A program made the translations under genes and the position numbers. A stretch of 64,000 bases of DNA, taken from NCBI GenBank assembly GCA_947503115.1, contig CANNCS010000005.1:1-64000 (forward strand), given 5' to 3'. Under the pieces are notes generated by a model. The model did no database searches, was not told the origin of the DNA, and worked only from the letters and a program-made list of their open reading frames with translations. This DNA is from an uncultured Marivita sp. (GTDB lineage Bacteria > Pseudomonadota > Alphaproteobacteria > Rhodobacterales > Rhodobacteraceae). Shown piece after piece: positions 1 to 64,000 of this stretch (its first letter is position 1; the number at the start of each line of letters is the position of its first letter).

Positions 1-50
1 CGGCCATGGAATCAGAGCGCGGGCGAGCTGGGAACCTCAGAAATCCCTAA

Positions 51-404
51 TGAGTCAGAAGCCAGCCCCTTTGGTATGAACCCCCGCTTCTGGTCGAAGC
101 CAAAGACGCCATTGCCCAAGCGCTGAGTGAGGGCACACCCAAGATGGCCGACATCGCCCGCTGCCTTGGCTACAGCGCTCGATCGTTTCACCGCCGCCTT
201 TCGGAACACGGGCTTAGCTTTCAGACATTGGCCGAAGACACCCGCCGCGAACTGGCCGAAGGTCTGTTGCGCGACCAACATCATTCGCTGGCCGAGATTG
301 CTTTCCTCACGGGATTTGCCGAACAAAGCTCTTTCACCCGCGCGTTCAAACGCTGGGTCGGTAAAACCCCCGCCAGTTACCGCAAGGATCGTCTGACGCC
401 GTGA
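51..404 (+). pseudogene. AraC-family regulator, C-terminal HTH remnant
   Basis: The frame is open from 54 to 404 and encodes the paired helix-turn-helix DNA-binding region of an AraC/XylS regulator. The first HTH lies around MADIARCLGYSARSFHRRL and the second around SLAEIAFLTGFAEQSSFTRAF, followed by the usual RWVGKTPASYR end. The whole N-terminal effector domain of about 200 residues is missing. The same frame has stops at 48-50 and 51-53, so the rest cannot continue upstream in phase. An ATG at 144 would give only 86 residues. Either the gene is broken by a frameshift near position 50 or it is a deletion remnant; the window edge prevents choosing. The family call is clear, and functionality is doubtful. 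Confidence 0.7.
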
Positions 405-521
405 TCGGACAGGTCTGCCGTTTGGCCGCAAGTGTCAAAACCCTGGCAACGTCGGTCAAGATCGCACGCGGCCTGTCGCGTTATCCCCTTGGTCATCGTA
501 CCCCACCAAGGAGATTGACCC

Positions 522-785
522 ATGCAAAATCAGCCCATTCTCGTCATTGGCCCCACTGGCAAAACCAGTGCCCGCGTCGCAACCGAGGATTTACACGCCA
601 GCGTGACGCAATCCGGAAGTAATTTCGTGGCCGACCTGTTCGCCGCCATCGCACGCGACACGCTGGGCGGGCGCAATGCGCAATTGATTGACGGCGTGCA
701 GCACGCACTGGGCCGTCCGCCACGCGACTATTCCGCATTCGCACAAACTCCCGCCCAATCTGGCGCATGGACCCAAGCGGCCTGA
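522..785 (+). pseudogene. NmrA/SDR-like NAD(P)-binding protein, internally deleted
   Basis: An 87-codon reading frame with a good ribosome site (AAGGAG at about 510) starts like an NmrA-type NAD(P)-binding protein: PILVIGPTGKTSARV is the Rossmann glycine-rich strand. It then jumps to what resembles the family's C-terminal end, LGGRNAQLIDGVQHALGRPPRDYSAFA. Full-length relatives are about 280-300 residues, so roughly 200 residues of the middle are absent while the frame is kept. The product lacks most of the fold and is unlikely to be active. It follows an AraC remnant, so the two probably decayed together. The internal-deletion reading is inference from family architecture. Confidence 0.6.
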
Positions 786-810
786 CGGCCTGAATCAAAA
801 GGAATATTCT

Positions 811-1224
811 ATGTCTTTCACTCGACTTCAAAAGATCGCGCTAGCCGTGGCTGGGGCAACTTCACTGGGCATTGGTGCCGCTATCGTGGGCGCACCGCAT
901 GTGTTCTATGCCAGCTACGACATTGCCATCGACACCGACCCAAGCCTTCTTAGTGAAGTGCGCGCCTTTGGGGCCGGGCTGACAGGCTTCGGCGCTGTGA
1001 TGCTGGCTGGGATCATCTGGCCGCCGCTGCGCCAGACTGCAATTGTCTCAGCACACATGGTGTTTCTGGCCTTTCCGGCGGGCCGTCTCGTGAGCCTTGT
1101 CGCGGACGGAGTGCCGTCGACGGGCATCTTATCGGCACTGGGGCTTGAACTAGCCATCGCCGGGCTTTGTCTCTTTGCCTTTCGACGACGCACCACTGCT
1201 CCGGCCCGCATGGCTGTGAGTTGA
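811..1224 (+). CDS. DUF4345-like small membrane protein
   Basis: A 137-residue, very hydrophobic protein with about four predicted transmembrane segments: residues near 8-25 (IALAVAGATSLGIGAAI), 50-70 (FGAGLTGFGAVMLAGII), 75-95 and 105-125. The pattern of a first helix ending in a Pro-His-X-Phe-Tyr segment, then a conserved loop before LSEVRAFGAG, resembles the DUF4345 family, whose function is unknown. The ATG at 811 is preceded by AAAAGGAATATTCT, an acceptable ribosome site. It sits 25 bp after the broken NmrA-like gene and 62 bp before another small membrane protein, so the two may share a transcript. No function is proposed. Confidence 0.65.
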   Translation: MSFTRLQKIALAVAGATSLGIGAAIVGAPHVFYASYDIAIDTDPSLLSEVRAFGAGLTGFGAVMLAGIIWPPLRQTAIVSAHMVFLAFPAGRLVSLVADGVPSTGILSALGLELAIAGLCLFAFRRRTTAPARMAVS

Positions 1225-1286
1225 TTTCCAATTGGCGGGAAGGGTGATCCTCCCCGCTGCTATCCTCTTGAACAGAAAGAACTCCC

Positions 1287-1796
1287 ATGCCACCAATTCT
1301 CTTTTTCCTCATGCAATTCGCCATCCTCGCCTATGCGCTGGTTGGCGGAGTGTTCCTTGCCTTTTCCGACTTCATAATGCGTTCGCTGTCCCTGACCGGC
1401 GGCATTGGTGGGGTCGAGGCGATGCAGGTCATCAACCGCGAAGTGTTCCGCTGGGTCTTTATGGCGCTCTTTCTGGGTTTGGCGGCAGTGTCGTTGGTCA
1501 TCTCCGGCTATGCAGCCATTTTCCTGAATGGCCCTGCAGGCACGCTGATCCTGCTTTCCGGTCTGGTTTACCTCTTCGGCTGTTTTGGCGTTACTGTACT
1601 TTTCAACGTCCCGATGAACGAAGCCCTGGCGGGAATGGACCTCGCAGCGGATACCACACACAGCTATTGGACGGGCACGTACCTGCCGCGATGGACCTTC
1701 TGGAACTCGGTTCGGACCGTCGCTTGCGGCCTGTCTGCAATGCTGCTTCTGACGGGGCTTATGTGGCTCAGTCAAACGCAAGCCCGCATGGCGTGA
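1287..1796 (+). CDS. DUF1772-like membrane protein
   Basis: A 169-residue integral membrane protein with four hydrophobic segments, near residues 5-30, 55-78, 80-105 and 140-162. The sequence FNVPMNEALAGMD in the third loop, followed by a W-rich stretch (YLPRWTFWNSVRT), is typical of the DUF1772 / anthrone-oxygenase-like family. In that family the Asn-X-Pro-X-Asn-X-X-Leu signature sits before the last helix. Some fungal members act on polyketides, but bacterial members have no assigned role. The gene follows the DUF4345-like gene in the same direction. Function unknown. Confidence 0.65.
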   Translation: MPPILFFLMQFAILAYALVGGVFLAFSDFIMRSLSLTGGIGGVEAMQVINREVFRWVFMALFLGLAAVSLVISGYAAIFLNGPAGTLILLSGLVYLFGCFGVTVLFNVPMNEALAGMDLAADTTHSYWTGTYLPRWTFWNSVRTVACGLSAMLLLTGLMWLSQTQARMA

Positions 1797-1908
1797 TCTA
1801 TCGACAGCGCCAGATTGATTTTCCCACAATGGTCCCCTAGACGCGTCTGGCAAACCGCCTGGCGCGTTGCCTTGCTGCGGCGGTGATAATCAAAGGAGGA
1901 TCCGTCCC

Positions 1909-3516
1909 GTGGCCAATCCGCTTTATGACGCGCTTTTTGCACCCCACGAGGGCAAGGCAATTCCGTTTCTGCACTTGGCCGATGGCAGCGTGATCACGCA
2001 CTCCGTATTCCTTGAGCAGGTCAGCCAAATGGCAAATGCGCTTGGATATTTGGGTGTCACGCCGGGCGACCGAGTGGCGGTCCATATCGATAAATCCCCC
2101 GAAGCTCTCGTGCTTTATGCCGCCTGCGTGAAATCAGGCGCGGTTTTCCTACCACTCAATACCGCCTACACGCCTGCCGAGCTGTCCTATTTCGTCGAAG
2201 ATAGCGGGGCCAAGCTGTTCCTCTGTGATACAGCCGAGGTTGAAGCCGTCACTCCCATCGCCGAGGCAACCGGTGCCAGCTTGCACAGTCTTGGAGCCAA
2301 GGGCGACGGCAGTTTCATGGACCTAGTGTGCACGCAGTCGCCACAATCCGATATTGCCACGCGCGGGGCAAGTGATCTGGCCGCACTGCTTTATACGTCT
2401 GGTACCACGGGCCGTTCCAAGGGCGCGATGTTAACGCAGGCGAATCTGCTGTCAGGCGCTGAGGCACTGGTCGAGGCGTGGCAATTCACTGTCAGCGATG
2501 TCCTGCTGCATGCTTTGCCGATCTTCCACACTCACGGGCTGTTCGTTGCGACCAACACGCTGCTTCTCGCTGGTGGGTCGATGATCTTTCTGCCGAAATT
2601 CGATCTCGACACCATTTTGCGTTTGATGCCCAAGGCCACAACCATGATGGGCGTTCCGACCTTCTACACCCGACTTTTGGATGATGCCCGCTTCACTACC
2701 GATCTGGCGTCAGAAATGCGGCTTTTCATTTCTGGCTCTGCGCCGCTGCTGGCGGAAACCCATGTGCAGTTCGAACAGCGCACCGGACACCACATCCTTG
2801 AACGCTATGGGATGACGGAAACCAATATGAACACCTCTAACCCGTATGACGGCGAACGCCGCGCGGGAACGGTCGGTTTTGCCCTGCCGGGTGTCGAGAT
2901 CAAAATCTGCGATCCCGAAACCGGAGCCACGCTGCCACAGGGCGAGATCGGAGTTCTCGAAGTGCGCGGCCCGAACGTTTTTAGGGGCTATTGGAACATG
3001 CCCGAAAAAACCAGAGAAGAACTGCGCGAGGACGGGTTCTTTATCACTGGTGATTTGGCGCTGATCGACGCGGACGGCTACATTCAGATCGTTGGGCGAG
3101 GCAAGGATTTGATCATCTCGGGCGGCTACAACATTTACCCAAAGGAAATTGAACTGTTCCTCGACACACTGCCCGGTGTCCGCGAGTCCGCTGTCATCGG
3201 CGCGCCTCATCCCGACTTTGGTGAAAGCGTGGTGGCGGTGTTGGTCCCCGATGGCGATGCCTCGATCGACCTCGACGCCATCAACGCCGCGGTGCGCGCG
3301 AACCTTGCCGGGTTCAAACGCCCTCGGGTTATCGAAATAATCGATGCCTTGCCGCGTAACGCAATGGGCAAGGTCCAAAAGAACCAATTGCGCGAGACCT
3401 TTTGGGGGGGTCTTCGCAGGTTAAAGCGCAGCAGTCAGTTCGGCGTATTCGAGTTGCGATGTCAGGCCGCCATCGCACTCAATATTGCAGCCAGTGACCC
3501 AGGACGCTTCGGGTGA
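1909..3516 (+). CDS. matB: Malonyl-CoA synthetase (acyl-adenylate ligase)
   Basis: An ANL-superfamily ligase expected to convert malonate, ATP and CoA into malonyl-CoA in the cytoplasm. The P-loop TSGTTGRSKGAM, the YGMTETN motif, the ITGDLALID hinge region and the C-terminal catalytic lysine segment PRNAMGKVQKNQL are all present. The N-terminus (ANPLYDALFAP) and overall pattern match MatB rather than acetyl-CoA synthetases. Start: GTG at 1909, eight bases after AAAGGAGGA; upstream in-frame codons lack a ribosome site. Oddity: after the expected end (LRETF) the frame runs through a G7 tract (3404-3410) and continues 35 codons into the opposing SDR gene. With six Gs it would stop at 3422-3424, which is the likelier native end. 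It faces a catabolic operon, suggesting malonate or a malonyl unit as an end product. Confidence 0.85.
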   Translation: MANPLYDALFAPHEGKAIPFLHLADGSVITHSVFLEQVSQMANALGYLGVTPGDRVAVHIDKSPEALVLYAACVKSGAVFLPLNTAYTPAELSYFVEDSGAKLFLCDTAEVEAVTPIAEATGASLHSLGAKGDGSFMDLVCTQSPQSDIATRGASDLAALLYTSGTTGRSKGAMLTQANLLSGAEALVEAWQFTVSDVLLHALPIFHTHGLFVATNTLLLAGGSMIFLPKFDLDTILRLMPKATTMMGVPTFYTRLLDDARFTTDLASEMRLFISGSAPLLAETHVQFEQRTGHHILERYGMTETNMNTSNPYDGERRAGTVGFALPGVEIKICDPETGATLPQGEIGVLEVRGPNVFRGYWNMPEKTREELREDGFFITGDLALIDADGYIQIVGRGKDLIISGGYNIYPKEIELFLDTLPGVRESAVIGAPHPDFGESVVAVLVPDGDASIDLDAINAAVRANLAGFKRPRVIEIIDALPRNAMGKVQKNQLRETFWGGLRRLKRSSQFGVFELRCQAAIALNIAASDPGRFG

Positions 3517-4200
3517 AGCAAGAAAGCGGATCACCTGTGCAACTTCTTCTGGCTGGCCCGCGCGGCCGGTCAGGTCTATTCCGCGACTGGCGCGAGCGCC
3601 GAAGGCGGTCATGAAATCCTCAAGGATAGGTGTGTCCACAGCGGCGGGGCTAACCGAATTGATCCGCAAGCCCAAATCGCGGAACCGCTGAATATTGGAC
3701 ATACCCCAGACGATCACGGCCTCTTTTGACAGATCGTAGGCGCGCACGGGATCTATTGCTTCTTCGCGCACAAAGGCGTCCAGATCATCCGACAACCCTA
3801 AGGCAAGCAAACGCTGCACCTGCGCAAGGTTCTCGCGCCATTTGCCACCCGCTTTCGAGGCCATGTTGACGATCGATCCACCGGGTGTGATGTGGGGAAG
3901 CAAGTGTTCAGATAGTGCAATCAAGGCTTGAGTGTTAACCCGAAGGATCATCGCCTCAAACCCTGGCCGAGGCGGTAAACCAGCGGCATTGACGAGAACA
4001 TCAATTCGCTTGATCGGGTCTAGAGACGGAATCGCGGCCAAGTTCGACAGATCGGCAGCGCTCCAGTGGTCTGCAGCACTTCCCGGATGGGTGCGGTCAA
4101 TGACGGTCACCCGGTCGCCTTCTGCTTTGAACAAGGCCAAAGCCGCCGCTCCGATGCCGGATGCACCACCGGTAAGGACAATATGCCGTCTACCTGACAT
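3421..4200 (-). CDS. Short-chain dehydrogenase/reductase
   Basis: A 259-residue classical SDR, an NAD(P)-dependent alcohol/ketone oxidoreductase. It has the cofactor motif TGGASGIGAA near residue 10, the NAG equivalent (VNAAG) near 88, the active-site tyrosine and lysine in AYDLSKEA near 165, and PAAVDTP after it. The long insertion between the central strand and the active-site tyrosine resembles 3-alpha-hydroxysteroid-dehydrogenase-like SDRs. Its ATG is 3 bp after the stop of the monooxygenase gene upstream, so the two are probably translated from one message. It ends against matB with overlapping stop regions. The substrate is unknown; an alcohol intermediate in the same aromatic pathway is a reasonable inference. 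Confidence 0.8.
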   Translation of the reverse strand: MSGRRHIVLTGGASGIGAAALALFKAEGDRVTVIDRTHPGSAADHWSAADLSNLAAIPSLDPIKRIDVLVNAAGLPPRPGFEAMILRVNTQALIALSEHLLPHITPGGSIVNMASKAGGKWRENLAQVQRLLALGLSDDLDAFVREEAIDPVRAYDLSKEAVIVWGMSNIQRFRDLGLRINSVSPAAVDTPILEDFMTAFGARASRGIDLTGRAGQPEEVAQVIRFLASPEASWVTGCNIECDGGLTSQLEYAELTAAL

Positions 4201-4203
4201 CCG

Positions 4204-5781
4204 TTACACTTTGGTCCGAGCGATTGCAGCGCTCAGGATGTCGTTTGCGGTTTCCGACGTGCAGCTATCGCCCGACCACGCGACAAACCCGTCTGGACGG
4301 ACCAGCACGATGCGCCGCTCCCAAGAGGTAAACCAACCTGCTGTGCATGCCGGTGCTTTCAGAGGGACGCCCAAAGTGTTGGCGGCATGGGCAAATGCCC
4401 CCGCAGCGTCTGGATCGGCGCAGAGCAAGGTAAAATCACGACCCATTGCGCCGCCAACATCGCGCCCTTGCGGTCCGGCAGGGGGGAGATGGTGGCCTGC
4501 GCGCGTGACAAAGCTGTGGGAACCCTTCGCGCTGGGCGTACCTTGACTGCCCGGCACAATGGGCGAGCCTTCGTAGTTCGGTTCGAAATCCTCGACGCCA
4601 GAGCCGCCTTCGGCGCGGGCTTTCCAAGCCGCCTCGAACGCGGACAAGTCCTTGGTTGGGCTATGATTGTTGAGGAATTCGCGATCCTCGCGGATGAAAT
4701 TCTCGATGAAATCTCGCGCGGTTGAAGCAAAGACGGGTTGGCGTTCCGCGCTGTAGCTGTCGAGCAGTGCGTCGCTGCCCCAACCGTTGATTTTTGCTGC
4801 CAGCTTCCAACCCAGATTGCGTGCGTCTTCAAAGCCGGTGTTAATGCCATAGCCGCCATAGGGCGGGTGACTGTGCGCCGCGTCCCCTGCGATGAACGCG
4901 CGCCCTGCACGGTAACTGTCGGCCAATGACACGCGTAAGTCCCAATGGCCGATATGGTCGAACTCCAGCGCGAATTCCTGTCCCACGGCCTTGTGCAAAA
5001 GGCTACGGAAATCGAAATTCTCGGCCGTTGTGCCGTAGGGCACAGGAGCGTGGAAGAACCACGACAGCCCATGATCGACCCGGCCGAAGAACAACCAGTA
5101 GCCTTCGTAGTCGGGGTGCAGCACGTTGTAGAACGCCTTACCCGGGTAGCGCGTCAGCAGGTCGTGCAGTTCCTCGGACCGGAACACCAGAAGCGCCATC
5201 ATGCGGTTATGGTCGGACAGGGTTTCGCTGATCCCGGCGTGTTCGCGGATGAAAGACCGGCTGCCATCGCAGCCCACCACATAGTCGGCCTCGATGACCT
5301 GCCGCCCGTTGCCATTGCGCTCTTCGATGGTCAGCCGCACAGCGGTGTCGGTCATTTCCAATGATTCTCCGTACCATCCGTACAGAACAGTGATTTCTGG
5401 AATCTCTGCGGCTCGCGCCCGTAACACGCGCTCCGTCGCATATTGCGGCAAACGGGCGTTCGGCGCGAAGTAATAGTCTTTCACGTTTGACCGGTTGAGC
5501 CAGTCATAGGTGTGATCGGACAGCAGCGTGCCATAAGCAGTCATGCCCCCGATGCCGCCACCCTTGGGGATCGGATGCGCGCTGTGCAATTCGTTTTCAC
5601 AGCCCCAGGCCCGGAAGTGTTCAGAGGTCCGTTGCGTGAGGTTCTGCCCCTTCGGGATCGGCTGCGGTTCTGGATAGCGTTCAACAACGCAAACCCGGAT
5701 GCCGCGCTGACCCAGTTCGATAGCGAGGCCTAGGCCAACAGGTCCGCCGCCATTGATCACGACATCAAAGCTGTCGTTCAT
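4204..5781 (-). CDS. FAD-dependent aromatic monooxygenase (MhpA/phenol hydroxylase-like)
   Basis: A 525-residue class A flavoprotein monooxygenase. The motifs are in order: dinucleotide fold NGGGPVGLGLAIELGQRG (residues 10-27) ending in the acidic VVER, the DG motif GCDGSRSF (170-177), and the GD motif FIAGDAAHSHPPYGGYGINTG (296-316). Enzymes of this class use NAD(P)H and O2 to hydroxylate phenolic rings. The C-terminal 130 residues (HHLPPAGPQ onward) correspond to the thioredoxin-like end seen in the MhpA/resorcinol-hydroxylase branch. Its start codon overlaps the stop of the aldehyde dehydrogenase gene by 4 bp (ATGA), indicating translational coupling. The precise phenol cannot be read from sequence. 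Confidence 0.82.
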   Translation of the reverse strand: MNDSFDVVINGGGPVGLGLAIELGQRGIRVCVVERYPEPQPIPKGQNLTQRTSEHFRAWGCENELHSAHPIPKGGGIGGMTAYGTLLSDHTYDWLNRSNVKDYYFAPNARLPQYATERVLRARAAEIPEITVLYGWYGESLEMTDTAVRLTIEERNGNGRQVIEADYVVGCDGSRSFIREHAGISETLSDHNRMMALLVFRSEELHDLLTRYPGKAFYNVLHPDYEGYWLFFGRVDHGLSWFFHAPVPYGTTAENFDFRSLLHKAVGQEFALEFDHIGHWDLRVSLADSYRAGRAFIAGDAAHSHPPYGGYGINTGFEDARNLGWKLAAKINGWGSDALLDSYSAERQPVFASTARDFIENFIREDREFLNNHSPTKDLSAFEAAWKARAEGGSGVEDFEPNYEGSPIVPGSQGTPSAKGSHSFVTRAGHHLPPAGPQGRDVGGAMGRDFTLLCADPDAAGAFAHAANTLGVPLKAPACTAGWFTSWERRIVLVRPDGFVAWSGDSCTSETANDILSAAIARTKV

Positions 5782-7223
5782 GTGCCACCTCCCACGCGTC
5801 CGGGTTCGGAATAAATATGTTTGGTTTCCAGGAAGTCATATAACCCCTCTGGCCCGTGCAAGCGCCCGAGCCCCGACTTGCCATATCCCCCGGTTTCGGC
5901 CTCCGCAAAGAGCCTCAGATGCGAATTGATCCAGACTGTACCCGCACGGATCGCCCGTGCCAGACGCAAGGCGCGGTGATGGTTGGCGGTAAAGACTGAC
6001 GCGGCCAGCCCGTAGGCGGTAGCGTTCGCCTTGACGACGGCCTCTTGTTCGTCTGCAAAGGTTTCGATCGACACGATGGGGCCGAACAGTTCATCTTGCA
6101 CCAAGGACGAGGTGACATCCTCGATGCGGAAGAGCGTTGGCGTCAGGAACGCCGAGTCCGACAGGGGCGCGCCGCGGAGGATAATCTCGCCCTCGTCGCC
6201 CGCCTGTTCGATCAGCCGTTCGATCCTTGCACGGTTGCCCATGTCGATCAGCGATCCCATTTGGCTGTCTGGCCTATCACCGGGACCGACGCGCACTGCC
6301 TGGAACGCGGCGGTGATGCGGGCTTCGAAATCGCTGGCGATAGACTCGTGGACGATGAATCGCGCGGCGGCGACGCAGATTTGCCCTGCCATCGCCAACG
6401 CACCGTGGGTCAGTTCATGCGTGGCGTGGTCGAGATCGGCATCAGCAAAAATGACGGCCGGAGCTTTGCCACCCAATTCCAGCCCGACACGTTTTAGCGT
6501 TGGGGCTGCCGCTGCCATGATGGCCTGTCCTGTGCGGCTACTGCCGGTAAAACTGATCACGTCAATGTCGGGTGAAGCGGTCATGGCCTGACCAACTTCA
6601 ATGCCGTTTTCGTTAATGGAATTCACCACACCTTTGGGCAGGGTCGGGGCCTCTGCAATAGCCTGCATGATGCGGGCATGCACCAGCGGTGTCTGATGTG
6701 CAGGCTTGATGACAGCGGTACACCCCGCGGCCAAAGCCGGAGCGAGTGAACGCATGAGCAGGGTCACAGGGGCATTCCACGGCACGATGATCCCAGCCAC
6801 GCCCGCTGCTTCGCGGTGGAACAGCGACAGGCTGCCGGGTGTGATTTCCTGCATGGAGCCGCGGATGTCCCGCGCCAATCCAGCGTAATATCGGGTCTCG
6901 GAAATCGCAGCCATGGTTTCGCCCAAGGCTTCGGCGCGGATCTTGCCATTCTCGGCGACGACCAGATCGGCGATTTGGTCTTTAGCGGCTTCAAGCCGGT
7001 CGGCGATTTCCAGCATGGCTTGCGCCCGCAGGCGTGGAGCATGTGCCCAATCCGTGCCAAAGAACGCCGCACGCGCAGACGCCGCTGCGGTATTGGCGAG
7101 ATTGGCGCTGCCGGAATGGTATTGGCCCAATGGCGCAAGTGTGGCTGGGTTGAGGCTATGGCCCAAGGGACCATCCCCAATCCAGTCGCCACCGATGTAA
7201 TGCCGTGCGGGGTCAAGGGTCAT
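5778..7223 (-). CDS. Aldehyde dehydrogenase
   Basis: A 481-residue NAD(P)-dependent aldehyde dehydrogenase. The oxyanion asparagine is in VPWNAP (N150), the Rossmann site is SFTGSSRTG (224-232), the general base is in LELGGKAP (E249), and the nucleophile is in AGQICVAAAR (C283). Length is normal for the family. It lies in one transcriptional unit with an IclR regulator (26 bp upstream) and an aromatic monooxygenase (4-bp overlap downstream), so an aromatic or semialdehyde intermediate is the likely substrate. It is clearly a different paralogue from the dehydrogenases at 15153 and 21589, which have MST after the catalytic cysteine. Confidence 0.88.
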   Translation of the reverse strand: MTLDPARHYIGGDWIGDGPLGHSLNPATLAPLGQYHSGSANLANTAAASARAAFFGTDWAHAPRLRAQAMLEIADRLEAAKDQIADLVVAENGKIRAEALGETMAAISETRYYAGLARDIRGSMQEITPGSLSLFHREAAGVAGIIVPWNAPVTLLMRSLAPALAAGCTAVIKPAHQTPLVHARIMQAIAEAPTLPKGVVNSINENGIEVGQAMTASPDIDVISFTGSSRTGQAIMAAAAPTLKRVGLELGGKAPAVIFADADLDHATHELTHGALAMAGQICVAAARFIVHESIASDFEARITAAFQAVRVGPGDRPDSQMGSLIDMGNRARIERLIEQAGDEGEIILRGAPLSDSAFLTPTLFRIEDVTSSLVQDELFGPIVSIETFADEQEAVVKANATAYGLAASVFTANHHRALRLARAIRAGTVWINSHLRLFAEAETGGYGKSGLGRLHGPEGLYDFLETKHIYSEPGRVGGGT

Positions 7224-7249
7224 TGCGGTCTCCGGGTCGTGATCATCGT

Positions 7250-8023
7250 TCAGGCGCTTGCGCGGGCAGAAGGCAGTGTCAGCGCGTCTGAGATCGCCTC
7301 GGCATGGTCGCGGATGGCGTCACGCAGCGCGGCCAGTTGGTCTTTGGTCAAGGTGGTCTCTTCGGTGGACAGACACAGCGCCCCGATCGGGGTGCCATCG
7401 CCTGCGAGGATTGGGGCTGCGACACCCACGAGGCCGGGTGTCACTTCTCCCCGCGCGGTAGCGACCCGGTTACGGCGGATGCGCTTTAATTCTGTGAGCA
7501 CTGCGTCTTTGGTTGATCCAATGCCCGACGTGACAAAAGCGTCCAGAAAGTCACTGACCAGCGCCGCACGATCCTTGGGCGGCAAGAAGGCAACAATGGC
7601 GCGGCTGACCGCCCCTTTGCCAATCGGCATCGGACGTCCACGCGGATAGGATGAACGCGGCTCGGGTGCAGAGACCCGCGACGCGACGCAGAGCATCTTC
7701 TGATCATAGAACCGGACGATAAAGGCAGAGCCCACAAACGTGGCGGCCAAAACATCCAGATGCGGATCGGCAATTTTGATCAATGGATCAGACCGCTGCA
7801 TCAGGAAATCCAACTCGGTCACGCGCGGTCCCAACGTATAGCCCGCCTGTGGGAGCGAAACGAGATAGCCTGCATCCTTGAGCGTCTTGAGATAGCGGTA
7901 GAGCGTCGGGCGCGAAAACCCCAATGCCTGCATCATATCTTCGGGTGTCCACTCGGGGGTTTCTTCCGAAAACAATCCGAGGATGGCCAGCAGGCGTTCA
8001 CCAGATCCAGAAACCGATCTCAT
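7250..8023 (-). CDS. IclR-family transcriptional regulator
   Basis: A 257-residue regulator. Residues 1-65 form a winged helix-turn-helix (ERLLAILGLFSEE, then LGFSRPTLYRYLKTLKDAGYL). Residues 75-245 form the IclR effector-binding domain, containing the typical RGRPMPIGKGAVSRAIVAFLP and VGVAAPILAGDGTPIGALCLS segments. IclR proteins usually control neighbouring aromatic-acid or glyoxylate genes and respond to a small organic acid. The gene is embedded in the operon: its start overlaps the TRAP permease stop by 4 bp and an aldehyde dehydrogenase follows after 26 bp. A candidate operator is the inverted repeat upstream of the binding-protein gene at 10981-11014, but that link is inference. Confidence 0.9.
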   Translation of the reverse strand: MRSVSGSGERLLAILGLFSEETPEWTPEDMMQALGFSRPTLYRYLKTLKDAGYLVSLPQAGYTLGPRVTELDFLMQRSDPLIKIADPHLDVLAATFVGSAFIVRFYDQKMLCVASRVSAPEPRSSYPRGRPMPIGKGAVSRAIVAFLPPKDRAALVSDFLDAFVTSGIGSTKDAVLTELKRIRRNRVATARGEVTPGLVGVAAPILAGDGTPIGALCLSTEETTLTKDQLAALRDAIRDHAEAISDALTLPSARASA

Positions 8024-9939
8024 TGCGCCTCCTCCGGTGCCAAGGGGACGGCACGGCGTCGGAACATCTCGCTCGCGATCAGAGCCAGCCCCAGAACCAC
8101 GCCCGCCGCATCGGTCAGGATGGCGCCCTTAAACGCGCCTGCGGGCACCAGAGCCATCAGTCCAGTGGCCACAAACAACAGCCGTTTCAGGGGCGACAGT
8201 CGGTCCGAGAAATACCCGGCCAAGCCTGCTGAGACCAACCAGACGCCCAAGCCTGCTGTAATCACCGCAAAAATGATCTCGCCAGTTTCGCCGACAAGGA
8301 TCAGTGACGGGCTGAACACAAAGAGCACGGGGATCACATACGCTGCCCAGCCGAACCGCATTGCGGCCCAACCTGTGGCCATGGCGGGCGCTTTGGCGAT
8401 GGCCGCGGCAGCAAAGGCGGCCATCGCGATGGGGGGGGTGATCATCGACATCATGCCGAAATACAACACATACAGATGCGCTGCTATGGGTTCGATCCCA
8501 ACTTCGATCAGGGCAGGGGCGACCAGTGCGGCCAGCAGGACGTAAACGCCCAACGTGGGCAGGCCCATGCCAAGGATGATGCATACGATGGCCGATAGTG
8601 CCAGCAGCATCACCGCGCTGCCGCCGCCCACCTGCACCAGTGCATAGGTCAGGTTGAAGCTGAGACCGGTGATGTTGAGAACACCGATCACCATGCCCGA
8701 GGCAGCCGAGATCAGCAGGATCTCTACCACGCCATGACCAGTGCGCGCAAAGCTGCCGAACAGCGCGCGGATGGTTGGACGAGCGCCGCGATAGCCGAAG
8801 ATCAGCGCGGTGGCACAGAGCGCGAGCGCCGACCAGAGGGCCGCGCGTTCGGGTTGGTAGCGCAGCCAGAAGAGCAGGTAGATCAGCACGGCAAAGGCAG
8901 AGGCGAAATGCAGTCCGACCAGCACGGTGCGGCGGGCCGGAATCTCGGATTCGGGCACGCGCTGGATGCCCAGTTTCGCGGCTTCAAGGTCGGCCTGAAT
9001 GAACAGCGCGACATAGTACAGGATCGCAGGCAAGAGCGCCGCCATAACGATCTGGCTGTAGGGGATGGCCAGAAACTCGGCCATCAGAAAGGCCGACGCG
9101 CCCATTACCGGAGGCATGAGTTGCCCACCGGTTGAGGCCACGGCTTCGATCGCGCCAGCCTTGTGCGCAGGGTAGCCATCGCGCTTGATCATCGGGATGG
9201 TGACCACGCCTGTGCCGACAACATTGGCGACGGCGGATCCCGAAATCGACCCGAATAAGCCGGACGCAAGAACTGAGATCTTCATCGACCCACCGCGAAA
9301 CCGTCCCATGCCGATCATGGCGGCGTCGGTAAAGAATTGCGATCCACCTGTGATGCCCAGCAATACTCCGAACAAGATGAATGCGATTACCACGGTCGAG
9401 GCGACCGACATCGGGAGTCCTAGCACGCCATTGGAATCGACGGCTAGATATCCCGCCAGCAATTGCCAATTCTGGGGTCGGCCCTGAAGTCGCCCGGGGA
9501 TCAGGTCTCCGAACAGCGCATATAGCAGGAAAGCGGCAATGATCAGTACAAGCGCCCAACCTGTTGCCCGTCGCAATGTTTCCAGCAGTACCCCGATGAT
9601 GATGACGCTGGTGATCCAAAGCTCAGGGGGGCGGGCAAAGATCATCAGGACCAGATCAGGGTAATTCACCGTGATGTACCCAATCGCCGCCATTCCCAGC
9701 GCGGCAAGCACCAAGTCATGAAGGGGCACATCCTCACGCGTTGCACCGCGCCGGGCAGGCAAAGTGAAGAATGCCAATGGCAGGGCAAAAAACAGCACCC
9801 CCGCAAAGAACTGCTGCGGATAAAGGTCCAGACCGAGCGTGCGCTGAAACGACAGCGCCCAACCCACGGCCAACAGGACAAGGCAAGCGGCAAACAAGTC
9901 GGCCAGAGGTTTGGCAAAACGCGCGGGCAAGGCAGGCAT
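8020..9939 (-). CDS. TRAP transporter fused permease (DctQM, TAXI type)
   Basis: A 639-residue polytopic inner-membrane protein. It fuses the small (4-TM, DctQ-like) and large (DctM-like) TRAP membrane subunits, as is usual for transporters that use TAXI binding proteins. The DctM part begins near residue 120 and carries the hallmark segments FGSISGSAVANVVGTGVVTIPMIKR and VASTGGQLMPPVMGASAFLMAEF, then GLPTLGVYVLLAALVAPAL. TRAP systems import organic anions driven by a sodium or proton gradient. It lies between the TAXI binding protein and the IclR gene, whose start it overlaps (ATGA). The substrate is probably the carboxylate handled by the downstream hydroxylase and dehydrogenases. Confidence 0.92.
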   Translation of the reverse strand: MPALPARFAKPLADLFAACLVLLAVGWALSFQRTLGLDLYPQQFFAGVLFFALPLAFFTLPARRGATREDVPLHDLVLAALGMAAIGYITVNYPDLVLMIFARPPELWITSVIIIGVLLETLRRATGWALVLIIAAFLLYALFGDLIPGRLQGRPQNWQLLAGYLAVDSNGVLGLPMSVASTVVIAFILFGVLLGITGGSQFFTDAAMIGMGRFRGGSMKISVLASGLFGSISGSAVANVVGTGVVTIPMIKRDGYPAHKAGAIEAVASTGGQLMPPVMGASAFLMAEFLAIPYSQIVMAALLPAILYYVALFIQADLEAAKLGIQRVPESEIPARRTVLVGLHFASAFAVLIYLLFWLRYQPERAALWSALALCATALIFGYRGARPTIRALFGSFARTGHGVVEILLISAASGMVIGVLNITGLSFNLTYALVQVGGGSAVMLLALSAIVCIILGMGLPTLGVYVLLAALVAPALIEVGIEPIAAHLYVLYFGMMSMITPPIAMAAFAAAAIAKAPAMATGWAAMRFGWAAYVIPVLFVFSPSLILVGETGEIIFAVITAGLGVWLVSAGLAGYFSDRLSPLKRLLFVATGLMALVPAGAFKGAILTDAAGVVLGLALIASEMFRRRAVPLAPEEAQ

Positions 9940-9979
9940 GGTGGTGATACGGTCCTGGGGTGTCGAGGGGGTCAGTCAA

Positions 9980-10002
9980 CGCACGCCCACGTAGGGCGCG
10001 CG
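9980..10002 (-). terminator. Hairpin between TAXI binding protein and permease genes
   Basis: Arms CGCACGCCC (9980-9988) and GGGCGCGCG (9994-10002) pair with one mismatch around a five-base loop. It begins 7 bp after the binding-protein stop codon and is not followed by a T tract. It more probably acts as a 3' stability element or partial attenuator than as a full terminator. Similar hairpins flank the other binding-protein genes in the window. Confidence 0.5.
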
Positions 10003-10009
10003 CAGTTAC

Positions 10010-10960
10010 TCAGTTCAGGCCCACTTCCTCGAAAAAGCGCAGCGCTCCTGGGTGGAACTCGGCGATACCGGGGTCACCTTTCATGTTGGCGGGTTTGAAT
10101 GCTCGGAAGGGCGGGAACGTGTCTGCCATCACTTTGGCGTTTTCATACATTGCCTTGGCCATTGCATAGACCGCGTCGTCTGATGCGTTGGCGTGGGTGA
10201 AGATCACCTGTGGGAAGGCAATGTAGACCGTGTCTTCCAAAACACCGGGCATCGCGCCTGCGGGCAAGGTGGTGAAGAACGCGGTCGGCCAATGTTCGCG
10301 TGCTGCTGCAAGAGCGGCTTCGCTGTCATCCTCAACCCCCAGCGCGCGCAGCCCCCCAACGGCGGCATCCGCCTCGCGAACCTTGCCCGCGCCATGGGCA
10401 AAGATGAAGCCTACAGTGTCACCTGCCATGAAGGCATCCGCCCCGGCGACCACGCTGGCGACTGATACCTTTTCCACGTCATCCCTCGTCATGCCTGCGG
10501 TCGCGTAGAAGGCGGCAAGCTGCGGCAGGATTGTGTTCTGCGCGGTGTAGCCATCGGTCATCGGCTGGCCCTTGAGATCAGACACTTTCATGATGTCGCC
10601 GTCGGCACGCACGAAGATTGCCTCGACCAGTGGCATCAGATGCGCCACGACGCGCAGGTTGGGGTTCGTGCGGCCACCCCACCATTCTTCGCCGGTTATG
10701 GCGTAGTTGACCTCTTGCAGGTTCGCCACGCCGAATTCGATGCCACCCTGATCAATGAACGGAATGAACTGGTTGGGGCTGGTAGCGGGCTGGATCGTGG
10801 TATTCAGGCCAGCTGCGTTGGCGGCATTTGCTACGGCGGTCCCGATATTGTGGAACAGTGATCCGGGGTTTGATGTGGCAATGCCGACATTCTGCGCGCT
10901 GGCCGATGTGGCAAGTGTCGCGCCTAAAAATACCGCCGCCGCGGTGAGTAGCGTCTTCAT
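10010..10960 (-). CDS. TAXI-family TRAP solute-binding protein
   Basis: A 316-residue periplasmic binding protein. A Sec signal peptide (MKTLLTAAAVFLGATLATSASA, cut before QNVGIATSN) is followed by the TAXI pattern: NPGSLFHNIGTAVANAAN near residues 31-48, then the GGIEFGVANLQE segment near 72-83. The mature protein would capture an organic anion and deliver it to the fused DctQM permease encoded next. It is the first gene of a minus-strand unit (binding protein, permease, IclR, aldehyde dehydrogenase, monooxygenase, SDR) and is divergent from a TPP-enzyme gene. The ligand is not predictable from sequence. Confidence 0.9.
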   Translation of the reverse strand: MKTLLTAAAVFLGATLATSASAQNVGIATSNPGSLFHNIGTAVANAANAAGLNTTIQPATSPNQFIPFIDQGGIEFGVANLQEVNYAITGEEWWGGRTNPNLRVVAHLMPLVEAIFVRADGDIMKVSDLKGQPMTDGYTAQNTILPQLAAFYATAGMTRDDVEKVSVASVVAGADAFMAGDTVGFIFAHGAGKVREADAAVGGLRALGVEDDSEAALAAAREHWPTAFFTTLPAGAMPGVLEDTVYIAFPQVIFTHANASDDAVYAMAKAMYENAKVMADTFPPFRAFKPANMKGDPGIAEFHPGALRFFEEVGLN

Positions 10961-10980
10961 GGTTGTCCTCCCAAATGTGG

Positions 10981-11014
10981 TTCTCTTTTGGGTTAGAATC
11001 CCAATTATTGAGAA
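10981..11014. promoter_or_regulatory. Nested inverted repeat in divergent promoter region
   Basis: TTGGG (10988-10992) and CCCAA (11000-11004) form an inverted repeat. It is nested inside TTCTC (10981-10985) and GAGAA (11010-11014), with nearly the same centre. It lies in the 111-bp space between the TAXI binding-protein gene and the TPP-enzyme gene. A TTGACT box (11019-11024) points toward the TPP gene with only a weak -10 (about 11042). It is a good operator candidate for the IclR protein of this cluster, but the pairing is inferred. Confidence 0.45.
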
Positions 11015-11071
11015 TAAGTTGACTTTACGAAGTGGCAGCGGAATATCAAGCCAGAGATTCAGGGAGGATGT

Positions 11072-12766
11072 ATGTTAAAAGAAACGGCTCGCCCCAAGAC
11101 GGGCGGCGAAGCGCTTTTGATGGCTCTGAAGGTCTCTGGTATCGACTATATCTTCGCCAATGCCGGAACCGATTTTCCACCTATTATCGAGGGGCTTGCG
11201 CGTCTTTCTGAAGGTGACGTCCCAGCTCCGGTCACGGTCCCGCATGAAACGGCAGGCGTGGCTATGGCGCATGGGTATTGGCTGGTCACTGGGCGTCCAC
11301 AGGCGGTTATGGTGCATGTAAATGTCGGTTTGGCGAACGCAGTTATGGGGGTTATCAACGCGGCATCCGACAATGTGCCGGTTTTCGTGTTGTCAGGGCG
11401 CACGCCATTGACGGAAACCGGGCGCAAGGGCGGGCGAATGACACCGATTCAGTACGGGCAGGAAATGTACGATCAGACCAGTCTTGTTAGGGACGTGGTC
11501 AAGTTTGACTACGAATTGCGCTATCCCGAACAGGCGGACAGCGTGACCAAACGCGCAGCTTCGCTGATGATCAGTGCGCCGGAAGGTCCGGTCTACATGA
11601 GCCTGCCGAAAGAGCCGTTGACCGAACCCTTGCCGAGCGGTTTTACCCCTGTGCCGGCTCCTGTCAGCGCGACACCTGCCGCACCAGATGGAATTGCAAT
11701 TGCCACGCTGGCGGCCTGGATTGCTGAGGCCAAAGCACCCGTCGTTCTGTGCCAGCGTGGCGATCTGGAGGGGCAGCTCTCTGCACTCTTGTCGCGCTCT
11801 GCCGATGCGTTCGGGCTGGCTGTGGCGGAACCGTTCAGCATCCGCAACGTACTGGCCTCCGATGATCCGGCGCATTTGGGTTACAATCCAAAGGTGGCAA
11901 CAGCGCAGGCGGATCTGGTGATCGTTTTGGACAGTGGCGTACCGTGGATTGAAGCGGTCAGTGCGCCGGACAAAGACACGCGTGTTGTACATATCGGCCC
12001 AGACCCCTTGTTCCGCCGGATGCCTGTGCGTGGGTATCGCACCGATTTGGCGATAACCGCCGATCCGGCGATGGCGCTTGACGCGCTATTGGCGCTGACG
12101 CCTGATCCCGGTGCGTCTGCTCGGCGCGGTGCGGTCCAAGCCAGGGTCGCGGCGTTGCGCGAAGCCAAGATTGAACCCGATGCGGGCGGCGATGGTTCGA
12201 TGACCGCCGAATGGATGAGCGCCTGTGTATCAGAGATCATGGATGACAACGCAGTGGCGTTCTCTGAACTGGGTCTGTTGCTACCCCACATGACACTGAA
12301 AGGTCCGAACCGCGTGTTTTCAAACGTACATGCCGGTGGTTTGGGCTGGGCAATGCCTGCCGCCTTGGGCGCGCAACTGGCCGATGGTGACAGGCTGGTG
12401 ATCGCTTGCGTGGGGGACGGGTCGTACATGTTCGCCAACCCGGTGGCATGTCATCAGATTGCGGAAGCGCTGGGCCTGCCGATCCTGACCATCGTCAAGA
12501 ACAATGCCATGTGGAACGCGGTGCGGAGGTCGGTGATCAAGGGTTACCCGGATGGCGCGGCAGTCCAGCAGAACCGTATCCCGCTCACTTCGCTTGAACC
12601 GCTGCCGGACTTCACACAAATCGCCAAGGCCAGCCGCGCCCATGCGGAACGGATCAACCACGGTGCAGACCTGCCTGACGCATTGCGCCGCGCGGTCGAA
12701 GTGATCCGCACTGAACGCCGACAGGTCTTGCTAGACCTGTCGGTCGCAGCCTCGGACGACTTTTAA
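11072..12766 (+). CDS. Thiamine-diphosphate-dependent enzyme (acetolactate synthase/decarboxylase-like)
   Basis: A 564-residue enzyme with the three-domain POX/IlvB architecture. The N-terminal PYR domain carries the cofactor-activating glutamate in VPHETAGVAMAHG (E59). A central domain covers about residues 195-345. The C-terminal PP domain has the ThDP/Mg motif CVGDGSYMFANP and the downstream VKNN. Enzymes of this group cleave or join 2-oxo acids. Overall it resembles unassigned 'TPP-requiring' proteins more than a biosynthetic acetolactate synthase, and no small subunit is nearby. The ATG follows AGGGAGG by four bases. It overlaps the next exporter gene by one base (TAATG), so the enzyme and exporter are coupled. 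The actual 2-oxo acid is unknown. Confidence 0.8.
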   Translation: MLKETARPKTGGEALLMALKVSGIDYIFANAGTDFPPIIEGLARLSEGDVPAPVTVPHETAGVAMAHGYWLVTGRPQAVMVHVNVGLANAVMGVINAASDNVPVFVLSGRTPLTETGRKGGRMTPIQYGQEMYDQTSLVRDVVKFDYELRYPEQADSVTKRAASLMISAPEGPVYMSLPKEPLTEPLPSGFTPVPAPVSATPAAPDGIAIATLAAWIAEAKAPVVLCQRGDLEGQLSALLSRSADAFGLAVAEPFSIRNVLASDDPAHLGYNPKVATAQADLVIVLDSGVPWIEAVSAPDKDTRVVHIGPDPLFRRMPVRGYRTDLAITADPAMALDALLALTPDPGASARRGAVQARVAALREAKIEPDAGGDGSMTAEWMSACVSEIMDDNAVAFSELGLLLPHMTLKGPNRVFSNVHAGGLGWAMPAALGAQLADGDRLVIACVGDGSYMFANPVACHQIAEALGLPILTIVKNNAMWNAVRRSVIKGYPDGAAVQQNRIPLTSLEPLPDFTQIAKASRAHAERINHGADLPDALRRAVEVIRTERRQVLLDLSVAASDDF

Positions 12767-13515
12767 TGGACCCTGTGTCATTGGCCTTTGCCTTTATCGG
12801 CATCCTGTTGGGCGGGTTTCTAAAAGGCGCAACTGGGGCAGGAGCGCCGGTGGTGGGCGTGCCGGTTCTGGCCATCGTGTTCGATTTACCAATGGCGGTG
12901 GCGATATTTTCGGTGCTGAACCTTTGCACCAATATCTGGCAAAGCTGGGCCTTCCGGTCCGAAGTGACCGAACATCGCTTTGTCTGGATTTTTGCCGTGA
13001 TGGGTGCGGTGGGCGCGATTTTAGGGTCGGTTCTTTTGGCCTCATTGCCAGTGCCACTGCTCATGGCATCTTTGGCGGGCGTTGTGTTTGCCTATATCGG
13101 CCTTAGGTTGGCACGTCCCAACTGGCATCTATCTCGCGCGCGCGGGCGAAAGATGGGACCATATGTCGGTTTGGTAGGGGGCGTGATGCAGGGGGCGGGC
13201 GGGTTATCTGCACCGGTTTCAATCACGTTTCTGAACGCGCTGAACCTGCCCCGCAAAGAGTTCATTGCAACGATTGCGATCTTCTTCCTTGCGATGTCGG
13301 TCACGCAGGTGCCTGCACTTGCGGCATTGGGCATTCTAACATGGGATCGTTTGCTGCTTGCGTTCTTGGCGCTGATCCCGATGTTTCTGGGCATTCCCAT
13401 CGGATCATGGGCCGCGCGGTTCCTGTCAAAACAAGCGTTCGACCGACTGATCCTGTCGCTCTTGGCGGTGATCGCAGTCAAACTAATATGGGACGCAACG
13501 CAAGCCGGGCTTTAG
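12766..13515 (+). CDS. TauE/SafE-family anion exporter
   Basis: A 249-residue membrane protein with about eight hydrophobic helices. It has the two characteristic glycine-rich repeats of the TauE/SafE (DUF81) family: the N-terminal FIGILLGGFLKGATGAGAPVVGVP and, in the second half, VGGVMQGAGGLSAPVSITFLNAL. Characterised members export sulfite, sulfoacetate or other organosulfur anions; many have no known substrate. Its start codon overlaps the stop of the TPP-dependent enzyme by one base, so it probably exports a product or by-product of that reaction. Confidence 0.85.
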   Translation: MDPVSLAFAFIGILLGGFLKGATGAGAPVVGVPVLAIVFDLPMAVAIFSVLNLCTNIWQSWAFRSEVTEHRFVWIFAVMGAVGAILGSVLLASLPVPLLMASLAGVVFAYIGLRLARPNWHLSRARGRKMGPYVGLVGGVMQGAGGLSAPVSITFLNALNLPRKEFIATIAIFFLAMSVTQVPALAALGILTWDRLLLAFLALIPMFLGIPIGSWAARFLSKQAFDRLILSLLAVIAVKLIWDATQAGL

Positions 13516-13531
13516 CTTTGCTTCAAATGGA

Positions 13532-13559
13532 AAACGCCACCCCGTTTGAGATGGCGTTT
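13532..13559 (-). terminator. Terminator between convergent tauE-like and SPFH genes
   Basis: A perfect 8-bp stem, AAACGCCA (13532-13539) with TGGCGTTT (13552-13559), and a 12-base loop lies in the 63-bp gap between two convergent genes. Read on the minus strand, the stem ends directly in TTTTCC, which suits termination of the long minus-strand operon ending with the SPFH gene. It may also slow plus-strand transcripts, but no T tract follows on that side. Confidence 0.6.
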
Positions 13560-13578
13560 CGCGGAATGACCGGGTGCG

Positions 13579-15129
13579 TCAGGCTTTTTTGTCGGTCTCG
13601 GGCATGACTCCGTCCAGATTGACACCGATTTGATCTCCGATCTTTTTCATGGCGGGCAGCGCCACCGCCATGTCGAGGATCGAGTCGATGGTTTGGCTGA
13701 CGGGTGACGCGCTGCTACCGCTGTCGGATTTTCCCAGACCCGTGACATGGTTGATGTTGATGCCCCGGATTTTCTCAGCGGGTTTAACCATCTCGGCCAC
13801 GATCTTGGGCATTGCCTCAAGCCGCGCCTTTTCCAACTCCATCGAAACAAGCTCTTTCGACCGGGTGTTTTCCGCCTTGATGCGTTCCGCTTCCGCTTCG
13901 GCTTCTGCGGTCTTGTAGACCTTCATGGAGGCCGCTTCTTCGCGCCTGATAACGCCCTTGGCCTTGGCCACTTCTTGATCCACGACCGAAATGATCCGCG
14001 CTCGTTCAGCGTTGGCCTCTGCGTCCTGACGAGCAGCCATCAAGGCCAGCGCCTTGCGCCGCTCTGCCTCGGCCATTTCTCGCAGGGTCTGGATATCCTC
14101 TTCGGCCTTGACCAGTGCGGAACGAGCCAATGTCGCTTCGGCGCGGGCTTTGGATTCCTCTTCGCTTTTCGCGGCGGTTTGGATGACTTTTTCCTGCTCG
14201 GCGATTTCAAGCGCCCGGAGTTGGGCGATCTCGGCTTCGCGCACCTGCAATTCACGCTGGATCGAGGTGGCTTGAATTTCCTGTTCCATGCGGATGCGCG
14301 CCTGCGCAGCCTCGCGTTCGGCTTCGGCCTTGCGGCGGGCAACCTCGGTCAGCTGCGCAGCCAACAGCGTTTCGATTTCCTGTGTCTGCGCAATCTCAGC
14401 GCGGCGTTCTTCGAGTTCGATCTGAAGACGCCGCTGGTTCGCTTCCACCTCGGCACGTCGGACGGCCACGGCGGTTTCGCCCTCGATCTCGGCGCGTTCC
14501 TTTTTGGACTTGGCAATCACCTCGGCCAGCTTGCGCATGCCGACGGCGTTGAAGGCGTTGTTTTCGTCCAAAGACGAAAACGGCGTTTGATCCAGCGCAG
14601 TCAGAGACACACTGTCGAGTTGTAATCCGTACTTCACCAGCGTGTCGGCCAACGCCTCGTGCACCTCGAGCACGAATTCCGACCGGTTCTCGTGCAGTTC
14701 GTCCATCGTCATTTGTGCCGCGACCGACCGCAGGGCGTCGACCATCATCCCGTCGATCAGCGACTTGAGCTGATCCGGCTGAAAGGTACGTTTGCCAAGG
14801 GTCTGCGCGGCGCGGACGATTGATGCCTCTTCGGGCTGAACCGAAGCATAGAATTCGGCACCCACATCGATGCGCATCCGATCCTTTGTGATCAGTGCGC
14901 TGTCACCGGCACGGATCACTTCCATTCGGATCGTTTGCATGTTGACGCGGCTGATCTCGTGAAAGAACGGAATGGCAAGAGTGCCACCGTCGATCACGAC
15001 CTTGCGGCCGCCAACCCCAGTGCGCACAAGGCTGATTTCGTTGGTGGCGCGTTCATAGAACCACGCGGCCAGCGCGATCACGATGGCGGCGATAACGAAT
15101 AGCAGGATGATCCATCCAAGGGCTGTCAT
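13579..15129 (-). CDS. Flotillin-like SPFH/band 7 protein
   Basis: A 516-residue membrane-anchored scaffold protein. One N-terminal transmembrane helix (residues 4-24) is followed by an SPFH/band-7 domain (about 30-200, with GTLAIPFFHEISRVN and the QLDSVSLTALDQTPFSSLDENNAFNA end). A very long charged coiled coil (about 205-455) is rich in Ala-Glu repeats. The tail (SDSGSSASPVSQTIDSILDM) is flotillin-like. Such proteins oligomerise into membrane microdomains. No NfeD partner is adjacent, which is unusual for bacterial flotillins. It is the last gene of a transport/catabolic operon, 23 bp after an aldehyde dehydrogenase, and is followed by a hairpin terminator. A role in organising that uptake pathway is speculation. 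Confidence 0.85.
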   Translation of the reverse strand: MTALGWIILLFVIAAIVIALAAWFYERATNEISLVRTGVGGRKVVIDGGTLAIPFFHEISRVNMQTIRMEVIRAGDSALITKDRMRIDVGAEFYASVQPEEASIVRAAQTLGKRTFQPDQLKSLIDGMMVDALRSVAAQMTMDELHENRSEFVLEVHEALADTLVKYGLQLDSVSLTALDQTPFSSLDENNAFNAVGMRKLAEVIAKSKKERAEIEGETAVAVRRAEVEANQRRLQIELEERRAEIAQTQEIETLLAAQLTEVARRKAEAEREAAQARIRMEQEIQATSIQRELQVREAEIAQLRALEIAEQEKVIQTAAKSEEESKARAEATLARSALVKAEEDIQTLREMAEAERRKALALMAARQDAEANAERARIISVVDQEVAKAKGVIRREEAASMKVYKTAEAEAEAERIKAENTRSKELVSMELEKARLEAMPKIVAEMVKPAEKIRGININHVTGLGKSDSGSSASPVSQTIDSILDMAVALPAMKKIGDQIGVNLDGVMPETDKKA

Positions 15130-15152
15130 GTGTAATCCTCCCTAAATGCTGA

Positions 15153-16628
15153 TCAAAAGACCGGCGGGTAATGGCGACCGCCGCGTTCGAGCGTGATCCA
15201 CCGTAGTTCCGTAAACGCATCCAGCGACCAGCGCCCGCCATAGCGGCCCACGCCCGAGGCCTTGACCCCGCCGAAGGGCACTTGCGGTTCGTCGTTGATG
15301 TTCTGATCGTTGACATGGACCATTCCGGTCTCAAGCCGCCCCGCCATGCGCAACGCGCGGCCTTCGTTGGCGGTCCAGACAGCGGCGGTTAGGCCGTATT
15401 CGGTGTCGTTGTTCATCTCGATCGCTTCGTCTTCGGTGCGGAACGGGGCGACAATGACTACGGGACCAAAGGTTTCATCGTGCCAGATGTCCATGGATCG
15501 GTCGACATGGGTAAGCACCGTTGGTTCGACAAAGTTCTCCCAGGCATTGCCACCCAAGGCCAAATGCGCGCCTTTGGCGACGGCATCGTCGATCAGGGCT
15601 TTGACACGATGCGCCTGACGGGTGTTCACAAGTGGGCCGATAACGTTGGTCTTGTCGTTCACATGTCCGGTCTTGAGTTTGGACGCGCGGGCTAGGAATT
15701 TTTGCATGAACGGCTCGTAGACGCTGTCGTGTATCAGCAACTTTTCTGTAGACATGCAGACCTGACCCTGGTGCATGAAACTGCCGAAATTCGCGGCCTC
15801 GGCGGCTTTGTCGAGATCGGCATCTTCGAGAACGATCATCGAGTCCTTACCGCCTAGCTCGACGCAGCACTTCTTGAGATGCGCACCGCATTTGGCTGCG
15901 ATGTGGCGACCCACAGCGGTTGATCCAGTGAATGAGATGCCTTTGACGCGAGGGTCTTCGATCAACGCATCGCCTACTTCGCCCACGCTGTCCCGCGAAC
16001 AGGTGACGACGTTGAAAACCCCTGCTGGAACGCCTGCTTCCTCAAGGACCTCGGCATGGAAAAGTCCGCCGGAATAGGGCGTGTCTTCGGACGGTTTCAG
16101 CACTACGCAATTGCCAGCCGCAAGTGCCGCCGCATAACCGCGCGAAGTCAGGATGCCAGGCATGTTCCAAGGCGAGATGACACCGACAACGCCCAAGGGC
16201 CAGCGTGTTGCCATCGACACCTTACCATCAGCCGAAGGCAGGACCTCACCCGTCGCTTGGTAGCAGAGAGAAGCTGAGGTGCGGAAAATCTCGGCGACGA
16301 ACCCGGCTTCGAACACACCCTTGCCGAACCATCCGCCGCCCTCGTGCATCACGGCATGGATGAAGCCGTCCTTGCGGCTGTCCCAAACATCCGCGATGCG
16401 CAGCAGCATCTTGGCGCGTTCCTGAAACGTTTTGCCTGACCATTCCGGGAATGCGGCCTGTGCGGCGGAAATGGCAAGGTCCATGTCGGTGGCGCTGCCA
16501 TCAGGAATGCGGGCGTACAGCGAATTGTCCGACGGGTTCAGGTCATCAAAAGTGCGGGCGGCGGGCACCCAATTTCCTCCGATATACAGGCCTCGGATGG
16601 TTGGAGCAGAGGAGGTCGTATCGAGCAT
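15153..16628 (-). CDS. Vanillin/benzaldehyde dehydrogenase-like aldehyde dehydrogenase
   Basis: A 491-residue NAD-dependent aldehyde dehydrogenase with oxyanion N155 (SPWNMP), cofactor motif SFTGSTAVG (232-240), general base E257 (VELGGKDS) and nucleophile C291 (HQGQVCMSTEK). The CMSTE context and the C-terminal VPFGGVKASGVGRYGG pattern are typical of vanillin, benzaldehyde and salicylaldehyde dehydrogenases. It lies 4 bp from the LivF gene and 23 bp before the SPFH gene, in an operon headed by a second CMSTE-type enzyme at 21589. This suggests that imported aromatic aldehydes or alcohols are oxidised to acids. The exact substrate needs biochemical data. Confidence 0.88.
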   Translation of the reverse strand: MLDTTSSAPTIRGLYIGGNWVPAARTFDDLNPSDNSLYARIPDGSATDMDLAISAAQAAFPEWSGKTFQERAKMLLRIADVWDSRKDGFIHAVMHEGGGWFGKGVFEAGFVAEIFRTSASLCYQATGEVLPSADGKVSMATRWPLGVVGVISPWNMPGILTSRGYAAALAAGNCVVLKPSEDTPYSGGLFHAEVLEEAGVPAGVFNVVTCSRDSVGEVGDALIEDPRVKGISFTGSTAVGRHIAAKCGAHLKKCCVELGGKDSMIVLEDADLDKAAEAANFGSFMHQGQVCMSTEKLLIHDSVYEPFMQKFLARASKLKTGHVNDKTNVIGPLVNTRQAHRVKALIDDAVAKGAHLALGGNAWENFVEPTVLTHVDRSMDIWHDETFGPVVIVAPFRTEDEAIEMNNDTEYGLTAAVWTANEGRALRMAGRLETGMVHVNDQNINDEPQVPFGGVKASGVGRYGGRWSLDAFTELRWITLERGGRHYPPVF

Positions 16629-16632
16629 GGCG

Positions 16633-17787
16633 TTATCTCCTTGGCTTGTAGGTTTCAGCGCGTCGTGCCGCGGCTTCGATGTCTTCGATCATCGAACGCA
16701 ACCGATCTGACGACGACGCGAAGTCCGGGATGGCGGGCTGCGCCGAACGTGTGGGTTGCGTTGGCGCGGGCTGTGTCGTGGGGGCACGCGGCGGCGGCGT
16801 TGCTCCGTTGCGACGTGACGCGGTAGCACTGGCTTTGGCCACCAGATCCGAGATGTCGGGCGTGTCGAGTTTTTGAACTGCGGCAGTGCCGTTGGCTACG
16901 GGTGCTGGTTTGGGTGCAGGTGCAGTGGGTTTGATCACCGGAACAGGTCGCGCCGGAGCGCCGACCGATTTCATCGCTGCCGCTGCGATCTCGTTCGGTT
17001 TTGGTCCTGTCGCTGGGCGCGGGATGGCGGGTGTCGGCGTGGCCGCCGGGGCAGGGCGTCTGGCCCCGGTCGCAGCACCACTACCGCCAAGATAGGCTTT
17101 CTGAACCGCCGGGTCATTCGCCAGCCGCTCTGCATCATCCTCGTGCACGATGTTTCCGTTCTCCAAGAGGTATCCCCGATCCGCGATGCGCAGGCTTTGC
17201 TTGGCATTCTGTTCGACCAGCAAGATGCCCAGCCCAGCCTGTTTGACGACACGCAGGCTTTCGAACAGGTCTTTGCAGAGCAAGGGCGACAAGCCCAACG
17301 ATGGTTCATCCAGCGCTAGGATCGACGGGTTCGACATCATCGCGCGACCGATAGCGACCATCTGCTGCTCACCACCCGACATGGTGCGCACGGTCTGCTT
17401 GCGACGTTCGCCCAGTTTCGGGAACAGTGACAGAACCCGTTGCAGGTTGCCCGCCGCTTCATCCCGCGCCCGTTCGGCATAGGCTCCAAGCGTCAGGTTT
17501 TCCTCGACCGTCAGATCACCGAACACGCCGCGCCCTTCGGGTACGAGGGCGATCCCAGCTTCCACGATCTTGTGCGGCTTTTCCCCGACCAACTGCGCGT
17601 TCTCAAGCTGCACATCCCCGGCGACATACCCTTCGCAGATCCCGCAGACCGCTTTGAGCAGTGTCGATTTCCCGGCGCCATTCGCACCAAGGATGACAAC
17701 GATTTCTCCCTTGCCGACGCGCAAAGATGCGCCGCCCAAGGCGCGGTGCTTGCCATAACTGACGGACAGGTTGCGGACCTCAAGCAT
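16633..17787 (-). CDS. livF: Branched-chain-type ABC transporter ATPase (LivF) with long C-terminal tail
   Basis: A 384-residue protein. Residues 1-233 are an ordinary LivF ATPase: Walker A GANGAGKST (34-42), signature MSGGEQQ (136-142), Walker B ILALDEP, and the LivF-type ending LANDPAVQKAYLG. Residues 234-384 are extra: about 125 residues rich in Pro, Ala and Thr, ending in a charged segment (SSDRLRSMIEDIEAAARRAE) that could form a short amphipathic helix. Normal LivF proteins stop near 235 residues. The gene overlaps livG by 8 bp and ends 4 bp before an aldehyde dehydrogenase gene, so no frame error is needed to explain the extension. The tail's role is unknown. Confidence 0.9.
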   Translation of the reverse strand: MLEVRNLSVSYGKHRALGGASLRVGKGEIVVILGANGAGKSTLLKAVCGICEGYVAGDVQLENAQLVGEKPHKIVEAGIALVPEGRGVFGDLTVEENLTLGAYAERARDEAAGNLQRVLSLFPKLGERRKQTVRTMSGGEQQMVAIGRAMMSNPSILALDEPSLGLSPLLCKDLFESLRVVKQAGLGILLVEQNAKQSLRIADRGYLLENGNIVHEDDAERLANDPAVQKAYLGGSGAATGARRPAPAATPTPAIPRPATGPKPNEIAAAAMKSVGAPARPVPVIKPTAPAPKPAPVANGTAAVQKLDTPDISDLVAKASATASRRNGATPPPRAPTTQPAPTQPTRSAQPAIPDFASSSDRLRSMIEDIEAAARRAETYKPRR

Positions 17788-18517
17788 CGTAATCCCCCAG
17801 ATAGGCGCGGATCACTTCGGGGTCGGACAGCACCTCTTCGGGCGTCCCCTCGGCGATCTTTAGCCCCGTCGACATGACCACACAGCGATCACAAAGCGAC
17901 CGGATCGCGTCCATCACATGCTCGACCAGAATGATCGTGCGCCCCTCGTCGCGCAGGCGCTTGATCAGCGTGATGCCTTCCTCAAGCTCGGTCGGGTTCA
18001 GACCCGCCAGCCATTCGTCCAGCAGCAGTACCTTGGGTTCAGACGCCAGCACGCGAGCCAGCTCGACGCGTTTGGTGTCGATATAGGTCAGTTCCCCAAC
18101 ATGGGCATTGGCACGACGGTCCAGCCCCACAAGCGCGAGCATCCGTAGCGCATGGGCATCCGCCTCGGCCCCCCAGCGACGGCGATGGCCGAACACAGCG
18201 CCGGCACGGACGTTTTCGAGTACGGTCATCGACGGCAAAAGTCGGACCAACTGGAACGTGCGGGCAATGCCACGCCGGGCGATGTCCGCCGCAGAAAGGT
18301 GCGAAATCGGCGTGCCGCGCAGGGAAATCGTGCCTTCGGTTGGCTTCAATGCGCCGGAAATGAGGTTCAGCGTCGTGGACTTGCCTGACCCGTTGGGGCC
18401 GATCAGGCCTAGCACCTCGTGTTCGGTCACGTCGAAATCCATGTCGTTGACAGCAACCAGCCCGCCAAACCGTTTGGTGGCCCCGCGCAGGGATAGAACT
18501 GTGGGACCAGTGGTCAT
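17780..18517 (-). CDS. livG: Branched-chain-type ABC transporter ATPase (LivG) with altered signature
   Basis: A 245-residue ATPase of the HAAT (Liv) uptake family. Walker A is GPNGSGKST (40-48), the Q-loop is ARTFQLVRLLPSMTVLENV, and Walker B is VLLLDEW (163-169). The C-loop reads LTYIDTK (143-149) where standard LivG has an LSYGQQ-like motif, so the glycine-rich signature is absent. The partner LivF has a full MSGGEQ. ATP sites in the LivGF pair would therefore be unequal. Walker B is followed by WLAGLNP instead of the common PAAGMNP. It overlaps livM by 4 bp (ATGA) and livF by 8 bp. Confidence 0.88.
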   Translation of the reverse strand: MTTGPTVLSLRGATKRFGGLVAVNDMDFDVTEHEVLGLIGPNGSGKSTTLNLISGALKPTEGTISLRGTPISHLSAADIARRGIARTFQLVRLLPSMTVLENVRAGAVFGHRRRWGAEADAHALRMLALVGLDRRANAHVGELTYIDTKRVELARVLASEPKVLLLDEWLAGLNPTELEEGITLIKRLRDEGRTIILVEHVMDAIRSLCDRCVVMSTGLKIAEGTPEEVLSDPEVIRAYLGDYDA

Positions 18518-19455
18518 GCAAACGCCTCCCGTTCCCGCATCTTGCGTTTGCCGCTTTCGATCAGGCCCACAAAGCCACGCGGCAGCAGGTAGACGATGAC
18601 GAGGAAGCTCAGACCCAGAAGCAGCGTTGTTTGGTTCGGGAAACTAGCGGAAATCGCCTCCCACAGAAGGGTGAAGGGGATTACGCCCACGAGTGGTCCC
18701 CAAAGCCGACCCGTGCCGCCCAAGAGCGCCATGATAACCACGAGAAAGGACAGCATTGGCGTGAAGGCCAGCGCGGGTTCGATGTAGATATACCGGGGTG
18801 CCAGCATCGACCCGACCACCGCCGCCGTCGCGCCCGATACCATGAACAGCAGGATCTTGGCCCGCGATGTATTGATCCCGGAATGGCGCGCGACCTCTTC
18901 GTCATCACCGATGATGCGTAGCGCGAACCCAAGCCGCGACCGCCCGATGGCCCAGCCGGTCAGGTAGACGATCCCGCCCAGCACCAACAGTTGCAAGTAG
19001 ATGTGCACTTCGGTGATATCGGTTAGGACGTATAACCCCTTCTGCCCCGATACGTTCTGACCCCATGTCACAACCTGACGCACCAGCTCGGCGAGTCCCA
19101 AAGTGAAAATCACGAAATAGACACCCGACAGTCGTAGCGTTGCGAGGCCTACCAAAGCTGCGAGAACCGCGCCAAGGATCGCAGCTATTGGCAGCGTCAC
19201 CCAGTAGTTCAGCCCGTTCTCGATCCCGATGGCGGTGGTGTATGTGCCAAGGCCAAAGAATGCGGCCGTTGCGAGTGAGATAAAATGCGTTGGGCCTGAG
19301 AAAAGTGCCCAGCTTGTCGCCAGCACCGCATACATCGCGATGGTGATGCCGATGGACAGCATATAGGCGTCACCGGTCAACGGCAGGCAGGCGGCGACCG
19401 CCAGCAAAACCGCCGAAAGCGTGATGGATTGCCAGTCGCGTTTGGCCAGGCTCAT
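18514..19455 (-). CDS. livM: Branched-chain-type ABC transporter permease (LivM)
   Basis: A 313-residue inner-membrane permease of the HAAT family with eight to nine hydrophobic segments. Hallmarks are the internal FALRIIGDDEEVARHSGIN cytoplasmic loop that contacts the ATPase, and the conserved GGTGRLWGPLVGVIPFTLL segment near residue 245-265. It overlaps livH and livG by four bases each (ATGA), so the four transporter genes are translationally coupled. Given its placement between two aromatic-aldehyde-type dehydrogenases, the transporter probably imports aromatic acids or related compounds rather than leucine, though this is inference. Confidence 0.9.
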   Translation of the reverse strand: MSLAKRDWQSITLSAVLLAVAACLPLTGDAYMLSIGITIAMYAVLATSWALFSGPTHFISLATAAFFGLGTYTTAIGIENGLNYWVTLPIAAILGAVLAALVGLATLRLSGVYFVIFTLGLAELVRQVVTWGQNVSGQKGLYVLTDITEVHIYLQLLVLGGIVYLTGWAIGRSRLGFALRIIGDDEEVARHSGINTSRAKILLFMVSGATAAVVGSMLAPRYIYIEPALAFTPMLSFLVVIMALLGGTGRLWGPLVGVIPFTLLWEAISASFPNQTTLLLGLSFLVIVYLLPRGFVGLIESGKRKMREREAFA

Positions 19456-20318
19456 GTCGTGCGCCTCCCGAACAGGCCCTGTGGTCGGAAGAGTAGGATC
19501 AGAACAAAGAGCAGATACGCCGCAGCGAGTGTCAGGCCGGGGTCGATCAATGTGGCCACGAAGGTCTCCAAGATACCCAGCAAGAGTGCGGCCACGATGG
19601 TGCCGCGCACATCGCCCACGCCTCCCATGATCACGATCACCAGGGCCTTGAGCGTGAACATCACGCCGGTTGATGCGTCCAGAGTGAGAAAGGTCGAAAT
19701 CAACGCGCCGCCCATGGCCGTCACGGCACCGCCAAGCGCAAACGCCAGTGCGGAAAGCTTCGGCACATCAATGCCAACCAACCGCGCGCTTTTGGGATCA
19801 ACCGCAATCGCCCGGATCGACATGCCCGCCCGGGTGTGGTTCAGCCAAAGCCATAGTCCGCCGCAGATGATCACCGCCGCAACCGCCGCCGTCACGCGGT
19901 TCAGCGCGTAGGTGTCGCCGATCAGGGTGATTGGACGGGCGAGGTAGGAATAGGAAAAGTAGTCACCGCCAAAGAGCGCGAGCATGATACCGACGGACAC
20001 GAAAGCCAGTCCGAACGTGGTCAGGATCGCGTCAACCTCAAGCTGGCCATGCGACTTGGCGCGTTTGACCAGTGGGCGCAGCATCACCACATAAATCAGC
20101 CAGTTCAGCCCAAACGCCAGAGGCGCCACTATGAAGATCGTCAAAAGCGGGCTGACCTGTCCCGCCGTATAGAACCAGAAGGCCGCAAAGCCGCCCGCCA
20201 CAAGGAATTCCCCATTGGCGAGGTTCATGATCCTTGCCACGCCGTATTGCAGGTTCAGCCCCATCGCGATCAGCGCGTAGGTGCCGCCCAGCAAAAGCCC
20301 TGTGATCAGAATGTCCAT
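19452..20318 (-). CDS. livH: Branched-chain-type ABC transporter permease (LivH)
   Basis: A 288-residue permease of the LivH type. It opens with the typical TGLLLGGTYALIAMGLNLQYGVARIMNLANGEF segment (residues 6-38), has the cytoplasmic coupling loop MSIRAIAVDPKSARLVGIDV near 170, and the LKALVIVIMGGVGDVRGTIVAALLLG signature near 225-250. About eight membrane helices are expected. It is separated from the upstream binding-protein gene by 54 bp containing a GC hairpin, and overlaps livM by four bases. Together with LivK, LivM, LivG and LivF it makes a complete HAAT importer. Confidence 0.9.
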   Translation of the reverse strand: MDILITGLLLGGTYALIAMGLNLQYGVARIMNLANGEFLVAGGFAAFWFYTAGQVSPLLTIFIVAPLAFGLNWLIYVVMLRPLVKRAKSHGQLEVDAILTTFGLAFVSVGIMLALFGGDYFSYSYLARPITLIGDTYALNRVTAAVAAVIICGGLWLWLNHTRAGMSIRAIAVDPKSARLVGIDVPKLSALAFALGGAVTAMGGALISTFLTLDASTGVMFTLKALVIVIMGGVGDVRGTIVAALLLGILETFVATLIDPGLTLAAAYLLFVLILLFRPQGLFGRRTT

Positions 20319-20341
20319 GTGGTCTCCGGATTTGGTGTGGA

Positions 20342-20364
20342 TGGCCCCGGATCTGCCGGGGCCA
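20342..20364 (-). terminator. GC hairpin between livK and livH
   Basis: TGGCCCCGG (20342-20350) and CCGGGGCCA (20356-20364) form a perfect 9-bp stem with a five-base loop, 8 bp past the binding-protein stop codon. There is no T tract after it on the minus strand. This is the usual position for a structure that protects or enriches the binding-protein part of a transporter message. Confidence 0.6.
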
Positions 20365-20372
20365 ACGCGGGA

Positions 20373-21575
20373 TTATTCCCAGCCGGTCTTGGGCATTGCC
20401 GCGACAGCGCCGTCACGCCCGGTGGAGGCCACGCCCTTGAAGACGCCGCCCTGCCACTGACCCACGGTCCAGTACTTGGCATTCGAGTTGTTCTCGTCCC
20501 ATGTGATCGGGCCGATGATCGTGTCGAAATCGTTGTTGGCGATATATTCCGCAACAGCCGCCTTGTCGGTGGTGCCAGCGCCTTCGATGGCCTGTTGCAG
20601 GATTTGGAACGACGCATAGGCTGGTGCCGAGGCCCAGAAGTCAGGCTTGGCGCCTGTCACAGCCTCGTGGCGGGCTGCGTAATCCTTGAACGCGTCGCCA
20701 TCTGCGAACACACCGCCTGCGCCCAAGACGCCTTCAGCGGCGGCACCGAACCGTGCACCGTAGGACGGGAACGCGGTGGCCACGGCTGTGTAGAACGCCT
20801 TGGGCGACAAGCCCGCGATCTGGGCCTGTTCGGTGAGGCCGAACGTGTCTGGCGGATAGGACCACGCGACAAATGCATCTGGGTTTGAATCCCGCGCACC
20901 GTTGATAACAGGGGACAAGTCCTGTGTGCCTAACGGGTAGGACGAGTCGTAGACGATCTCGAACCCGGCGGCCTCGAACTGCGGACGTGCTGCTTCGGCC
21001 AGTTCGATGCCGAACGCGTCGGCCACGTTGACCATTGCGACCGAACTGCCAATCTCGCCCGCATCGCGCATCTGACTCAGAACGTCGATCACGCCACCCG
21101 CAAGGCCAGTTGCTCCTCCCAGCAGGAAGTACATGTTTGGAAACTTACCCGACAGGTCTTCGATCTGGTCGGAAATCGCTGTGTGCGTGACCATCGGGTA
21201 GCCGTAGCGTTCAAAGATCGGTGCCGCCGCGATGTTCAAACCGGTCCCATAGGGCGCAAGAATGAAATCTGCTTCATCCTGTGTCGCCAGCCGCTGCACC
21301 GCCTTGATCGTTTCGCCGGGGTTGGTTTGATCATCGTATTCGATGACTTCAACCATCATTTTGGTGCCGCCAACGTCGATACCGCCTGCTTCGTTCACGT
21401 CATGCGCCCAAAGCTGTACGTTCGGCCAGAACGTAACTGCGCCGCCGCCCGCAAGCGGACCAGTCTTTGGACCAACTGCGCCGATCTTCAACATTTCCTG
21501 CGCGGCCAACGGGCCGGTCAATGCCGTGGCAACGGTCAGGGCCGCGGCCAATCCGAATAGGTTTCTTCGTTTCAT
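20373..21575 (-). CDS. livK: Branched-chain-type ABC transporter substrate-binding protein
   Basis: A 400-residue type I periplasmic binding protein (Peripla_BP_6). A Sec signal peptide (MKRRNLFGLAAALTVATALTGPLAA) is followed by QEMLKIGAVGPKTGPLAGGG, the standard LivK-like first strand, then NEAGGIDVGGTKM and VEVIEYDDQTNP. The start at 21575 is chosen because the signal peptide begins there and the ribosome site AGGGAGGACGAC precedes it; longer in-frame starts would run into the preceding gene. It is the second gene after an aldehyde dehydrogenase (13-bp gap). The ligand is probably an aromatic or amide-like organic anion, judging only from neighbours. Confidence 0.88.
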   Translation of the reverse strand: MKRRNLFGLAAALTVATALTGPLAAQEMLKIGAVGPKTGPLAGGGAVTFWPNVQLWAHDVNEAGGIDVGGTKMMVEVIEYDDQTNPGETIKAVQRLATQDEADFILAPYGTGLNIAAAPIFERYGYPMVTHTAISDQIEDLSGKFPNMYFLLGGATGLAGGVIDVLSQMRDAGEIGSSVAMVNVADAFGIELAEAARPQFEAAGFEIVYDSSYPLGTQDLSPVINGARDSNPDAFVAWSYPPDTFGLTEQAQIAGLSPKAFYTAVATAFPSYGARFGAAAEGVLGAGGVFADGDAFKDYAARHEAVTGAKPDFWASAPAYASFQILQQAIEGAGTTDKAAVAEYIANNDFDTIIGPITWDENNSNAKYWTVGQWQGGVFKGVASTGRDGAVAAMPKTGWE

Positions 21576-21588
21576 GTGTCGTCCTCCC

Positions 21589-23034
21589 TTATTGATTATT
21601 GGTCTTGCCCTCGGGCGAGGGCTGGTCGTGAATGGCGATCCATTGGCATTCGGTGAATTCGACCACCGCATCGCGTCCGCCGAAGCGCCCATAGCCCGAC
21701 GCCTTGACGCCGCCGAAGGGTAGGCGGGGGTCGTCATAGACCGTCGATCCATTGACGTGACCGATCCCTGTTTCGATCTGGTAGAGCATGTCTTTTGCGG
21801 CGTCCGTGTTCCGGCTGAAGACCGAGGCGACGAGGCCGAAATCCGTGTCGTTGGCAATGGCCAGCGCCTCTTCCGCATCGGCCACGCGGATGACGCCAGT
21901 CACGGGGCCGAACGCCTCTTCGTCATAAAGCATCATGCCGGGTGCGACCCGGTCCAGCACTGCAGGCTGCAACCCGCCTCCCGACAGCTCGCCCCCGGTG
22001 ACCAGAACCGCGCCCTTGGACACTGCATCGTCAATCATCGCCCGCACCCGCACCGCCGCTGCAGGGCTGATCAGCGCACCAAGCGGACTTGCCTGTCCGG
22101 GCGCAAATCGCAGCGCCTCGGCCTCTTGTGCCAACCGGGCAACCAAAGCATCCGCCACCAATGTGTCGGCGATCACCCGTTCCGTTGACATGCAGATTTG
22201 GCCTTGGTTGAAGAAACTGCCATGCGCGATAGCGCGGGCGGCAAGGTCGATATCCGCATCCGCCAGAACAACCGCTGTTCCCTTGCCCGACAGTTCCAGC
22301 AGGCAGGGCTTTAAATGCTTGGCTGCGCTCACCGCAATCTCGCGACCGACGCGGGTCGATCCGGTGAAATTCACACGCCGAACAGCCGGGTGGGCGATCA
22401 ACGCATCCACAACTTCTTCGGCATGATCAGGCGCATTCGTGATGTAATTCAGCACGCCATCCGGCAAACCTGCATTGCAGATCGTGTCGGCGACCCACTC
22501 ATGTGTCTTGGGGCAGAGTTCCGAGCCCTTTAGCACAACGGTGTTGCCACACGCCAAGGGCGCAGCGACGGCGCGGGTGGCCAGAGTGACCGCCGCGTTC
22601 CAAGGGGCAATGCCCAGAACAACACCCGCCGGTCTACGGCACAGGATGTGCCCTTCCACCGGGCTTTCCGTGTTGTCGAGAAAGTCAGCCAGATCAGATG
22701 TCTGGCGCAGCATTGCCGCAGCCAATTCGACGTTGAAGCGCACCCAATCGGGGGATGATCCCACCTCAGCACAGGCGATCTCGACCACCTCGGCGGCATG
22801 CGTCTCAAGCGCGTCGGCGGCATTTCGCAATAGCCCGATGCGGTCACGAACCGGAGTTGCGGCCCAATCGGCAAAGGCACTGGCCGCAGCTACAGCTGCG
22901 GCGCGCGCCTCGGCTGCACGTCCGGCGGCGGCACGGGTCACAACGGCATCTGACACCGGATCGCGTCTTTCAAACGCAACAAGCGGATCAGGCGCGATGC
23001 GTCGCCCTGCAATTATTAAGCGGGTTTCGTACAG
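21589..23034 (-). CDS. Aldehyde dehydrogenase, probable CTG start
   Basis: A 481-residue aldehyde dehydrogenase with oxyanion N146 (APWNAA), cofactor motif NFTGSTRVG (222-230), general base E247 in LELSGKG, and nucleophile C281 in NQGQICMSTER. The CMSTE context relates it to vanillin/benzaldehyde dehydrogenases and to the enzyme at 15153. Homology should begin at YETRLIIAGRRI, and directly before it is CTG (23032-23034) five bases after GGAGG. There is no ATG, GTG or TTG between that point and residues that would overlap the divergent AraC gene, so a CTG start is proposed. It heads the liv/aldehyde dehydrogenase/SPFH operon. The second glycine of the usual LELGGK is serine here. Confidence 0.85.
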   Translation of the reverse strand: MYETRLIIAGRRIAPDPLVAFERRDPVSDAVVTRAAAGRAAEARAAAVAAASAFADWAATPVRDRIGLLRNAADALETHAAEVVEIACAEVGSSPDWVRFNVELAAAMLRQTSDLADFLDNTESPVEGHILCRRPAGVVLGIAPWNAAVTLATRAVAAPLACGNTVVLKGSELCPKTHEWVADTICNAGLPDGVLNYITNAPDHAEEVVDALIAHPAVRRVNFTGSTRVGREIAVSAAKHLKPCLLELSGKGTAVVLADADIDLAARAIAHGSFFNQGQICMSTERVIADTLVADALVARLAQEAEALRFAPGQASPLGALISPAAAVRVRAMIDDAVSKGAVLVTGGELSGGGLQPAVLDRVAPGMMLYDEEAFGPVTGVIRVADAEEALAIANDTDFGLVASVFSRNTDAAKDMLYQIETGIGHVNGSTVYDDPRLPFGGVKASGYGRFGGRDAVVEFTECQWIAIHDQPSPEGKTNNQ

Positions 23035-23112
23035 ATGCTCCTCCCCAGGCTCACTGAACGCAGCCGTCTCCCTCCGGCTGAGATATAAAATCGTTCGGAA
23101 GTACCCCGAGTA

Positions 23113-23142
23113 AATGATACTCTGCGGCAATAAGTTATCATT
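23113..23142. promoter_or_regulatory. Inverted repeat in divergent ALDH/AraC promoter region
   Basis: AATGATA (23113-23119) and TATCATT (23136-23142) form a perfect 7-bp inverted repeat with a 16-bp spacer. It lies in the 122-bp gap between the CTG start of the aldehyde dehydrogenase operon and the AraC-family gene. The arms are two helical turns apart (23 bp start to start). The AraC-family protein encoded beside it is the likely binder, though AraC sites are often direct repeats, so this is tentative. Confidence 0.4.
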
Positions 23143-23156
23143 CTGTGGGATTGTTG

Positions 23157-24050
23157 ATGCCAAACTTTCGTTTCCACGGCTCCGCAACCGTCCGGGCAGG
23201 GGCTCTGACAGGGGGCCTGCGCAGCCGCATTGTCGGTTTGGCAGAAAGCCTTCGAGGCCCGTCATGGTGCGCCGTTTTGCTTGAGGAAGGCGGTGCTGTT
23301 CTAGCCGAGGAAGACGTGCGCATCGACGCGCCGGTTCTGGCATGGCGTCGGTGGCACGAAACCTCTCGTCTGCGGTTCGATGCGGGTGCGGTTGGCACCT
23401 ATGTGCTGCTTAGTGCCAGTGCCTTGGGCAACACGATCGGCCACTTGCCCGAAGCTCGTGATTTGCGTGATGTGGCCGATCACAACTTGACGGTGCCGCT
23501 GCACCACGGATCGGAACAGGGCTCTGCCTTGCGTACTGCTTTTGCTGGGATCCGCCGCGAACTGGAGGAAGATGCTGTAGCGGCTCACGTGGTGGTCGAG
23601 GCCTATCTACGGGTGATTCTGATCGAACTTCTACGCGCCGCGCCAAGTTATTCTGATGGTCCACAGGGGGGCAGCCCATCACACCGCGCCTTTACCCGGT
23701 TCAGTACATTGGTTGAACGGCATTTCCGTGATCGCTGGACAGTATCGCTTTATGCCGAGACCCTGGGTGTGACCCGCGACCGGCTGGGCGACATCTGCCA
23801 GCGCGTGCGAGGGCTTGGGCCCAAGGACATCATCGATCGGCGTGTGATGATCGAAGCGCGGCTGCTGCTGGAAACTTCAGGGCAATCCGTGAACGAGATT
23901 GCAAGCGCGCTGGGTTTTGGATCGGCAGCACAGTTCAGCCGGTTTTTTGTGCGTCACGCAGCCCAGCCGCCGGGTGCATATCGTGTGGCGTTTCTAAAGG
24001 GATTAGAGCAGGGCGTCTCTGATCCTGGGCGGCCATTCGATTGGCCATGA
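23157..24050 (+). CDS. AraC-family transcriptional regulator
   Basis: A 297-residue regulator (ATG at 23157; a GTG twelve bases earlier is in frame, but the ATG has GGGA nearby). The N-terminal 170 residues are a cupin-like effector domain. The C-terminal 100 residues carry the two AraC HTH motifs: WTVSLYAETLGVTRDRLGDIC and SVNEIASALGFGSAAQFSRFF, followed by APPGAYR-like AQPPGAYR. It is transcribed divergently from the aldehyde dehydrogenase/liv operon, and the shared promoter region contains an inverted repeat. It therefore most likely activates that operon in response to an aromatic compound or aldehyde. Confidence 0.85.
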   Translation: MPNFRFHGSATVRAGALTGGLRSRIVGLAESLRGPSWCAVLLEEGGAVLAEEDVRIDAPVLAWRRWHETSRLRFDAGAVGTYVLLSASALGNTIGHLPEARDLRDVADHNLTVPLHHGSEQGSALRTAFAGIRRELEEDAVAAHVVVEAYLRVILIELLRAAPSYSDGPQGGSPSHRAFTRFSTLVERHFRDRWTVSLYAETLGVTRDRLGDICQRVRGLGPKDIIDRRVMIEARLLLETSGQSVNEIASALGFGSAAQFSRFFVRHAAQPPGAYRVAFLKGLEQGVSDPGRPFDWP

Positions 24051-24058
24051 TGAATTAA

Positions 24059-24128
24059 TGTATACAGAAAATGTAAAAAACTTCCTTAGATGATGGCAAA
24101 ATCCCTGATTGACAGGTTTCTGTATACA
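24059..24128 (+). promoter_or_regulatory. Paired GntR-type operators upstream of the ligM operon
   Basis: Two copies of a TGTATACA-centred site face each other: TGTATACAGAAA (24059-24070) and TTTCTGTATACA (24117-24128). They are perfect 12-bp inverted copies, centres 61 bp apart. The palindromic core is the kind of operator bound by FCD-type GntR regulators. The downstream copy lies just after a TTGACA box (24109-24114), in the spacer of a likely promoter. The GntR gene starts 60 bp further on, so autoregulation of the whole operon is expected. Confidence 0.65.
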
Positions 24129-24187
24129 ATCTACCACATCTACCAGAGCGCCGCAGGGGAGAGTAGCGGGCGCTCTGAGGGGGGTGC

Positions 24188-24916
24188 ATGTCTGATCGCA
24201 AGACACAGTTCGACAAGGCGCTGCTTGGTCTTCGTTCGCTCGTGATGAGTGGCGAATTCTCTGGCAGCGCCCGTTTGCCTGAGGTCGCTCTGTCCGAGAG
24301 GCTGGGTCTGTCGCGCACGCCGCTGCGGCAGGCGATGGACCATTTGGTGGCCGAGGGTCTGCTTGAGCGGATCGAGACTGGTGGCTGTCGGGTGGCACGC
24401 TTTACGCTGGATGACATCAACGATGCGATCGAATTGCGCGGGGTGATCGAAGGCACTGCGGTGCGGCTCGCGGCAGAGCGGGGAGCAGATCCCGTAGCGC
24501 TGGCCGAGGTTGAGCGCGTTTTGGACCGGATCGACATCGCTCTCAAACATCCCGACCATATCGATTTTGACGCCTACATCGTTGAAAACGCCAGCTTTCA
24601 TAGGCTCTTGGCACACTTGTCTGGCAGTCAGCTTATGCAGCGCGAAGCGGACCGGGTGAGCCGCTTGCCGTTGGCGTCGCCAAGCGCCTTCCTGCGCGAA
24701 CAGGAGTTGATCCCTGATTTCAACGCGTCGCTGTTGCGCGCACAGCATCAACACCGGGCCATCGTTGAGGCGATCCGCGCCCGTGAAGGCGCTCGAGCGG
24801 AATATCTGGCGCGCGAACACGCCCGTCTTGCTCGGCGCAATCTTGACTACCTTGCCAACGCCGGACCGGGGGTCGCAACGCGCGTGCCCGGCCTGTCTCT
24901 ACTATCCGCAGAATAA
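24188..24916 (+). CDS. GntR-family (FCD/FadR subfamily) regulator
   Basis: A 242-residue repressor. The N-terminal winged helix spans about residues 5-72 (LPEVALSERLGLSRTPLRQAMDHLVAEGLLERI). The FCD effector domain spans 80-225, with the metal/ligand helices beginning RGVIEGTAVRLAAERG and a histidine-bearing ENASFHRLLAHLSGS and QHRAIVEAIRAREG. This subfamily often senses carboxylates such as vanillate (VanR). It is the first gene of a plus-strand operon whose next gene is a LigM-like O-demethylase, with only 24 bp between, and two TGTATACA operators lie upstream. A methoxybenzoate or its product is a plausible inducer. Confidence 0.9.
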   Translation: MSDRKTQFDKALLGLRSLVMSGEFSGSARLPEVALSERLGLSRTPLRQAMDHLVAEGLLERIETGGCRVARFTLDDINDAIELRGVIEGTAVRLAAERGADPVALAEVERVLDRIDIALKHPDHIDFDAYIVENASFHRLLAHLSGSQLMQREADRVSRLPLASPSAFLREQELIPDFNASLLRAQHQHRAIVEAIRAREGARAEYLAREHARLARRNLDYLANAGPGVATRVPGLSLLSAE

Positions 24917-24940
24917 GATCCTCAGGAGGAGATCACGTCT

Positions 24941-26347
24941 ATGCCCAGCTTGTCTGACAAGATGAAGGAATGGGGGAATCCCGTTGAAATGCTTCGGAAT
25001 TCCCAGATTGGGATGTATGTTTACCCAGTCGTAACTCCGGAATTCCGCAACTGGCGCGTCGAACAGGAAGCTTGGCGCAAAACGGCTGTTCTGTTCGATC
25101 AGTCACACCACATGGACGAGCTGATCGTCGAAGGCCCACAGGCCGAAGAATTTCTCGCCTATCACAGTATCAACGCGTTCGGAAATTTTAACCTGAACCG
25201 CGCCAAGCACTATGTGCCCGTGACGCCGAATGGCCATGTGATTGGCGATCACATCATCTTCCGCGAGCGTGAGGATAAATTTATCCTCGTCGGTCGCGCA
25301 CCAACATCCAACTGGCTGATGTTTGCGGCGGCTTGGGGTAAGTGGAATGTGCGGATCAAGCACGACCCGCGCTCTACATCGCGCCCCGAAGGTGAGCGCG
25401 TTCTTCGCACCCATTACCGCTATCAGATTCAGGGGCCTGACGCGCCGAAGATCTTTGAAAAGATGAATGGCGGCCCGATCCCAGACATAAAATTCTTCCA
25501 CGTCGACTGGATCAATATCGGCTCTAAAAAGGTACAGGCGCTGCGTCACGGAATGTCCGGTGCGCCGGGTCTCGAAGTCTGGGGTCCGTATGAGGACAAG
25601 CACTACATCCACTCGACCATCCTTCAGGCCGCGAAAGATGCGGGTGTTGATTTGGTGCAATGTGGCAGCCGCGCCTATTCGACCAACACATTGGAATCCG
25701 GTTGGATTCCGTCGCCGCTGCCGGGGATCTACACCGGTGACGGCATGATGGCCGACTACCGCGACTGGCTGGGCACCGACATGTACGAAGCAGCCGGCGC
25801 CATCGGCGGCAGCTTTGTCAGCGACAACATCGAAGACTACTACGTCAACCCGTTGGAACTGGGCTATGACTTCTATATCGGCTGGAAAAAAGACGACTTC
25901 ATCGGCAAGGACGCGCTCCTCAAGATGAAAGATAGCAAGACCAACCGGAAGAAAGTCACCTTTGAATGGAATAAGGAAGATGTGCTCAAGGTCATCGCAT
26001 CGGCTTTTGAGGATGGCATCCCCTATAAATGGATCGACTTCCCGCAGCCAAACTACGCGTCCTCTTCAGCGGATATGGTCATGCATGGCGACAAGATGGT
26101 CGGGATGAGCATGTTCAACGGCTATAGCTACAATGAACGCTGTGTGCTGTCGCTGGGTGTGGTCGATCAAAGCGTTGAGGTGGGCGACGTTCTGACACTG
26201 CGTTGGGGTGAATCCGACGATACGGCGAAAACATCCGCCGAACAGCACAAGCAGGCCGAAATCCGAGTTCGCGTGTCGCAGACACCTTATTCGAACGAGG
26301 CCCGTTCGAGCTATGCTGAAAACAGCTGGCGGACCAAAGCGGTCTGA
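24941..26347 (+). CDS. ligM: Tetrahydrofolate-dependent aromatic O-demethylase (LigM/DesA-like)
   Basis: A 468-residue protein of the GcvT (aminomethyltransferase) fold that closely resembles sphingomonad LigM, which moves the methyl group of vanillate or 3-O-methylgallate to tetrahydrofolate. Shared landmarks in order are GNPVEMLRNSQIG and YVYPVV (residues 11-29), LFDQSHHM (about 50), YVPVTPNGHVIGDHIIF (about 88-104), VGRAPTSNWLM, RHGMSGAPGLEVWGPYE, SRAYSTNTLESGWIPSPLPGIYTGD and GAIGGSFVSDNIEDYYVNP. A strong ribosome site (AGGAGGAGA) precedes the ATG. It follows a GntR regulator and precedes a TRAP transporter and an extradiol dioxygenase. The methyl-THF recycling genes usually found near ligM are not in this window. 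Vanillate, syringate or another methoxyaromatic is the likely substrate. Confidence 0.85.
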   Translation: MPSLSDKMKEWGNPVEMLRNSQIGMYVYPVVTPEFRNWRVEQEAWRKTAVLFDQSHHMDELIVEGPQAEEFLAYHSINAFGNFNLNRAKHYVPVTPNGHVIGDHIIFREREDKFILVGRAPTSNWLMFAAAWGKWNVRIKHDPRSTSRPEGERVLRTHYRYQIQGPDAPKIFEKMNGGPIPDIKFFHVDWINIGSKKVQALRHGMSGAPGLEVWGPYEDKHYIHSTILQAAKDAGVDLVQCGSRAYSTNTLESGWIPSPLPGIYTGDGMMADYRDWLGTDMYEAAGAIGGSFVSDNIEDYYVNPLELGYDFYIGWKKDDFIGKDALLKMKDSKTNRKKVTFEWNKEDVLKVIASAFEDGIPYKWIDFPQPNYASSSADMVMHGDKMVGMSMFNGYSYNERCVLSLGVVDQSVEVGDVLTLRWGESDDTAKTSAEQHKQAEIRVRVSQTPYSNEARSSYAENSWRTKAV

Positions 26348-26361
26348 TCGGCACGCCATTC

Positions 26362-26420
26362 GGGCAGTGCTCACGCAGAAGGAGCGCTGCCCGTCACACG
26401 CGGTCTGAGACCTATCAGAC
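26362..26420 (+). other. Two tandem RNA hairpins between ligM and dctP
   Basis: The first stem pairs 26362-26372 (GGGCAGTGCTC) with 26382-26392 (GAGCGCTGCCC), 11 bp with one G-U pair. The second pairs GTCTGA (26403-26408) with TCAGAC (26415-26420). They fill most of the 91-bp gap and end just before the ribosome site of the binding-protein gene. There is no T tract, so they probably mark an mRNA processing or stability point that lets dctP be expressed above ligM. Confidence 0.5.
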
Positions 26421-26438
26421 CCTTCATGGGAGGAAGAC

Positions 26439-27413
26439 ATGACACTGAGAACAACGTTTATCGGGGCTGCTCTGGCTGTGGCTGCTGCTGCACCTCTGTC
26501 CGCTCAAGAACTGAAATTCGCTAATTTCACGCCGCCGTTCCACACGGTCAACGCCAGCGTGATCGAAAAGCTTAATGCCGATCTCTCTGCGGCGACAGGC
26601 GGCGGTCTTACTGTGCGCGGCTATCACGGAGGTGAGCTGGGCGCGGGCCCTGTTGAGCAATATGTGCGCGCGGTTCAGGGCGTCGCCGACATCACATGGG
26701 GTCTGCCGGGCTACACCTCGCAACAATTCGAAAAGACCATGATCGTCGAACTGCCGGGCGTTGTGCCGGACGGCAAGTCCGGTGCGGATGCCCTTTGTGA
26801 TGCAATGGACGAGATCTCGGGCGAATTCCCCGGTACCGTGCCTGTGGCGCTTTGGACGTCCGAGCCGAACATCATGATCATGAAGGACAAGGCTGTCCGC
26901 ACACCTTCTGATCTCGCAGGCCTCAAGATCCGTGTTGCCGGTGCAACCGCAGGCAAGGTCGCAGAAGCCTTGGGCGCAACCCCGGTGCAGATGCCGATCA
27001 ACCAGGTCTACAACTCGTTGCAGACCGGTCTGATCGATGGCGTGTTCACGGGATCATCCACGCTCAACGACTTCAAACTCGATGAAGTGGCGGATGCGTT
27101 CACCATCGGCGCACCTCTGGGCCGCCTCGCGTTCTTTGCGGTGATGGGGCAGAACGCCTATAACGGCCTGTCCGATGACGCCAAAGCGGCGTTCGACGCG
27201 GCCAGCGGCTGTGCGCTTGGTAATAACGCCGAAGCAGCATGGAACGTCACCGGCGAAGAAGGCGTGGCCCGTGCGCGTCAGGACGGCAAGAACACTTTTG
27301 TCGATCTGACCGCAGAAGAGGCACAGGCCTTCACCGACGCTGTCTCGGGTGTTGTGGCCGAATACGTCGCCAGCGTCGGCGGCGATGCAGCTTTGGCTGC
27401 GATGCAGAACTAA
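26439..27413 (+). CDS. TRAP transporter solute-binding protein (DctP)
   Basis: A 324-residue periplasmic protein. A Sec signal peptide (MTLRTTFIGAALAVAAAAPLSA, cleaved before QELKFANF) precedes a DctP fold with the conserved segments GELGAGPVEQYVRAVQGVADITWG, and DLAGLKIRVAGATAGKVAEALGATPVQMP near residues 165-195. The latter contains the arginine that normally salt-bridges the substrate carboxylate. It is followed without a gap by dctQ and dctM and lies between an O-demethylase and a ring-cleaving dioxygenase gene. The probable ligand is therefore a methoxylated aromatic acid. The ribosome site GGGAGGA is strong. Confidence 0.92.
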   Translation: MTLRTTFIGAALAVAAAAPLSAQELKFANFTPPFHTVNASVIEKLNADLSAATGGGLTVRGYHGGELGAGPVEQYVRAVQGVADITWGLPGYTSQQFEKTMIVELPGVVPDGKSGADALCDAMDEISGEFPGTVPVALWTSEPNIMIMKDKAVRTPSDLAGLKIRVAGATAGKVAEALGATPVQMPINQVYNSLQTGLIDGVFTGSSTLNDFKLDEVADAFTIGAPLGRLAFFAVMGQNAYNGLSDDAKAAFDAASGCALGNNAEAAWNVTGEEGVARARQDGKNTFVDLTAEEAQAFTDAVSGVVAEYVASVGGDAALAAMQN

Positions 27414-27920
27414 GTGTTGGAGCGGATACGCACCCTTGCGGACAGGCTGATCGGCCTGTCCGCCGCTATTGGATCGACTGCGCTTTTGCTCATCGTGATT
27501 GTTGTGTTGATCGACGTAGTCGGGCGCGCCTTTGGCAAGCCTCTCTACGGCGGACAGGACATCACGACGATGGCGACAGTGATCCTCGTTTTTGCGCCGA
27601 TGGCGTTGTGTGACCGCTTGGGTGGACACATATCGGTCGATCTGTTCGAACGGTATTTTCCGGACGGGATGAACCGTCTGATCGACATCTCGGTTGCTGC
27701 CATGGGCGCAGTGATCTTTGCCGCGCTGGCTTGGGCGACATGGGACAGTGCGAAACTGTCAGTGATGCTCAACCTGTCGACCAATCTTCTTTATCTGCCC
27801 AAGGCGTGGTTCCAATGGGTCTCCATCGGGTTTCTGTGCCTCGCAGCTGTGGGTCTAGCCCTGCGCGCGCTTGAGCTGTCGATCACAGGCCGTGACGTCC
27901 GGAAAGAGAGGCGACCATGA
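27414..27920 (+). CDS. TRAP transporter small permease (DctQ)
   Basis: A 168-residue membrane protein with four hydrophobic helices (about residues 12-35, 50-70, 88-108 and 128-150) and the family motif LIVIVVLIDVVGRAFGKPLYGGQDITTMATVI. It starts at GTG 27414, immediately after the dctP stop codon, so it depends on translational coupling. It ends with a four-base overlap (ATGA) with dctM. As the small subunit it holds the large DctM channel subunit and helps docking of the loaded binding protein. Confidence 0.9.
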   Translation: MLERIRTLADRLIGLSAAIGSTALLLIVIVVLIDVVGRAFGKPLYGGQDITTMATVILVFAPMALCDRLGGHISVDLFERYFPDGMNRLIDISVAAMGAVIFAALAWATWDSAKLSVMLNLSTNLLYLPKAWFQWVSIGFLCLAAVGLALRALELSITGRDVRKERRP

Positions 27921-29221
27921 GCGCATCTGCCACTGGTGTTGTGGGAATGCTTGCCCTGTTTGCGCTGCTTGCACTGCGGGTGCCGGTTGCCTTCGCCATG
28001 TTCGTGATCGGGTTTATCGGCATCTGGGCGCTGAATGGGCTCAATGCGGCCACCTCGCTATTGGCATCCGAGGCGTTTACCCTCGCGTCCTCGCCTGAAC
28101 TCGTGGTGATCCCGCTGTTCATCCTGATGGGCAATGTCGCGTCGCAAACCGGCATGAGCCGCCAATTGTTCGACGCTGCCCATGCCGTGATCGGGTCGAT
28201 CCGGGGTGGTCTGGCTTCGGCCACGGTGATTGGCTGTGGTGGCTTCGCGGCTCTATCGGGATCGTCGGTCGCGTCTGCCTTGACCATGGGCAAGGTCGCG
28301 CTGTCGGAAATGGACCGATTCAAATACGACGACCGCCTGTCCACCGGAGTGGTCGCAGCAGGCGGCACGCTGGGCATTCTGATCCCACCCTCAACCGGCT
28401 TTGTCATCTACGCCATACTGACTGAACAATCCATTGGTCGCCTGTTTCTTGCCGGAGTGCTGCCCGGCCTTCTTTTGCTGAGCATGTTCGTGCTCGTGGT
28501 GACCGTGCTTTGCATGATCCGCCCCGAATTAGGACCAGCGGGGCCAAAGACGGCCCTGTCCGAAAAACTCCGCGCGGTCAGTCGGGCAGGCCCCATCGTT
28601 CTGGTGATCTTCATCACCATCGGCGGCATGTACGGTGGGTTCTTTTCGCCGGTCGAGGCTGCAGCCGTGGGGGCAGGGGCTGTGATCCTGATTGGGCTCG
28701 TCGCCCGCACTATGACGCTACCCATGCTCTGGGCCGCCTCCAAAGACAGTGTTGTCACCACGGCGACCGTCATGCTGATCCTGATTGCGGCACATATGAT
28801 CAATCCGTTTCTCGCGCTCAGTCATATGACCGATTTGGTGGCCCAGGCTTTTGCGGCGCTTGATTTGGGGCCGATGGGAAGCCTGCTTCTGATCCTTGGC
28901 ATATACATTGTTTTGGGGTGCTTTCTCGAAGGATTTGCGATGCTGGTGCTGACGTTGCCGATCTTCTTTCCCATCGTGCTTGAATTGGGCATCGACCCGA
29001 TCTGGTTCGGGGTTCTTGTGGTGCTGTCGCTGGAAATGGGACTGATCTCGCCGCCTGTGGGACTCAACGTGTTCATTGTAAAGTCGGTGGCCCCCGGCGT
29101 GTCTCTGGGGCGGATCTTTGTCGGAGTCATTCCGTTCTGGGTCATGATGCTGGTGACGCTCGCGATCCTCGTGGCGTTCCCTCAAATTTCGCTTTTCCTG
29201 CCAAATACCATGTTCAATTGA
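27917..29221 (+). CDS. TRAP transporter large permease (DctM)
   Basis: A 434-residue polytopic protein of the DctM family. It has the hallmarks VIGCGGFAALSGSSVASALTMGKVAL (about residues 110-135), GTLGILIPPSTGFVIYAILTEQSIG (about 155-180) and LEMGLISPPVGLNVFIVKSVAPG near the C-terminus. It should form the ion-coupled channel of the importer encoded with the DctP and DctQ genes just upstream. The next gene, an extradiol dioxygenase, begins 8 bp after its stop, so uptake and ring cleavage share a transcript. Confidence 0.93.
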   Translation: MSASATGVVGMLALFALLALRVPVAFAMFVIGFIGIWALNGLNAATSLLASEAFTLASSPELVVIPLFILMGNVASQTGMSRQLFDAAHAVIGSIRGGLASATVIGCGGFAALSGSSVASALTMGKVALSEMDRFKYDDRLSTGVVAAGGTLGILIPPSTGFVIYAILTEQSIGRLFLAGVLPGLLLLSMFVLVVTVLCMIRPELGPAGPKTALSEKLRAVSRAGPIVLVIFITIGGMYGGFFSPVEAAAVGAGAVILIGLVARTMTLPMLWAASKDSVVTTATVMLILIAAHMINPFLALSHMTDLVAQAFAALDLGPMGSLLLILGIYIVLGCFLEGFAMLVLTLPIFFPIVLELGIDPIWFGVLVVLSLEMGLISPPVGLNVFIVKSVAPGVSLGRIFVGVIPFWVMMLVTLAILVAFPQISLFLPNTMFN

Positions 29222-29228
29222 GGCGCCT

Positions 29229-30185
29229 ATGACCGAACCCTGCTTTGACGTTGCCCATCTCGGCCATGTGGAGGTCTTAACTAACAAGTTCGACGAGAGC
29301 CTTGATTTCTTCACGCGAGTCTATGGTTTGAAACTGTCTGCACTTGAGGGCGACAGCGCCTATCTGCGGGCGTGGGACGACTACGAATTCCACACACTCA
29401 AACTGACGAAATCCGACACAACCGGGGTGGCTCATATTGGGTATCGCGTTTCGTCCGAGGCCGCGCTGGAACGGCGTGTGGCCGTGATTGAGGCATCGGG
29501 ATATACCAGCCACGGCTGGGTTGACGGCGACTTGGGGCATGGGCGTGCCTATCGGTTCGAAGACCCGTTCGGCCATGTGTTTGAGCTGTACTGGGACACG
29601 GTGAAATACGACCCTCCCGAAGATGACAAACCGGCGTTGAAGAACATGTCGAGCCGCTTTCACGCGCAGGGTGTTTCGCCACGGAGGCTTGATCACCTGA
29701 ACCTTCTTGCTGAAGACGTGGCCCAGTTCCGCGACTTCATGCAGACCTGTCTGGGCAGCCGCGTGACCGAACAGATCCGTTTGGACAACGGGCGGCTGGG
29801 CGGCTGCTGGTTCACGATCAACAACAAGACCTACGATTTGGCCTGCACCGAGGAACACGGGCGCGGCCAGAACCGTCTACACCATGTCACCTACGCTACC
29901 GATCAGCGTGAAGACATCCTGCGCGCCGCCGACATCTTTCTGGAGAACGGGGTCCATATTGAAACCGGCCCGCACAAGCACGGCATTCAGGGAACGTTCT
30001 TCCTTTACGTCTGGGAACCGGCGGGCAACCGGGTGGAACTGGCAAATGCGGGCGCGCGGCTGATCCTGCAACCGGATTGGGAAACCGTCACCTGGACCGA
30101 AACGGAACGCAAGCGAGGGCAGGCTTGGGGGCTCAAGACGATCGAGACCTTCCACACCCACGGAACCCCTCCGGCAGAAGGTTAA
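29229..30185 (+). CDS. Type I extradiol (catechol 2,3-type) dioxygenase
   Basis: A 318-residue vicinal-oxygen-chelate enzyme of two repeats. The N-terminal repeat (about 8-125) opens HLGHVEVLTNKFDESLDFFTRVYG. The C-terminal catalytic repeat (about 152-275) carries the iron ligands expected for type I extradiol dioxygenases: H156 (RRLDHLNLL), H218 or H219 (RLHHVTYAT) and E270 (NRVELANAG). The VWEPAGNRVEL signature fits catechol 2,3-dioxygenases rather than glyoxalases. It would open the catechol ring next to a hydroxyl using Fe(II) and O2. In the LigM pathway of sphingomonads, ring opening is done by unrelated type II enzymes (LigAB, DesZ), so a type I enzyme here is notable. Confidence 0.85.
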   Translation: MTEPCFDVAHLGHVEVLTNKFDESLDFFTRVYGLKLSALEGDSAYLRAWDDYEFHTLKLTKSDTTGVAHIGYRVSSEAALERRVAVIEASGYTSHGWVDGDLGHGRAYRFEDPFGHVFELYWDTVKYDPPEDDKPALKNMSSRFHAQGVSPRRLDHLNLLAEDVAQFRDFMQTCLGSRVTEQIRLDNGRLGGCWFTINNKTYDLACTEEHGRGQNRLHHVTYATDQREDILRAADIFLENGVHIETGPHKHGIQGTFFLYVWEPAGNRVELANAGARLILQPDWETVTWTETERKRGQAWGLKTIETFHTHGTPPAEG

Positions 30186-30215
30186 GGCGCGTTGGTTGGA
30201 GCAGCGTCACAAGAC

Positions 30216-30995
30216 ATGGTGGATGCGTGGCTGGCTCGTCTTGGGCTTGCCGGCGACCTGCCTGTGTCGCTGGACAGCTTGACCAGGATCATCCGTGCGC
30301 ATCTGGACCGCATTCCGTTCGAGAACCTGACCGTTTTTTGCGGTGGCGTGCCGGATATCGGCGTTGAGGCGCTGTCGAACAAGATCCTTCACCAGCGGCG
30401 CGGCGGGTATTGCGTTGAACTGAGCCCGCTCCTGTGCGCTGGTCTGCGTGTTTTGGGCTTTGACGCCCGCCTGCGCATGGCGCGCGTCATGTGGCAGCGC
30501 GATGTGCCGGGGCCGCGCAGCCATTGCCTGTGCCTCGTTCGGCTGGACCGGGCCGATTACCTTGTCGATGTGGGCTTCGGTGGGCCGGGGCCGACCGGAC
30601 CCTTCTTGCTTGGGTCAGAGACACTGGATCTGCGGACACAAATACGCACTGGTTTAGGTACGGTGTTGTCACGGCAAGTTTCCGAAGGCGACTGGCGAGA
30701 TCTTTATGCTTTCACCGATGAAGTGACGACGATGTCGGATGTGCAGGCGGGCAACTGGCTTGCCGCGACCTTGCCGGGATCGCTCTTCACACGCACTTTG
30801 GTTGTGACCCGACAAACTGCTGACTCGCGGCTGGTGTTGGATGGGGCGACGTTTCGCAAATTCGCAAAGGGCAGGGCGCTTGAGGTTGAGGTTTTGCAAA
30901 CCCCGGAGGCGGTCATGTCGTGCCTGCACGATGCGTTTGATCTGGACCCACCGTCAGAACTCCCTGACGCGATGAGCAACAAAGGGATTTTTTGA
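30216..30995 (+). CDS. Arylamine N-acetyltransferase
   Basis: A 259-residue NAT-family enzyme with the cysteine-protease-like triad C66 (RRGGYCVELS), H103 (RSHCLCLV) and D118 (YLVDVGFGG). Such enzymes transfer an acetyl group from acetyl-CoA to aromatic amines or hydrazines. The ATG at 30216 gives the standard N-terminus (VDAWLARLGL); an in-frame TTG at 30192 with AAGG upstream is possible. It is the last gene of the ligM/TRAP/dioxygenase operon, 30 bp after the dioxygenase. Its role in a methoxyaromatic pathway is unclear: it might act on an amino-aromatic side substrate, or detoxify. Confidence 0.88.
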   Translation: MVDAWLARLGLAGDLPVSLDSLTRIIRAHLDRIPFENLTVFCGGVPDIGVEALSNKILHQRRGGYCVELSPLLCAGLRVLGFDARLRMARVMWQRDVPGPRSHCLCLVRLDRADYLVDVGFGGPGPTGPFLLGSETLDLRTQIRTGLGTVLSRQVSEGDWRDLYAFTDEVTTMSDVQAGNWLAATLPGSLFTRTLVVTRQTADSRLVLDGATFRKFAKGRALEVEVLQTPEAVMSCLHDAFDLDPPSELPDAMSNKGIF

Positions 30996-31003
30996 CCAAA
31001 CGG

Positions 31004-32203
31004 TCAAAAAGCCGCCAATCCCGCGTTGGTGTTCAGCAGGAACTGCGTGAAGATCGGGCTGCTGGCTGCGCCGATGGCACGGGCATTGCCGCCGACGCTG
31101 CCGGGTTCGATCTGCGGTGCGATCAGGCCACGGGTGTCCTGATTGACCAGATAGCGGCGCACCCGTTCCACCAGTTCGGTCCTAACGGCGGCAGGAAAGG
31201 CCCCGTCGATCAGCACCGCTTCAAAGTCGATCACTGCACACACAGACAAAGAGGCTTTGGCCAATTCCTGCGCGGTTTCCCCGATCCAAGGGTCTACATA
31301 GCGGCTTAGGTCGCTCCAATCCTGAGGTTGATGCCATAGGATACGGGGATCGATACCAGCCTGTATCAAGCGTTCTTCCAGCAGGTGGATCGAGGCCACG
31401 TCGATCAATTGCTGGCTTTCGCCCAAAGGGCCGGTGCTGCGCAGCGACCCAAGCGCGCCGGCGTTGCCCTGATTGCCCTCGAACACCGTGTCATTGACGA
31501 CGACGCCGCCGCCTACGAATGAGCCAATGAAGAAATACGCATAGTCGCGGAAGTCATGTGTGCGCCCGTAAAGATGCTCGGCCCGGCATGCGGCGGTTGC
31601 GTCATTGACCACGAACACTGGAAGATCGCTGAACTGGGCGACCTGCCCGGCAAAGTCGAGATCCTTCCATGACTTGAACCTCTGCGATGGCGCCCCGATC
31701 AGGTCGTTCCATTTCCAAAGCTCGAACGGCGCCGCGATCCCGATCCCGCAGACCCGTTCCAGTTCCTCGGTGTCGAGATCGGCCAGCAATGTGGCCATGC
31801 CAGACTCGAGAAAAGCGAACACCTCGTCGGGCAGGGGGTAGGTAAAGGCCGTACTGACTTGGGCGCGGACATTTCCGGTGAAGTCGAGCAAGAGCAGATC
31901 GGCGCTGCGACGCCCGATCTTCAGGCCAAGCGACAGAACACCTTCGGGCGACAGTTCCATCGGAATGGACGGTTTGCCAACCTTGCCGCGCACCGGATCG
32001 CCACGCCGCAGGAAGCCGTCCTGTTCCAATTTGCGGAATATGACCGACACCGTCTGAGGTGACAGACCAGTCAGGCGGGCAAGGTCGATCCCCGCCATCC
32101 CGCCACGGCGCTGCAACATCGAAAGCAGCAAGCGTTCATTATGATTGCGCACACCGCTTTGGTTGACGCCCCCGCTTGCCCCTCTGATCTTTCCACCGTC
32201 CAT
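31004..32203 (-). CDS. ROK-family transcriptional repressor (NagC/XylR-like)
   Basis: A 399-residue ROK regulator. Residues 18-75 are a winged helix (NERLLLSMLQRRGGMAGIDLARLTGLSPQTVSVIFRKLEQDGFL). Residues 90-385 are the sugar-kinase-like ROK domain with VVNDATAACRAEHLYG and the glycine-rich FFIGSFVGGGVVVND. The cysteine-rich ROK zinc motif (CxCGxxGC) is not seen; the position reads NQGNAGALGSLRSTG. It therefore lacks the metal site of NagC and of ROK kinases. It is divergent from the frcBCA-like sugar transporter, with an AT-rich palindrome between, and probably represses it until the sugar or sugar phosphate is present. Confidence 0.88.
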   Translation of the reverse strand: MDGGKIRGASGGVNQSGVRNHNERLLLSMLQRRGGMAGIDLARLTGLSPQTVSVIFRKLEQDGFLRRGDPVRGKVGKPSIPMELSPEGVLSLGLKIGRRSADLLLLDFTGNVRAQVSTAFTYPLPDEVFAFLESGMATLLADLDTEELERVCGIGIAAPFELWKWNDLIGAPSQRFKSWKDLDFAGQVAQFSDLPVFVVNDATAACRAEHLYGRTHDFRDYAYFFIGSFVGGGVVVNDTVFEGNQGNAGALGSLRSTGPLGESQQLIDVASIHLLEERLIQAGIDPRILWHQPQDWSDLSRYVDPWIGETAQELAKASLSVCAVIDFEAVLIDGAFPAAVRTELVERVRRYLVNQDTRGLIAPQIEPGSVGGNARAIGAASSPIFTQFLLNTNAGLAAF

Positions 32204-32256
32204 GTCGCGGACCTTAGCCTAACGAAGTTTCCGCGCAATGATGACAAAGGATATTT

Positions 32257-32277
32257 AATAAATAAAGTTTATTTATT
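32257..32277. promoter_or_regulatory. AT-rich palindromic operator, probable ROK-repressor site
   Basis: AATAAATAAA (32257-32266) and TTTATTTATT (32268-32277) form a perfect 10-bp inverted repeat around a single G. It is an AT island in GC-rich DNA, in the 197-bp region between the ROK gene and frcB. A TTGACA box (32280-32285) adjoins it on the frcB side, so a bound repressor would block that promoter. The layout matches operators known for NagC/XylR-type ROK proteins. Confidence 0.65.
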
Positions 32278-32400
32278 TATTGACAGGCGGTTTGGAATCT
32301 GGCCTTTTCGCTTTCAACCTGCAGCGCAGATCGCAGGCAGGGGGAAGCGGTCTGAAGACAGCCCGTATGATTGAACGTTGAAGATTTCTGGGAGGAAACC

Positions 32401-33420
32401 ATGAAAAAACTACTGCTGAGCTCGGCTGTTGCCCTTGCGTCCATGTCTGGTGCTGCCTTTGCTGCAGGCCACGGCGTCAGCGCGTGCCTGATCACCAAGA
32501 CGGACACCAACCCGTTCTTCGTAAAGATGCGCGAAGGTGCCGAAGCCAAAGCTGCGGAGCTGGGCGTGACGCTCAACAGCTACGCGGGCAAGATTGACGG
32601 AGACCACGAAGCCCAGGTTGCGGCGATCGAGACCTGCATCGCAAGCGGTGCTAAAGGTATCCTGCTCACGGCATCCGACACGTCGTCCATCGTTCCTGCG
32701 GTACAGCAGGCACGTGAAGCCGGCATCCTCGTGATTGCGCTCGACACGCCGCTCGATCCGATCGATTCCGCCGACATGACCTTTGCCACCGACAACTTCC
32801 TCGCTGGTGAACTGATCGGCAAATGGGCCGCCGCCGCTCTGGGTGACGACGCCGCTAACGCACGTATCGCAACGCTCGACCTCAACGTCAGCCAGCCGAC
32901 CGTCGACGTTCTGCGCAACCAGGGCTTCCTGCAAGGCTTTGGCGTCGATCTGGCCGACCCGAACGTGATCGGCGACGAAACCGATTCGCGCCTTGTTGGC
33001 TCTGACGTGACCGACGGCAACGAAGAAGGCGGTCGTCGCGCGATGGAAAACCTGCTCGCGAAGGACCCGACCATTAACGTCGTGCACACCATCAACGAAC
33101 CCGCCGCTGCCGGTGCCTATGAAGCGCTGAAAGCCATCGGTCGTGAAAACGACGTACTGATCGTGTCCGTCGATGGCGGCTGCCCCGGCGTTCAAAACGT
33201 CAAGGACGGCGTCATCGGCGCAACATCGCAGCAGTATCCGCTGCTGATGGCATCCAAAGGCATCGAAGCGATTGCCGCATGGGCTGCAGATGGCACAAAG
33301 CCGTCGGCAACCGATGGCAAAGACTTCTTTGACACCGGTGTGGCTCTGGTCACCGACAAGCCGGTTGATGGTGTTGACTCCATCGACACCGCTGAAGGCA
33401 CTAACCTCTGCTGGGGTTGA
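32401..33420 (+). CDS. frcB: Sugar ABC transporter substrate-binding protein (FrcB-like)
   Basis: A 339-residue periplasmic sugar-binding protein of the Peripla_BP_4 family. A Sec signal peptide ([21 protein letters not shown]) is followed by the FrcB-type start [28 protein letters not shown]. Later segments [31 protein letters not shown] and [16 protein letters not shown] are typical of the fructose-type system first described in rhizobia. The ATG at 32401 follows GGGAGGAAACC. A strong hairpin follows the gene, then frcC and frcA. Fructose is the family's best-known ligand; ribose, xylose or mannose remain possible. Confidence 0.87.
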
Positions 33421-33449
33421 TCCGACTCACATCTGACTGAACAGTCTTG

Positions 33450-33477
33450 AAAAGGGCGGGGATCGACCCGCCCTTTT
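33450..33477 (+). terminator. Strong hairpin between frcB and frcC
   Basis: AAAAGGGCGGG (33450-33460) pairs perfectly with CCCGCCCTTTT (33467-33477), an 11-bp stem with a six-base loop, 30 bp after the frcB stop. The run of Ts is part of the stem, so it can act as a partial terminator. That arrangement would make binding-protein mRNA more abundant than permease mRNA, with some read-through to frcCA. Confidence 0.75.
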
Positions 33478-33514
33478 CGCAAGATCGATCCGTTTCTTCG
33501 TGAGGGAGGACTCA

Positions 33515-34576
33515 ATGCCATCATCAGACAATTATGAATCGGTTGTCGGAAAGGCGAACGCCGAAGTCGCATCCTTTGGAGGACGCGACAAAAGCCTGAT
33601 CGCCCGCTTTCATCATGCTTTGCACACGACGCCGGCCCTTGTGCCGTTGATCGTTTTGCTTGCCGCGATCGCAATCTTCGGTGTCGCGCTCGGGTCAAAG
33701 TTCTTTTCACCCTTCGCGCTGACATTGATCCTGCAACAGGTGCAGATCGTTGGCATCGTCGCTGCCGCGCAATCGCTGGTTATCCTGACAGCCGGCATCG
33801 ACCTGAGTGTTGGCGCAATTGCGGTGATCTCGTCTGTTGTGATGGGCCAGTTCACCTTCCGCTATGGAATTCCACCGGCAATCGCAGTGGCCTGCGGTTT
33901 GGCGTTCGGAACGGCAATTGGCGCATTGAACGGCTGGCTGATCGCACGGATGAAACTGCCGCCCTTCATCGTCACCTTGGGCATGTGGCAGATCGTTCTG
34001 GCCGCGAACTTCCTGTATTCGCAGAACGAGACGATCCGGTCTCAGGACATCGCCGAACAAGCGCCGCTTTTGCAATTCATGGGCAACAAGTTCAACATTG
34101 GCGGCGCCGTCTTTACCTTTGGCGTCGTGTTCATGGTGCTGTTGGTTCTGGTCTTGGCCTATGTGCTCAAGCACACGGCGTGGGGGAGGCATGTCTATGC
34201 AGTCGGCGATGATGCCGAGGCCGCCGAACTGTCCGGGGTCAATGTTTCGCGGACGCTGATTTCCGTCTACGCTCTTGCTGGTCTGATCTGCGCCTTTGCA
34301 GGCTGGGCTTTGATCGGACGCATCGGATCGGTTTCGCCGACCTCGGGGCAGTTGCTCAACATCGAAAGCATCACCGCTGTTGTGATCGGTGGCATTTCAT
34401 TGTTCGGGGGGCGCGGGTCGATCCTTGGCACGTTCTTTGGTGCCTTGATTGTGGGGGTGTTCACGCTCGGCCTGCGTCTGGCAGGAGCTGATGCGCAATG
34501 GACCTTCCTGTTGATCGGCGCGCTTATCATCGCCGCTGTGGCGGTGGATCAGTGGATCAGAAAGGTGGCAGCATAA
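33515..34576 (+). CDS. frcC: Sugar ABC transporter permease (FrcC-like)
   Basis: A 353-residue permease of the RbsC/FrcC type (BPD_transp_2). It has about ten hydrophobic segments, the typical SLVILTAGIDLSVGAI loop (about residues 88-103), the TLGMWQIVLAANFLYSQN segment, and the C-terminal SITAVVIGGISLFGGRGSILGTFFGALIVGV coupling region. The ATG at 33515 follows GGGAGGA; an upstream GTG at 33500 is in frame but lacks a ribosome site. Its stop codon shares a base with the frcA start (TAATG). It forms the membrane channel for the FrcB-bound sugar. Confidence 0.9.
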   Translation: MPSSDNYESVVGKANAEVASFGGRDKSLIARFHHALHTTPALVPLIVLLAAIAIFGVALGSKFFSPFALTLILQQVQIVGIVAAAQSLVILTAGIDLSVGAIAVISSVVMGQFTFRYGIPPAIAVACGLAFGTAIGALNGWLIARMKLPPFIVTLGMWQIVLAANFLYSQNETIRSQDIAEQAPLLQFMGNKFNIGGAVFTFGVVFMVLLVLVLAYVLKHTAWGRHVYAVGDDAEAAELSGVNVSRTLISVYALAGLICAFAGWALIGRIGSVSPTSGQLLNIESITAVVIGGISLFGGRGSILGTFFGALIVGVFTLGLRLAGADAQWTFLLIGALIIAAVAVDQWIRKVAA

Positions 34577-35343
34577 TGGAACCGATTTTGAAAGGACGCG
34601 GGCTCGTCAAACGCTATGGTCGCGTAACCGCGTTGGACCGCTGCGATTTTGACCTTATGCCGGGCGAAATCTTGGCTGTCATTGGCGACAACGGCGCTGG
34701 CAAAAGTTCTTTGATCAAAGCTGTGTCCGGCGCGGTCATTCCCGATGAAGGCACGGTCACGCTTGAAGGTAAGGAGGTGCGTTTTGCCTCTCCGATCGAG
34801 GCGCGCGAGGCGGGTATCGAGACCGTGTATCAGACGCTTGCCATGTCGCCCGCCTTGTCGATTGCCGACAACATGTTCATGGGTCGCGAGATCCGCAAAC
34901 CCGGTTGGCGCGGCAAGTGGCTGCGGCAGTTGGACCGTCCGGCGATGGAAAAGATGGCGCGCGACAAGCTGTCGGAACTCGGGCTGATGACGATCCAGAA
35001 CATCAACCAAGCGGTGGAAACCCTGTCGGGTGGTCAGCGTCAGGGGGTGGCTGTGGCCCGCGCTGCTGCGTTCGGGTCCAAGGTCATCATCCTTGATGAA
35101 CCCACTGCAGCTTTGGGGGTGAAGGAGAGTCGCAAGGTTTTGGAACTGATCCAAGATGTGAAATCGCGTGGCATTCCGATCATCCTGATCAGCCACAACA
35201 TGCCCCATGTGTTCGAAGTGGCCGACCGCATCCATGTGCACCGACTGGGCAAGCGTCTGTGTGTGATCGACCCCAAGGATTATACGATGTCCGACGCGGT
35301 GGCGTTTATGACCGGCGCGAAAGAGGCACCAAAGGCCGCGTAA
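34576..35343 (+). CDS. frcA: Sugar ABC transporter ATP-binding protein (FrcA-like)
   Basis: A 255-residue single-domain ATPase, in contrast to the double-domain RbsA/MglA ATPases, which is a feature of the Frc system. Walker A is GDNGAGKSS (about 37-45), the Q-loop is ETVYQTLAMSPALSIADNMF, the signature is LSGGQRQGVAVARA, Walker B is VIILDEPTAALG, and the switch histidine is in ILISHNMPHVF. The start overlaps the frcC stop by one base. The fourth gene of the classical cluster, a fructokinase (frcK), is absent: a terminator and an MscS gene follow instead. Confidence 0.9.
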   Translation: MEPILKGRGLVKRYGRVTALDRCDFDLMPGEILAVIGDNGAGKSSLIKAVSGAVIPDEGTVTLEGKEVRFASPIEAREAGIETVYQTLAMSPALSIADNMFMGREIRKPGWRGKWLRQLDRPAMEKMARDKLSELGLMTIQNINQAVETLSGGQRQGVAVARAAAFGSKVIILDEPTAALGVKESRKVLELIQDVKSRGIPIILISHNMPHVFEVADRIHVHRLGKRLCVIDPKDYTMSDAVAFMTGAKEAPKAA

Positions 35344-35364
35344 CGCATTTTATGCACAGGCAAG

Positions 35365-35394
35365 ACGGCCCGGGTCACCTTCCGGGCCGTTTTT
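35365..35394 (+). terminator. Rho-independent terminator of frcBCA
   Basis: ACGGCCCGG (35365-35373) pairs with CCGGGCCGT (35382-35390) across an eight-base loop and runs into TTTTT. It lies 21 bp after the frcA stop codon. It is one of the clearest intrinsic terminators in the window and isolates the transporter operon from the mscS-like gene. Confidence 0.85.
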
Positions 35395-35516
35395 GTATCA
35401 AACGGTTAAATTTTCATTTTCTATGGTCGTTGGGAACCAGATCACCCATACCGCGTTGTCCCAGTCAACTGTGGCTGTGAGCCGCGCAAAATCTATGGAA
35501 CTCAGGACAAAGCCGC

Positions 35517-36446
35517 ATGGAAGAAGTTGAAGCCGTTGCAACAAGTGTTTGGGACCAGATCGGTGCGATCTTTACGATGGATATATACAACGGCAAATCT
35601 CTAGCCGATCTTCTGACGCTGGAAACGATGCTGTCGCTGCTGGGTAATACGATTGCGGCCATTCTAATTCTGATTATCGGCTTCACAATTGCCCGCGTGA
35701 TCAGTCGCCGCATCACCCGACTGGGTCAGATGCACGCCAGCCTTGATGACACGTTGTTCGTCTTTTTCGGCAACATCGCGCGATATACGATCCTTGCCTT
35801 CACAACCTTGTTCGTTCTCAACACATTTGGGGTGCGCACGACCTCAGTGGTTGCGGTCATCGGTGCCGCGGGTCTGGCGATCGGTTTGGCGTTGCAAGGC
35901 ACATTGTCGAACGTTGCAGCAGGGGTGATGCTGATCCTGTTCCGGCCATTGAAGAACGGCGACTTCGTTCAGGTCAATGACGTGGTCGGTACGGTCAAGG
36001 AAATTACGCTGAACTACACCGAGATCGCGGATATCGGGAACGTAAAGGTTGTCGTTCCGAACTCCGAAGTGTGGGGCAACACGATCAAGAACTATTCCGG
36101 CTACCAGACCCGCCGCGCGGAATGGGAGTTCGGTGTCGGTTATGGTGCGAATTTGGCTGATGCAGAGCGGGTGATCCGAGACGCGATCATGTCCGACCCT
36201 CGGTCGCACAATGATCCAGAACCTTTCATTCAGGTCAACAACCTCAACAGCAGCAGCGTAGACTTCCTTGTGCGCGTTTGGTGTGACGCGTCAGTTTACT
36301 TTCAGTATCAGGCTGACATGAAGCGCAAGGTGAAAGAGGCGCTAGACAAAGCCGGAGTCGACATCCCGTTCCCGACGCGGACCGTTGTGGTGCAGAAGGA
36401 CGAGCCTGTGCCCTCGGACACATCTAAGAAAATTGCGGTGCAATAA
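35517..36446 (+). CDS. Small-conductance mechanosensitive channel (MscS family)
   Basis: A 309-residue inner-membrane channel protein that opens under membrane tension during osmotic downshock. Three hydrophobic helices lie near residues 40-65, 80-103 and 108-135. The third is the glycine/alanine-rich pore helix (VVAVIGAAGLAIGLALQGTLSNVAAGVMLILFRP). The beta domain follows (KNGDFVQVNDVVGTVKEITLNYTEI and the VVPNSEVWGNTIKNYS signature), then the C-terminal alpha/beta domain. Length is close to E. coli MscS (286) plus a short N-terminal and C-terminal tail. It appears to be a monocistronic gene with its own promoter region of about 120 bp after the frcA terminator. Confidence 0.93.
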   Translation: MEEVEAVATSVWDQIGAIFTMDIYNGKSLADLLTLETMLSLLGNTIAAILILIIGFTIARVISRRITRLGQMHASLDDTLFVFFGNIARYTILAFTTLFVLNTFGVRTTSVVAVIGAAGLAIGLALQGTLSNVAAGVMLILFRPLKNGDFVQVNDVVGTVKEITLNYTEIADIGNVKVVVPNSEVWGNTIKNYSGYQTRRAEWEFGVGYGANLADAERVIRDAIMSDPRSHNDPEPFIQVNNLNSSSVDFLVRVWCDASVYFQYQADMKRKVKEALDKAGVDIPFPTRTVVVQKDEPVPSDTSKKIAVQ

Positions 36447-36449
36447 GGC

Positions 36450-37547
36450 TCAGGCGGCGTGCAGTCCGGTCATACCTGTCTGCGCCATTGCGATGCTCAT
36501 TTCGTCGCTAAGGACCGACCAAAGTTGGCGCAGTCCGGCATCGCCTCCGGCAGCCATTGCGAATTGCAGGATACGGCCGAAGAAGCAGAAATCAGCACCG
36601 TGGACCAGCAATTTGAGAGCATCCTCACCGGATCGCAATCCGCTGTCGAAGAAAAGTGGGTAGGCGGGGCCAACAGCCTTCCGGATCGCAAGCAGCGCCT
36701 CGACCGGGGTGGGGGCGCTTTCCAACTGTCGGGCGCCGTGGCTTGAGACCTGAATGGCGTCCGTGCCGCTTTCTTTAAGGCGCAGTGCGTCTTCCACGTT
36801 CAGCACACCTTTGACCACCAGCTTGCCCGGCCACATGTCTCGCATCCGGGCCAGTGTGTCCCAATCGGCCTTGGCGCGGCTTTGAGTGCGGTCAAAGCTG
36901 TAGCCCGGCATCTGGAAATTCGCCATGTCAGGCCGTCCGTTCAAAAGCGTCGAGATCGACCATCGCGGATGCAGGGCGAAGTCAACGAACTGGCTGGGAC
37001 CTATGCGAAACGGCATCTTGAACCCGCGTCGCAGCTCACGCGGGCGGCGGCCCACTTCGGGTACATCGACTGTCACCACCAACGTTTTATATCCAGCATC
37101 GCGGGCGCGTTCGACCAGCTTGAACGTGCCTGTGCCATCGCCGCTGAAATAGATCTGGAACCAGGCGTTCCCTTCGGCCACCTCGATGATCTTCTCAAGA
37201 GAGGTAGAGGCGACAGTGGATACGCCATGCGGCACTTTGAAGTCCCGTGCCAGTCGCGCCAGCATCAGATCGGCACCTGGGCAGGAGAGGTTGCACATGC
37301 CCATCGGCGCAATGCCAAAGGGGCGCTCTGAGGTCGCGCCGAAAAGCGAGGTGGACAGTGACCGCTGGCTTACATCGCGCAGAATACGAGGGCGTAGCGT
37401 CAGCGTGTCCAATACAGCCCGATTTCGGGCGATCCCGGTTTCGCGCCCCGCAGCGCCGTCGATATAGTCGAACACCATCCAAGGCAGGCGTCGCTTGGCC
37501 AGCCGACGGGCGTCCTCGGCGGAATGAATGTGATCTGATGCGGGCAT
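36450..37547 (-). CDS. FMN-dependent 2-hydroxyacid dehydrogenase/oxidase
   Basis: A 365-residue TIM-barrel flavoenzyme of the lactate/glycolate oxidase family. Conserved points are the N-terminal LPWMVFDYIDGAAG, FGIAPMGMCNL near residue 77-87, the flavin-contacting K246 in LVVKGV, the active-site base and arginine in SSHGARQLE (H270, R273), and the phosphate-binding FFDSGLRSGEDALKLLVHGADFCFFGR. It oxidises the alpha-hydroxy group of a small hydroxyacid. It is the last gene of the minus-strand operon containing an HpsN-like dehydrogenase and TRAP genes, 12 bp from the UspA gene. Oxidation of a hydroxyacid made by those dehydrogenases, such as sulfolactate, is a plausible inference. Confidence 0.85.
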   Translation of the reverse strand: MPASDHIHSAEDARRLAKRRLPWMVFDYIDGAAGRETGIARNRAVLDTLTLRPRILRDVSQRSLSTSLFGATSERPFGIAPMGMCNLSCPGADLMLARLARDFKVPHGVSTVASTSLEKIIEVAEGNAWFQIYFSGDGTGTFKLVERARDAGYKTLVVTVDVPEVGRRPRELRRGFKMPFRIGPSQFVDFALHPRWSISTLLNGRPDMANFQMPGYSFDRTQSRAKADWDTLARMRDMWPGKLVVKGVLNVEDALRLKESGTDAIQVSSHGARQLESAPTPVEALLAIRKAVGPAYPLFFDSGLRSGEDALKLLVHGADFCFFGRILQFAMAAGGDAGLRQLWSVLSDEMSIAMAQTGMTGLHAA

Positions 37548-37559
37548 GGTCGGTTTGGA

Positions 37560-37973
37560 TCAGTCGCCGTTGCGGTGTACATGCACGGCACAGGGCGCGT
37601 GCCGCACCACCCGCGCGGCTGTCGAGCCAAGGAAAAAGTCACTCAGCCCCGGTTTGTGTGACCCAATCACGATACAGTCCGCGCCATGTTGTGTCGCATA
37701 GTCGATGATTGTGCGGGCGGAGTGGCCTTTAACAAGGGCAGGAGTGATGCCATCCAGGCCTTTCAGCTTTTCTCGCAGACGTTCTCTAGCGCGTTCGAAA
37801 CCGGCTTTGACAACCTCTTCGTCCAGATAGGCGCTCACCGTACCTTGTGGGGACTCGTAAACGTGCAGCGCGATGATCTCACCACCTTCAGAGGCCAGGA
37901 CACGCGCAACTTCTAGCGTCTGTGGCGAGATGCCGTGATCCAGAGCCATGGGAACGAGGATCTTCTTGTACAT
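37560..37973 (-). CDS. Universal stress protein (UspA family)
   Basis: A 137-residue UspA-fold protein. The N-terminal strand is KKILVPMALDHG, and the C-terminal ATP-binding signature GSHKPGLSDFFLGSTAARVVRHAPCAVHVH (about 105-134) matches the G-2X-G-9X-G(S/T) pattern. It probably binds ATP and forms a dimer. Usp genes are often found inside TRAP operons; TeaD of Halomonas is the known case, where it tunes transporter activity. Here it follows two dehydrogenase genes and precedes the flavin dehydrogenase in the same operon, so the same role is likely for the TRAP system encoded at 41049-44165. Confidence 0.88.
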   Translation of the reverse strand: MYKKILVPMALDHGISPQTLEVARVLASEGGEIIALHVYESPQGTVSAYLDEEVVKAGFERARERLREKLKGLDGITPALVKGHSARTIIDYATQHGADCIVIGSHKPGLSDFFLGSTAARVVRHAPCAVHVHRNGD

Positions 37974-37997
37974 GTCAGGTCTCCTGTCGTGACTGGG

Positions 37998-38978
37998 TCA
38001 GGCCCAAGGGTCGAGGACGATTTTCGGCGTGGCAACCGCGCCGCGTCGCAGGTCGTAAAAGGCGGCAGCCCCTTCGGCTAGGGGACGGGTTTGGAACCAG
38101 TCAAGAGGGCCAAGCTGTCCGTCATAGATCGCCTGCGCGGTGTCGCGGAAATCCTGGGCGGTGTAGGTGTAGGTGCCGATGAAGGTGATTTCTTGCAGTG
38201 TCATGCGGCGCACATCCAGACCACCTGTGTCCTCGCCGAGCCCCACATGCGCGATCACACCGCCGGGCAGGGCATGGGCAGAAGCCGCAGCTCGGGTTGC
38301 GGCATAGCCCACCGCGTCGATGATTACGGGATACAGGCCATTCGGTTCGGCCACAGCGTTTTCACCACAACTGTCGGTCAGGAAAGCGCGACGGGCTGGG
38401 TTGGGTTCAACGATCGTGACGGTCTCGATCCCCATCGCTTTGAGCGCAAGCGATGCTGCCAGGCCGATTGCACCGCCCCCGAGGACGAGGGCCGTGCGCT
38501 CCATCGAAGGGTGCAATGCAGCCAAAGCCAATCGCGCGGCGTGCCAACTCACGGCCAAGGGTTCGGCCAGTGACGCCTTGTCCATTGGCACCGCATCCGG
38601 CACCGTGACAAGGTTTGATGCCGGCATCGACACATATTGGGCAAATGCGCCCGGTCGTGGCTCCATCGAGATGATCTGGCGGGTCGGGCACAGGTTTTCC
38701 CGCGCGGCTTTGCAGGCGGGGCAGGTGCCGCAGGTCACCAGCGGGTTGATCGTCACGCGGGTGCCATCCATTGGCCCGCCCTGAACCACACCGGCCGCTT
38801 CGTGGCCAAGGATCAGAGGGGCCGGGCGGCGGGCATCGTGGCCCAGATAGGCATGCATGTCAGAGCCGCAGATCCCCACCGCTTCGATACGGATCAGGTG
38901 TTCTCCGTCCCGTGCTGTTATGTCGGGGACATCGCGATAGACAACCGTTTCGACACCTTCGTAGATGAGCGCCTTCAT
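37998..38978 (-). CDS. Zinc-dependent medium-chain alcohol dehydrogenase
   Basis: A 326-residue MDR enzyme. The catalytic zinc region GICGSDMHAYLGHDARRPAPLILGHEAAG is at residues 33-61, the structural zinc cysteines are in CGTCPACKAARENLCP (about 82-97), and the Rossmann motif is LVLGGGAIGLAASLALKAMG. It oxidises a secondary or primary alcohol with NAD(P). The ATG at 38978 overlaps the SDR stop (ATGA), which decides the start; longer frames would run through the SDR gene. Next to HpsN-like and SDR enzymes it could serve as the second stereospecific alcohol dehydrogenase of a dihydroxypropanesulfonate pathway (HpsP-like role), but galactitol- or threonine-dehydrogenase-like activities are possible too. 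Confidence 0.82.
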   Translation of the reverse strand: MKALIYEGVETVVYRDVPDITARDGEHLIRIEAVGICGSDMHAYLGHDARRPAPLILGHEAAGVVQGGPMDGTRVTINPLVTCGTCPACKAARENLCPTRQIISMEPRPGAFAQYVSMPASNLVTVPDAVPMDKASLAEPLAVSWHAARLALAALHPSMERTALVLGGGAIGLAASLALKAMGIETVTIVEPNPARRAFLTDSCGENAVAEPNGLYPVIIDAVGYAATRAAASAHALPGGVIAHVGLGEDTGGLDVRRMTLQEITFIGTYTYTAQDFRDTAQAIYDGQLGPLDWFQTRPLAEGAAAFYDLRRGAVATPKIVLDPWA

Positions 38979-39736
38979 TTTGCGGTAAATCCTCCGTCCA
39001 CCATGAGAACCTGTCCCGTGACATAGGCTGATGCGTCCGAGCAGAGGAACAAGATCGGTCCGTCGATATCTTCCATCGTGCCATTGCGTCCGATGCAGGT
39101 TTGCGCCGCGTTGCGCGTCGCGCGTTCCGGGTCCGAGAACACCGCCTGCGTGAGCTCGGTCGGGAAGAACCCAGGACCGATGGCATTGGCGGTGATGCCG
39201 TGCGGTGACCATGCTTCGGCCATGGCGCGGGTCAATTGGGTGATCCCGCCTTTCGTTGCGCCATAAGCGATGCCGCCGGGAAATGCGCGGCTGGATTGGA
39301 GCGAGGCAAAGTTGACGATCCGGCCCCAGCCTTTTTCCTTCATTGCTGGCACTAGCGCCTGCGAAAGGAAGAACGGCGCCGAAAGGTTAAGCTCGAGTGT
39401 CGCGTCCCAACCCTCTGGCGTCACATCATCTGCCGTTTGCCGCGTGTTGATACCCGCCGCGTGAACCACGATATCAGGCGCACCAAACGGGGCCGAGACT
39501 GCTGCGACCAAGGCGGGCAGTTTTTCCCTGTCGGTTACATCGCCCACCACTCCAGCGGCGGCAAAGCCGATTTCGGCGCTCAGGCTTTCCAATGCGTCCC
39601 GCCGTCGCGCAACCCCGACGACCATTGCGCCCGCTGCCGCTAGAGTGAGTGCAGCCCGTCGGCCGAGACCAGAGCTGGCCCCGGTCACGACGGCCACCTT
39701 GCCGCCAAGGTGGAACATGTCTGCCGGGTCAGCCAT
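38975..39736 (-). CDS. Short-chain dehydrogenase/reductase (possible HpsO role)
   Basis: A 253-residue classical SDR with the cofactor motif TGASSGLGRRAA (about 19-30), HAAG near 92 in place of NNAG, the serine strand IVNFASLQSS, the active-site pair in AYGATKGG (about 158-165), and GPGFFPTELT. The C-terminal VTGQVLMVDGG is standard. It overlaps the HpsN-like gene by 8 bp upstream and the zinc alcohol dehydrogenase by 4 bp downstream, so the three dehydrogenases are made together. In known dihydroxypropanesulfonate clusters an SDR oxidises one stereoisomer at C2. That role is inferred from context only. Confidence 0.82.
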   Translation of the reverse strand: MADPADMFHLGGKVAVVTGASSGLGRRAALTLAAAGAMVVGVARRRDALESLSAEIGFAAAGVVGDVTDREKLPALVAAVSAPFGAPDIVVHAAGINTRQTADDVTPEGWDATLELNLSAPFFLSQALVPAMKEKGWGRIVNFASLQSSRAFPGGIAYGATKGGITQLTRAMAEAWSPHGITANAIGPGFFPTELTQAVFSDPERATRNAAQTCIGRNGTMEDIDGPILFLCSDASAYVTGQVLMVDGGFTAK

Positions 39737-41036
39737 CGGCGGTCAGGTCGAAATTCACGCCGGGGAAGTATTTGGCAAGCCGCACATCCGCCGCGCGGGC
39801 GTGACCTTCCATACCTTCAAGCCGGGAAATTCGTGCGGTTGCTTCTGCAACTGCCTTTGACCCTTCGCGGGTGGCGCGCTGCCATGTGACGATCTTCATG
39901 TACTTGTGCACTGACAGACCGCCGGTATAGCTGGCAGCCCCCGATGTGGGTAGGACGTGGTTGGTGCCAGTCGCTTTGTCGCCGTAGGACACGGTGGTTT
40001 CTTCGCCAAGGAACAGCGAACCATAGCAGGTCAGGCGGTTGAGCCACCAATCCAAATCCTCGGCCTGCACGGTGAGGTGTTCTGGGGCGTAGTCGTCGGA
40101 ACAGGCGGCCATTTCCTCGCGGTCGGAACAGACGATTACTTCGGCATAGTCGCGCCACGCGGCGGCGGCGTTCTGGCTGTTCACCTCGGGCAGGTCGGCG
40201 ATCAGGCCAGGGACCATGTCCATGACCTTTACGGCCAGATCACGGTCATCAGTTACCAGCCAGACGGGCGAGTTGTAGCCATGTTCGGCTTGGCTCACGA
40301 GGTCTGTCGCCACGATATGCGGATCGGCTGTCTTGTCGGCAAGGACGAGGCTGTCGGTCGGGCCAGCGATCATGTCGATGCCGACGCGACCAAAGAGAAT
40401 GCGCTTGGCTTCGGCGACAAACTGGTTGCCGGGGCCGACAAGGATATTCGCCTTTGGCAGGCCAAACAGCCCAAAGGTCATGGCCGCGACACCCTGTACG
40501 CCGCCCATCGCCATGATTTTGTCCGCGCCGCAGATATGCGCGGCGTACACTATGGCGGGCGCAATGCCGACGTCGGGGCGGGGTGGTGAACAGGCGGTGA
40601 TGTGACGGCAGCCCGCGACCTTGGCTGTGGTTACGGTCATGATGGCCGACGCGATATGGCTGTAGCGCCCGCCGGGCACATAGCAGCCTGCCGCATCCAC
40701 CGGGATCGCTTTTTGGCCAGCGATCATGCCCGGTACGATTTCAACCTCGACATCGGACACGGTTGCCTTTTGCGCCTCGGCAAAGCGTTTGACGTTGGCA
40801 TGCGCAAATTCGATGTCGCGCTTGAGTTTGTCCGGTACCAACGCGCAGGCAGCTTGAATGTCTTCTGGCGTCATCATGACATTGCCGTCGTACTGGTCGA
40901 ACTTCTTGGCGTATTCCATTGCCTTAGCGTCGCCGCCCGCTTCGATATCGGCAAGAATAGTCTTGACCGTTTCATGCACCTCGGACGCATCCGATTTCGC
41001 AGTCAGGGTCGCTTTCTTCAGGTATTCACGTGTCAT
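39729..41036 (-). CDS. hpsN: Histidinol-dehydrogenase-like sulfopropanediol 3-dehydrogenase (HpsN-like)
   Basis: A 435-residue NAD-dependent four-electron dehydrogenase of the HisD fold. All HisD zinc ligands have counterparts (Q249 and H252 in LVSQAEHG, D353 in YGDKATGTNH, H412 in EGMEGHARA), as do the catalytic E319-H320 in YAPEHL. The context is catabolic: no other histidine gene is near, and it lies between a TRAP transporter and two alcohol dehydrogenases. HpsN of the dihydroxypropanesulfonate pathway is the known HisD paralogue with exactly this neighbourhood; it converts the primary alcohol to the acid (sulfolactate). The substrate-side segment (SYTGGLSVHKYMKIVTWQR) differs from the SGLSVYDF-like version of biosynthetic HisD. 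Other polyol acids cannot be excluded. Confidence 0.75.
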   Translation of the reverse strand: MTREYLKKATLTAKSDASEVHETVKTILADIEAGGDAKAMEYAKKFDQYDGNVMMTPEDIQAACALVPDKLKRDIEFAHANVKRFAEAQKATVSDVEVEIVPGMIAGQKAIPVDAAGCYVPGGRYSHIASAIMTVTTAKVAGCRHITACSPPRPDVGIAPAIVYAAHICGADKIMAMGGVQGVAAMTFGLFGLPKANILVGPGNQFVAEAKRILFGRVGIDMIAGPTDSLVLADKTADPHIVATDLVSQAEHGYNSPVWLVTDDRDLAVKVMDMVPGLIADLPEVNSQNAAAAWRDYAEVIVCSDREEMAACSDDYAPEHLTVQAEDLDWWLNRLTCYGSLFLGEETTVSYGDKATGTNHVLPTSGAASYTGGLSVHKYMKIVTWQRATREGSKAVAEATARISRLEGMEGHARAADVRLAKYFPGVNFDLTADG

Positions 41037-41048
41037 TTTCGGGAAGTC

Positions 41049-42377
41049 CTACTTGTAGATTTCTGGCAAGAGCGTCGTGGACACTGCGGGCACATAGGCA
41101 ATCAGCAGCACCACCACGAACATGCCCAGAACGAAGGGAATGGCGCGGGCGGCGATCTTGAGGATCGATTCTCCGGTTATGCCAGAGACCACGAACAGGT
41201 TAAGTCCAAGTGGCGGTGTGATGAAACCCACTCCTAGCGCGGTGATCATCATAATGCAGAATTGGATCTCGTTCATGCCAATGTTGTCCGCCAATGGCTT
41301 GAGAATGGGCGCCAGGATCACGATGTTCGGCGTTGTCTCCATCACGCAGCCCGCAGCGATCAGGATGCCGATCATCAGCAGGATCAGGATCCACGGCTCG
41401 TCCGTAAGGCCTGTCACGGCGGTGACAAAACCCTGTGGCACACCCATGATGGCCAGCGCTTCGGCCAGCGGAGCTGAAAAGGCGATGATCGGCAGGATCA
41501 CCCCGTTCACCTTGGCCGAGCTGACCAGCATTGCCGGGAAATCGGCAAAGGACAACGTGCGCAGGATGAAGCCCATCATGATGGTCACAACCACGGCGGT
41601 GGCGCCTGCTTCAGTCGGTGTCAGGCGACCCGAGAAGATGCCGTAGAAGATGATCCCGGGCACGATGAAAGCGTACCAACCCGACTTCAGAGAAGCGGCA
41701 AGGTTGGAAAAGTATTCACCCATCGAGATGTTGCCGCCGCCTTCATAGCCGTAGATGCGGTTGACGATGACGTTGGTGACAAGGATCGACACCAGAATGG
41801 CCAAACCCGGGATCAGCGCGGCAAGAAACAGTGTTGAGGCGGATATCCCCAGTACAAGGCCGATGATGATATAGGCGATGGAGGGGGGGATGAGGATGCC
41901 GGTGCAAGCACCTGCGGCCACCAATGCACAGGCATAGGGGCGGGGATAGCCCGACTCCACCAGCCGCGCGATGGTCATCCGACCCACCGCCGCAGCGCCC
42001 GCTGCGTCAGAACCCGAGATGGCTGCGAACATTCCGCAGACTAGCACGGTGGCCGACCCGAACCCGCCCTTGGCGAATTGTGTCAGCGCTTCGGCCACGT
42101 CGAGGAATTTGCGGGATAGCCCGGTGCGGACCAGCACGTCGCCCGTCAAGATAAAGAGCGGCACAGCGGTCAGCGCGAAGGCGTCGATCCCAGTGAACAG
42201 CTTTTCGCCGACAAGGCTCAGCGGCAGGTCACCCGACATCACCAGCATGGTAATGGCAGAGGTGCCGATGGCGGCCCAGACAGGCACGGCCAGCGCGATC
42301 AGGCCAACGAAGATCAGAACCGGCAGGTAGAAATCCCAACCCAATTCGACCGTTTGATTCATGGTTTGCCAAAGCAT
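41049..42377 (-). CDS. TRAP transporter large permease (DctM)
   Basis: A 442-residue polytopic protein of the DctM family. Diagnostic segments are VCGMFAAISGSDAAGAAAVGRMTIARL (about 112-138), GACTGILIPPSIAYIIIGLVLGISAS (about 155-180) and GVGFITPPLGLNLFVVSGITGESILK near the C-terminus. It lies 12 bp from the HpsN-like gene and 12 bp from dctQ in one operon. It provides the sodium- or proton-coupled channel for whatever polyol-type anion the three dehydrogenases oxidise. Confidence 0.93.
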   Translation of the reverse strand: MLWQTMNQTVELGWDFYLPVLIFVGLIALAVPVWAAIGTSAITMLVMSGDLPLSLVGEKLFTGIDAFALTAVPLFILTGDVLVRTGLSRKFLDVAEALTQFAKGGFGSATVLVCGMFAAISGSDAAGAAAVGRMTIARLVESGYPRPYACALVAAGACTGILIPPSIAYIIIGLVLGISASTLFLAALIPGLAILVSILVTNVIVNRIYGYEGGGNISMGEYFSNLAASLKSGWYAFIVPGIIFYGIFSGRLTPTEAGATAVVVTIMMGFILRTLSFADFPAMLVSSAKVNGVILPIIAFSAPLAEALAIMGVPQGFVTAVTGLTDEPWILILLMIGILIAAGCVMETTPNIVILAPILKPLADNIGMNEIQFCIMMITALGVGFITPPLGLNLFVVSGITGESILKIAARAIPFVLGMFVVVLLIAYVPAVSTTLLPEIYK

Positions 42378-42389
42378 CGATGCGGCTCC

Positions 42390-42917
42390 TTAATCAAACA
42401 GCTTGTCGCCTTCGTAGACGGGGGTTCCGTCACGAAGCGAACGCATGTCGCGCAGCAGGGATTGCAGTAAACGCCAGATCATCAGGGCAAACCCCACCGG
42501 AACGGCCATCAGGAACCACACATTTGAGATGCGCAGCCCGTGGGTCACTGATCCGAATTTCCACGAGATGTGGACGGTCTCAAGTGACCAGTAGAGCGCG
42601 ATAATCGCCACGCCAAACATCACCAGATCTCCGAAGATGTAGAGCAGCGCCTTGGCGCGGGGTCCAAGGTAATGCATCACCACGTCGATCCGGATATGGG
42701 CGCGCTCCTTGACGGCTGCGGCCGCGCCGATCCACGCAAGATAGATAAAGGAATACCGCACGATCTCTTCTCCCCAGATTGAGGAGTACGAGAAGATTTC
42801 GCGGCGCTGCACTTCGATGGCCATGGTGATGACCAACATCACGTAGAAAACCAGAAGCAGCCAGCGTTCGGCATCGCGGTCAATTCGGCGCCAGACAGAC
42901 ATGGGGCGTCCTTTCAA
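42390..42917 (-). CDS. TRAP transporter small permease (DctQ)
   Basis: A 175-residue four-helix membrane protein with the DctQ pattern MAIEVQRREIFSYSSIWGEEIVRYSFIYLAWIGAAAAVKERAHIRIDV in its first half (about residues 31-78). The helices lie near 18-35, 50-68, 85-108 and 130-155. It begins 99 bp after the dctP stop; that gap contains a GC hairpin. It pairs with the DctM subunit encoded 12 bp downstream. Confidence 0.9.
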   Translation of the reverse strand: MKGRPMSVWRRIDRDAERWLLLVFYVMLVITMAIEVQRREIFSYSSIWGEEIVRYSFIYLAWIGAAAAVKERAHIRIDVVMHYLGPRAKALLYIFGDLVMFGVAIIALYWSLETVHISWKFGSVTHGLRISNVWFLMAVPVGFALMIWRLLQSLLRDMRSLRDGTPVYEGDKLFD

Positions 42918-42983
42918 AAGGCATAGGCCGTCAGATCACGCATGTGGCGTGTTCGAGGCTTTATGCTCGGAAAGAATAGAAGG

Positions 42984-43009
42984 GGCGGGCGCGTGTTGCA
43001 GCGCCCGCC
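42984..43009 (-). terminator. GC hairpin between dctP and dctQ
   Basis: GGCGGGCGC (42984-42992) and GCGCCCGCC (43001-43009) form a perfect 9-bp stem with an eight-base loop, 7 bp after the dctP stop. On the minus strand it is followed by a pyrimidine-rich CCTTCTATTCTTTCC. A partial terminator that favours binding-protein mRNA over permease mRNA is likely. Confidence 0.7.
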
Positions 43010-43016
43010 AATGACG

Positions 43017-44165
43017 TCACGCGTCGTGGACGTAATACTTGCCTTGGATGCCAGCGGCTTCTTCCATCTTGGCGAACGCATCCATGGACCCGGCCAGTTC
43101 GACCTTGAACTCGTCCCATTCGGAACGCTGATATCCACCGGCTTCTTTCCACTCACCCAACTGGTCGTCGGACAGCGAGTGAAATTCGACGCCAGCCTTG
43201 GCAAGTTCGGCCATCGCATAGGCTCGGGCGGACGGAACTTTGGCAAGGTTCTGATGCGCTGTCATCTCAGAGCCCCACATGATGCCTTCCTGAATGTCGG
43301 CAGGCATCGAGTTGAACCATTCGAGGTTACAGGAATAAACCTGACTGTCCGGCACAGCCTGCGTAAAGGTCACGTGGCTGAGAATGTCCTTGAAGCCGAA
43401 TACGTACAGCGCGCCCACGGACGGGTCGAGCGCATCCGCCACGCCCTGCTTGATCGCGGACGGCGTTTCGCCCCAAGCCACTGGTGTCGGGTTCGCGCCA
43501 ACCATGCGGTAGTATTGCTGAAGCATCTTGGAACCCGGAACCCGGAACTTAACGCCATTCAGATCGCTTGGGCTAAGAACTGCACCAGCGCCACCTTTGC
43601 GGACGGCCACGACGCGCGGATCGATGTTGACATAGAACAACGCCTTGAAGCCGTTGGCTTCCACCTTGGGGTGAACTTCGGTGTTCCAGAAGTCGGAATT
43701 CACGAGGTTGGTGAAGCGCTGGTTGGAACCACAGAGATACGGCATGTTGATCAGGTCAACTGTGGACGCGAAAGGCGCAAAGTTGGACAGCGAGTGCTGC
43801 GCTGCCTGGATCGTGCCACCCTGAACCGCCTGCACAAGTGCGCCGCCAGCGCCAAGCTGACCACCTGGGGCCAATTTGACATAAACCTTGCCGTTTGTGG
43901 CGTTCTGGATGTTTTCCTTAAGGTCAAGCTGCATGATCGGATAGCTGCGCGAAGCGCCCAGCACATAAGCGGTCGCGATCACCATCGTGTGTTCGGCTGC
44001 TTTTTCGCGATCTCGCTCTTCGTTGGCGGTCTGTGCGGCCGCTTCCGACGACCACAACACGCCAGCGGCGCCTGCAACCATCGCAGCAGTAAAGCCGCCC
44101 GTGCCCATCAGTTTCAGGAAATTACGACGCTCGGCGGATGCGAGCTCCTTACGTTCGTCAGTCAT
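43017..44165 (-). CDS. TRAP transporter solute-binding protein (DctP), Tat signal
   Basis: A 382-residue DctP-family protein. The N-terminus has a twin-arginine motif (residues 13-18, RRNFLK) followed by a hydrophobic stretch and an AAAQ cleavage region, so export should go through Tat rather than Sec. The mature part has GGQLGAGGALVQAVQGGTIQAAQHS and DLNGVKFRVPGSKMLQQYYRMVGANPTPVAWGE, the ligand-arginine segment. The start at 44165 follows GGGAGGAGACCAG. It follows a 61-residue membrane-protein gene by 21 bp and precedes dctQM and three dehydrogenase genes. It probably binds the polyol sulfonate or related anion. Confidence 0.88.
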   Translation of the reverse strand: MTDERKELASAERRNFLKLMGTGGFTAAMVAGAAGVLWSSEAAAQTANEERDREKAAEHTMVIATAYVLGASRSYPIMQLDLKENIQNATNGKVYVKLAPGGQLGAGGALVQAVQGGTIQAAQHSLSNFAPFASTVDLINMPYLCGSNQRFTNLVNSDFWNTEVHPKVEANGFKALFYVNIDPRVVAVRKGGAGAVLSPSDLNGVKFRVPGSKMLQQYYRMVGANPTPVAWGETPSAIKQGVADALDPSVGALYVFGFKDILSHVTFTQAVPDSQVYSCNLEWFNSMPADIQEGIMWGSEMTAHQNLAKVPSARAYAMAELAKAGVEFHSLSDDQLGEWKEAGGYQRSEWDEFKVELAGSMDAFAKMEEAAGIQGKYYVHDA

Positions 44166-44186
44166 CTGGTCTCCTCCCAATTGACC

Positions 44187-44372
44187 TCAGCTGCCGTTCT
44201 TGTTCTTTCGGTCAGCCTCTTTTTGCAGAATTGCCACGACGAACAGGATCGACGCCGCAAACAGAACCAACATCTCCCCAATATCCGAAAGGAATGCGGC
44301 CCCGGTAAAAGCGCCCATCGCGACATTGGCAAAATACACAACAAAGACGATGGCGGATGCAGCAAGGAACAT
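44187..44372 (-). CDS. Small two-helix membrane protein in TRAP operon
   Basis: A 61-residue protein with two hydrophobic segments (residues 2-24 and 30-48, DIGEMLVLFAASILFVVAILQ) and a charged C-terminal tail (KEADRKNKNGS). It is the first gene of the minus-strand operon: LacI-type operators lie 37-73 bp upstream and the dctP start is 21 bp downstream. A GGAG sits at ribosome-site distance. The gene order suggests a small accessory or regulatory subunit of the TRAP transporter. No family is recognised. It should not be dismissed as spurious, because it fills the space between operator and dctP with sensible membrane-protein composition. Confidence 0.65.
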   Translation of the reverse strand: MFLAASAIVFVVYFANVAMGAFTGAAFLSDIGEMLVLFAASILFVVAILQKEADRKNKNGS

Positions 44373-44408
44373 TCTGATCTCCGGACTTCGGATTGATTCT
44401 AAGAGCAG

Positions 44409-44445
44409 TGTAAGCGCTTACATTCAATTCATGCAAGCGCTTACA
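44409..44445. promoter_or_regulatory. Two LacI-type operators in divergent promoter
   Basis: TGTAAGCGCTTACA (44409-44422) is a perfect 14-bp palindrome with the central CG typical of LacI-family sites. TGCAAGCGCTTACA (44432-44445) is a second copy with one mismatched pair. Centres are 23 bp apart. They lie between the TRAP/dehydrogenase operon and the LacI-family gene, so that regulator very likely controls both directions. Confidence 0.8.
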
Positions 44446-44515
44446 TTTGGCCTTTCGGTTCTTTATGCGTATTCTGCGGTGCACCTCACCGGCAGATGAA
44501 CGGAACCCAACACTG

Positions 44516-45538
44516 ATGTCAGACCTGCGAACTGTGCCAACTTTGGACGACGTGGCCCGTGCCGCAGGCGTGTCGACAGCGACCGTGTCGCGCTGTTTGA
44601 ATTCGCCGGAACGGGTGGTCGAACAAACTCGAAAGCGGGTGATGTCCGCCGTCGAAGCCCTTGGGTACACACCGAATTTTGGCGCCCGGGTGATGGCGGC
44701 GAAACGCACCTTCACCATCGGCGCGATCATCCCGACGATGGAGAACGCGATCTTCGCGCGCGGGCTGCAGGCTTTTCAGGAAGAGCTGCACGCGCGGGGC
44801 TACACGCTGCTGGTGGCAAGCTCGGCCTATGAGCCGAAGATTGAAGAAGATCAGATCCGCGCGTTGGTGGCGAGGGGGGCGGATGGGCTGTTGCTGATCG
44901 GCCAAGATCGCGATCCTGAGATCTATGATTACCTCAAGGCACGGTCGATTCCGGTGCTGTCGGCATGGGTTTATTTTCCCAACAGCGGCCGGCCCACAGT
45001 TGGTTTCGACAACCGCCAGTCGATGCGGGCACTGGCGCAGCAGGTCATCGACTTTGGTCATCGCCAGATCGCGTTGATCTCAGGTATTACCAAGGGGAAT
45101 GACCGTGCCGCAGCTCGTCTGGCTGGTCTGCGCGATGCGCTGTCGGCGAACGGCCTTGATCCCATTGCCATGCCAGTCATCGAAACGCCCTACGAGATCG
45201 AAAACGGCGCGGTGGCGCTACAGACTCTGATGCAGGCTGACACTCGTCCTACCGTGGTGATGTGCGGCAATGACGTTTTGGCGGTTGGCGCACTGCGCGG
45301 CGCCCGCGATCTGGGGCTGTCTGTGCCGGAAGATGTGTCGATCACTGGCTTTGATGATATCGAACTTGCGCGGATCGTCGCGCCACAAATCACCACCGTG
45401 CATGTCCCGCACCGCGAGATGGGGCGCAAAGCCGCTATCGCACTGATTGACATGGTGGAAAAGCGTGGGACAGGCGACACGATAGAGCTCAAGAGCAAGG
45501 TGCAGCTCCGCGACTCCCTGCGTGATCTGACCTGCTGA
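44516..45538 (+). CDS. LacI-family transcriptional regulator
   Basis: A 340-residue regulator. The N-terminal HTH and hinge helix are VPTLDDVARAAGVSTATVSRCLNSPERVVEQTRKRVMSAVEALGYTPN (about residues 6-55), followed by a periplasmic-binding-protein-like effector domain with FTIGAIIPTMENAIFARGLQAFQEELHARGY and SITGFDDIELARIVAPQITTVHVP. The GntR(gluconate)-type LacI subgroup is suggested. The start at 44516 is chosen for the canonical N-terminus; a longer frame from 44447 overlaps the operator region. It is divergent from the HpsN-like/TRAP operon and should sense its substrate or product. Confidence 0.9.
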   Translation: MSDLRTVPTLDDVARAAGVSTATVSRCLNSPERVVEQTRKRVMSAVEALGYTPNFGARVMAAKRTFTIGAIIPTMENAIFARGLQAFQEELHARGYTLLVASSAYEPKIEEDQIRALVARGADGLLLIGQDRDPEIYDYLKARSIPVLSAWVYFPNSGRPTVGFDNRQSMRALAQQVIDFGHRQIALISGITKGNDRAAARLAGLRDALSANGLDPIAMPVIETPYEIENGAVALQTLMQADTRPTVVMCGNDVLAVGALRGARDLGLSVPEDVSITGFDDIELARIVAPQITTVHVPHREMGRKAAIALIDMVEKRGTGDTIELKSKVQLRDSLRDLTC

Positions 45539-45606
45539 TCCGCACCATCGACAAGCCACGCGCGACGCAGTACCTCGTTTCCAGACCAAACGGGTAGGGC
45601 TGCGTC

Positions 45607-47085
45607 ATGACATCCGAAAAGTCCCAACCTCGGGCGCTGATGATCCAAGGCACCGGGTCGAATGTCGGCAAGTCGATGTTGGTCGCCGGGCTATGCCGCG
45701 CGGCGCAGTTGCGTGGGTTGTCGGTGGCGCCATTCAAACCACAGAACATGTCAAACAATGCCGCCGTAACCGCCGACGGGGGCGAGATCGGACGCGCGCA
45801 GGCGTTGCAGGCCATCGCCTGTGGGCGCGAATTGTCGATTCATATGAATCCCGTGCTTCTAAAACCCGAAAGCGACCGGGGTTCGCAGGTCATCGTACAG
45901 GGCCAGGTGCGCGGCTGGCTTGAGGCGCGCCGCTTTCGCGAAGACCGGGGCGTTTTGCTGGACGTTGTTCTGGACAGCTTTCACACGCTGGCGCAGACCG
46001 CAGACCTGATCATTGTCGAAGGTGCGGGCAGTCCAGCCGAGGTCAACCTCCGCCGTGGAGACATTGCCAATATGGGCTTTGCCTGCGCTGCCGATGTGCC
46101 CGTGATCCTTGTTGGGGATATCGATCGGGGCGGAGTAATCGCGCAGATCGTGGGCACGCACACAGTCATGACGGAGGAGGATGTTGCGCAGGTTGCCGGA
46201 TTTCTGGTCAACAAGTTTCGAGGCGATGTATCACTGTTCGAGGATGGTTACCGCGCGATCGAAGCGCATACCGGTTGGGTCGGCTACGGCGTGCTGCCGT
46301 GGTTTAACGCGGCGCATCTGCTGCCAGCCGAAGATGCTGTAGAACTCTCAGAGGCAAGTGGCGGGCAGGGATTCCATATAGCCTGCCCGATGCTGTCCCG
46401 CATCGCCAATTTTGACGATCTTGATCCGCTCAAGGCTGAACAGAACATCCGTCTGACGATGGTGCCGCCAGGGCAGGCCTTGCCCGGGGACGCCGATCTG
46501 ATCGTATTGCCGGGCACCAAATCGACCCGTGCCGATCTCGCCTTCCTGCGGGCGCAGGGTTGGGACATCGACATCGTCGCCCATCTGCGGCGCGGCGGGC
46601 GGGTGCTGGGAATTTGCGGCGCATACCAGATGCTTGGGGCGCAGATCGACGATCCCGAAGGGCTTGAAGGGGAAGCGGGTACAACAGCAGGGCTGGGGCT
46701 GTTGGACGTGACAACCACCATGCAGCCGCGCAAAACGCTGACCCGCGTCGACGCCGTACACATACCAACGGATACCGGTTTTGACGGGTATGAAATCCAC
46801 ATCGGTCAGACCACTGGCCCTGACAGTATGCGGGCCTTTGCGCGGATCGGTGATGCGCCGGATGGGGCAATATCGGGGAATGGCCGGGTGATGGGCACAT
46901 ATCTACATGGTCTTTTCGCCAACGGAGTATTCCGGAAGGCGTTTCTGCAGCAGATGGGTCACGCGTCAGGTGGGGCAGATTATACACGCACCATTGACCG
47001 CACGCTCAACGAACTGGCCGCGCATCTGGAAGAACACCTCGACATTGACGGTTTGGTGGCGGCCGCCCGACCGATCAAAGCTTAA
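45607..47085 (+). CDS. cobQ: Cobyric acid synthase
   Basis: A 492-residue glutamine-dependent amidotransferase of cobalamin biosynthesis, which amidates four side chains of adenosylcobyrinic acid a,c-diamide. The N-terminal ATP domain opens with [28 protein letters not shown] and has the [13 protein letters not shown] motif. [16 protein letters not shown] follows near 175. The C-terminal class I glutaminase domain contains the nucleophilic cysteine in [13 protein letters not shown] (about 335-347). Length is normal. It is isolated from other cob genes; the opposite-strand glpR gene overlaps its end by 4 bp. No cobalamin riboswitch is apparent in the 68 bp upstream. Confidence 0.96.
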
Positions 47086-47846
47086 GGCCTCGCCACAACC
47101 ACTTCGGTGTCCCAATCCGCACATTTCTCCGGCAGATCGGCGGGCAGGGCGGCATCCGTAAACAGCGTGTCGATCTCTGACAGCGACGCAATGCGCGCGG
47201 GCGCATTACGTTTCAGCTTGGAGGCATCGGCAACAAGAAACGTCTTGCGCGACTGTTGTAGGATGGCTTGGCTGACGCTGACTTCCTGAATGTCAAAATC
47301 AAGCAAATCCCCGTCCCGGTCGAGCGCTGAACAACCGATGATCGCCAGATCGAATTTGAACTGAAGGATGGTCTCGGTCGCCAGCTTCCCCACGAGCCCG
47401 CCATCGGCGCGGCGCAAATTACCGCCGGTCACCACCACTTCACAATCCTGCATCTCAGCCAGGATATTTGCCACGTTCATGTTGTTGGTGACCACCAGCA
47501 GGTTCTTGTGATTGCGCAGTTCGCGGGCCACCGCTTCGGTGCTGGTGCCGATGTTCAAAAACAGCGAGATGTTGTTCGGGATACGCTGGGCGCAGGCCTT
47601 GGCCATCGACGCCTTGGCCTTGGCATTAAGTGACTGGCGCTGTTCATAGCCGATATTGCTGGTGCTAGAGGGCAGCATCGCGCCACCGTGGACTCGTTCG
47701 AGCCTGCCATCCTCTGCCATATCAGACAGATCGCGTCGGATCGTTTGCAGCGTCACTCCGAAATGCTGCGCCAATCCTTCGACCGTGACTTTCCCCTCCT
47801 TGCGCGCGATGTCCAGAATATCACGGTGTCGAAAGGCGTGGGACAT
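47082..47846 (-). CDS. glpR: DeoR-family repressor of glycerol genes
   Basis: A 254-residue DeoR-family repressor. The N-terminal HTH is [51 protein letters not shown] (about residues 6-56). The C-terminal sugar-phosphate-sensing domain follows, with [49 protein letters not shown] and [21 protein letters not shown]. It is divergent from glpD and the glycerol ABC transporter, which supports the GlpR assignment; glycerol-3-phosphate is the expected inducer. Direct-repeat AACGAA motifs near 47997-48012 in the shared promoter are candidate binding sites. Confidence 0.88.
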
Positions 47847-47996
47847 AAGGGGTCTCAGTCAGGTCTGGTTTCGAAGTCGAGTATGGACGATTCCGCGTCC
47901 TTGGTTTCTCGCAGATCGCGGTTTTCCAATCATAAGGGGCTTAGGTCGGGATTTCCTAATGTCAAATCTTGTTTGTTTTCAGGGGGGATAGGAAAA

Positions 47997-48012
47997 AACG
48001 AACATAAACGAA
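47997..48012. promoter_or_regulatory. Candidate GlpR operator (AACGAA direct repeats)
   Basis: AACGAA occurs at 47997-48002 and again at 48007-48012, ten base pairs apart (one helical turn), inside an A-rich stretch of the 243-bp glpR-glpD intergenic region. The first copy runs into CAT, giving GAACAT, which is the complement of the ATGTTC half-site known for GlpR in enterobacteria. DeoR-family proteins often use such helically phased direct repeats. Confidence 0.45.
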
Positions 48013-48089
48013 AAAATTCGCCTTGCGTGAACGTGGCTCAATCCTCATACATTGCTTCTGACATTCGTGGCATTGGGAGGTGGCGCGCG

Positions 48090-49685
48090 GTGATCGACCA
48101 AAACGTCGAACCAACAGATCTGTTCATTATCGGTGGTGGCATCAACGGTTGCGGGATCGCACGTGATGCTGCGGGCCGTGGTCTGTCTGTCACGCTTGCA
48201 GAAATGAACGATCTGGCTTCCGCGACCTCGTCAGCTTCGACGAAGCTTTTCCATGGGGGCCTGCGCTATCTTGAATATTTCGAATTCCGTCTGGTCCGCG
48301 AAGCGCTGGTCGAACGCGAAGTCCTACTTCGAGCAATGCCGCATATCAGTTGGCCGATGAGATTTATTCTTCCATATCATAAGGATATGAGGTTTGAATC
48401 CGACACGCCCACGTCGCGTTTGCTAAGTTTCATTATGCCGTGGATGAAGGGCCGTCGTCCGGCGTGGCTGATCCGTCTGGGGCTTTTCCTGTATGATAAC
48501 CTGGGTGGTCGTAAAATTCTGCCCGGCACAAAGACGCTTGCGCTTGAGGGCGCCCCCGAAGGTGCGGCTTTGGAAGATCGGTTTTCAAAAGCCTACGAAT
48601 ATTCGGATTGCTGGATCGAAGATTCCCGTCTGGTCATCCTGAATGCCCGCGACGCTGAGGCGCGAGGGGCCGCCATCCTGCCGCGCACGAAAGTCCTGTC
48701 TGCGGCGCGCGAAGGAAATTTATGGCGCATCGAAACGCAAAATACCGAAAATGGCGAAGCCCGAACATACCGCGCGAAAATGCTGGTGAATGCTGGCGGA
48801 CCTTGGGTCGGTGACATCATCCAAACCAAGGTTCGGCTGAATTCGCGTGAAGGTGTGCGTCTTGTACGCGGCTCGCATATCGTAACGCGCAAGCTGTATG
48901 ATCACGACAAGTGCTATTTCTTTCAGGGAACTGATGGCCGGATCATCTTTGCCATCCCTTACGAGACTGATTTCACACTGATCGGAACCACCGACGCTGA
49001 ACATGACGATCCGTCGAACACACCGGTCTGCACCCCGCAAGAGCAAACCTATCTGCTGAACTTCGCCAACCAATATTTCAAGCAGGACTTGTCTGACGAT
49101 GATGTGGTCTGGACCTACTCCGGTGTCCGACCGCTATATGATGATGGAGCCAGCAGCGCGACGGCGGCGACCCGTGACTACACGCTCAAGGTCGATGCCA
49201 ATGGCGGCGCGCCGGTGTTGAACATCTTTGGCGGAAAGATCACGACTTACCGCCGCCTTGCCGAAAGCGCGATGGAAAAGATTGCCGAGCAATTGCCGAA
49301 CGTCAAAGGCCCTTGGACAGCGGGTGTTACGCTGCCCGGCGGCGATTTCCCGGTCGACGGGTTCGATGCCCAAGTGGTCAAATTACAGGGCTTGTTCCCG
49401 TTCCTCGACGCCTTTTGGGCTCGCCGCCTTGTGCGCGCCTACGGGACCGAAGCCGCGTCGATCCTTGGAACCGCCAATGAAGCGGGCGATCTGGGCCGCA
49501 ATTTCGGCGCGACCCTGACCGAGGCCGAAGTGCATTGGCTGATGACACATGAATACGCGCACACTGCTGAAGACGTGGTGTGGCGCCGCAATAAACTTGG
49601 TCTGCGACTGAGTTCTGAACAGATCAAGGACTTGGACACATGGATGGCGGATCACCGTCCATCCGTGACCAAGGCAGCAGAATAG
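48090..49685 (+). CDS. glpD: Aerobic glycerol-3-phosphate dehydrogenase
   Basis: A 531-residue FAD enzyme on the inner face of the membrane that oxidises sn-glycerol-3-phosphate to dihydroxyacetone phosphate and passes electrons to quinone. Features are the FAD-binding DLFIIGGGINGCGIARDAAGRG (residues 9-30), SSASTKLFHGGLRYLEYFEFRLVREAL, GPWVGDI, the IIFAIPYETDFTLIGTTD active-site region, and the C-terminal helical cap. GTG at 48090 is preferred because GGGAGG lies nine bases upstream and the family N-terminus begins there; the frame is open further upstream but runs through the promoter. It is followed 12 bp later by glpS. Confidence 0.95.
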   Translation: MIDQNVEPTDLFIIGGGINGCGIARDAAGRGLSVTLAEMNDLASATSSASTKLFHGGLRYLEYFEFRLVREALVEREVLLRAMPHISWPMRFILPYHKDMRFESDTPTSRLLSFIMPWMKGRRPAWLIRLGLFLYDNLGGRKILPGTKTLALEGAPEGAALEDRFSKAYEYSDCWIEDSRLVILNARDAEARGAAILPRTKVLSAAREGNLWRIETQNTENGEARTYRAKMLVNAGGPWVGDIIQTKVRLNSREGVRLVRGSHIVTRKLYDHDKCYFFQGTDGRIIFAIPYETDFTLIGTTDAEHDDPSNTPVCTPQEQTYLLNFANQYFKQDLSDDDVVWTYSGVRPLYDDGASSATAATRDYTLKVDANGGAPVLNIFGGKITTYRRLAESAMEKIAEQLPNVKGPWTAGVTLPGGDFPVDGFDAQVVKLQGLFPFLDAFWARRLVRAYGTEAASILGTANEAGDLGRNFGATLTEAEVHWLMTHEYAHTAEDVVWRRNKLGLRLSSEQIKDLDTWMADHRPSVTKAAE

Positions 49686-49696
49686 GGGGCCCGGAC

Positions 49697-50785
49697 ATGA
49701 CACTCGAGCTTAAAGGCGTGTCCAAAGTCGTAGAGGGGCAGACCCACATCTACCCGACGGACCTGACGCTTGAAAAAGGGACAATGAACGTGCTGCTGGG
49801 GCCGACCTTGTCGGGCAAGACATCGTTGATGCGCCTGATGGCGGGTCTGGATGTGCCCGCAACCGGCCAGATCATCTGGCAGGGTAAGGATGTCACCGGT
49901 ATGCGCGTGCAGGATCGCAAGGTCGCAATGGTCTACCAGCAGTTCATCAACTACCCGTCGATGACAGTCTACGACAACATCGCGTCCCCGATGAAGCTGA
50001 TGGGCGTCGACCGCACCGAAATCGACCGCCGTGTGCGCGACACGGCCGAGTTGATGAAACTGACCCCAATGCTTGACCGCAAACCGCTGGAACTGTCCGG
50101 TGGGCAGCAACAGCGCTGTGCCCTCGCACGGGCGCTGGTGAAGAACGCGGGCCTTGTTCTGCTGGATGAACCGCTTGCCAACCTCGATTATAAGTTGCGC
50201 GAAGAACTTCGGATCGAAATCCCCAAGATCTTTGAAGAATCCGGCTCTATCTTTGTCTACGCCACAACTGAACCCGAAGAGGCGCTGCTCTTGGGCGGCA
50301 ACACCGCGACGCTGTGGGAAGGCCGTGTCACGCAATTTGGTCTCACACCCGAGGTCTATCGCCAGCCGGTTGATGCGACCACGGCACGAGTGTTCAGCGA
50401 TCCGCCGATGAACTTTCTTGCCGTAACCAAGACAGGCGGCCAACTGACGTTTGGCAACAATCAATCCACGCAGGCGATGGGTCGCTTGGCTGACCTGCCG
50501 GATGGCAACTACACCGCCGGGTTCCGCCCCAACCACCTTGAAATCGGTCAGCACGCGGCGGACGCCATGTCGTTCACCACGCAGTTGACTGTGACCGAAC
50601 TCACCGGGTCGGAAACCTTTGTGCATCTGGATCACCACGGCCAACGCTGGGTGGGGCTGATCCATGGCGTGCACGACCTGACACTGGGCGAAGACCTGAC
50701 CGTGTGGCTTGATCCCCGGCATGTCTATGTCTTTGACGAACAGGGTAAAATGATCGCCCCCGCGTCATACGCGTTGGCGGCCTGA
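49697..50785 (+). CDS. glpS: Glycerol ABC transporter ATP-binding protein GlpS
   Basis: A 362-residue ATPase of the glycerol importer, with an OB-type regulatory region after residue 240. Its Walker A is atypical: GPTLSGKT (35-42), with Leu where the second conserved Gly should be. Its H-loop lacks the histidine (ATTEPEEA, T191). In contrast the signature LSGGQ (133-137) and Walker B LVLLDEP are intact. GlpT shows the opposite pattern, so the pair should have one normal and one degenerate ATP site. It follows glpD by 11 bp and lies in the glpDSTPQUV order known from rhizobia. Confidence 0.9.
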   Translation: MTLELKGVSKVVEGQTHIYPTDLTLEKGTMNVLLGPTLSGKTSLMRLMAGLDVPATGQIIWQGKDVTGMRVQDRKVAMVYQQFINYPSMTVYDNIASPMKLMGVDRTEIDRRVRDTAELMKLTPMLDRKPLELSGGQQQRCALARALVKNAGLVLLDEPLANLDYKLREELRIEIPKIFEESGSIFVYATTEPEEALLLGGNTATLWEGRVTQFGLTPEVYRQPVDATTARVFSDPPMNFLAVTKTGGQLTFGNNQSTQAMGRLADLPDGNYTAGFRPNHLEIGQHAADAMSFTTQLTVTELTGSETFVHLDHHGQRWVGLIHGVHDLTLGEDLTVWLDPRHVYVFDEQGKMIAPASYALAA

Positions 50786-50798
50786 GGGGGAACGGACC

Positions 50799-51896
50799 AT
50801 GGCAAAGATCACACTCGATAACCTGGCACATTCCTATCTGCCCAACCCAACCTCCGAGGACGACTTTGCCCTCAAGGAATTGAACCACGATTGGGACGAT
50901 GGCGCGGCATATGCGCTCTTGGGCGCATCTGGATGCGGGAAATCCACGCTGCTCAATATCATTTCGGGCCTGCTTCACCCGTCGCAGGGGCGCATCCTGT
51001 TTGACGGGAAAGACGTGACCCAAGCGCCCACAGCTGAACGTAACATTGCGCAGGTGTTCCAGTTTCCGGTCGTCTACGACACCATGACCGTGCAAGATAA
51101 TCTGGCCTTTCCGCTGCGCAATCGCGGCCGTGACGAAGCCTATGTCGCTGAACGCGTTCAGGAAATCGCCCGCATGATCGGCATGGAAGACATGCTCAGG
51201 AAAAAGGCCCGCGGCCTGACAGCCGATGCGAAGCAGAAGATCAGCCTTGGTCGCGGCATGGTCCGCAAGGATGTGAACGCGTTACTGTTCGATGAACCGC
51301 TGACCGTAATTGATCCGCATATGAAGTGGGAATTGCGCACGCAGCTGAAAAAGCTGCACCATGATTTCGGCCATACCATGATCTACGTGACACACGACCA
51401 GACCGAGGCGCTGACGTTCGCGGATAAGGTGGTGGTCATGTACGACGGCCGTGTCGTTCAGATTGGCACGCCGGAACAGTTGTTCGAACGTCCCGAACAC
51501 ACGTTTGTTGGCTACTTCATCGGCTCTCCCGGCATGAATGTTCTGCCCGCGCAGGTCGAGGGCACGTTCGCCAAAGTCGGGTCTCAGACGATCCAACTGG
51601 CAAGCGGCTACAAGCCCACAAGCGGCAAGGTCGAGATCGGCGTCCGCCCGGAATTTGCAAAACTCAGCCAGTCCGAAGGTCTGCCTGTCACAGTTCGCCG
51701 GATCGAAGACGTGGGCCGACACAAGATCATCCGCGCCAATTTCGAAGGCCATGACATTAACATCATCGCCGGCGAAGACGACCGCGTCAGTGCCGACATG
51801 AACCGCGTCAGTTTCGATCCCGCGCATGTGAACGTCTACGTCAACGATTGGCGTGTGGCACCCGAAGGTGCGCAATCCGTAGGGGAGGCCGCGTAA
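50799..51896 (+). CDS. glpT: Glycerol ABC transporter ATP-binding protein GlpT
   Basis: A 365-residue ATPase, partner of GlpS. Walker A GASGCGKST (42-50), Walker B ALLFDEP and the switch H199 (VTHDQ) are canonical. The signature is lost: LTADAKQKISLGR (140-152) stands where LSGGQ should be, and the D-loop reads TVIDP. Residues 245-365 form the OB-type domain common to sugar importers. It starts 13 bp after glpS and overlaps glpP by one base (TAATG). This GlpT is an ABC ATPase, not the MFS glycerol-3-phosphate antiporter of enterobacteria with the same name. Confidence 0.9.
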   Translation: MAKITLDNLAHSYLPNPTSEDDFALKELNHDWDDGAAYALLGASGCGKSTLLNIISGLLHPSQGRILFDGKDVTQAPTAERNIAQVFQFPVVYDTMTVQDNLAFPLRNRGRDEAYVAERVQEIARMIGMEDMLRKKARGLTADAKQKISLGRGMVRKDVNALLFDEPLTVIDPHMKWELRTQLKKLHHDFGHTMIYVTHDQTEALTFADKVVVMYDGRVVQIGTPEQLFERPEHTFVGYFIGSPGMNVLPAQVEGTFAKVGSQTIQLASGYKPTSGKVEIGVRPEFAKLSQSEGLPVTVRRIEDVGRHKIIRANFEGHDINIIAGEDDRVSADMNRVSFDPAHVNVYVNDWRVAPEGAQSVGEAA

Positions 51897-52765
51897 TGGA
51901 CAAGACAGTCAACCAAAAGGCATGGTTCCTTGTCCTGCCGGTTTTGATCCTCGTGGCGTTCTCGGCGGTGATCCCGCTGATGACCGTGGTCAACTACTCG
52001 GTTCAGGACACGTTTGGGAACAATCAGTTCTTCTGGGCGGGGCTCGAATGGTTCGAGGAAATGCTCAGGGACGACCGGATGTGGGGCGCGTTAGGGCGCC
52101 AGTTGATGTTTTCAGGCATCATCCTGCTGATCCAGATTCCTCTTGGCGTTTTTGTGGCGCTCAACATGCCGAAGAAGGGCTTTTGGGCCAGCTTTTGCCT
52201 TGTCTTTATGTCCCTGCCGCTGCTGATCCCGTGGAACGTGGTCGGCACAATCTGGCAGGTCTTCGGCCGGGTCGACATCGGCCTCTTGGGTCACACGCTT
52301 GCGGCGCTGGGTGTTGACTACAACTACACCAACGATCCGTTTGCGGCGTGGGTCACAATCATCGTGATGGACGTCTGGCACTGGACTTCGCTGGTGGCAC
52401 TGTTGGCCTATGCCGGTCTGCAATCCATCCCTGACGCGTACTACCAAGCGGCCAAGATCGACCAAGCATCGCGCTGGAAGGTGTTCCGATTCATTGAGCT
52501 GCCCAAGATGATGGGTGTTTTGATGATCGCCATCCTGCTGCGGTTCATGGACAGCTTCATGATCTATACCGAACCGTTCGTCGTTACCGGCGGCGGCCCC
52601 GGTAGCACCACCACGCTGTTGTCCATCGACCTTGTGAAGATGGCCTTGGGTCAGTTCGACCTTGGACCAGCGGCGGCGTTCTCGATCATGTATTTCCTCG
52701 TGATCCTGTTGATTTCATGGGTGTTCTACACCGTCATGACCAACCTTGATAAGCGGGAGGGCTGA
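51896..52765 (+). CDS. glpP: Glycerol ABC transporter permease GlpP
   Basis: A 289-residue MalF-type permease with six hydrophobic helices. The ATPase-coupling EAA loop is seen as YAGLQSIPDAYYQAAKIDQASRWKVFRFIELPKM (about 175-210), and FVVTGGGPGSTTTLLSIDLVKMALGQF near 238-265 is characteristic of the family. The start codon overlaps the glpT stop by one base. With GlpQ it forms the membrane channel for glycerol. Confidence 0.92.
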   Translation: MDKTVNQKAWFLVLPVLILVAFSAVIPLMTVVNYSVQDTFGNNQFFWAGLEWFEEMLRDDRMWGALGRQLMFSGIILLIQIPLGVFVALNMPKKGFWASFCLVFMSLPLLIPWNVVGTIWQVFGRVDIGLLGHTLAALGVDYNYTNDPFAAWVTIIVMDVWHWTSLVALLAYAGLQSIPDAYYQAAKIDQASRWKVFRFIELPKMMGVLMIAILLRFMDSFMIYTEPFVVTGGGPGSTTTLLSIDLVKMALGQFDLGPAAAFSIMYFLVILLISWVFYTVMTNLDKREG

Positions 52766-52769
52766 ACCA

Positions 52770-53633
52770 ATGGCTGACACAACCAGCAGCATTCCCGGCG
52801 ATCTGACAGCCGGCGGCACCAAGAAGCGTGTGAAAGTCAATGGATCGGTCATCGTTATGGGGCTGTATCTGCTGTTCCTATTGCTGCCGATATATTGGCT
52901 GCTGAACATGAGCCTGAAGACGAATACCGAAATCCTCAATTCCTTCACGCTCTGGCCGAATGATCTGACGCTCGACAATTACCGTACGATCCTCACGGAC
53001 CCGAGCTGGTACATGGGCTATGTCAACTCGCTCATCTATGTGGTGATGAACACGGTGATCTCTTTGGCTGTGGCGTTGCCAGCGGCATATGCGTTCAGCC
53101 GTTATCACTTCATGGGCGACAAGCACTTGTTCTTCTGGCTGCTCACCAACCGCATGGCACCGCCTGCCGTGTTCGCACTGCCGTTCTTTCAGCTCTATTC
53201 GTCGGTGGGCCTGTTCGACACACATATCGCAGTCGCCTTGGCGCATTGCCTTTTCAACGTGCCGCTGGCGGTGTGGATCTTGGAAGGCTTCATGCGCGGC
53301 GTACCCAAAGAGATCGACGAGACCGCGTATCTCGACGGCTACAGCTTTGGTCGCTTCTTCACCCGCATCTTCATGCCGCTGATCTCTAGCGGCATCGGTG
53401 TGGCGGCGTTCTTCTGCTTCATGTTCTCGTGGGTGGAATTACTGCTTTCGCGGACGCTGACCACCGTGGATGCCAAACCGATCGCTGCCATCATGACCCG
53501 GACCCAAGGCGCGTCGGGCATCGACTGGGGGGTGCTGGCAGCAGCCGGTGTGCTGACCATCGTGCCGGGCGCTTTGGTGATCTACTTCGTGCGCAACTAT
53601 ATCGCCAAGGGCTTTGCCCTGGGACGGGTGTGA
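52770..53633 (+). CDS. glpQ: Glycerol ABC transporter permease GlpQ
   Basis: A 287-residue MalG-type permease with six membrane segments. The EAA loop reads LEGFMRGVPKEIDETAYLDGYSFGRFFTRIFMPL (about 175-208), and FWLLTNRMAPPAVFALPFFQLYSSVGLFDTH is a MalG-like feature. The ATG at 52770 follows GGGAGG by nine bases and lies 4 bp after the glpP stop. The name refers to the rhizobial transporter gene, not the periplasmic glycerophosphodiesterase also called GlpQ in E. coli. Confidence 0.92.
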   Translation: MADTTSSIPGDLTAGGTKKRVKVNGSVIVMGLYLLFLLLPIYWLLNMSLKTNTEILNSFTLWPNDLTLDNYRTILTDPSWYMGYVNSLIYVVMNTVISLAVALPAAYAFSRYHFMGDKHLFFWLLTNRMAPPAVFALPFFQLYSSVGLFDTHIAVALAHCLFNVPLAVWILEGFMRGVPKEIDETAYLDGYSFGRFFTRIFMPLISSGIGVAAFFCFMFSWVELLLSRTLTTVDAKPIAAIMTRTQGASGIDWGVLAAAGVLTIVPGALVIYFVRNYIAKGFALGRV

Positions 53634-53703
53634 TGGAGCGCGATGTTAACCAGCCATCTGCGCGACTTGGCACCGCGACCCTTTCAAACAGGAGGACCCT
53701 CTG

Positions 53704-53982
53704 ATGGATCTCTCATGGATGGCATGGACATGGCCGACCGCGATTTTCTTCATGGTCATTGCCAGCTTGCTGATCGTCTTCACGGTCCTTGCAATCAAAT
53801 TTCCCGAGACGCCACGCACCGGCATCTTGCGGATCGAAACGACGCGCGGTGACCGTCTGTTCATCACGCTTCTGGGCAGCGCCTTCATCAATATCGCTTG
53901 GCTTGGACTGGTCGGAGAAAACCAGCCGTGGGCCCTTGGTGTTTGCGCGCTCTATGCCGCGGCGGTGTTCCGCTGGGTGTAA
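53704..53982 (+). CDS. glpU: Small membrane protein of the glycerol transporter operon (DUF2160, GlpU)
   Basis: A 92-residue protein with three hydrophobic stretches (residues 8-32, 52-69 and 74-90), the first ending in FPETPRTGILRIETTRGDRLFITLLGSAFINIAWLG, a pattern of the DUF2160 family. It sits between the permease and binding-protein genes exactly as glpU does in the rhizobial glycerol operon. A strong ribosome site (GGAGG, eight bases before ATG) supports it as real. Its biochemical role is not established; an accessory subunit of the importer is likely. Confidence 0.85.
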   Translation: MDLSWMAWTWPTAIFFMVIASLLIVFTVLAIKFPETPRTGILRIETTRGDRLFITLLGSAFINIAWLGLVGENQPWALGVCALYAAAVFRWV

Positions 53983-54001
53983 GAAAATAAGCTCGTGTTT
54001 T

Positions 54002-54015
54002 CCCGGAAACGGGGG
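54002..54015 (+). other. GNRA-capped hairpin upstream of glpV
   Basis: CCCG (54003-54006) and CGGG (54011-54014) enclose a GAAA tetraloop, extended by a U-G pair. It lies in the 77-bp glpU-glpV gap, 46 bp before the binding-protein start. A GNRA-capped stem is unusually stable for its size and may set the 5' end of a processed, stable glpV message. Confidence 0.35.
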
Positions 54016-54059
54016 AGCGCATTACTTAATCCAAGTTCTCAATAACGGGGAGGAACCTA

Positions 54060-55772
54060 ATGAACTTGAAACTGAAATCCTCAACAGCGGCACTGCTGAT
54101 CCTTGCGGGTCCGGCCTTTGCCGACATGGACGCCGCACGCGCGTTCCTGGATTCGGAGATTGGCGATCTGTCGTCGATCAGCCGTGCCGATCAGGAAGCC
54201 GAGATGCAGTTCTTCGTGGATGCAGCGGCACCGTTCCAGGGTATGGAAATCAAGGTCGTGTCCGAAACGATCACGACACACGAATACGAAAGCCAGGTGC
54301 TTGCACCCGCGTTTGAGGCCATCACCGGCATCAAGGTCACACACGACTTGATCGGCGAAGGCGACGTGGTTGAAAAGCTCCAAACCCAAATGCAATCGGG
54401 TGAGAACATCTACGACGGTTACGTCAACGACTCTGATCTGATCGGCACACACTGGCGCTACCAGCAGGTGCGCAACCTGACAGACTGGATGGCAGGCGAG
54501 GGCGCAGACGTGACCCTTCCGACGCTGGACCTGTCCGATTTTATCGGCCTCAGCTTCACCACGGGCCCGGACGGCAAAGTCTATCAGATGCCGACGCAGC
54601 AGTTCGCGAACCTGTATTGGTTCCGTTACGATTGGTTCAACGACGAAAAGAACAAGGCCGATTTCAAGGAAAAGTTCGGCTACGATCTTGGTGTCCCGGT
54701 CAACTGGTCGGCCTATGAAGACATCGCGGAGTTCTTCACCGGTCGCGACCTGTCGCATCTCGGTGTTGAAGGCGACGTCTTCGGCAACATGGACTACGGC
54801 AAGAAAGACCCGTCGCTGGGTTGGCGCTATACCGACGCGTGGATGTCCATGGCTGGTATGGGCGACGTAGGCGAACCCAACGGTCTCCCGGTTGATGAAT
54901 GGGGCATTCGTGTAAACGAAAACTCTCAACCGACCGGATCCTGTGTGGCACGCGGTGGCGCAACCAACTCGCCAGCTGCCGTCTATGCTGTGACAAAAGC
55001 CATCGAATGGCTTGAGAAGTACTCCCCGCCTGCGGCGGCTGGCATGACCTTCTCCGAAGCTGGCCCCATCCCGGCACAGGGCAACGTGGCCCAGCAGATG
55101 TTCTGGTACACAGCGTTCACTGCCGACACCGTAAAGCCTGGCCTGCCGGTGATGAACGAAGATGGCACACCCAAGTGGCGCATGGCTCCCAGCCCGCATG
55201 GCGTTTACTGGAAAGAAGGCCAGAAGGTCGGCTACCAGGACGCAGGCAGCTGGACGCTCATGGAGTCCACCCCGGTGGACCGTGCAAAAGCCGCATGGCT
55301 CTATGCGCAGTTCGTCACGTCCAAGACCGTCGATGTGAAGAAGTCCCATGTGGGTCTGACCTTCATCCGCGAGTCCACAGTGCAGCATGACAGCTTCACC
55401 GAGCGTGCGGACAAACTGGGTGGTCTGGTAGAATTCTACCGTTCCCCGGCGCGTGTTGCTTGGTCTCCGACCGGAACCAACGTTCCGGATTACCCGAAGC
55501 TGGCCCAGCTGTGGTGGCAGAACATCGGCGACGCAATGTCCGGTTCGAAAACCCCGCAGGAAGCGCTTGATGCACTCTGTGCCGATCAGGAACGCGTGCT
55601 TGAGCGTCTTGAGCGCGCCGGTGTTCAGGGCGATCTTGGTCCGGTCATGAACGACGAGCAGGATGCGCAGTACTGGTTCGACCAGCCGGGCGCACCCTAT
55701 GCCAAGCTCGATAATGAGGACGAAGAGCCTCAGACCGTCTCTTATGACGAGCTGATCAAGTCCTGGCAGTAA
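54060..55772 (+). CDS. glpV: Glycerol ABC transporter substrate-binding protein GlpV
   Basis: A 570-residue periplasmic protein, long for a binding protein but normal for GlpV-type and related extracellular solute-binding family 1 members. A Sec signal peptide (MNLKLKSSTAALLILAGPAFA) is followed by a predicted helical N-terminal region. The ligand domain starts near FQGMEIKVVSETITTHEYESQVLAPAFEAITGIKVTHDLIGEGD, a family-1 signature. The cysteine pair near GSCVARGG and ALCADQERV could form a disulfide. It is the last gene of glpDSTPQUV, followed by a strong terminator. It should bind glycerol. Confidence 0.92.
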   Translation: MNLKLKSSTAALLILAGPAFADMDAARAFLDSEIGDLSSISRADQEAEMQFFVDAAAPFQGMEIKVVSETITTHEYESQVLAPAFEAITGIKVTHDLIGEGDVVEKLQTQMQSGENIYDGYVNDSDLIGTHWRYQQVRNLTDWMAGEGADVTLPTLDLSDFIGLSFTTGPDGKVYQMPTQQFANLYWFRYDWFNDEKNKADFKEKFGYDLGVPVNWSAYEDIAEFFTGRDLSHLGVEGDVFGNMDYGKKDPSLGWRYTDAWMSMAGMGDVGEPNGLPVDEWGIRVNENSQPTGSCVARGGATNSPAAVYAVTKAIEWLEKYSPPAAAGMTFSEAGPIPAQGNVAQQMFWYTAFTADTVKPGLPVMNEDGTPKWRMAPSPHGVYWKEGQKVGYQDAGSWTLMESTPVDRAKAAWLYAQFVTSKTVDVKKSHVGLTFIRESTVQHDSFTERADKLGGLVEFYRSPARVAWSPTGTNVPDYPKLAQLWWQNIGDAMSGSKTPQEALDALCADQERVLERLERAGVQGDLGPVMNDEQDAQYWFDQPGAPYAKLDNEDEEPQTVSYDELIKSWQ

Positions 55773-55783
55773 GCTGCCTAACG

Positions 55784-55818
55784 GTCGGGGCGCGTACATC
55801 GCGCCCCGACTTTCGTTT
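55784..55818 (+). terminator. Terminator of the glpD-V operon
   Basis: GTCGGGGCGCG (55784-55794) and CGCGCCCCGAC (55800-55810) form a perfect 11-bp stem with a five-base loop, followed by TTTCGTTTG. It begins 12 bp after the glpV stop codon and separates glpK, which probably has its own promoter or depends on read-through. Confidence 0.85.
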
Positions 55819-55899
55819 GTCCCTTTCCCATTTGATCCTTTTCCGCCGTCCTGAAACAGTGGACGGACAAAACACGTCACCAGAGGAGGCCCGCCGCAC

Positions 55900-57390
55900 A
55901 TGACCCACATTCTTGCCATCGACCAAGGCACGACCTCAACGCGGGCCATCTTGTTTGACGAAACCCTGACCATCGTTGCGTCGGCTCAAGAAGAATTTGA
56001 ACAGCATTACCCGCAAAGCGGTTGGGTCGAACATGACCCGTCAGACCTGTGGTCGACCACTGCCGCCACCTGCCGCGCAGCGATTGAAAAAGCCGGCGGC
56101 AGCACCGCCGATATCGCCGCCATCGGCATTACCAACCAACGCGAAACGACGCTGGTCTGGGATCGTGCCACCGGCAAACCGGTGTTCAACGCGATCGTTT
56201 GGCAGGATCGCCGCACGTCGGAGTTCTGCAAGGGGTTGAAGGCCGAAGGGTTCGAAGAGGTTGTGACAGACCGCACCGGGCTTTTGCTGGACCCGTATTT
56301 CAGCGGTACAAAACTGGCTTGGATTCTCAATAACGTGGACGGTGTTCGGGCCCGTGCCGAGGCGGGCGAACTGGCCTTTGGCACTGTGGACACATGGATC
56401 GTCTGGAACCTCACGGGCGGAAAGGTCCATGTCACCGACGCCACCAATGCCGCGCGTACCATGCTCTATGACATCCGCAAAGGCCGCTGGTCCAAGACGA
56501 TCTGCGACAAACTGGGTATTCCCATGTCCATGCTGCCCGAGGTCAAGGATTGCGCCGCCGATTTTGGTGAAACGCGCGCCGATCTCTTTGGTCGCTCCAT
56601 CCCAATTTGCGGCATAGCAGGCGACCAGCAAGCGGCGACCGTGGGACAGGCGTGTTTCAAACCGGGGATGCTGAAGTCGACCTACGGCACTGGCTGTTTC
56701 GCGCTGCTGAACACAGGCGACACGCCTGTGACCTCGACCAACCGTTTGTTGACCACGATCGCATTTCAATTGGACGGCAAGCCAACCTATGCGCTGGAAG
56801 GATCGATCTTTATCGCAGGTGCGGTGGTGCAATGGCTGCGCGATGGGCTCAAGATCATCCGCGAGGCGAAAGAAACCCAGCCGCTGGCTGAAAAGGCAGA
56901 CGACACGCAGGAAGTGGTGCTGGTGCCCGCCTTCACGGGCCTTGGCGCACCGTATTGGAACGCCGAATGCCGGGGGGCAATTTTCGGCCTGACCCGCAAT
57001 TCGGGACCAGAGGAATTTGCCCGCGCCGCATTGGAAAGCGTTGGCTACCAGACCCGCGATCTGCTTGAGGCGATGAAGGCCGACTGGTCTGGCACGTCTG
57101 AAACCGCGCTGCGGGTGGATGGCGGGATGAGCGCGTCTGATTGGACGATGCAATTCCTGTCCGACATCATAGACGCGCCCGTCGAACGGCCGAAGGTTTT
57201 GGAGACCACTGCAATGGGGGCAGCATGGCTGGCGGGCTACAAGGCTGGCGTGTTTCCCGACATGGAGGCTTTTGCCGCGCAATGGGCTGTCGATGGTCGG
57301 TTCGAGCCGGATATGGAGACCGATACGCGCGAACGCAAGTATGGCGCTTGGAAGCGGGCGATCGACGCGACGATTGGATTTGCAGGGTAA
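55900..57390 (+). CDS. glpK: Glycerol kinase
   Basis: A 496-residue FGGY-family kinase that phosphorylates glycerol to sn-glycerol-3-phosphate. Features are the N-terminal [13 protein letters not shown] phosphate-binding loop (residues 8-20), the [14 protein letters not shown] motif (about 77-90), the catalytic aspartate in GIAGDQQAA, and the FGGY signature regions [14 protein letters not shown], and [20 protein letters not shown] near residues 348-367. Length is standard. GAGGAGG precedes the ATG. Together with glpD and the GlpSTPQUV importer it completes glycerol uptake and entry into central metabolism. Confidence 0.97.
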
Positions 57391-57446
57391 AAGCCGCGTC
57401 GACACGACTTGGACGCGGGCGCGCGCCCGCGTCGCTAACGGCTTTT
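57389..57446. terminator. Nested palindromes, bidirectional terminator after glpK
   Basis: A perfect 22-bp GC palindrome (57412-57433, arms of 11 with no loop bases) sits inside an outer inverted repeat, AAAAGCCG (57389-57396) and CGGCTTTT (57439-57446). The outer repeat places T runs on both strands. The two converging genes end at 57390 and 57463, so this most likely stops transcription from both sides. Confidence 0.7.
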
Positions 57447-57462
57447 GAAAGCCCTTAGCGCC

Positions 57463-58452
57463 CTAGGCCACCTTCAGAACGATTTTCCCGATATGGGTCG
57501 AGCCTTCCATCCGCGCATGGGCTTGTGCCGCATCCGCCAATGCAAACTCGCTGTCCATCACGGGCGCGATGCGGCCTGAGGCCAGATGCGGCCAGACATC
57601 GGCCTCCAGATCCCGCGCGATGGCGGCTTTGGCGGCGACGGACTGTGGCCGCAGGGTTGACCCGGTCAGGGTCAGTCGCCGGGTCATCATCTGAGTGAAG
57701 TTCATCTCGACCTTTGGGCCTTGCAGGAAGGCGATCTGCACCAGCCGCCCGTCATCAGCCAGAGCCTTGACGTTGCGCGGCAGGTAATCGCCGCCCACCA
57801 TGTCGAGGATCACATCCGCGCCGCCTTGTGCGCGCATTGCATCCACAAAATCAACCTCACGGTAGTTCCACGCCGCTTCGGCGCCCAAGCTGACACAGGC
57901 GGTGCATTTGTCTGCCGATCCAGCCGTTGTAAACACCCGCGCTCCGCGCAAGGCGGCCAATTGGATCGCTGTGGTGCCGATGCCGCTTGATCCACCGTGC
58001 ACAAGGAACCGCTCTCCGGCCTTCAGACCACCGCGCCGAAAGACATTTGACCAAACAGTAAAATATGTCTCGCACAGCGCCGCCGCCTGATCCATCGGCA
58101 TGCCATCAGGCACCGGCAGCGCATGATCGGCATAGGTGGTGACGTACTCCGCATATCCGCCACCGGGCAGCAACGCGGTCACCGCATCGCCAACGGACCA
58201 GCGCGCCACACCCGGCCCGACCGCGGCTACCGTACCTGCGGCTTCAAGACCGGGGAGAGGCGAAGCATCGGGCGGCGGATTGTAGAGGCCCGCGCGTTGC
58301 AGGGCGTCGGGGCGGTTGACGCCTGCATAAGCGACCTTGATCAGGATCTCGCCTGCTTTGGGTGTTGGCACCGGGACCGTCACGGGCTGTAAGACCTCGG
58401 GTCCGCCATGGCTGGTGATCTCGACGGCGGTCATGGAGGTGGGAAGCGTCAT
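57463..58452 (-). CDS. NADPH:quinone oxidoreductase (zeta-crystallin-like)
   Basis: A 329-residue zinc-free MDR enzyme. It has VAYAGVNRPDALQRAGLYNPPPDASPLPGLEAAG near residues 40-72, AALCETYFTVWSNVFRRGGLKAGERFLVHGGSSGIGTTAIQLAALRGARVF with the NADPH-binding GGSSGIG, and the ILDMVGGDYLPRN motif typical of PIG3/QOR-type quinone reductases. The zinc-binding cysteines of alcohol dehydrogenases are missing. The ATG at 58452 is chosen from the ribosome-site-like AGGAG upstream; a second ATG six codons later is possible. It is divergent from the sulfhydrylase gene, with a 225-bp shared upstream region. Confidence 0.88.
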   Translation of the reverse strand: MTLPTSMTAVEITSHGGPEVLQPVTVPVPTPKAGEILIKVAYAGVNRPDALQRAGLYNPPPDASPLPGLEAAGTVAAVGPGVARWSVGDAVTALLPGGGYAEYVTTYADHALPVPDGMPMDQAAALCETYFTVWSNVFRRGGLKAGERFLVHGGSSGIGTTAIQLAALRGARVFTTAGSADKCTACVSLGAEAAWNYREVDFVDAMRAQGGADVILDMVGGDYLPRNVKALADDGRLVQIAFLQGPKVEMNFTQMMTRRLTLTGSTLRPQSVAAKAAIARDLEADVWPHLASGRIAPVMDSEFALADAAQAHARMEGSTHIGKIVLKVA

Positions 58453-58677
58453 GGCGGTACGGACTCCTGTCTGGTTTGTCTTCCTTGTGTCGCAGATTGC
58501 GGGCGCTCTGCAAGGCCATGGGACAGTGTTTCGGGACGAAGAGAGAAATCGAAACGCTGTTCTTTTGACCTCCAACCTAGACCGCGCGTCCGTTCTTTCG
58601 CGCACAGCAACAGTTGTGAGGCCCCCCATGATGCCCTAATCCTGTGCGCAACCAACCAGTTCCAAGGGGAGAGAACC

Positions 58678-59967
58678 ATGACCGACGGACCGAGCTACGG
58701 TTTCGACACGCTTCAAATCCATGCCGGTGCCCGGCCTGACCCGGCCACGGGCGCGCGGCAGGTGCCGATTTATCAGACCACGGCCTATGTGTTCCGCGAT
58801 GCCGATCATGCGGCGGCTTTGTTTAACCTGCAGGAAGTGGGTTACATTTATTCCCGCCTGACCAACCCGACCGTTGCCGCGTTGCAAGAACGCATGGCGA
58901 CGCTTGAAGGTGGTGTCGGCGCGGTCTGCTGTTCATCGGGCCACGCGGCGCAGATCATGGCACTTTTCCCGCTGATGGGGCCGGGTAAGAACGTTGTTGC
59001 TTCGACGCGCCTGTATGGTGGCACAATCACCCAGTTCAGCCAGACGATCAAACGCTTTGGCTGGTCGGCGACTTTTGTGGACTTCGACGATCTGGACGCG
59101 GTGAAAGCTGCGATCAACGACGACACCCGCGCTGTGTTTTGCGAATCCATCGCCAATCCGGGCGGCTACATCACCGATCTGGATGCGATCTCGGCGATCT
59201 CGGACGCGGCGGGTATCCCGCTGATCGTCGACAACACCTCGGCCACGCCGTATCTGTGTCGCCCGATCGAACATGGCGCCACGCTGGTTGTGCATTCGAT
59301 GACCAAGTACCTCACCGGCAACGGGACTGTCACAGGCGGCGTCGTTGTGGACAGCGGCAAGTTCGACTGGTCCGCCAATGACAAGTTCCCGTCGCTCAGT
59401 GAACCAGAACCCGCCTATCACGGCCTCAAGTTCCACGAGACCTTTGGGCCCTTGGCCTTCACCTTCCACGGGATTGCCATCGGTCTGCGCGATCTGGGCA
59501 TGACGCTCAACCCGCAGGCGGCACATTACACGCTGATGGGGATCGAAACCCTAAGCTTGCGGATGCAGAAGCATGTCGAGAACGCGATGGAAGTGGCGGG
59601 TTGGCTTGAAACCCATGATGCGGTCGAGGCGGTGACCTATGCGGGCCTGCCGTCGTCTCCTTACAATGATCGCGTGGAGCGGATTTGCCCGAAAGGGGCT
59701 GGCGGGCTTTTCACCGTGCGCCTTAAGGGGGGGTACGATGCCTGCGTCAAGTTCGTGGATTCGCTCGAGATTTTCAGCCATGTGGCGAACCTTGGCGACA
59801 CGCGCAGCTTGGTGATCCACTCGGCCTCAACCACCCACCGCCAGTTGACGCCCGAACAGCAGGAAGCAGCAGGCGCGGGGCCCAGCGTGGTGCGGATTTC
59901 CATTGGCATCGAAGATCCCGCAGACCTGATTGCCGATCTGAACAGCGCGCTAAACGCCTCCAAGTGA
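58678..59967 (+). CDS. metY: O-acetylhomoserine sulfhydrylase
   Basis: A 429-residue PLP enzyme of the Cys/Met metabolism family, forming homocysteine from O-acetylhomoserine and sulfide. Landmarks are YGFDTLQIHAGARPDPATGARQVPIYQTTAYVF (residues 7-39), SSGHAAQIMALFPLMGPGKNVVASTRLYGGT, the PLP lysine in HSMTKYLTGNGTVTGGVVVD, and the ending NLGDTRSLVIHSASTTHRQL. Length and the TGARQVPIYQTTAYVF start fit MetY rather than the shorter MetZ. GGGGAGAG precedes the ATG. The 225 bp upstream contain no SAM riboswitch that I recognise. Confidence 0.9.
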   Translation: MTDGPSYGFDTLQIHAGARPDPATGARQVPIYQTTAYVFRDADHAAALFNLQEVGYIYSRLTNPTVAALQERMATLEGGVGAVCCSSGHAAQIMALFPLMGPGKNVVASTRLYGGTITQFSQTIKRFGWSATFVDFDDLDAVKAAINDDTRAVFCESIANPGGYITDLDAISAISDAAGIPLIVDNTSATPYLCRPIEHGATLVVHSMTKYLTGNGTVTGGVVVDSGKFDWSANDKFPSLSEPEPAYHGLKFHETFGPLAFTFHGIAIGLRDLGMTLNPQAAHYTLMGIETLSLRMQKHVENAMEVAGWLETHDAVEAVTYAGLPSSPYNDRVERICPKGAGGLFTVRLKGGYDACVKFVDSLEIFSHVANLGDTRSLVIHSASTTHRQLTPEQQEAAGAGPSVVRISIGIEDPADLIADLNSALNASK

Positions 59968-59972
59968 ATGGT

Positions 59973-60037
59973 TGGGCCCTTCAAAGGGCCCAGCCCAAAG
60001 CTTCGAAACTTCCGCAAGCCCGTTCGAACGGGCTTGC
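59973..60037. terminator. Tandem palindromic terminators between convergent genes
   Basis: The first stem pairs TGGGCCCT (59973-59980) with AGGGCCCA (59985-59992). The second is a perfect 24-bp palindrome at 60014-60037, core CCCGTTCGAACGGG. They fill the 75-bp space between the ends of metY (59967) and the metal-dependent hydrolase (60043) and probably end both transcripts, although T tracts are short. Confidence 0.65.
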
Positions 60038-60042
60038 CGACC

Positions 60043-60735
60043 TTAGACAGTGATCGCTTCCATCACCTGCGGTTCAATCACGTCGACATCCGACAACGCA
60101 CGCACCAGCCCCTCGGCGGATTGCCCCAGTGCCGGGAAGGTGCGGTAATGGCAGGGGATCAGCGTCTTGAAATCGAAATACCGTTTCGCGGCATAGGCCA
60201 CGCCTGCCATGTCCATTGTGTAATACCCGCCTGCCGACAAGATGCCGATTTCGGGTTTGTAGTAATCGCCGATCCAGTCCATGTCGGCCATGATCGACGT
60301 GTCACCCGAAAAGTAGAGTGTCTTTCCATCGCCGCGCAGGATGAAACCGGTTTCCATCCCCATATAACGCTTGTCATCCCCAACTTGCATCGATGACGAA
60401 TGAGATGCGGGCACCAGTGTCACCGCGACATTGCCCAGCGTGATTGTTCCGCCTTTGTTAAAGGCATGCCCCTCGGTCGCGCCCGCAGCGAAAAGCGCCT
60501 GCGCCAGTTCGACCATTCCCGACACCGGGGCGCCGGTTTTCCCCGAGATCTCGACGACATCCGCAGTATGGTCGCCATGCCCGTGGGTCACCAGAATATG
60601 CGTCGCCCCCGCGATGGCGGCGTCTTTGTCGTATCCCTCCATCATCGGATTGCCGTTCAGCCATGGGTCCACCAACAGAACCTGATCGCCGACTTCGATC
60701 CGAAACGATCCGTGTCCAAGCCATATGATGTTCAT
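60043..60735 (-). CDS. Metal-dependent hydrolase, beta-lactamase fold (UPF0173)
   Basis: A 230-residue metallo-beta-lactamase-fold protein of the UPF0173/YtkL type. The metal-binding motif is ILVTHGHGDHTADVVE (HxHxDH, about residues 47-62), then the later histidine in LVPASHSSSM, the aspartate in YFSGDTSIMADM, and the last histidine in LIPCHYRTFP. The N-terminus MNIIWLGHGSF is typical, so the start at 60735, after GGGAGA, is secure. The family's physiological substrate is not known. It converges with metY. Confidence 0.9.
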   Translation of the reverse strand: MNIIWLGHGSFRIEVGDQVLLVDPWLNGNPMMEGYDKDAAIAGATHILVTHGHGDHTADVVEISGKTGAPVSGMVELAQALFAAGATEGHAFNKGGTITLGNVAVTLVPASHSSSMQVGDDKRYMGMETGFILRGDGKTLYFSGDTSIMADMDWIGDYYKPEIGILSAGGYYTMDMAGVAYAAKRYFDFKTLIPCHYRTFPALGQSAEGLVRALSDVDVIEPQVMEAITV

Positions 60736-60820
60736 CTGAATGTCTCCCTGTTTGTACCTGAAGGCTAACACAGTCCTCGCGGCGGAAAAGGCCTGTTGGC
60801 GTCTAACGGGGAGAGTCGTC

Positions 60821-60955
60821 ATGCGCATTTTGTTGCTCCATCCGAATTATCGCTTTGGCGAGACCGAGATCGCGGGCAATTGGCCTCCGACGTGGGGCGC
60901 GTATCTGTCCGGGCAGCACGCCTGTCAGTTTGAACTGACAATCGAAACGACTTGA
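60821..60955 (+). pseudogene. BchE-like radical SAM protein, N-terminal remnant
   Basis: A 44-codon frame whose first 31 residues, [20 protein letters not shown] and then [11 protein letters not shown], match the opening of anaerobic Mg-protoporphyrin ester cyclase BchE and related B12/radical SAM proteins of about 550 residues. After AYLSGQ the sequence diverges and stops at 60953. The B12-binding domain and the radical SAM CxxxCxxC cluster are entirely missing, so this is a remnant of a deletion. GGGGAGAG lies before the ATG, so the original ribosome site survives. Parent-family assignment rests on a short stretch. Confidence 0.55.
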
Positions 60956-61288
60956 TTGACCGCTTGGCGCAATCGCACCAGATGGCCGAGGCCAAGATCA
61001 CCGCCACACCAGCAACCAACGGATTTGGCAGTTTGAGGATCGAAGTAACTGTGACGCGCCAGATAAGCGGTTCGCTTAAAACGCAATGGGGTGAAGGCGG
61101 TGTCTCTCATTCCTCGTAGTCTGTCTACGACGCCGATGCGGCGCCTGCGGCATCCCCACTGGGCGAATAGCAAAAACACAAGGTCACGTCGGGTTGAAGC
61201 GGTGGTTGCGCCACTTGAACCCATCTGCGGCTACGGCTAAACGCAGCGAAAGATCCGCAGTCCGCAGAAACCGAGGGGACCTCGCCTC
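60956..61288 (+). other. 333-bp stretch without a recognisable gene
   Basis: No reading frame here has a recognisable domain, and no tRNA or convincing mobile-element end was found. It begins at the breakpoint of the bchE-like remnant and ends at the gatC ribosome site (GAGGGG, 61273-61278). CTGCGG (61225-61230) and CCGCAG (61255-61260, repeated at 61262-61267) could form a hairpin in the gatC leader. The rest is probably deletion scar plus the gatCA promoter. Confidence 0.4.
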
Positions 61289-61576
61289 ATGTCCATTGAC
61301 ATCGAAACCGCCGCCCGCGTGGCCAAACTCGCGCGCATCCGTGTCGAAGACGACGCGCTGCCAGCTCTGGCACAGGAATTCAGCAACATCCTCGGCTTCA
61401 TCGAGCAGCTGAACGAAGTCGATGTAGAAGATGTAGAGCCGATGGTCAGCGTCGAGCCGATGCGCCTAAAGCGGCGTCAGGACGGCGTCACCGACGGCGG
61501 CATGCAGGATAAGGTTCTGTCCAACGCGCCCGACGCCCGCGAGGGCTTTTTCGCCGTGCCGAAGGTGGTAGAATAA
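61289..61576 (+). CDS. gatC: Aspartyl/glutamyl-tRNA amidotransferase subunit C
   Basis: A 95-residue protein with the GatC pattern: [47 protein letters not shown] in the N-terminal two-thirds, and the C-terminal [37 protein letters not shown], which wraps between the GatA and GatB subunits. It stabilises the complex that converts Glu-tRNA(Gln) to Gln-tRNA(Gln), or Asp-tRNA(Asn) to Asn-tRNA(Asn). The stop codon overlaps the gatA start by one base (TAATG). gatB is not in this window. Confidence 0.97.
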
Positions 61577-63060
61577 TGACCGATCTGACCAAACTCAAAA
61601 TCTCCGAAGCCCGCGACGCGCTGCGCAAGGGTGACGTAACCTCTGTCGAACTGACCGAAGCCTGCCTTGCCGCGATCGACAAAGCCGATGCGCTGGGTGC
61701 GTTTGTCCACAAGACGCCAGAGGTGGCAGTGCAGCAGGCGAAAACTGCGGATGACCGGATCAAGTCGGGCGACGCACCCGATCTCTGCGGTATCCCACTG
61801 GGCATCAAGGATCTGTTCTGCACCAAAGGCGTGCCGTCTCAAGCCGCCAGCGCAATCCTCAACGGGTTCAAGCCGGAATATGAAAGCACAGTGACCAGCC
61901 AGCTTTTCGATGCGGGCGCGGTCATGCTGGGCAAACTCAACATGGACGAATTCGCCATGGGCTCGTCGAACGAGACCTCGACCTACGGCAACGCGATCAA
62001 TCCGTGGCGTCGCGGCAATGACGATACGGCTCTGACGCCCGGTGGGTCCTCGGGCGGTTCGGCCAGCGCCGTCGCCGCCGACCTCTGCCTTGCCGCGACA
62101 GGCACCGACACCGGCGGGTCGATCCGCCAGCCCGCCGCCTTTACTGGCATTACGGGCATTAAGCCGACCTATGGCCGCTGCTCGCGCTGGGGTATCGTCG
62201 CGTTTGCGTCCTCGCTCGATCAGGCCGGTCCGATGACCAAAGACGTGCGCGACGCGGCGATCATGCTTGAAGCGATGTGCGGCCACGACCCGAAAGACAG
62301 CACATCCGCCGATCTGGCCGTGCCGAATTTCGAGGCGATGCTGACCGGCGACATCAAAGGTAAAACCATCGGCATTCCGCGCGAGTATCGCATGGATGGC
62401 ATGCCGGACGAGATCGAAACACTCTGGTCCGAAGGGCGCCGCATGCTCGAAGACGCAGGTGCGGTGATCAAGGACATCTCGCTCAAGCACACGAAGTACG
62501 CTCTTCCCGCCTATTACGTGATCGCCCCCGCCGAGGCATCCTCGAACCTCGCGCGCTATGATGGTGTGCGCTACGGCCACCGCGCAAAGCTGGCGCAGGG
62601 CGACGGCATCACCGAGATGTACGAGAAAACACGCGCCGAAGGCTTCGGTTCCGAAGTGCAGCGCCGCGTCATGGTGGGCACCTATGTGCTCTCCGCAGGA
62701 TTTTACGACGCCTATTATAACCGCGCCCGCAAGGTCCGCACCCTGATCAAAAAAGACTTCGAGGATGTCTTCGCGCAAGGCGTCGATGCGATCCTGACGC
62801 CGGCCACGCCGTCGTCCGCATTTGAGCTGGGCAAAGAACACACCGATCCTGTTGAGATGTATCTTAACGATGTGTTCACCGTGACCGTGAATCTCGCGGG
62901 TCTACCGGGTATCTCGGTGCCGACCGGGCTGGACAGCCAAGGCCTACCGTTGGGTCTGCAACTGATTGGCCGCCCATGGGAAGAAGGCGATTTGCTGAAT
63001 ACCGCCTATGCCTTGGAGCAGGCGGCGGGCTTTGTGGCAAAGCCCTCCCAATGGTGGTAA
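61576..63060 (+). CDS. gatA: Aspartyl/glutamyl-tRNA amidotransferase subunit A
   Basis: A 494-residue amidase-signature enzyme that releases ammonia from glutamine for the tRNA-dependent amidation. The Ser-cisSer-Lys triad is seen as the lysine in [14 protein letters not shown] (about 72-85), the cis-serine in [14 protein letters not shown] (about 154-167), and the nucleophilic serine in [12 protein letters not shown] (about 174-185). Length and the C-terminal [34 protein letters not shown] are standard. It is directly coupled to gatC. Confidence 0.98.
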
Positions 63061-63083
63061 CTTCGCGCCGAATGAGGCAGGAC

Positions 63084-63791
63084 ATGATCCAGACACACGG
63101 CATTATCCGCGCATGGGCCGGGGGCGCTGCCCTGTTGGCCCTCACCGCGTGCAGCCCCAGCGTGCCCGACAGCGGTGTGGGGTTTGACCGCTATGACGGC
63201 TACCAACAGCAACGCGATGCGGTGCTGGAAGGCCGTGCCGCCCCGACCACCATCGGCCCACCGCCCACCGTGACCGGCGCACCTCTGTCCGCCACAGGCC
63301 CGCTGGACGCCGCCGATCTCGAAGCGCGCCGCGCCAATTCTGGCGTCGATCCGGTACAGGCCTCGCCCAACAACCCGGCCCCCCAGATCGTCGAAAATGC
63401 TGCCGGCATTTCGTCGGAAAACGATTTCGATGCGGTCGCCAACACCCGCAGTATCGAAGGCGACGCTGCCCTGATTGCGCAGAACCGCGCCCAATACGAA
63501 ATCATCGCCCCCGAAGCGCTGCCCACGCGCCCTGGCACCAACACGCCGAACATCGTAGCCTACGCGCTTCAAACCACAAACCCCAAGGGTGCGCCGATCT
63601 ACCGTCGGTCGTCCTTTGCATCGGAAAACCGCAACCTGCGCAATTGCGCGGCCTTTGCGTCTGCCGATCTCGCGCAAGAAGAATTCCTCGCCAATGGCGG
63701 GCCCGAGAAGGACCGGCAGAACCTTGATCCTGATGGTGACGGGTTTGCGTGTAGCTGGGATCCTGCGCCGTTCCGCGCGGTGCGCAACTGA
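63084..63791 (+). CDS. Lipoprotein with C-terminal Excalibur-type calcium motif
   Basis: A 235-residue secreted lipoprotein. The signal sequence ends in LLALTAC, a lipobox, giving a lipid-anchored cysteine near residue 23. A long low-complexity Pro/Ala/Asn-rich region (about 45-130) follows, with predicted disorder. The C-terminal 50 residues (RNLRNCAAFASADLAQEEFLANGGPEKDRQNLDPDGDGFACSWDP) match the Excalibur pattern: a DPDGDG calcium loop followed by a cysteine that could pair with the earlier one. Start 63084 has AGGCAGG before it; 63072 is an alternative. It follows gatA by 23 bp. Function is unknown; an envelope role is probable because the next gene is a peptidoglycan amidase. Confidence 0.75.
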   Translation: MIQTHGIIRAWAGGAALLALTACSPSVPDSGVGFDRYDGYQQQRDAVLEGRAAPTTIGPPPTVTGAPLSATGPLDAADLEARRANSGVDPVQASPNNPAPQIVENAAGISSENDFDAVANTRSIEGDAALIAQNRAQYEIIAPEALPTRPGTNTPNIVAYALQTTNPKGAPIYRRSSFASENRNLRNCAAFASADLAQEEFLANGGPEKDRQNLDPDGDGFACSWDPAPFRAVRN

Positions 63792-64000
63792 CGCCGCTCT
63801 GGCATCCATCGCCCAATTGCGGGCCGCGCCGCGACGGGGCGCAGCCTGACCTGATCGTCTTGCACTACACTGCGATGGACTGCGCCCAAAAGGCGCGCGA
63901 TTGGTTGTGCCACACCGATGCACAAGTCTCGGCTCACTACGTGCTCGGGCCGGATGGCACGGTATGGCAATTGGTGGACGAGGTGGATCGCGCCTGGCAT
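63788..64000 (+). CDS. N-acetylmuramoyl-L-alanine amidase (AmpD-like), partial, probable CTG start
   Basis: The frame to the window end encodes LTPLWHPSPNCGPRRDGAQP and then DLIVLHYTAMDCAQKARDWL, VSAHYVLGPDGTVWQLVDEVDRAWH. This is the start of an amidase_2 (AmpD/AmiD) domain, with the first zinc histidine in VLHYTAM and the conserved SAHYVL segment. It would cleave the bond between muramic acid and peptide in cell-wall fragments. The family's N-terminal Met falls exactly on CTG 63788-63790, which overlaps the lipoprotein stop as CTGA, the same geometry as ATGA junctions. No better start is visible upstream. The gene is cut by the window end after 71 codons. Confidence 0.8.
   Translation, partial: MTPLWHPSPNCGPRRDGAQPDLIVLHYTAMDCAQKARDWLCHTDAQVSAHYVLGPDGTVWQLVDEVDRAWH

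Follow-up and report, generated by a model that had tools for sequence, protein, structure and literature searches.

The flotillin gene of the window (the whole stretch of 64,000 nucleotides analysed here, from an uncultured Marivita sp.) lies in an operon for an ABC importer of the Liv type, and the importer ATPase LivF encoded in the same operon carries a C-terminal extension. Among the loci compared, LivF was extended where a flotillin gene was present on the same strand, with one exception, and short where it was absent, and this pairing recurred in three types of Liv operon. We propose, as probable but with considerable reserve, a transport metabolon in which the flotillin is a scaffold around the importer and the LivF tail holds the first catabolic enzymes.

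The earlier note on this DNA had described a complete flotillin at the end of an operon with an ABC importer and two aldehyde dehydrogenases, and with no nfeD gene adjacent. Both observations were confirmed, the first by the domains and the gene order, the second across the whole genome, where neither NfeD (PF01957) nor YqiJ_OB (PF07290) had a match at E ≤ 0.001. The order of the genes is ALDH1-livJ-livH-livM-livG-livF-ALDH2-flotillin, and the genes overlap or are closely spaced (Table 1). Upstream, the operon is flanked by a divergent AraC gene; downstream, the TauE and ThDP-enzyme genes converge on it. The Liv (HAAT) importer set is complete, with a periplasmic binding protein, two BPD_transp_2 permeases and two ABC ATPases. 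For all five subunits the listed Liv/Urt equivalog models of NCBIfam (branched-chain amino acid, urea) scored below their cut-offs (246.6 bits against 441 for LivF, 216.7 against 362 for LivG and 87.6 against 477 for LivJ). The gap between ALDH2 and flotillin is 23 bases long and contains a GGGAGGA stretch resembling a ribosome site; the promoter scan gave no sigma-70-like match in it. In the whole region three sigma-70-like matches were found, with 2.8 expected from shuffles, the promoter and terminator scan being no richer than shuffled sequence, and a search for tandem repeats found none. Near the expected start of ALDH1 (23031–23110, minus strand) in-frame ATG, GTG and TTG codons are absent, and a GGGGAGGA stretch is followed by a CTG codon.

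Table 1. Features of the flotillin operon and its upstream neighbour in the window.
Feature	Position	Strand	Basis
Flotillin with SPFH domain, long helix and Flot domain; ends the operon	13579..15129	-	Band_7 and Flot above cut-off
ALDH2, aldehyde dehydrogenase closest to aromatic-aldehyde enzymes	15153..16628	-	Aldedh 531 bits
LivF, ATPase with C-terminal tail, 384 aa	16633..17787	-	genome-wide match comparison
LivF tail, residues 237-384, Pro/Ala-rich linkers and conserved short motifs	16633..17079	-	dN/dS against nine relatives
Tail motif SSSDRLRSMIEDIEAAARRAE, modelled as a helix in a relative	16639..16716	-	pattern shared by all 77 complete type A tails
Tail motif DISDLVAKA	16828..16857	-	tail comparison
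LivG, ATP-binding subunit	17780..18517	-	
LivM, permease	18514..19455	-	
LivH, permease	19452..20318	-	
LivJ, periplasmic binding protein; start placed at 21575, not at 21878	20373..21575	-	
ALDH1, aldehyde dehydrogenase; domain frame open from about 23031	21589..23031	-	
Divergent AraC-type regulator	23145..24050	+	

The flotillin itself is 516 aa long, with a Band_7/SPFH domain at residues 33–216 (75.6 bits, cut-off 23.6) and a Flot domain at residues 388–503 (94.5 bits, cut-off 27). It is the only Flot match of the genome at E ≤ 1e-5, and one of four Band_7 matches, and reached 63.8 bits with the FloT equivalog NF058507, below the threshold of 700 bits. The flotillins of its eight best relatives are 91–95% identical to it. 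In the predicted model an N-terminal helix (residues 3–29) is seen, as well as a single helix of 211 residues (212–422). The nearest solved proteins, in both sequence and fold searches, were chains of the human flotillin cage (9l3g/9bq2). A single chain was modelled, and the cage is not predicted directly because the pTM was 0.29 and the TM-scores to the cage chains were only 0.22–0.29.

The neighbourhood with liv and aldehyde dehydrogenase genes, seen at first in this one genome, turned out to be conserved. A flotillin scan with one genome per species gave 510 encoding stretches, and the best 80 of the 510, the nearest relatives and thus a biased sample, were kept. ALDH2 was on the same strand in all 80 of these, with flotillin directly downstream or separated by one dehydrogenase gene. 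LivF was found in 70 of the same best 80, the remaining 10 being short contigs that end before LivF; LivJ was present in 67, ALDH1 in 48, AraC in 48 and the dehydrogenase in 37. None of the 80 loci, all of type A (see below), had a YqiJ-like match (tblastn with two YqiJ queries). At the family level, a flotillin match at E ≤ 1e-30 was obtained in 66 of 198 genomes, and ALDH2 was present at all 17 best family matches, the window's own included (at least 60% identity, nearly full length). A flotillin gene with its own promoter and no co-occurrence with the operon elsewhere is therefore not what was observed: the linkage is conserved, and no promoter-like match precedes the gene. Loci of type A were found in Rhizobiaceae too, one of them (L063) on a plasmid record. 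Two records of the species scan (L050, L102), both metagenome-assembled, have gammaproteobacterial titles. At the phylum level, the Flot domain was found in 54 of 397 genomes, 12 of them outside Alphaproteobacteria.

The neighbourhood survey covered Alphaproteobacteria, where the Flot domain occurred in 57 of 387 genomes, at 77 places. The surroundings of the 76 other places were taken and 74 could be parsed: 27 flotillins were beside YqiJ, 36 had a same-strand LivF within 8.5 kb (with a Liv permease also present in 34 of the 36), and 11 had neither. The two main groups were mutually exclusive in this survey, with a YqiJ neighbour at none of the 36 LivF-linked flotillins and a same-strand LivF or Liv permease near none of the 27 YqiJ-paired ones. 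The missing NfeD-type partner is thus a general feature of LivF-linked flotillins. Among the 11 other loci, five had a divergent Liv operon, four had weak ABC matches only, and nothing was recognised at two. Three types of LivF-linked operon could be distinguished. Type A contains ALDH2, with or without a dehydrogenase gene (as in the window); type B encodes a LivF-amidase fusion, usually with the gene for an AMP-binding enzyme after it; type C encodes a fusion of LivF with UPF0261. In the flotillin tree, types A and B each formed one clade and were mutual neighbours with moderate support, and type C lay among YqiJ-paired flotillins. The length of type C flotillins varies from about 560 to 1,170 aa (L132–L134, L146–L188). 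In five genomes of one genus (L187, L189–L192), a flotillin is located near a divergent Liv operon with a short LivF, possibly a fourth arrangement.

Liv operons were also sought regardless of flotillin, with type A LivH in the 198 family and 387 class genomes, type B LivH in 192 genomes and type C LivF in 192. In this set, which was selected through matches to flotillin, LivH or LivF and not at random, 120 complete LivF with a same-strand flotillin were extended (78 of type A, 19 of type B and 23 of type C; the contigs of three, L235–L237, apparently repeat L082, L081 and L078) and one was short. This single short LivF belongs to a second Liv operon at L105, a locus whose own LivF is extended. 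All 41 complete LivF without a same-strand flotillin were short (229–253 aa from the match start) and none was extended; five of the 41 come from a single genus in which a divergent flotillin is close by, and were scored as lacking a same-strand one. Six of the 12 short type B LivF without flotillin had a separate amidase gene directly downstream (L255–L258, L261, L266). The type C LivF search gave three unfused forms, two of them with a separate UPF0261 as the next gene, and nine fused forms, all nine beside flotillin. In one genome (G118), a short LivF was found on one contig, and the contig with ALDH2 and flotillin encodes a tail end.

In the LivF tree, the extended forms fell into three clades, each with short flotillin-less sisters. 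The trees do not tell gain from loss of the extension, and the short forms of type C are placed within or next to the fused ones. Five supported pairs differed in flotillin, and LivF extension was concordant in 3.9 of them on average, opposite in 0 and without difference in 1.1 (p 0.125); these independent contrasts are too few for significance. The earlier suggestion that a dedicated scaffold gathers the importer and the enzymes is partly supported by these data, and is strengthened and widened by them: LivF is extended with flotillin and short without it, and from this we infer the assembly itself.

The tail of the window LivF, 148 residues long, had been overlooked in the earlier note. Of 51 LivF matches in the genome, the 50 others stop at query residue 271 or earlier. 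Type A tails are rich in alanine (20%) and proline (15%). The comparison of the window with nine relatives gave a dN/dS of about 0.20 for the tail, with 0.09 in the motifs and 0.27 in the linkers, and 0.06 for the ATPase core. By this measure the tail is under purifying selection, and its motifs nearly as strongly as the ATPase core. An origin of the tail from a frame or sequencing artefact was considered and rejected, given this selection and the 78 complete flotillin-linked LivF of type A (331–451 aa). The AlphaFold model of the LivF of a relative (L108) has a confident ATPase and low-confidence linkers; within the tail, it predicts with modest confidence helices at 279–292 and 299–328 and strands at 355–360 and 363–369. 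An initial, stricter helix pattern did not match 17 of 79 tails in which a variant can be seen or the sequence is masked, and it was relaxed for this reason. The relaxed version was found in all 77 complete type A tails, compared with 1.5% of 7,700 shuffled tails. A single docking motif common to types A, B and C was sought and not found. A TRW[S/G/A] pattern was present in 22 of the 23 type C linkers, between LivF and UPF0261, and in none of the 19 type B linkers.

The end of the tail followed the gene content of the operon. In type A, the terminal motif (as in PPVIEVYRRPRVEVYRRR) accompanied the dehydrogenase gene at all 41 loci that have this gene, three of them repeat records, and was absent from all 36 loci that lack it; the terminal pattern occurred in none of the 7,700 shuffled tails. 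The window operon, in which both are absent, is consistent with the rule. In the LivF tree the dehydrogenase and the terminal motif need five changes each and agree in every row, with one supported independent pair (p 1). L095, inside a dehydrogenase-bearing clade, has neither the dehydrogenase nor the motif, and L093 has neither the dehydrogenase nor an intact motif, an apparent decayed motif remaining. In three flotillin-less loci of one genus (L241–L243; the L241 contig ends soon after the dehydrogenase), the dehydrogenase is present and LivF is tailless, so that outside the flotillin setting the dehydrogenase needs no motif. Tracking of ALDH1 by the terminal motif was rejected, as 21 of 54 ALDH1 loci had the motif and 33 did not.

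ALDH2 accompanies the tail as invariantly as flotillin does (77/77), so ALDH2 might be the only partner that the tail serves. Together with the agreement between terminal motif and dehydrogenase, this would fit a tail that docks only enzymes on the importer, the flotillin being a generic microdomain or stability factor that encloses nothing. We consider this rather unlikely, as a purely enzymatic reason leaves unexplained that the sampled fusions of amidase and UPF0261 to LivF occur only with flotillin. The helix motif, shared by all complete type A tails whatever the enzyme set, could also be taken to mean that the tail binds flotillin itself and so recruits the importer, with the enzymes free in the cytosol. 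Such a role appears improbable: the terminal motif goes with the dehydrogenase gene, and the linkers of types B and C end in an enzyme and contain the type A tail motifs in 0 of 42 cases. Finally, flotillin and extended LivF may have been joined by chance in each type and then inherited or transferred as a block while remaining functionally uncoupled. The few independent events and the occurrence of type A in Rhizobiaceae and on a plasmid record would be in keeping with this. We judge it highly improbable in view of the same pairing in three LivF clades, of the selection on the tail and its motifs and of the joint presence or absence of dehydrogenase and terminal motif.

The enzymes give an indication of the substrate. 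The nearest solved relatives of ALDH2 are salicylaldehyde dehydrogenase (6qhn), vanillin dehydrogenase (9ihb) and 4-hydroxybenzaldehyde dehydrogenase. The dehydrogenase of sister loci belongs to the coniferyl-alcohol dehydrogenase subfamily PRK12428, with 289.5–298.3 bits (cut-off 242) in the five loci checked, three with flotillin (L109, L077, L150) and two without (L241 and L242, 296.6 and 298.3 bits). In the window, the interval between ALDH2 and flotillin contains no gene of this kind. Judged by ALDH2 and this dehydrogenase, an aromatic alcohol or aldehyde is a candidate substrate; the nearest solved relatives of LivJ, however, are general Leu/Ile/Val binders (E 5e-18). Converging on the flotillin gene in the window (11072–13515, plus strand) are the genes for a TauE-type exporter and for a ThDP-dependent enzyme of the PRK08327 type (626 bits), the latter with no solved relative at E ≤ 1e-30. 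Matches to the ThDP enzyme (45–48% identity) were found near three flotillin-less sister operons (L223, L224, L226), and it may for this reason share the pathway. Elsewhere in the window, a 639-aa DctM-type TRAP protein (8020–9939, minus strand) and an adjoining TAXI binding protein (10010–10960) lie together with an IclR regulator, another aldehyde dehydrogenase and an FAD-binding protein in a second catabolic cluster.

In the proposed metabolon, the LivJHMGF importer would import a small alcohol or aldehyde, aromatic or similar. By analogy with the SPFH cages around other membrane proteins, we infer that the flotillin encloses the assembly; it would oligomerise on the inner membrane around the importer, perhaps as a dome. 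The disordered LivF tail would provide docking motifs holding ALDH2, and in sister loci also the alcohol dehydrogenase, at the importer exit, and the substrate would therefore be oxidised on arrival. The benefit might be that less reactive aldehyde escapes, or that the substrate is retained. It is possible, although we would not call it probable, that flotillin-capped Liv importers make up a general class of bacterial membrane nanocompartments, in which LivF, in three separate lineages, acquired the first catabolic enzyme by fusion or docking; such fusion or docking would be explained by a dome that excludes soluble enzymes.

In architecture, the flotillin of the window resembles those of the YqiK/YqiJ- and FloT/YuaF-type operons (SPFH2 with NfeD2), and nine family relatives with a YqiJ-like neighbour are 53–56% identical to it (one pair was checked with Pfam). 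It differs from them in its neighbours, an ABC importer and enzymes, and in a genome with no YqiJ_OB or NfeD match. As 17 genomes with SPFH2 and without NfeD2 are counted in a passage of the 2009 SPFH survey (PMC2636767), the NfeD2 partner would be usual and not required. According to two cage papers (PMC11260169; PMC12407830), the basket that mammalian flotillin builds is attached to the membrane and measures 32 nm in width and 22 nm in height; FtsH-type proteases are found inside HflK/C, and AQP1 and UT-B inside stomatin cages. Such cages belong to the same SPFH family as the window flotillin and enclose membrane proteins, whereas in the present case a catabolic ABC importer and the enzymes tethered to it would be the putative cargo. 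In the flotillin-associated rhodopsin clusters, as presented in the main text of PMC10308929, a flotillin gene is likewise consistently beside a membrane-protein gene, but the partner is a rhodopsin and not an importer. The terms "ABC transporter" and "aldehyde" are absent from that main text, and from the main texts of PMC2636767 and of a 2026 Pseudomonas study (PMC13086221). Among the matches listed in a literature search (titles and abstract starts, with few subscription papers covered), neither flotillin with Liv importers nor tailed LivF, LivF-amidase or LivF-UPF0261 fusions were described.

The function of bacterial flotillins is an old open question, and the large group described here comes with a defined partner, enzymes and a candidate tether, so that the function becomes directly testable in Marivita, Mameliella or Neorhizobium. 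In bacterial microcompartments, encapsulation peptides made of a flexible linker and a short amphipathic helix bring an enzyme into the compartment. The motifs described here differ in being carried by a transporter ATPase, and the compartment would be on the membrane. If the enclosure is real, flotillin, and not a closed shell, would form a metabolic compartment on the membrane that is coupled to an importer.
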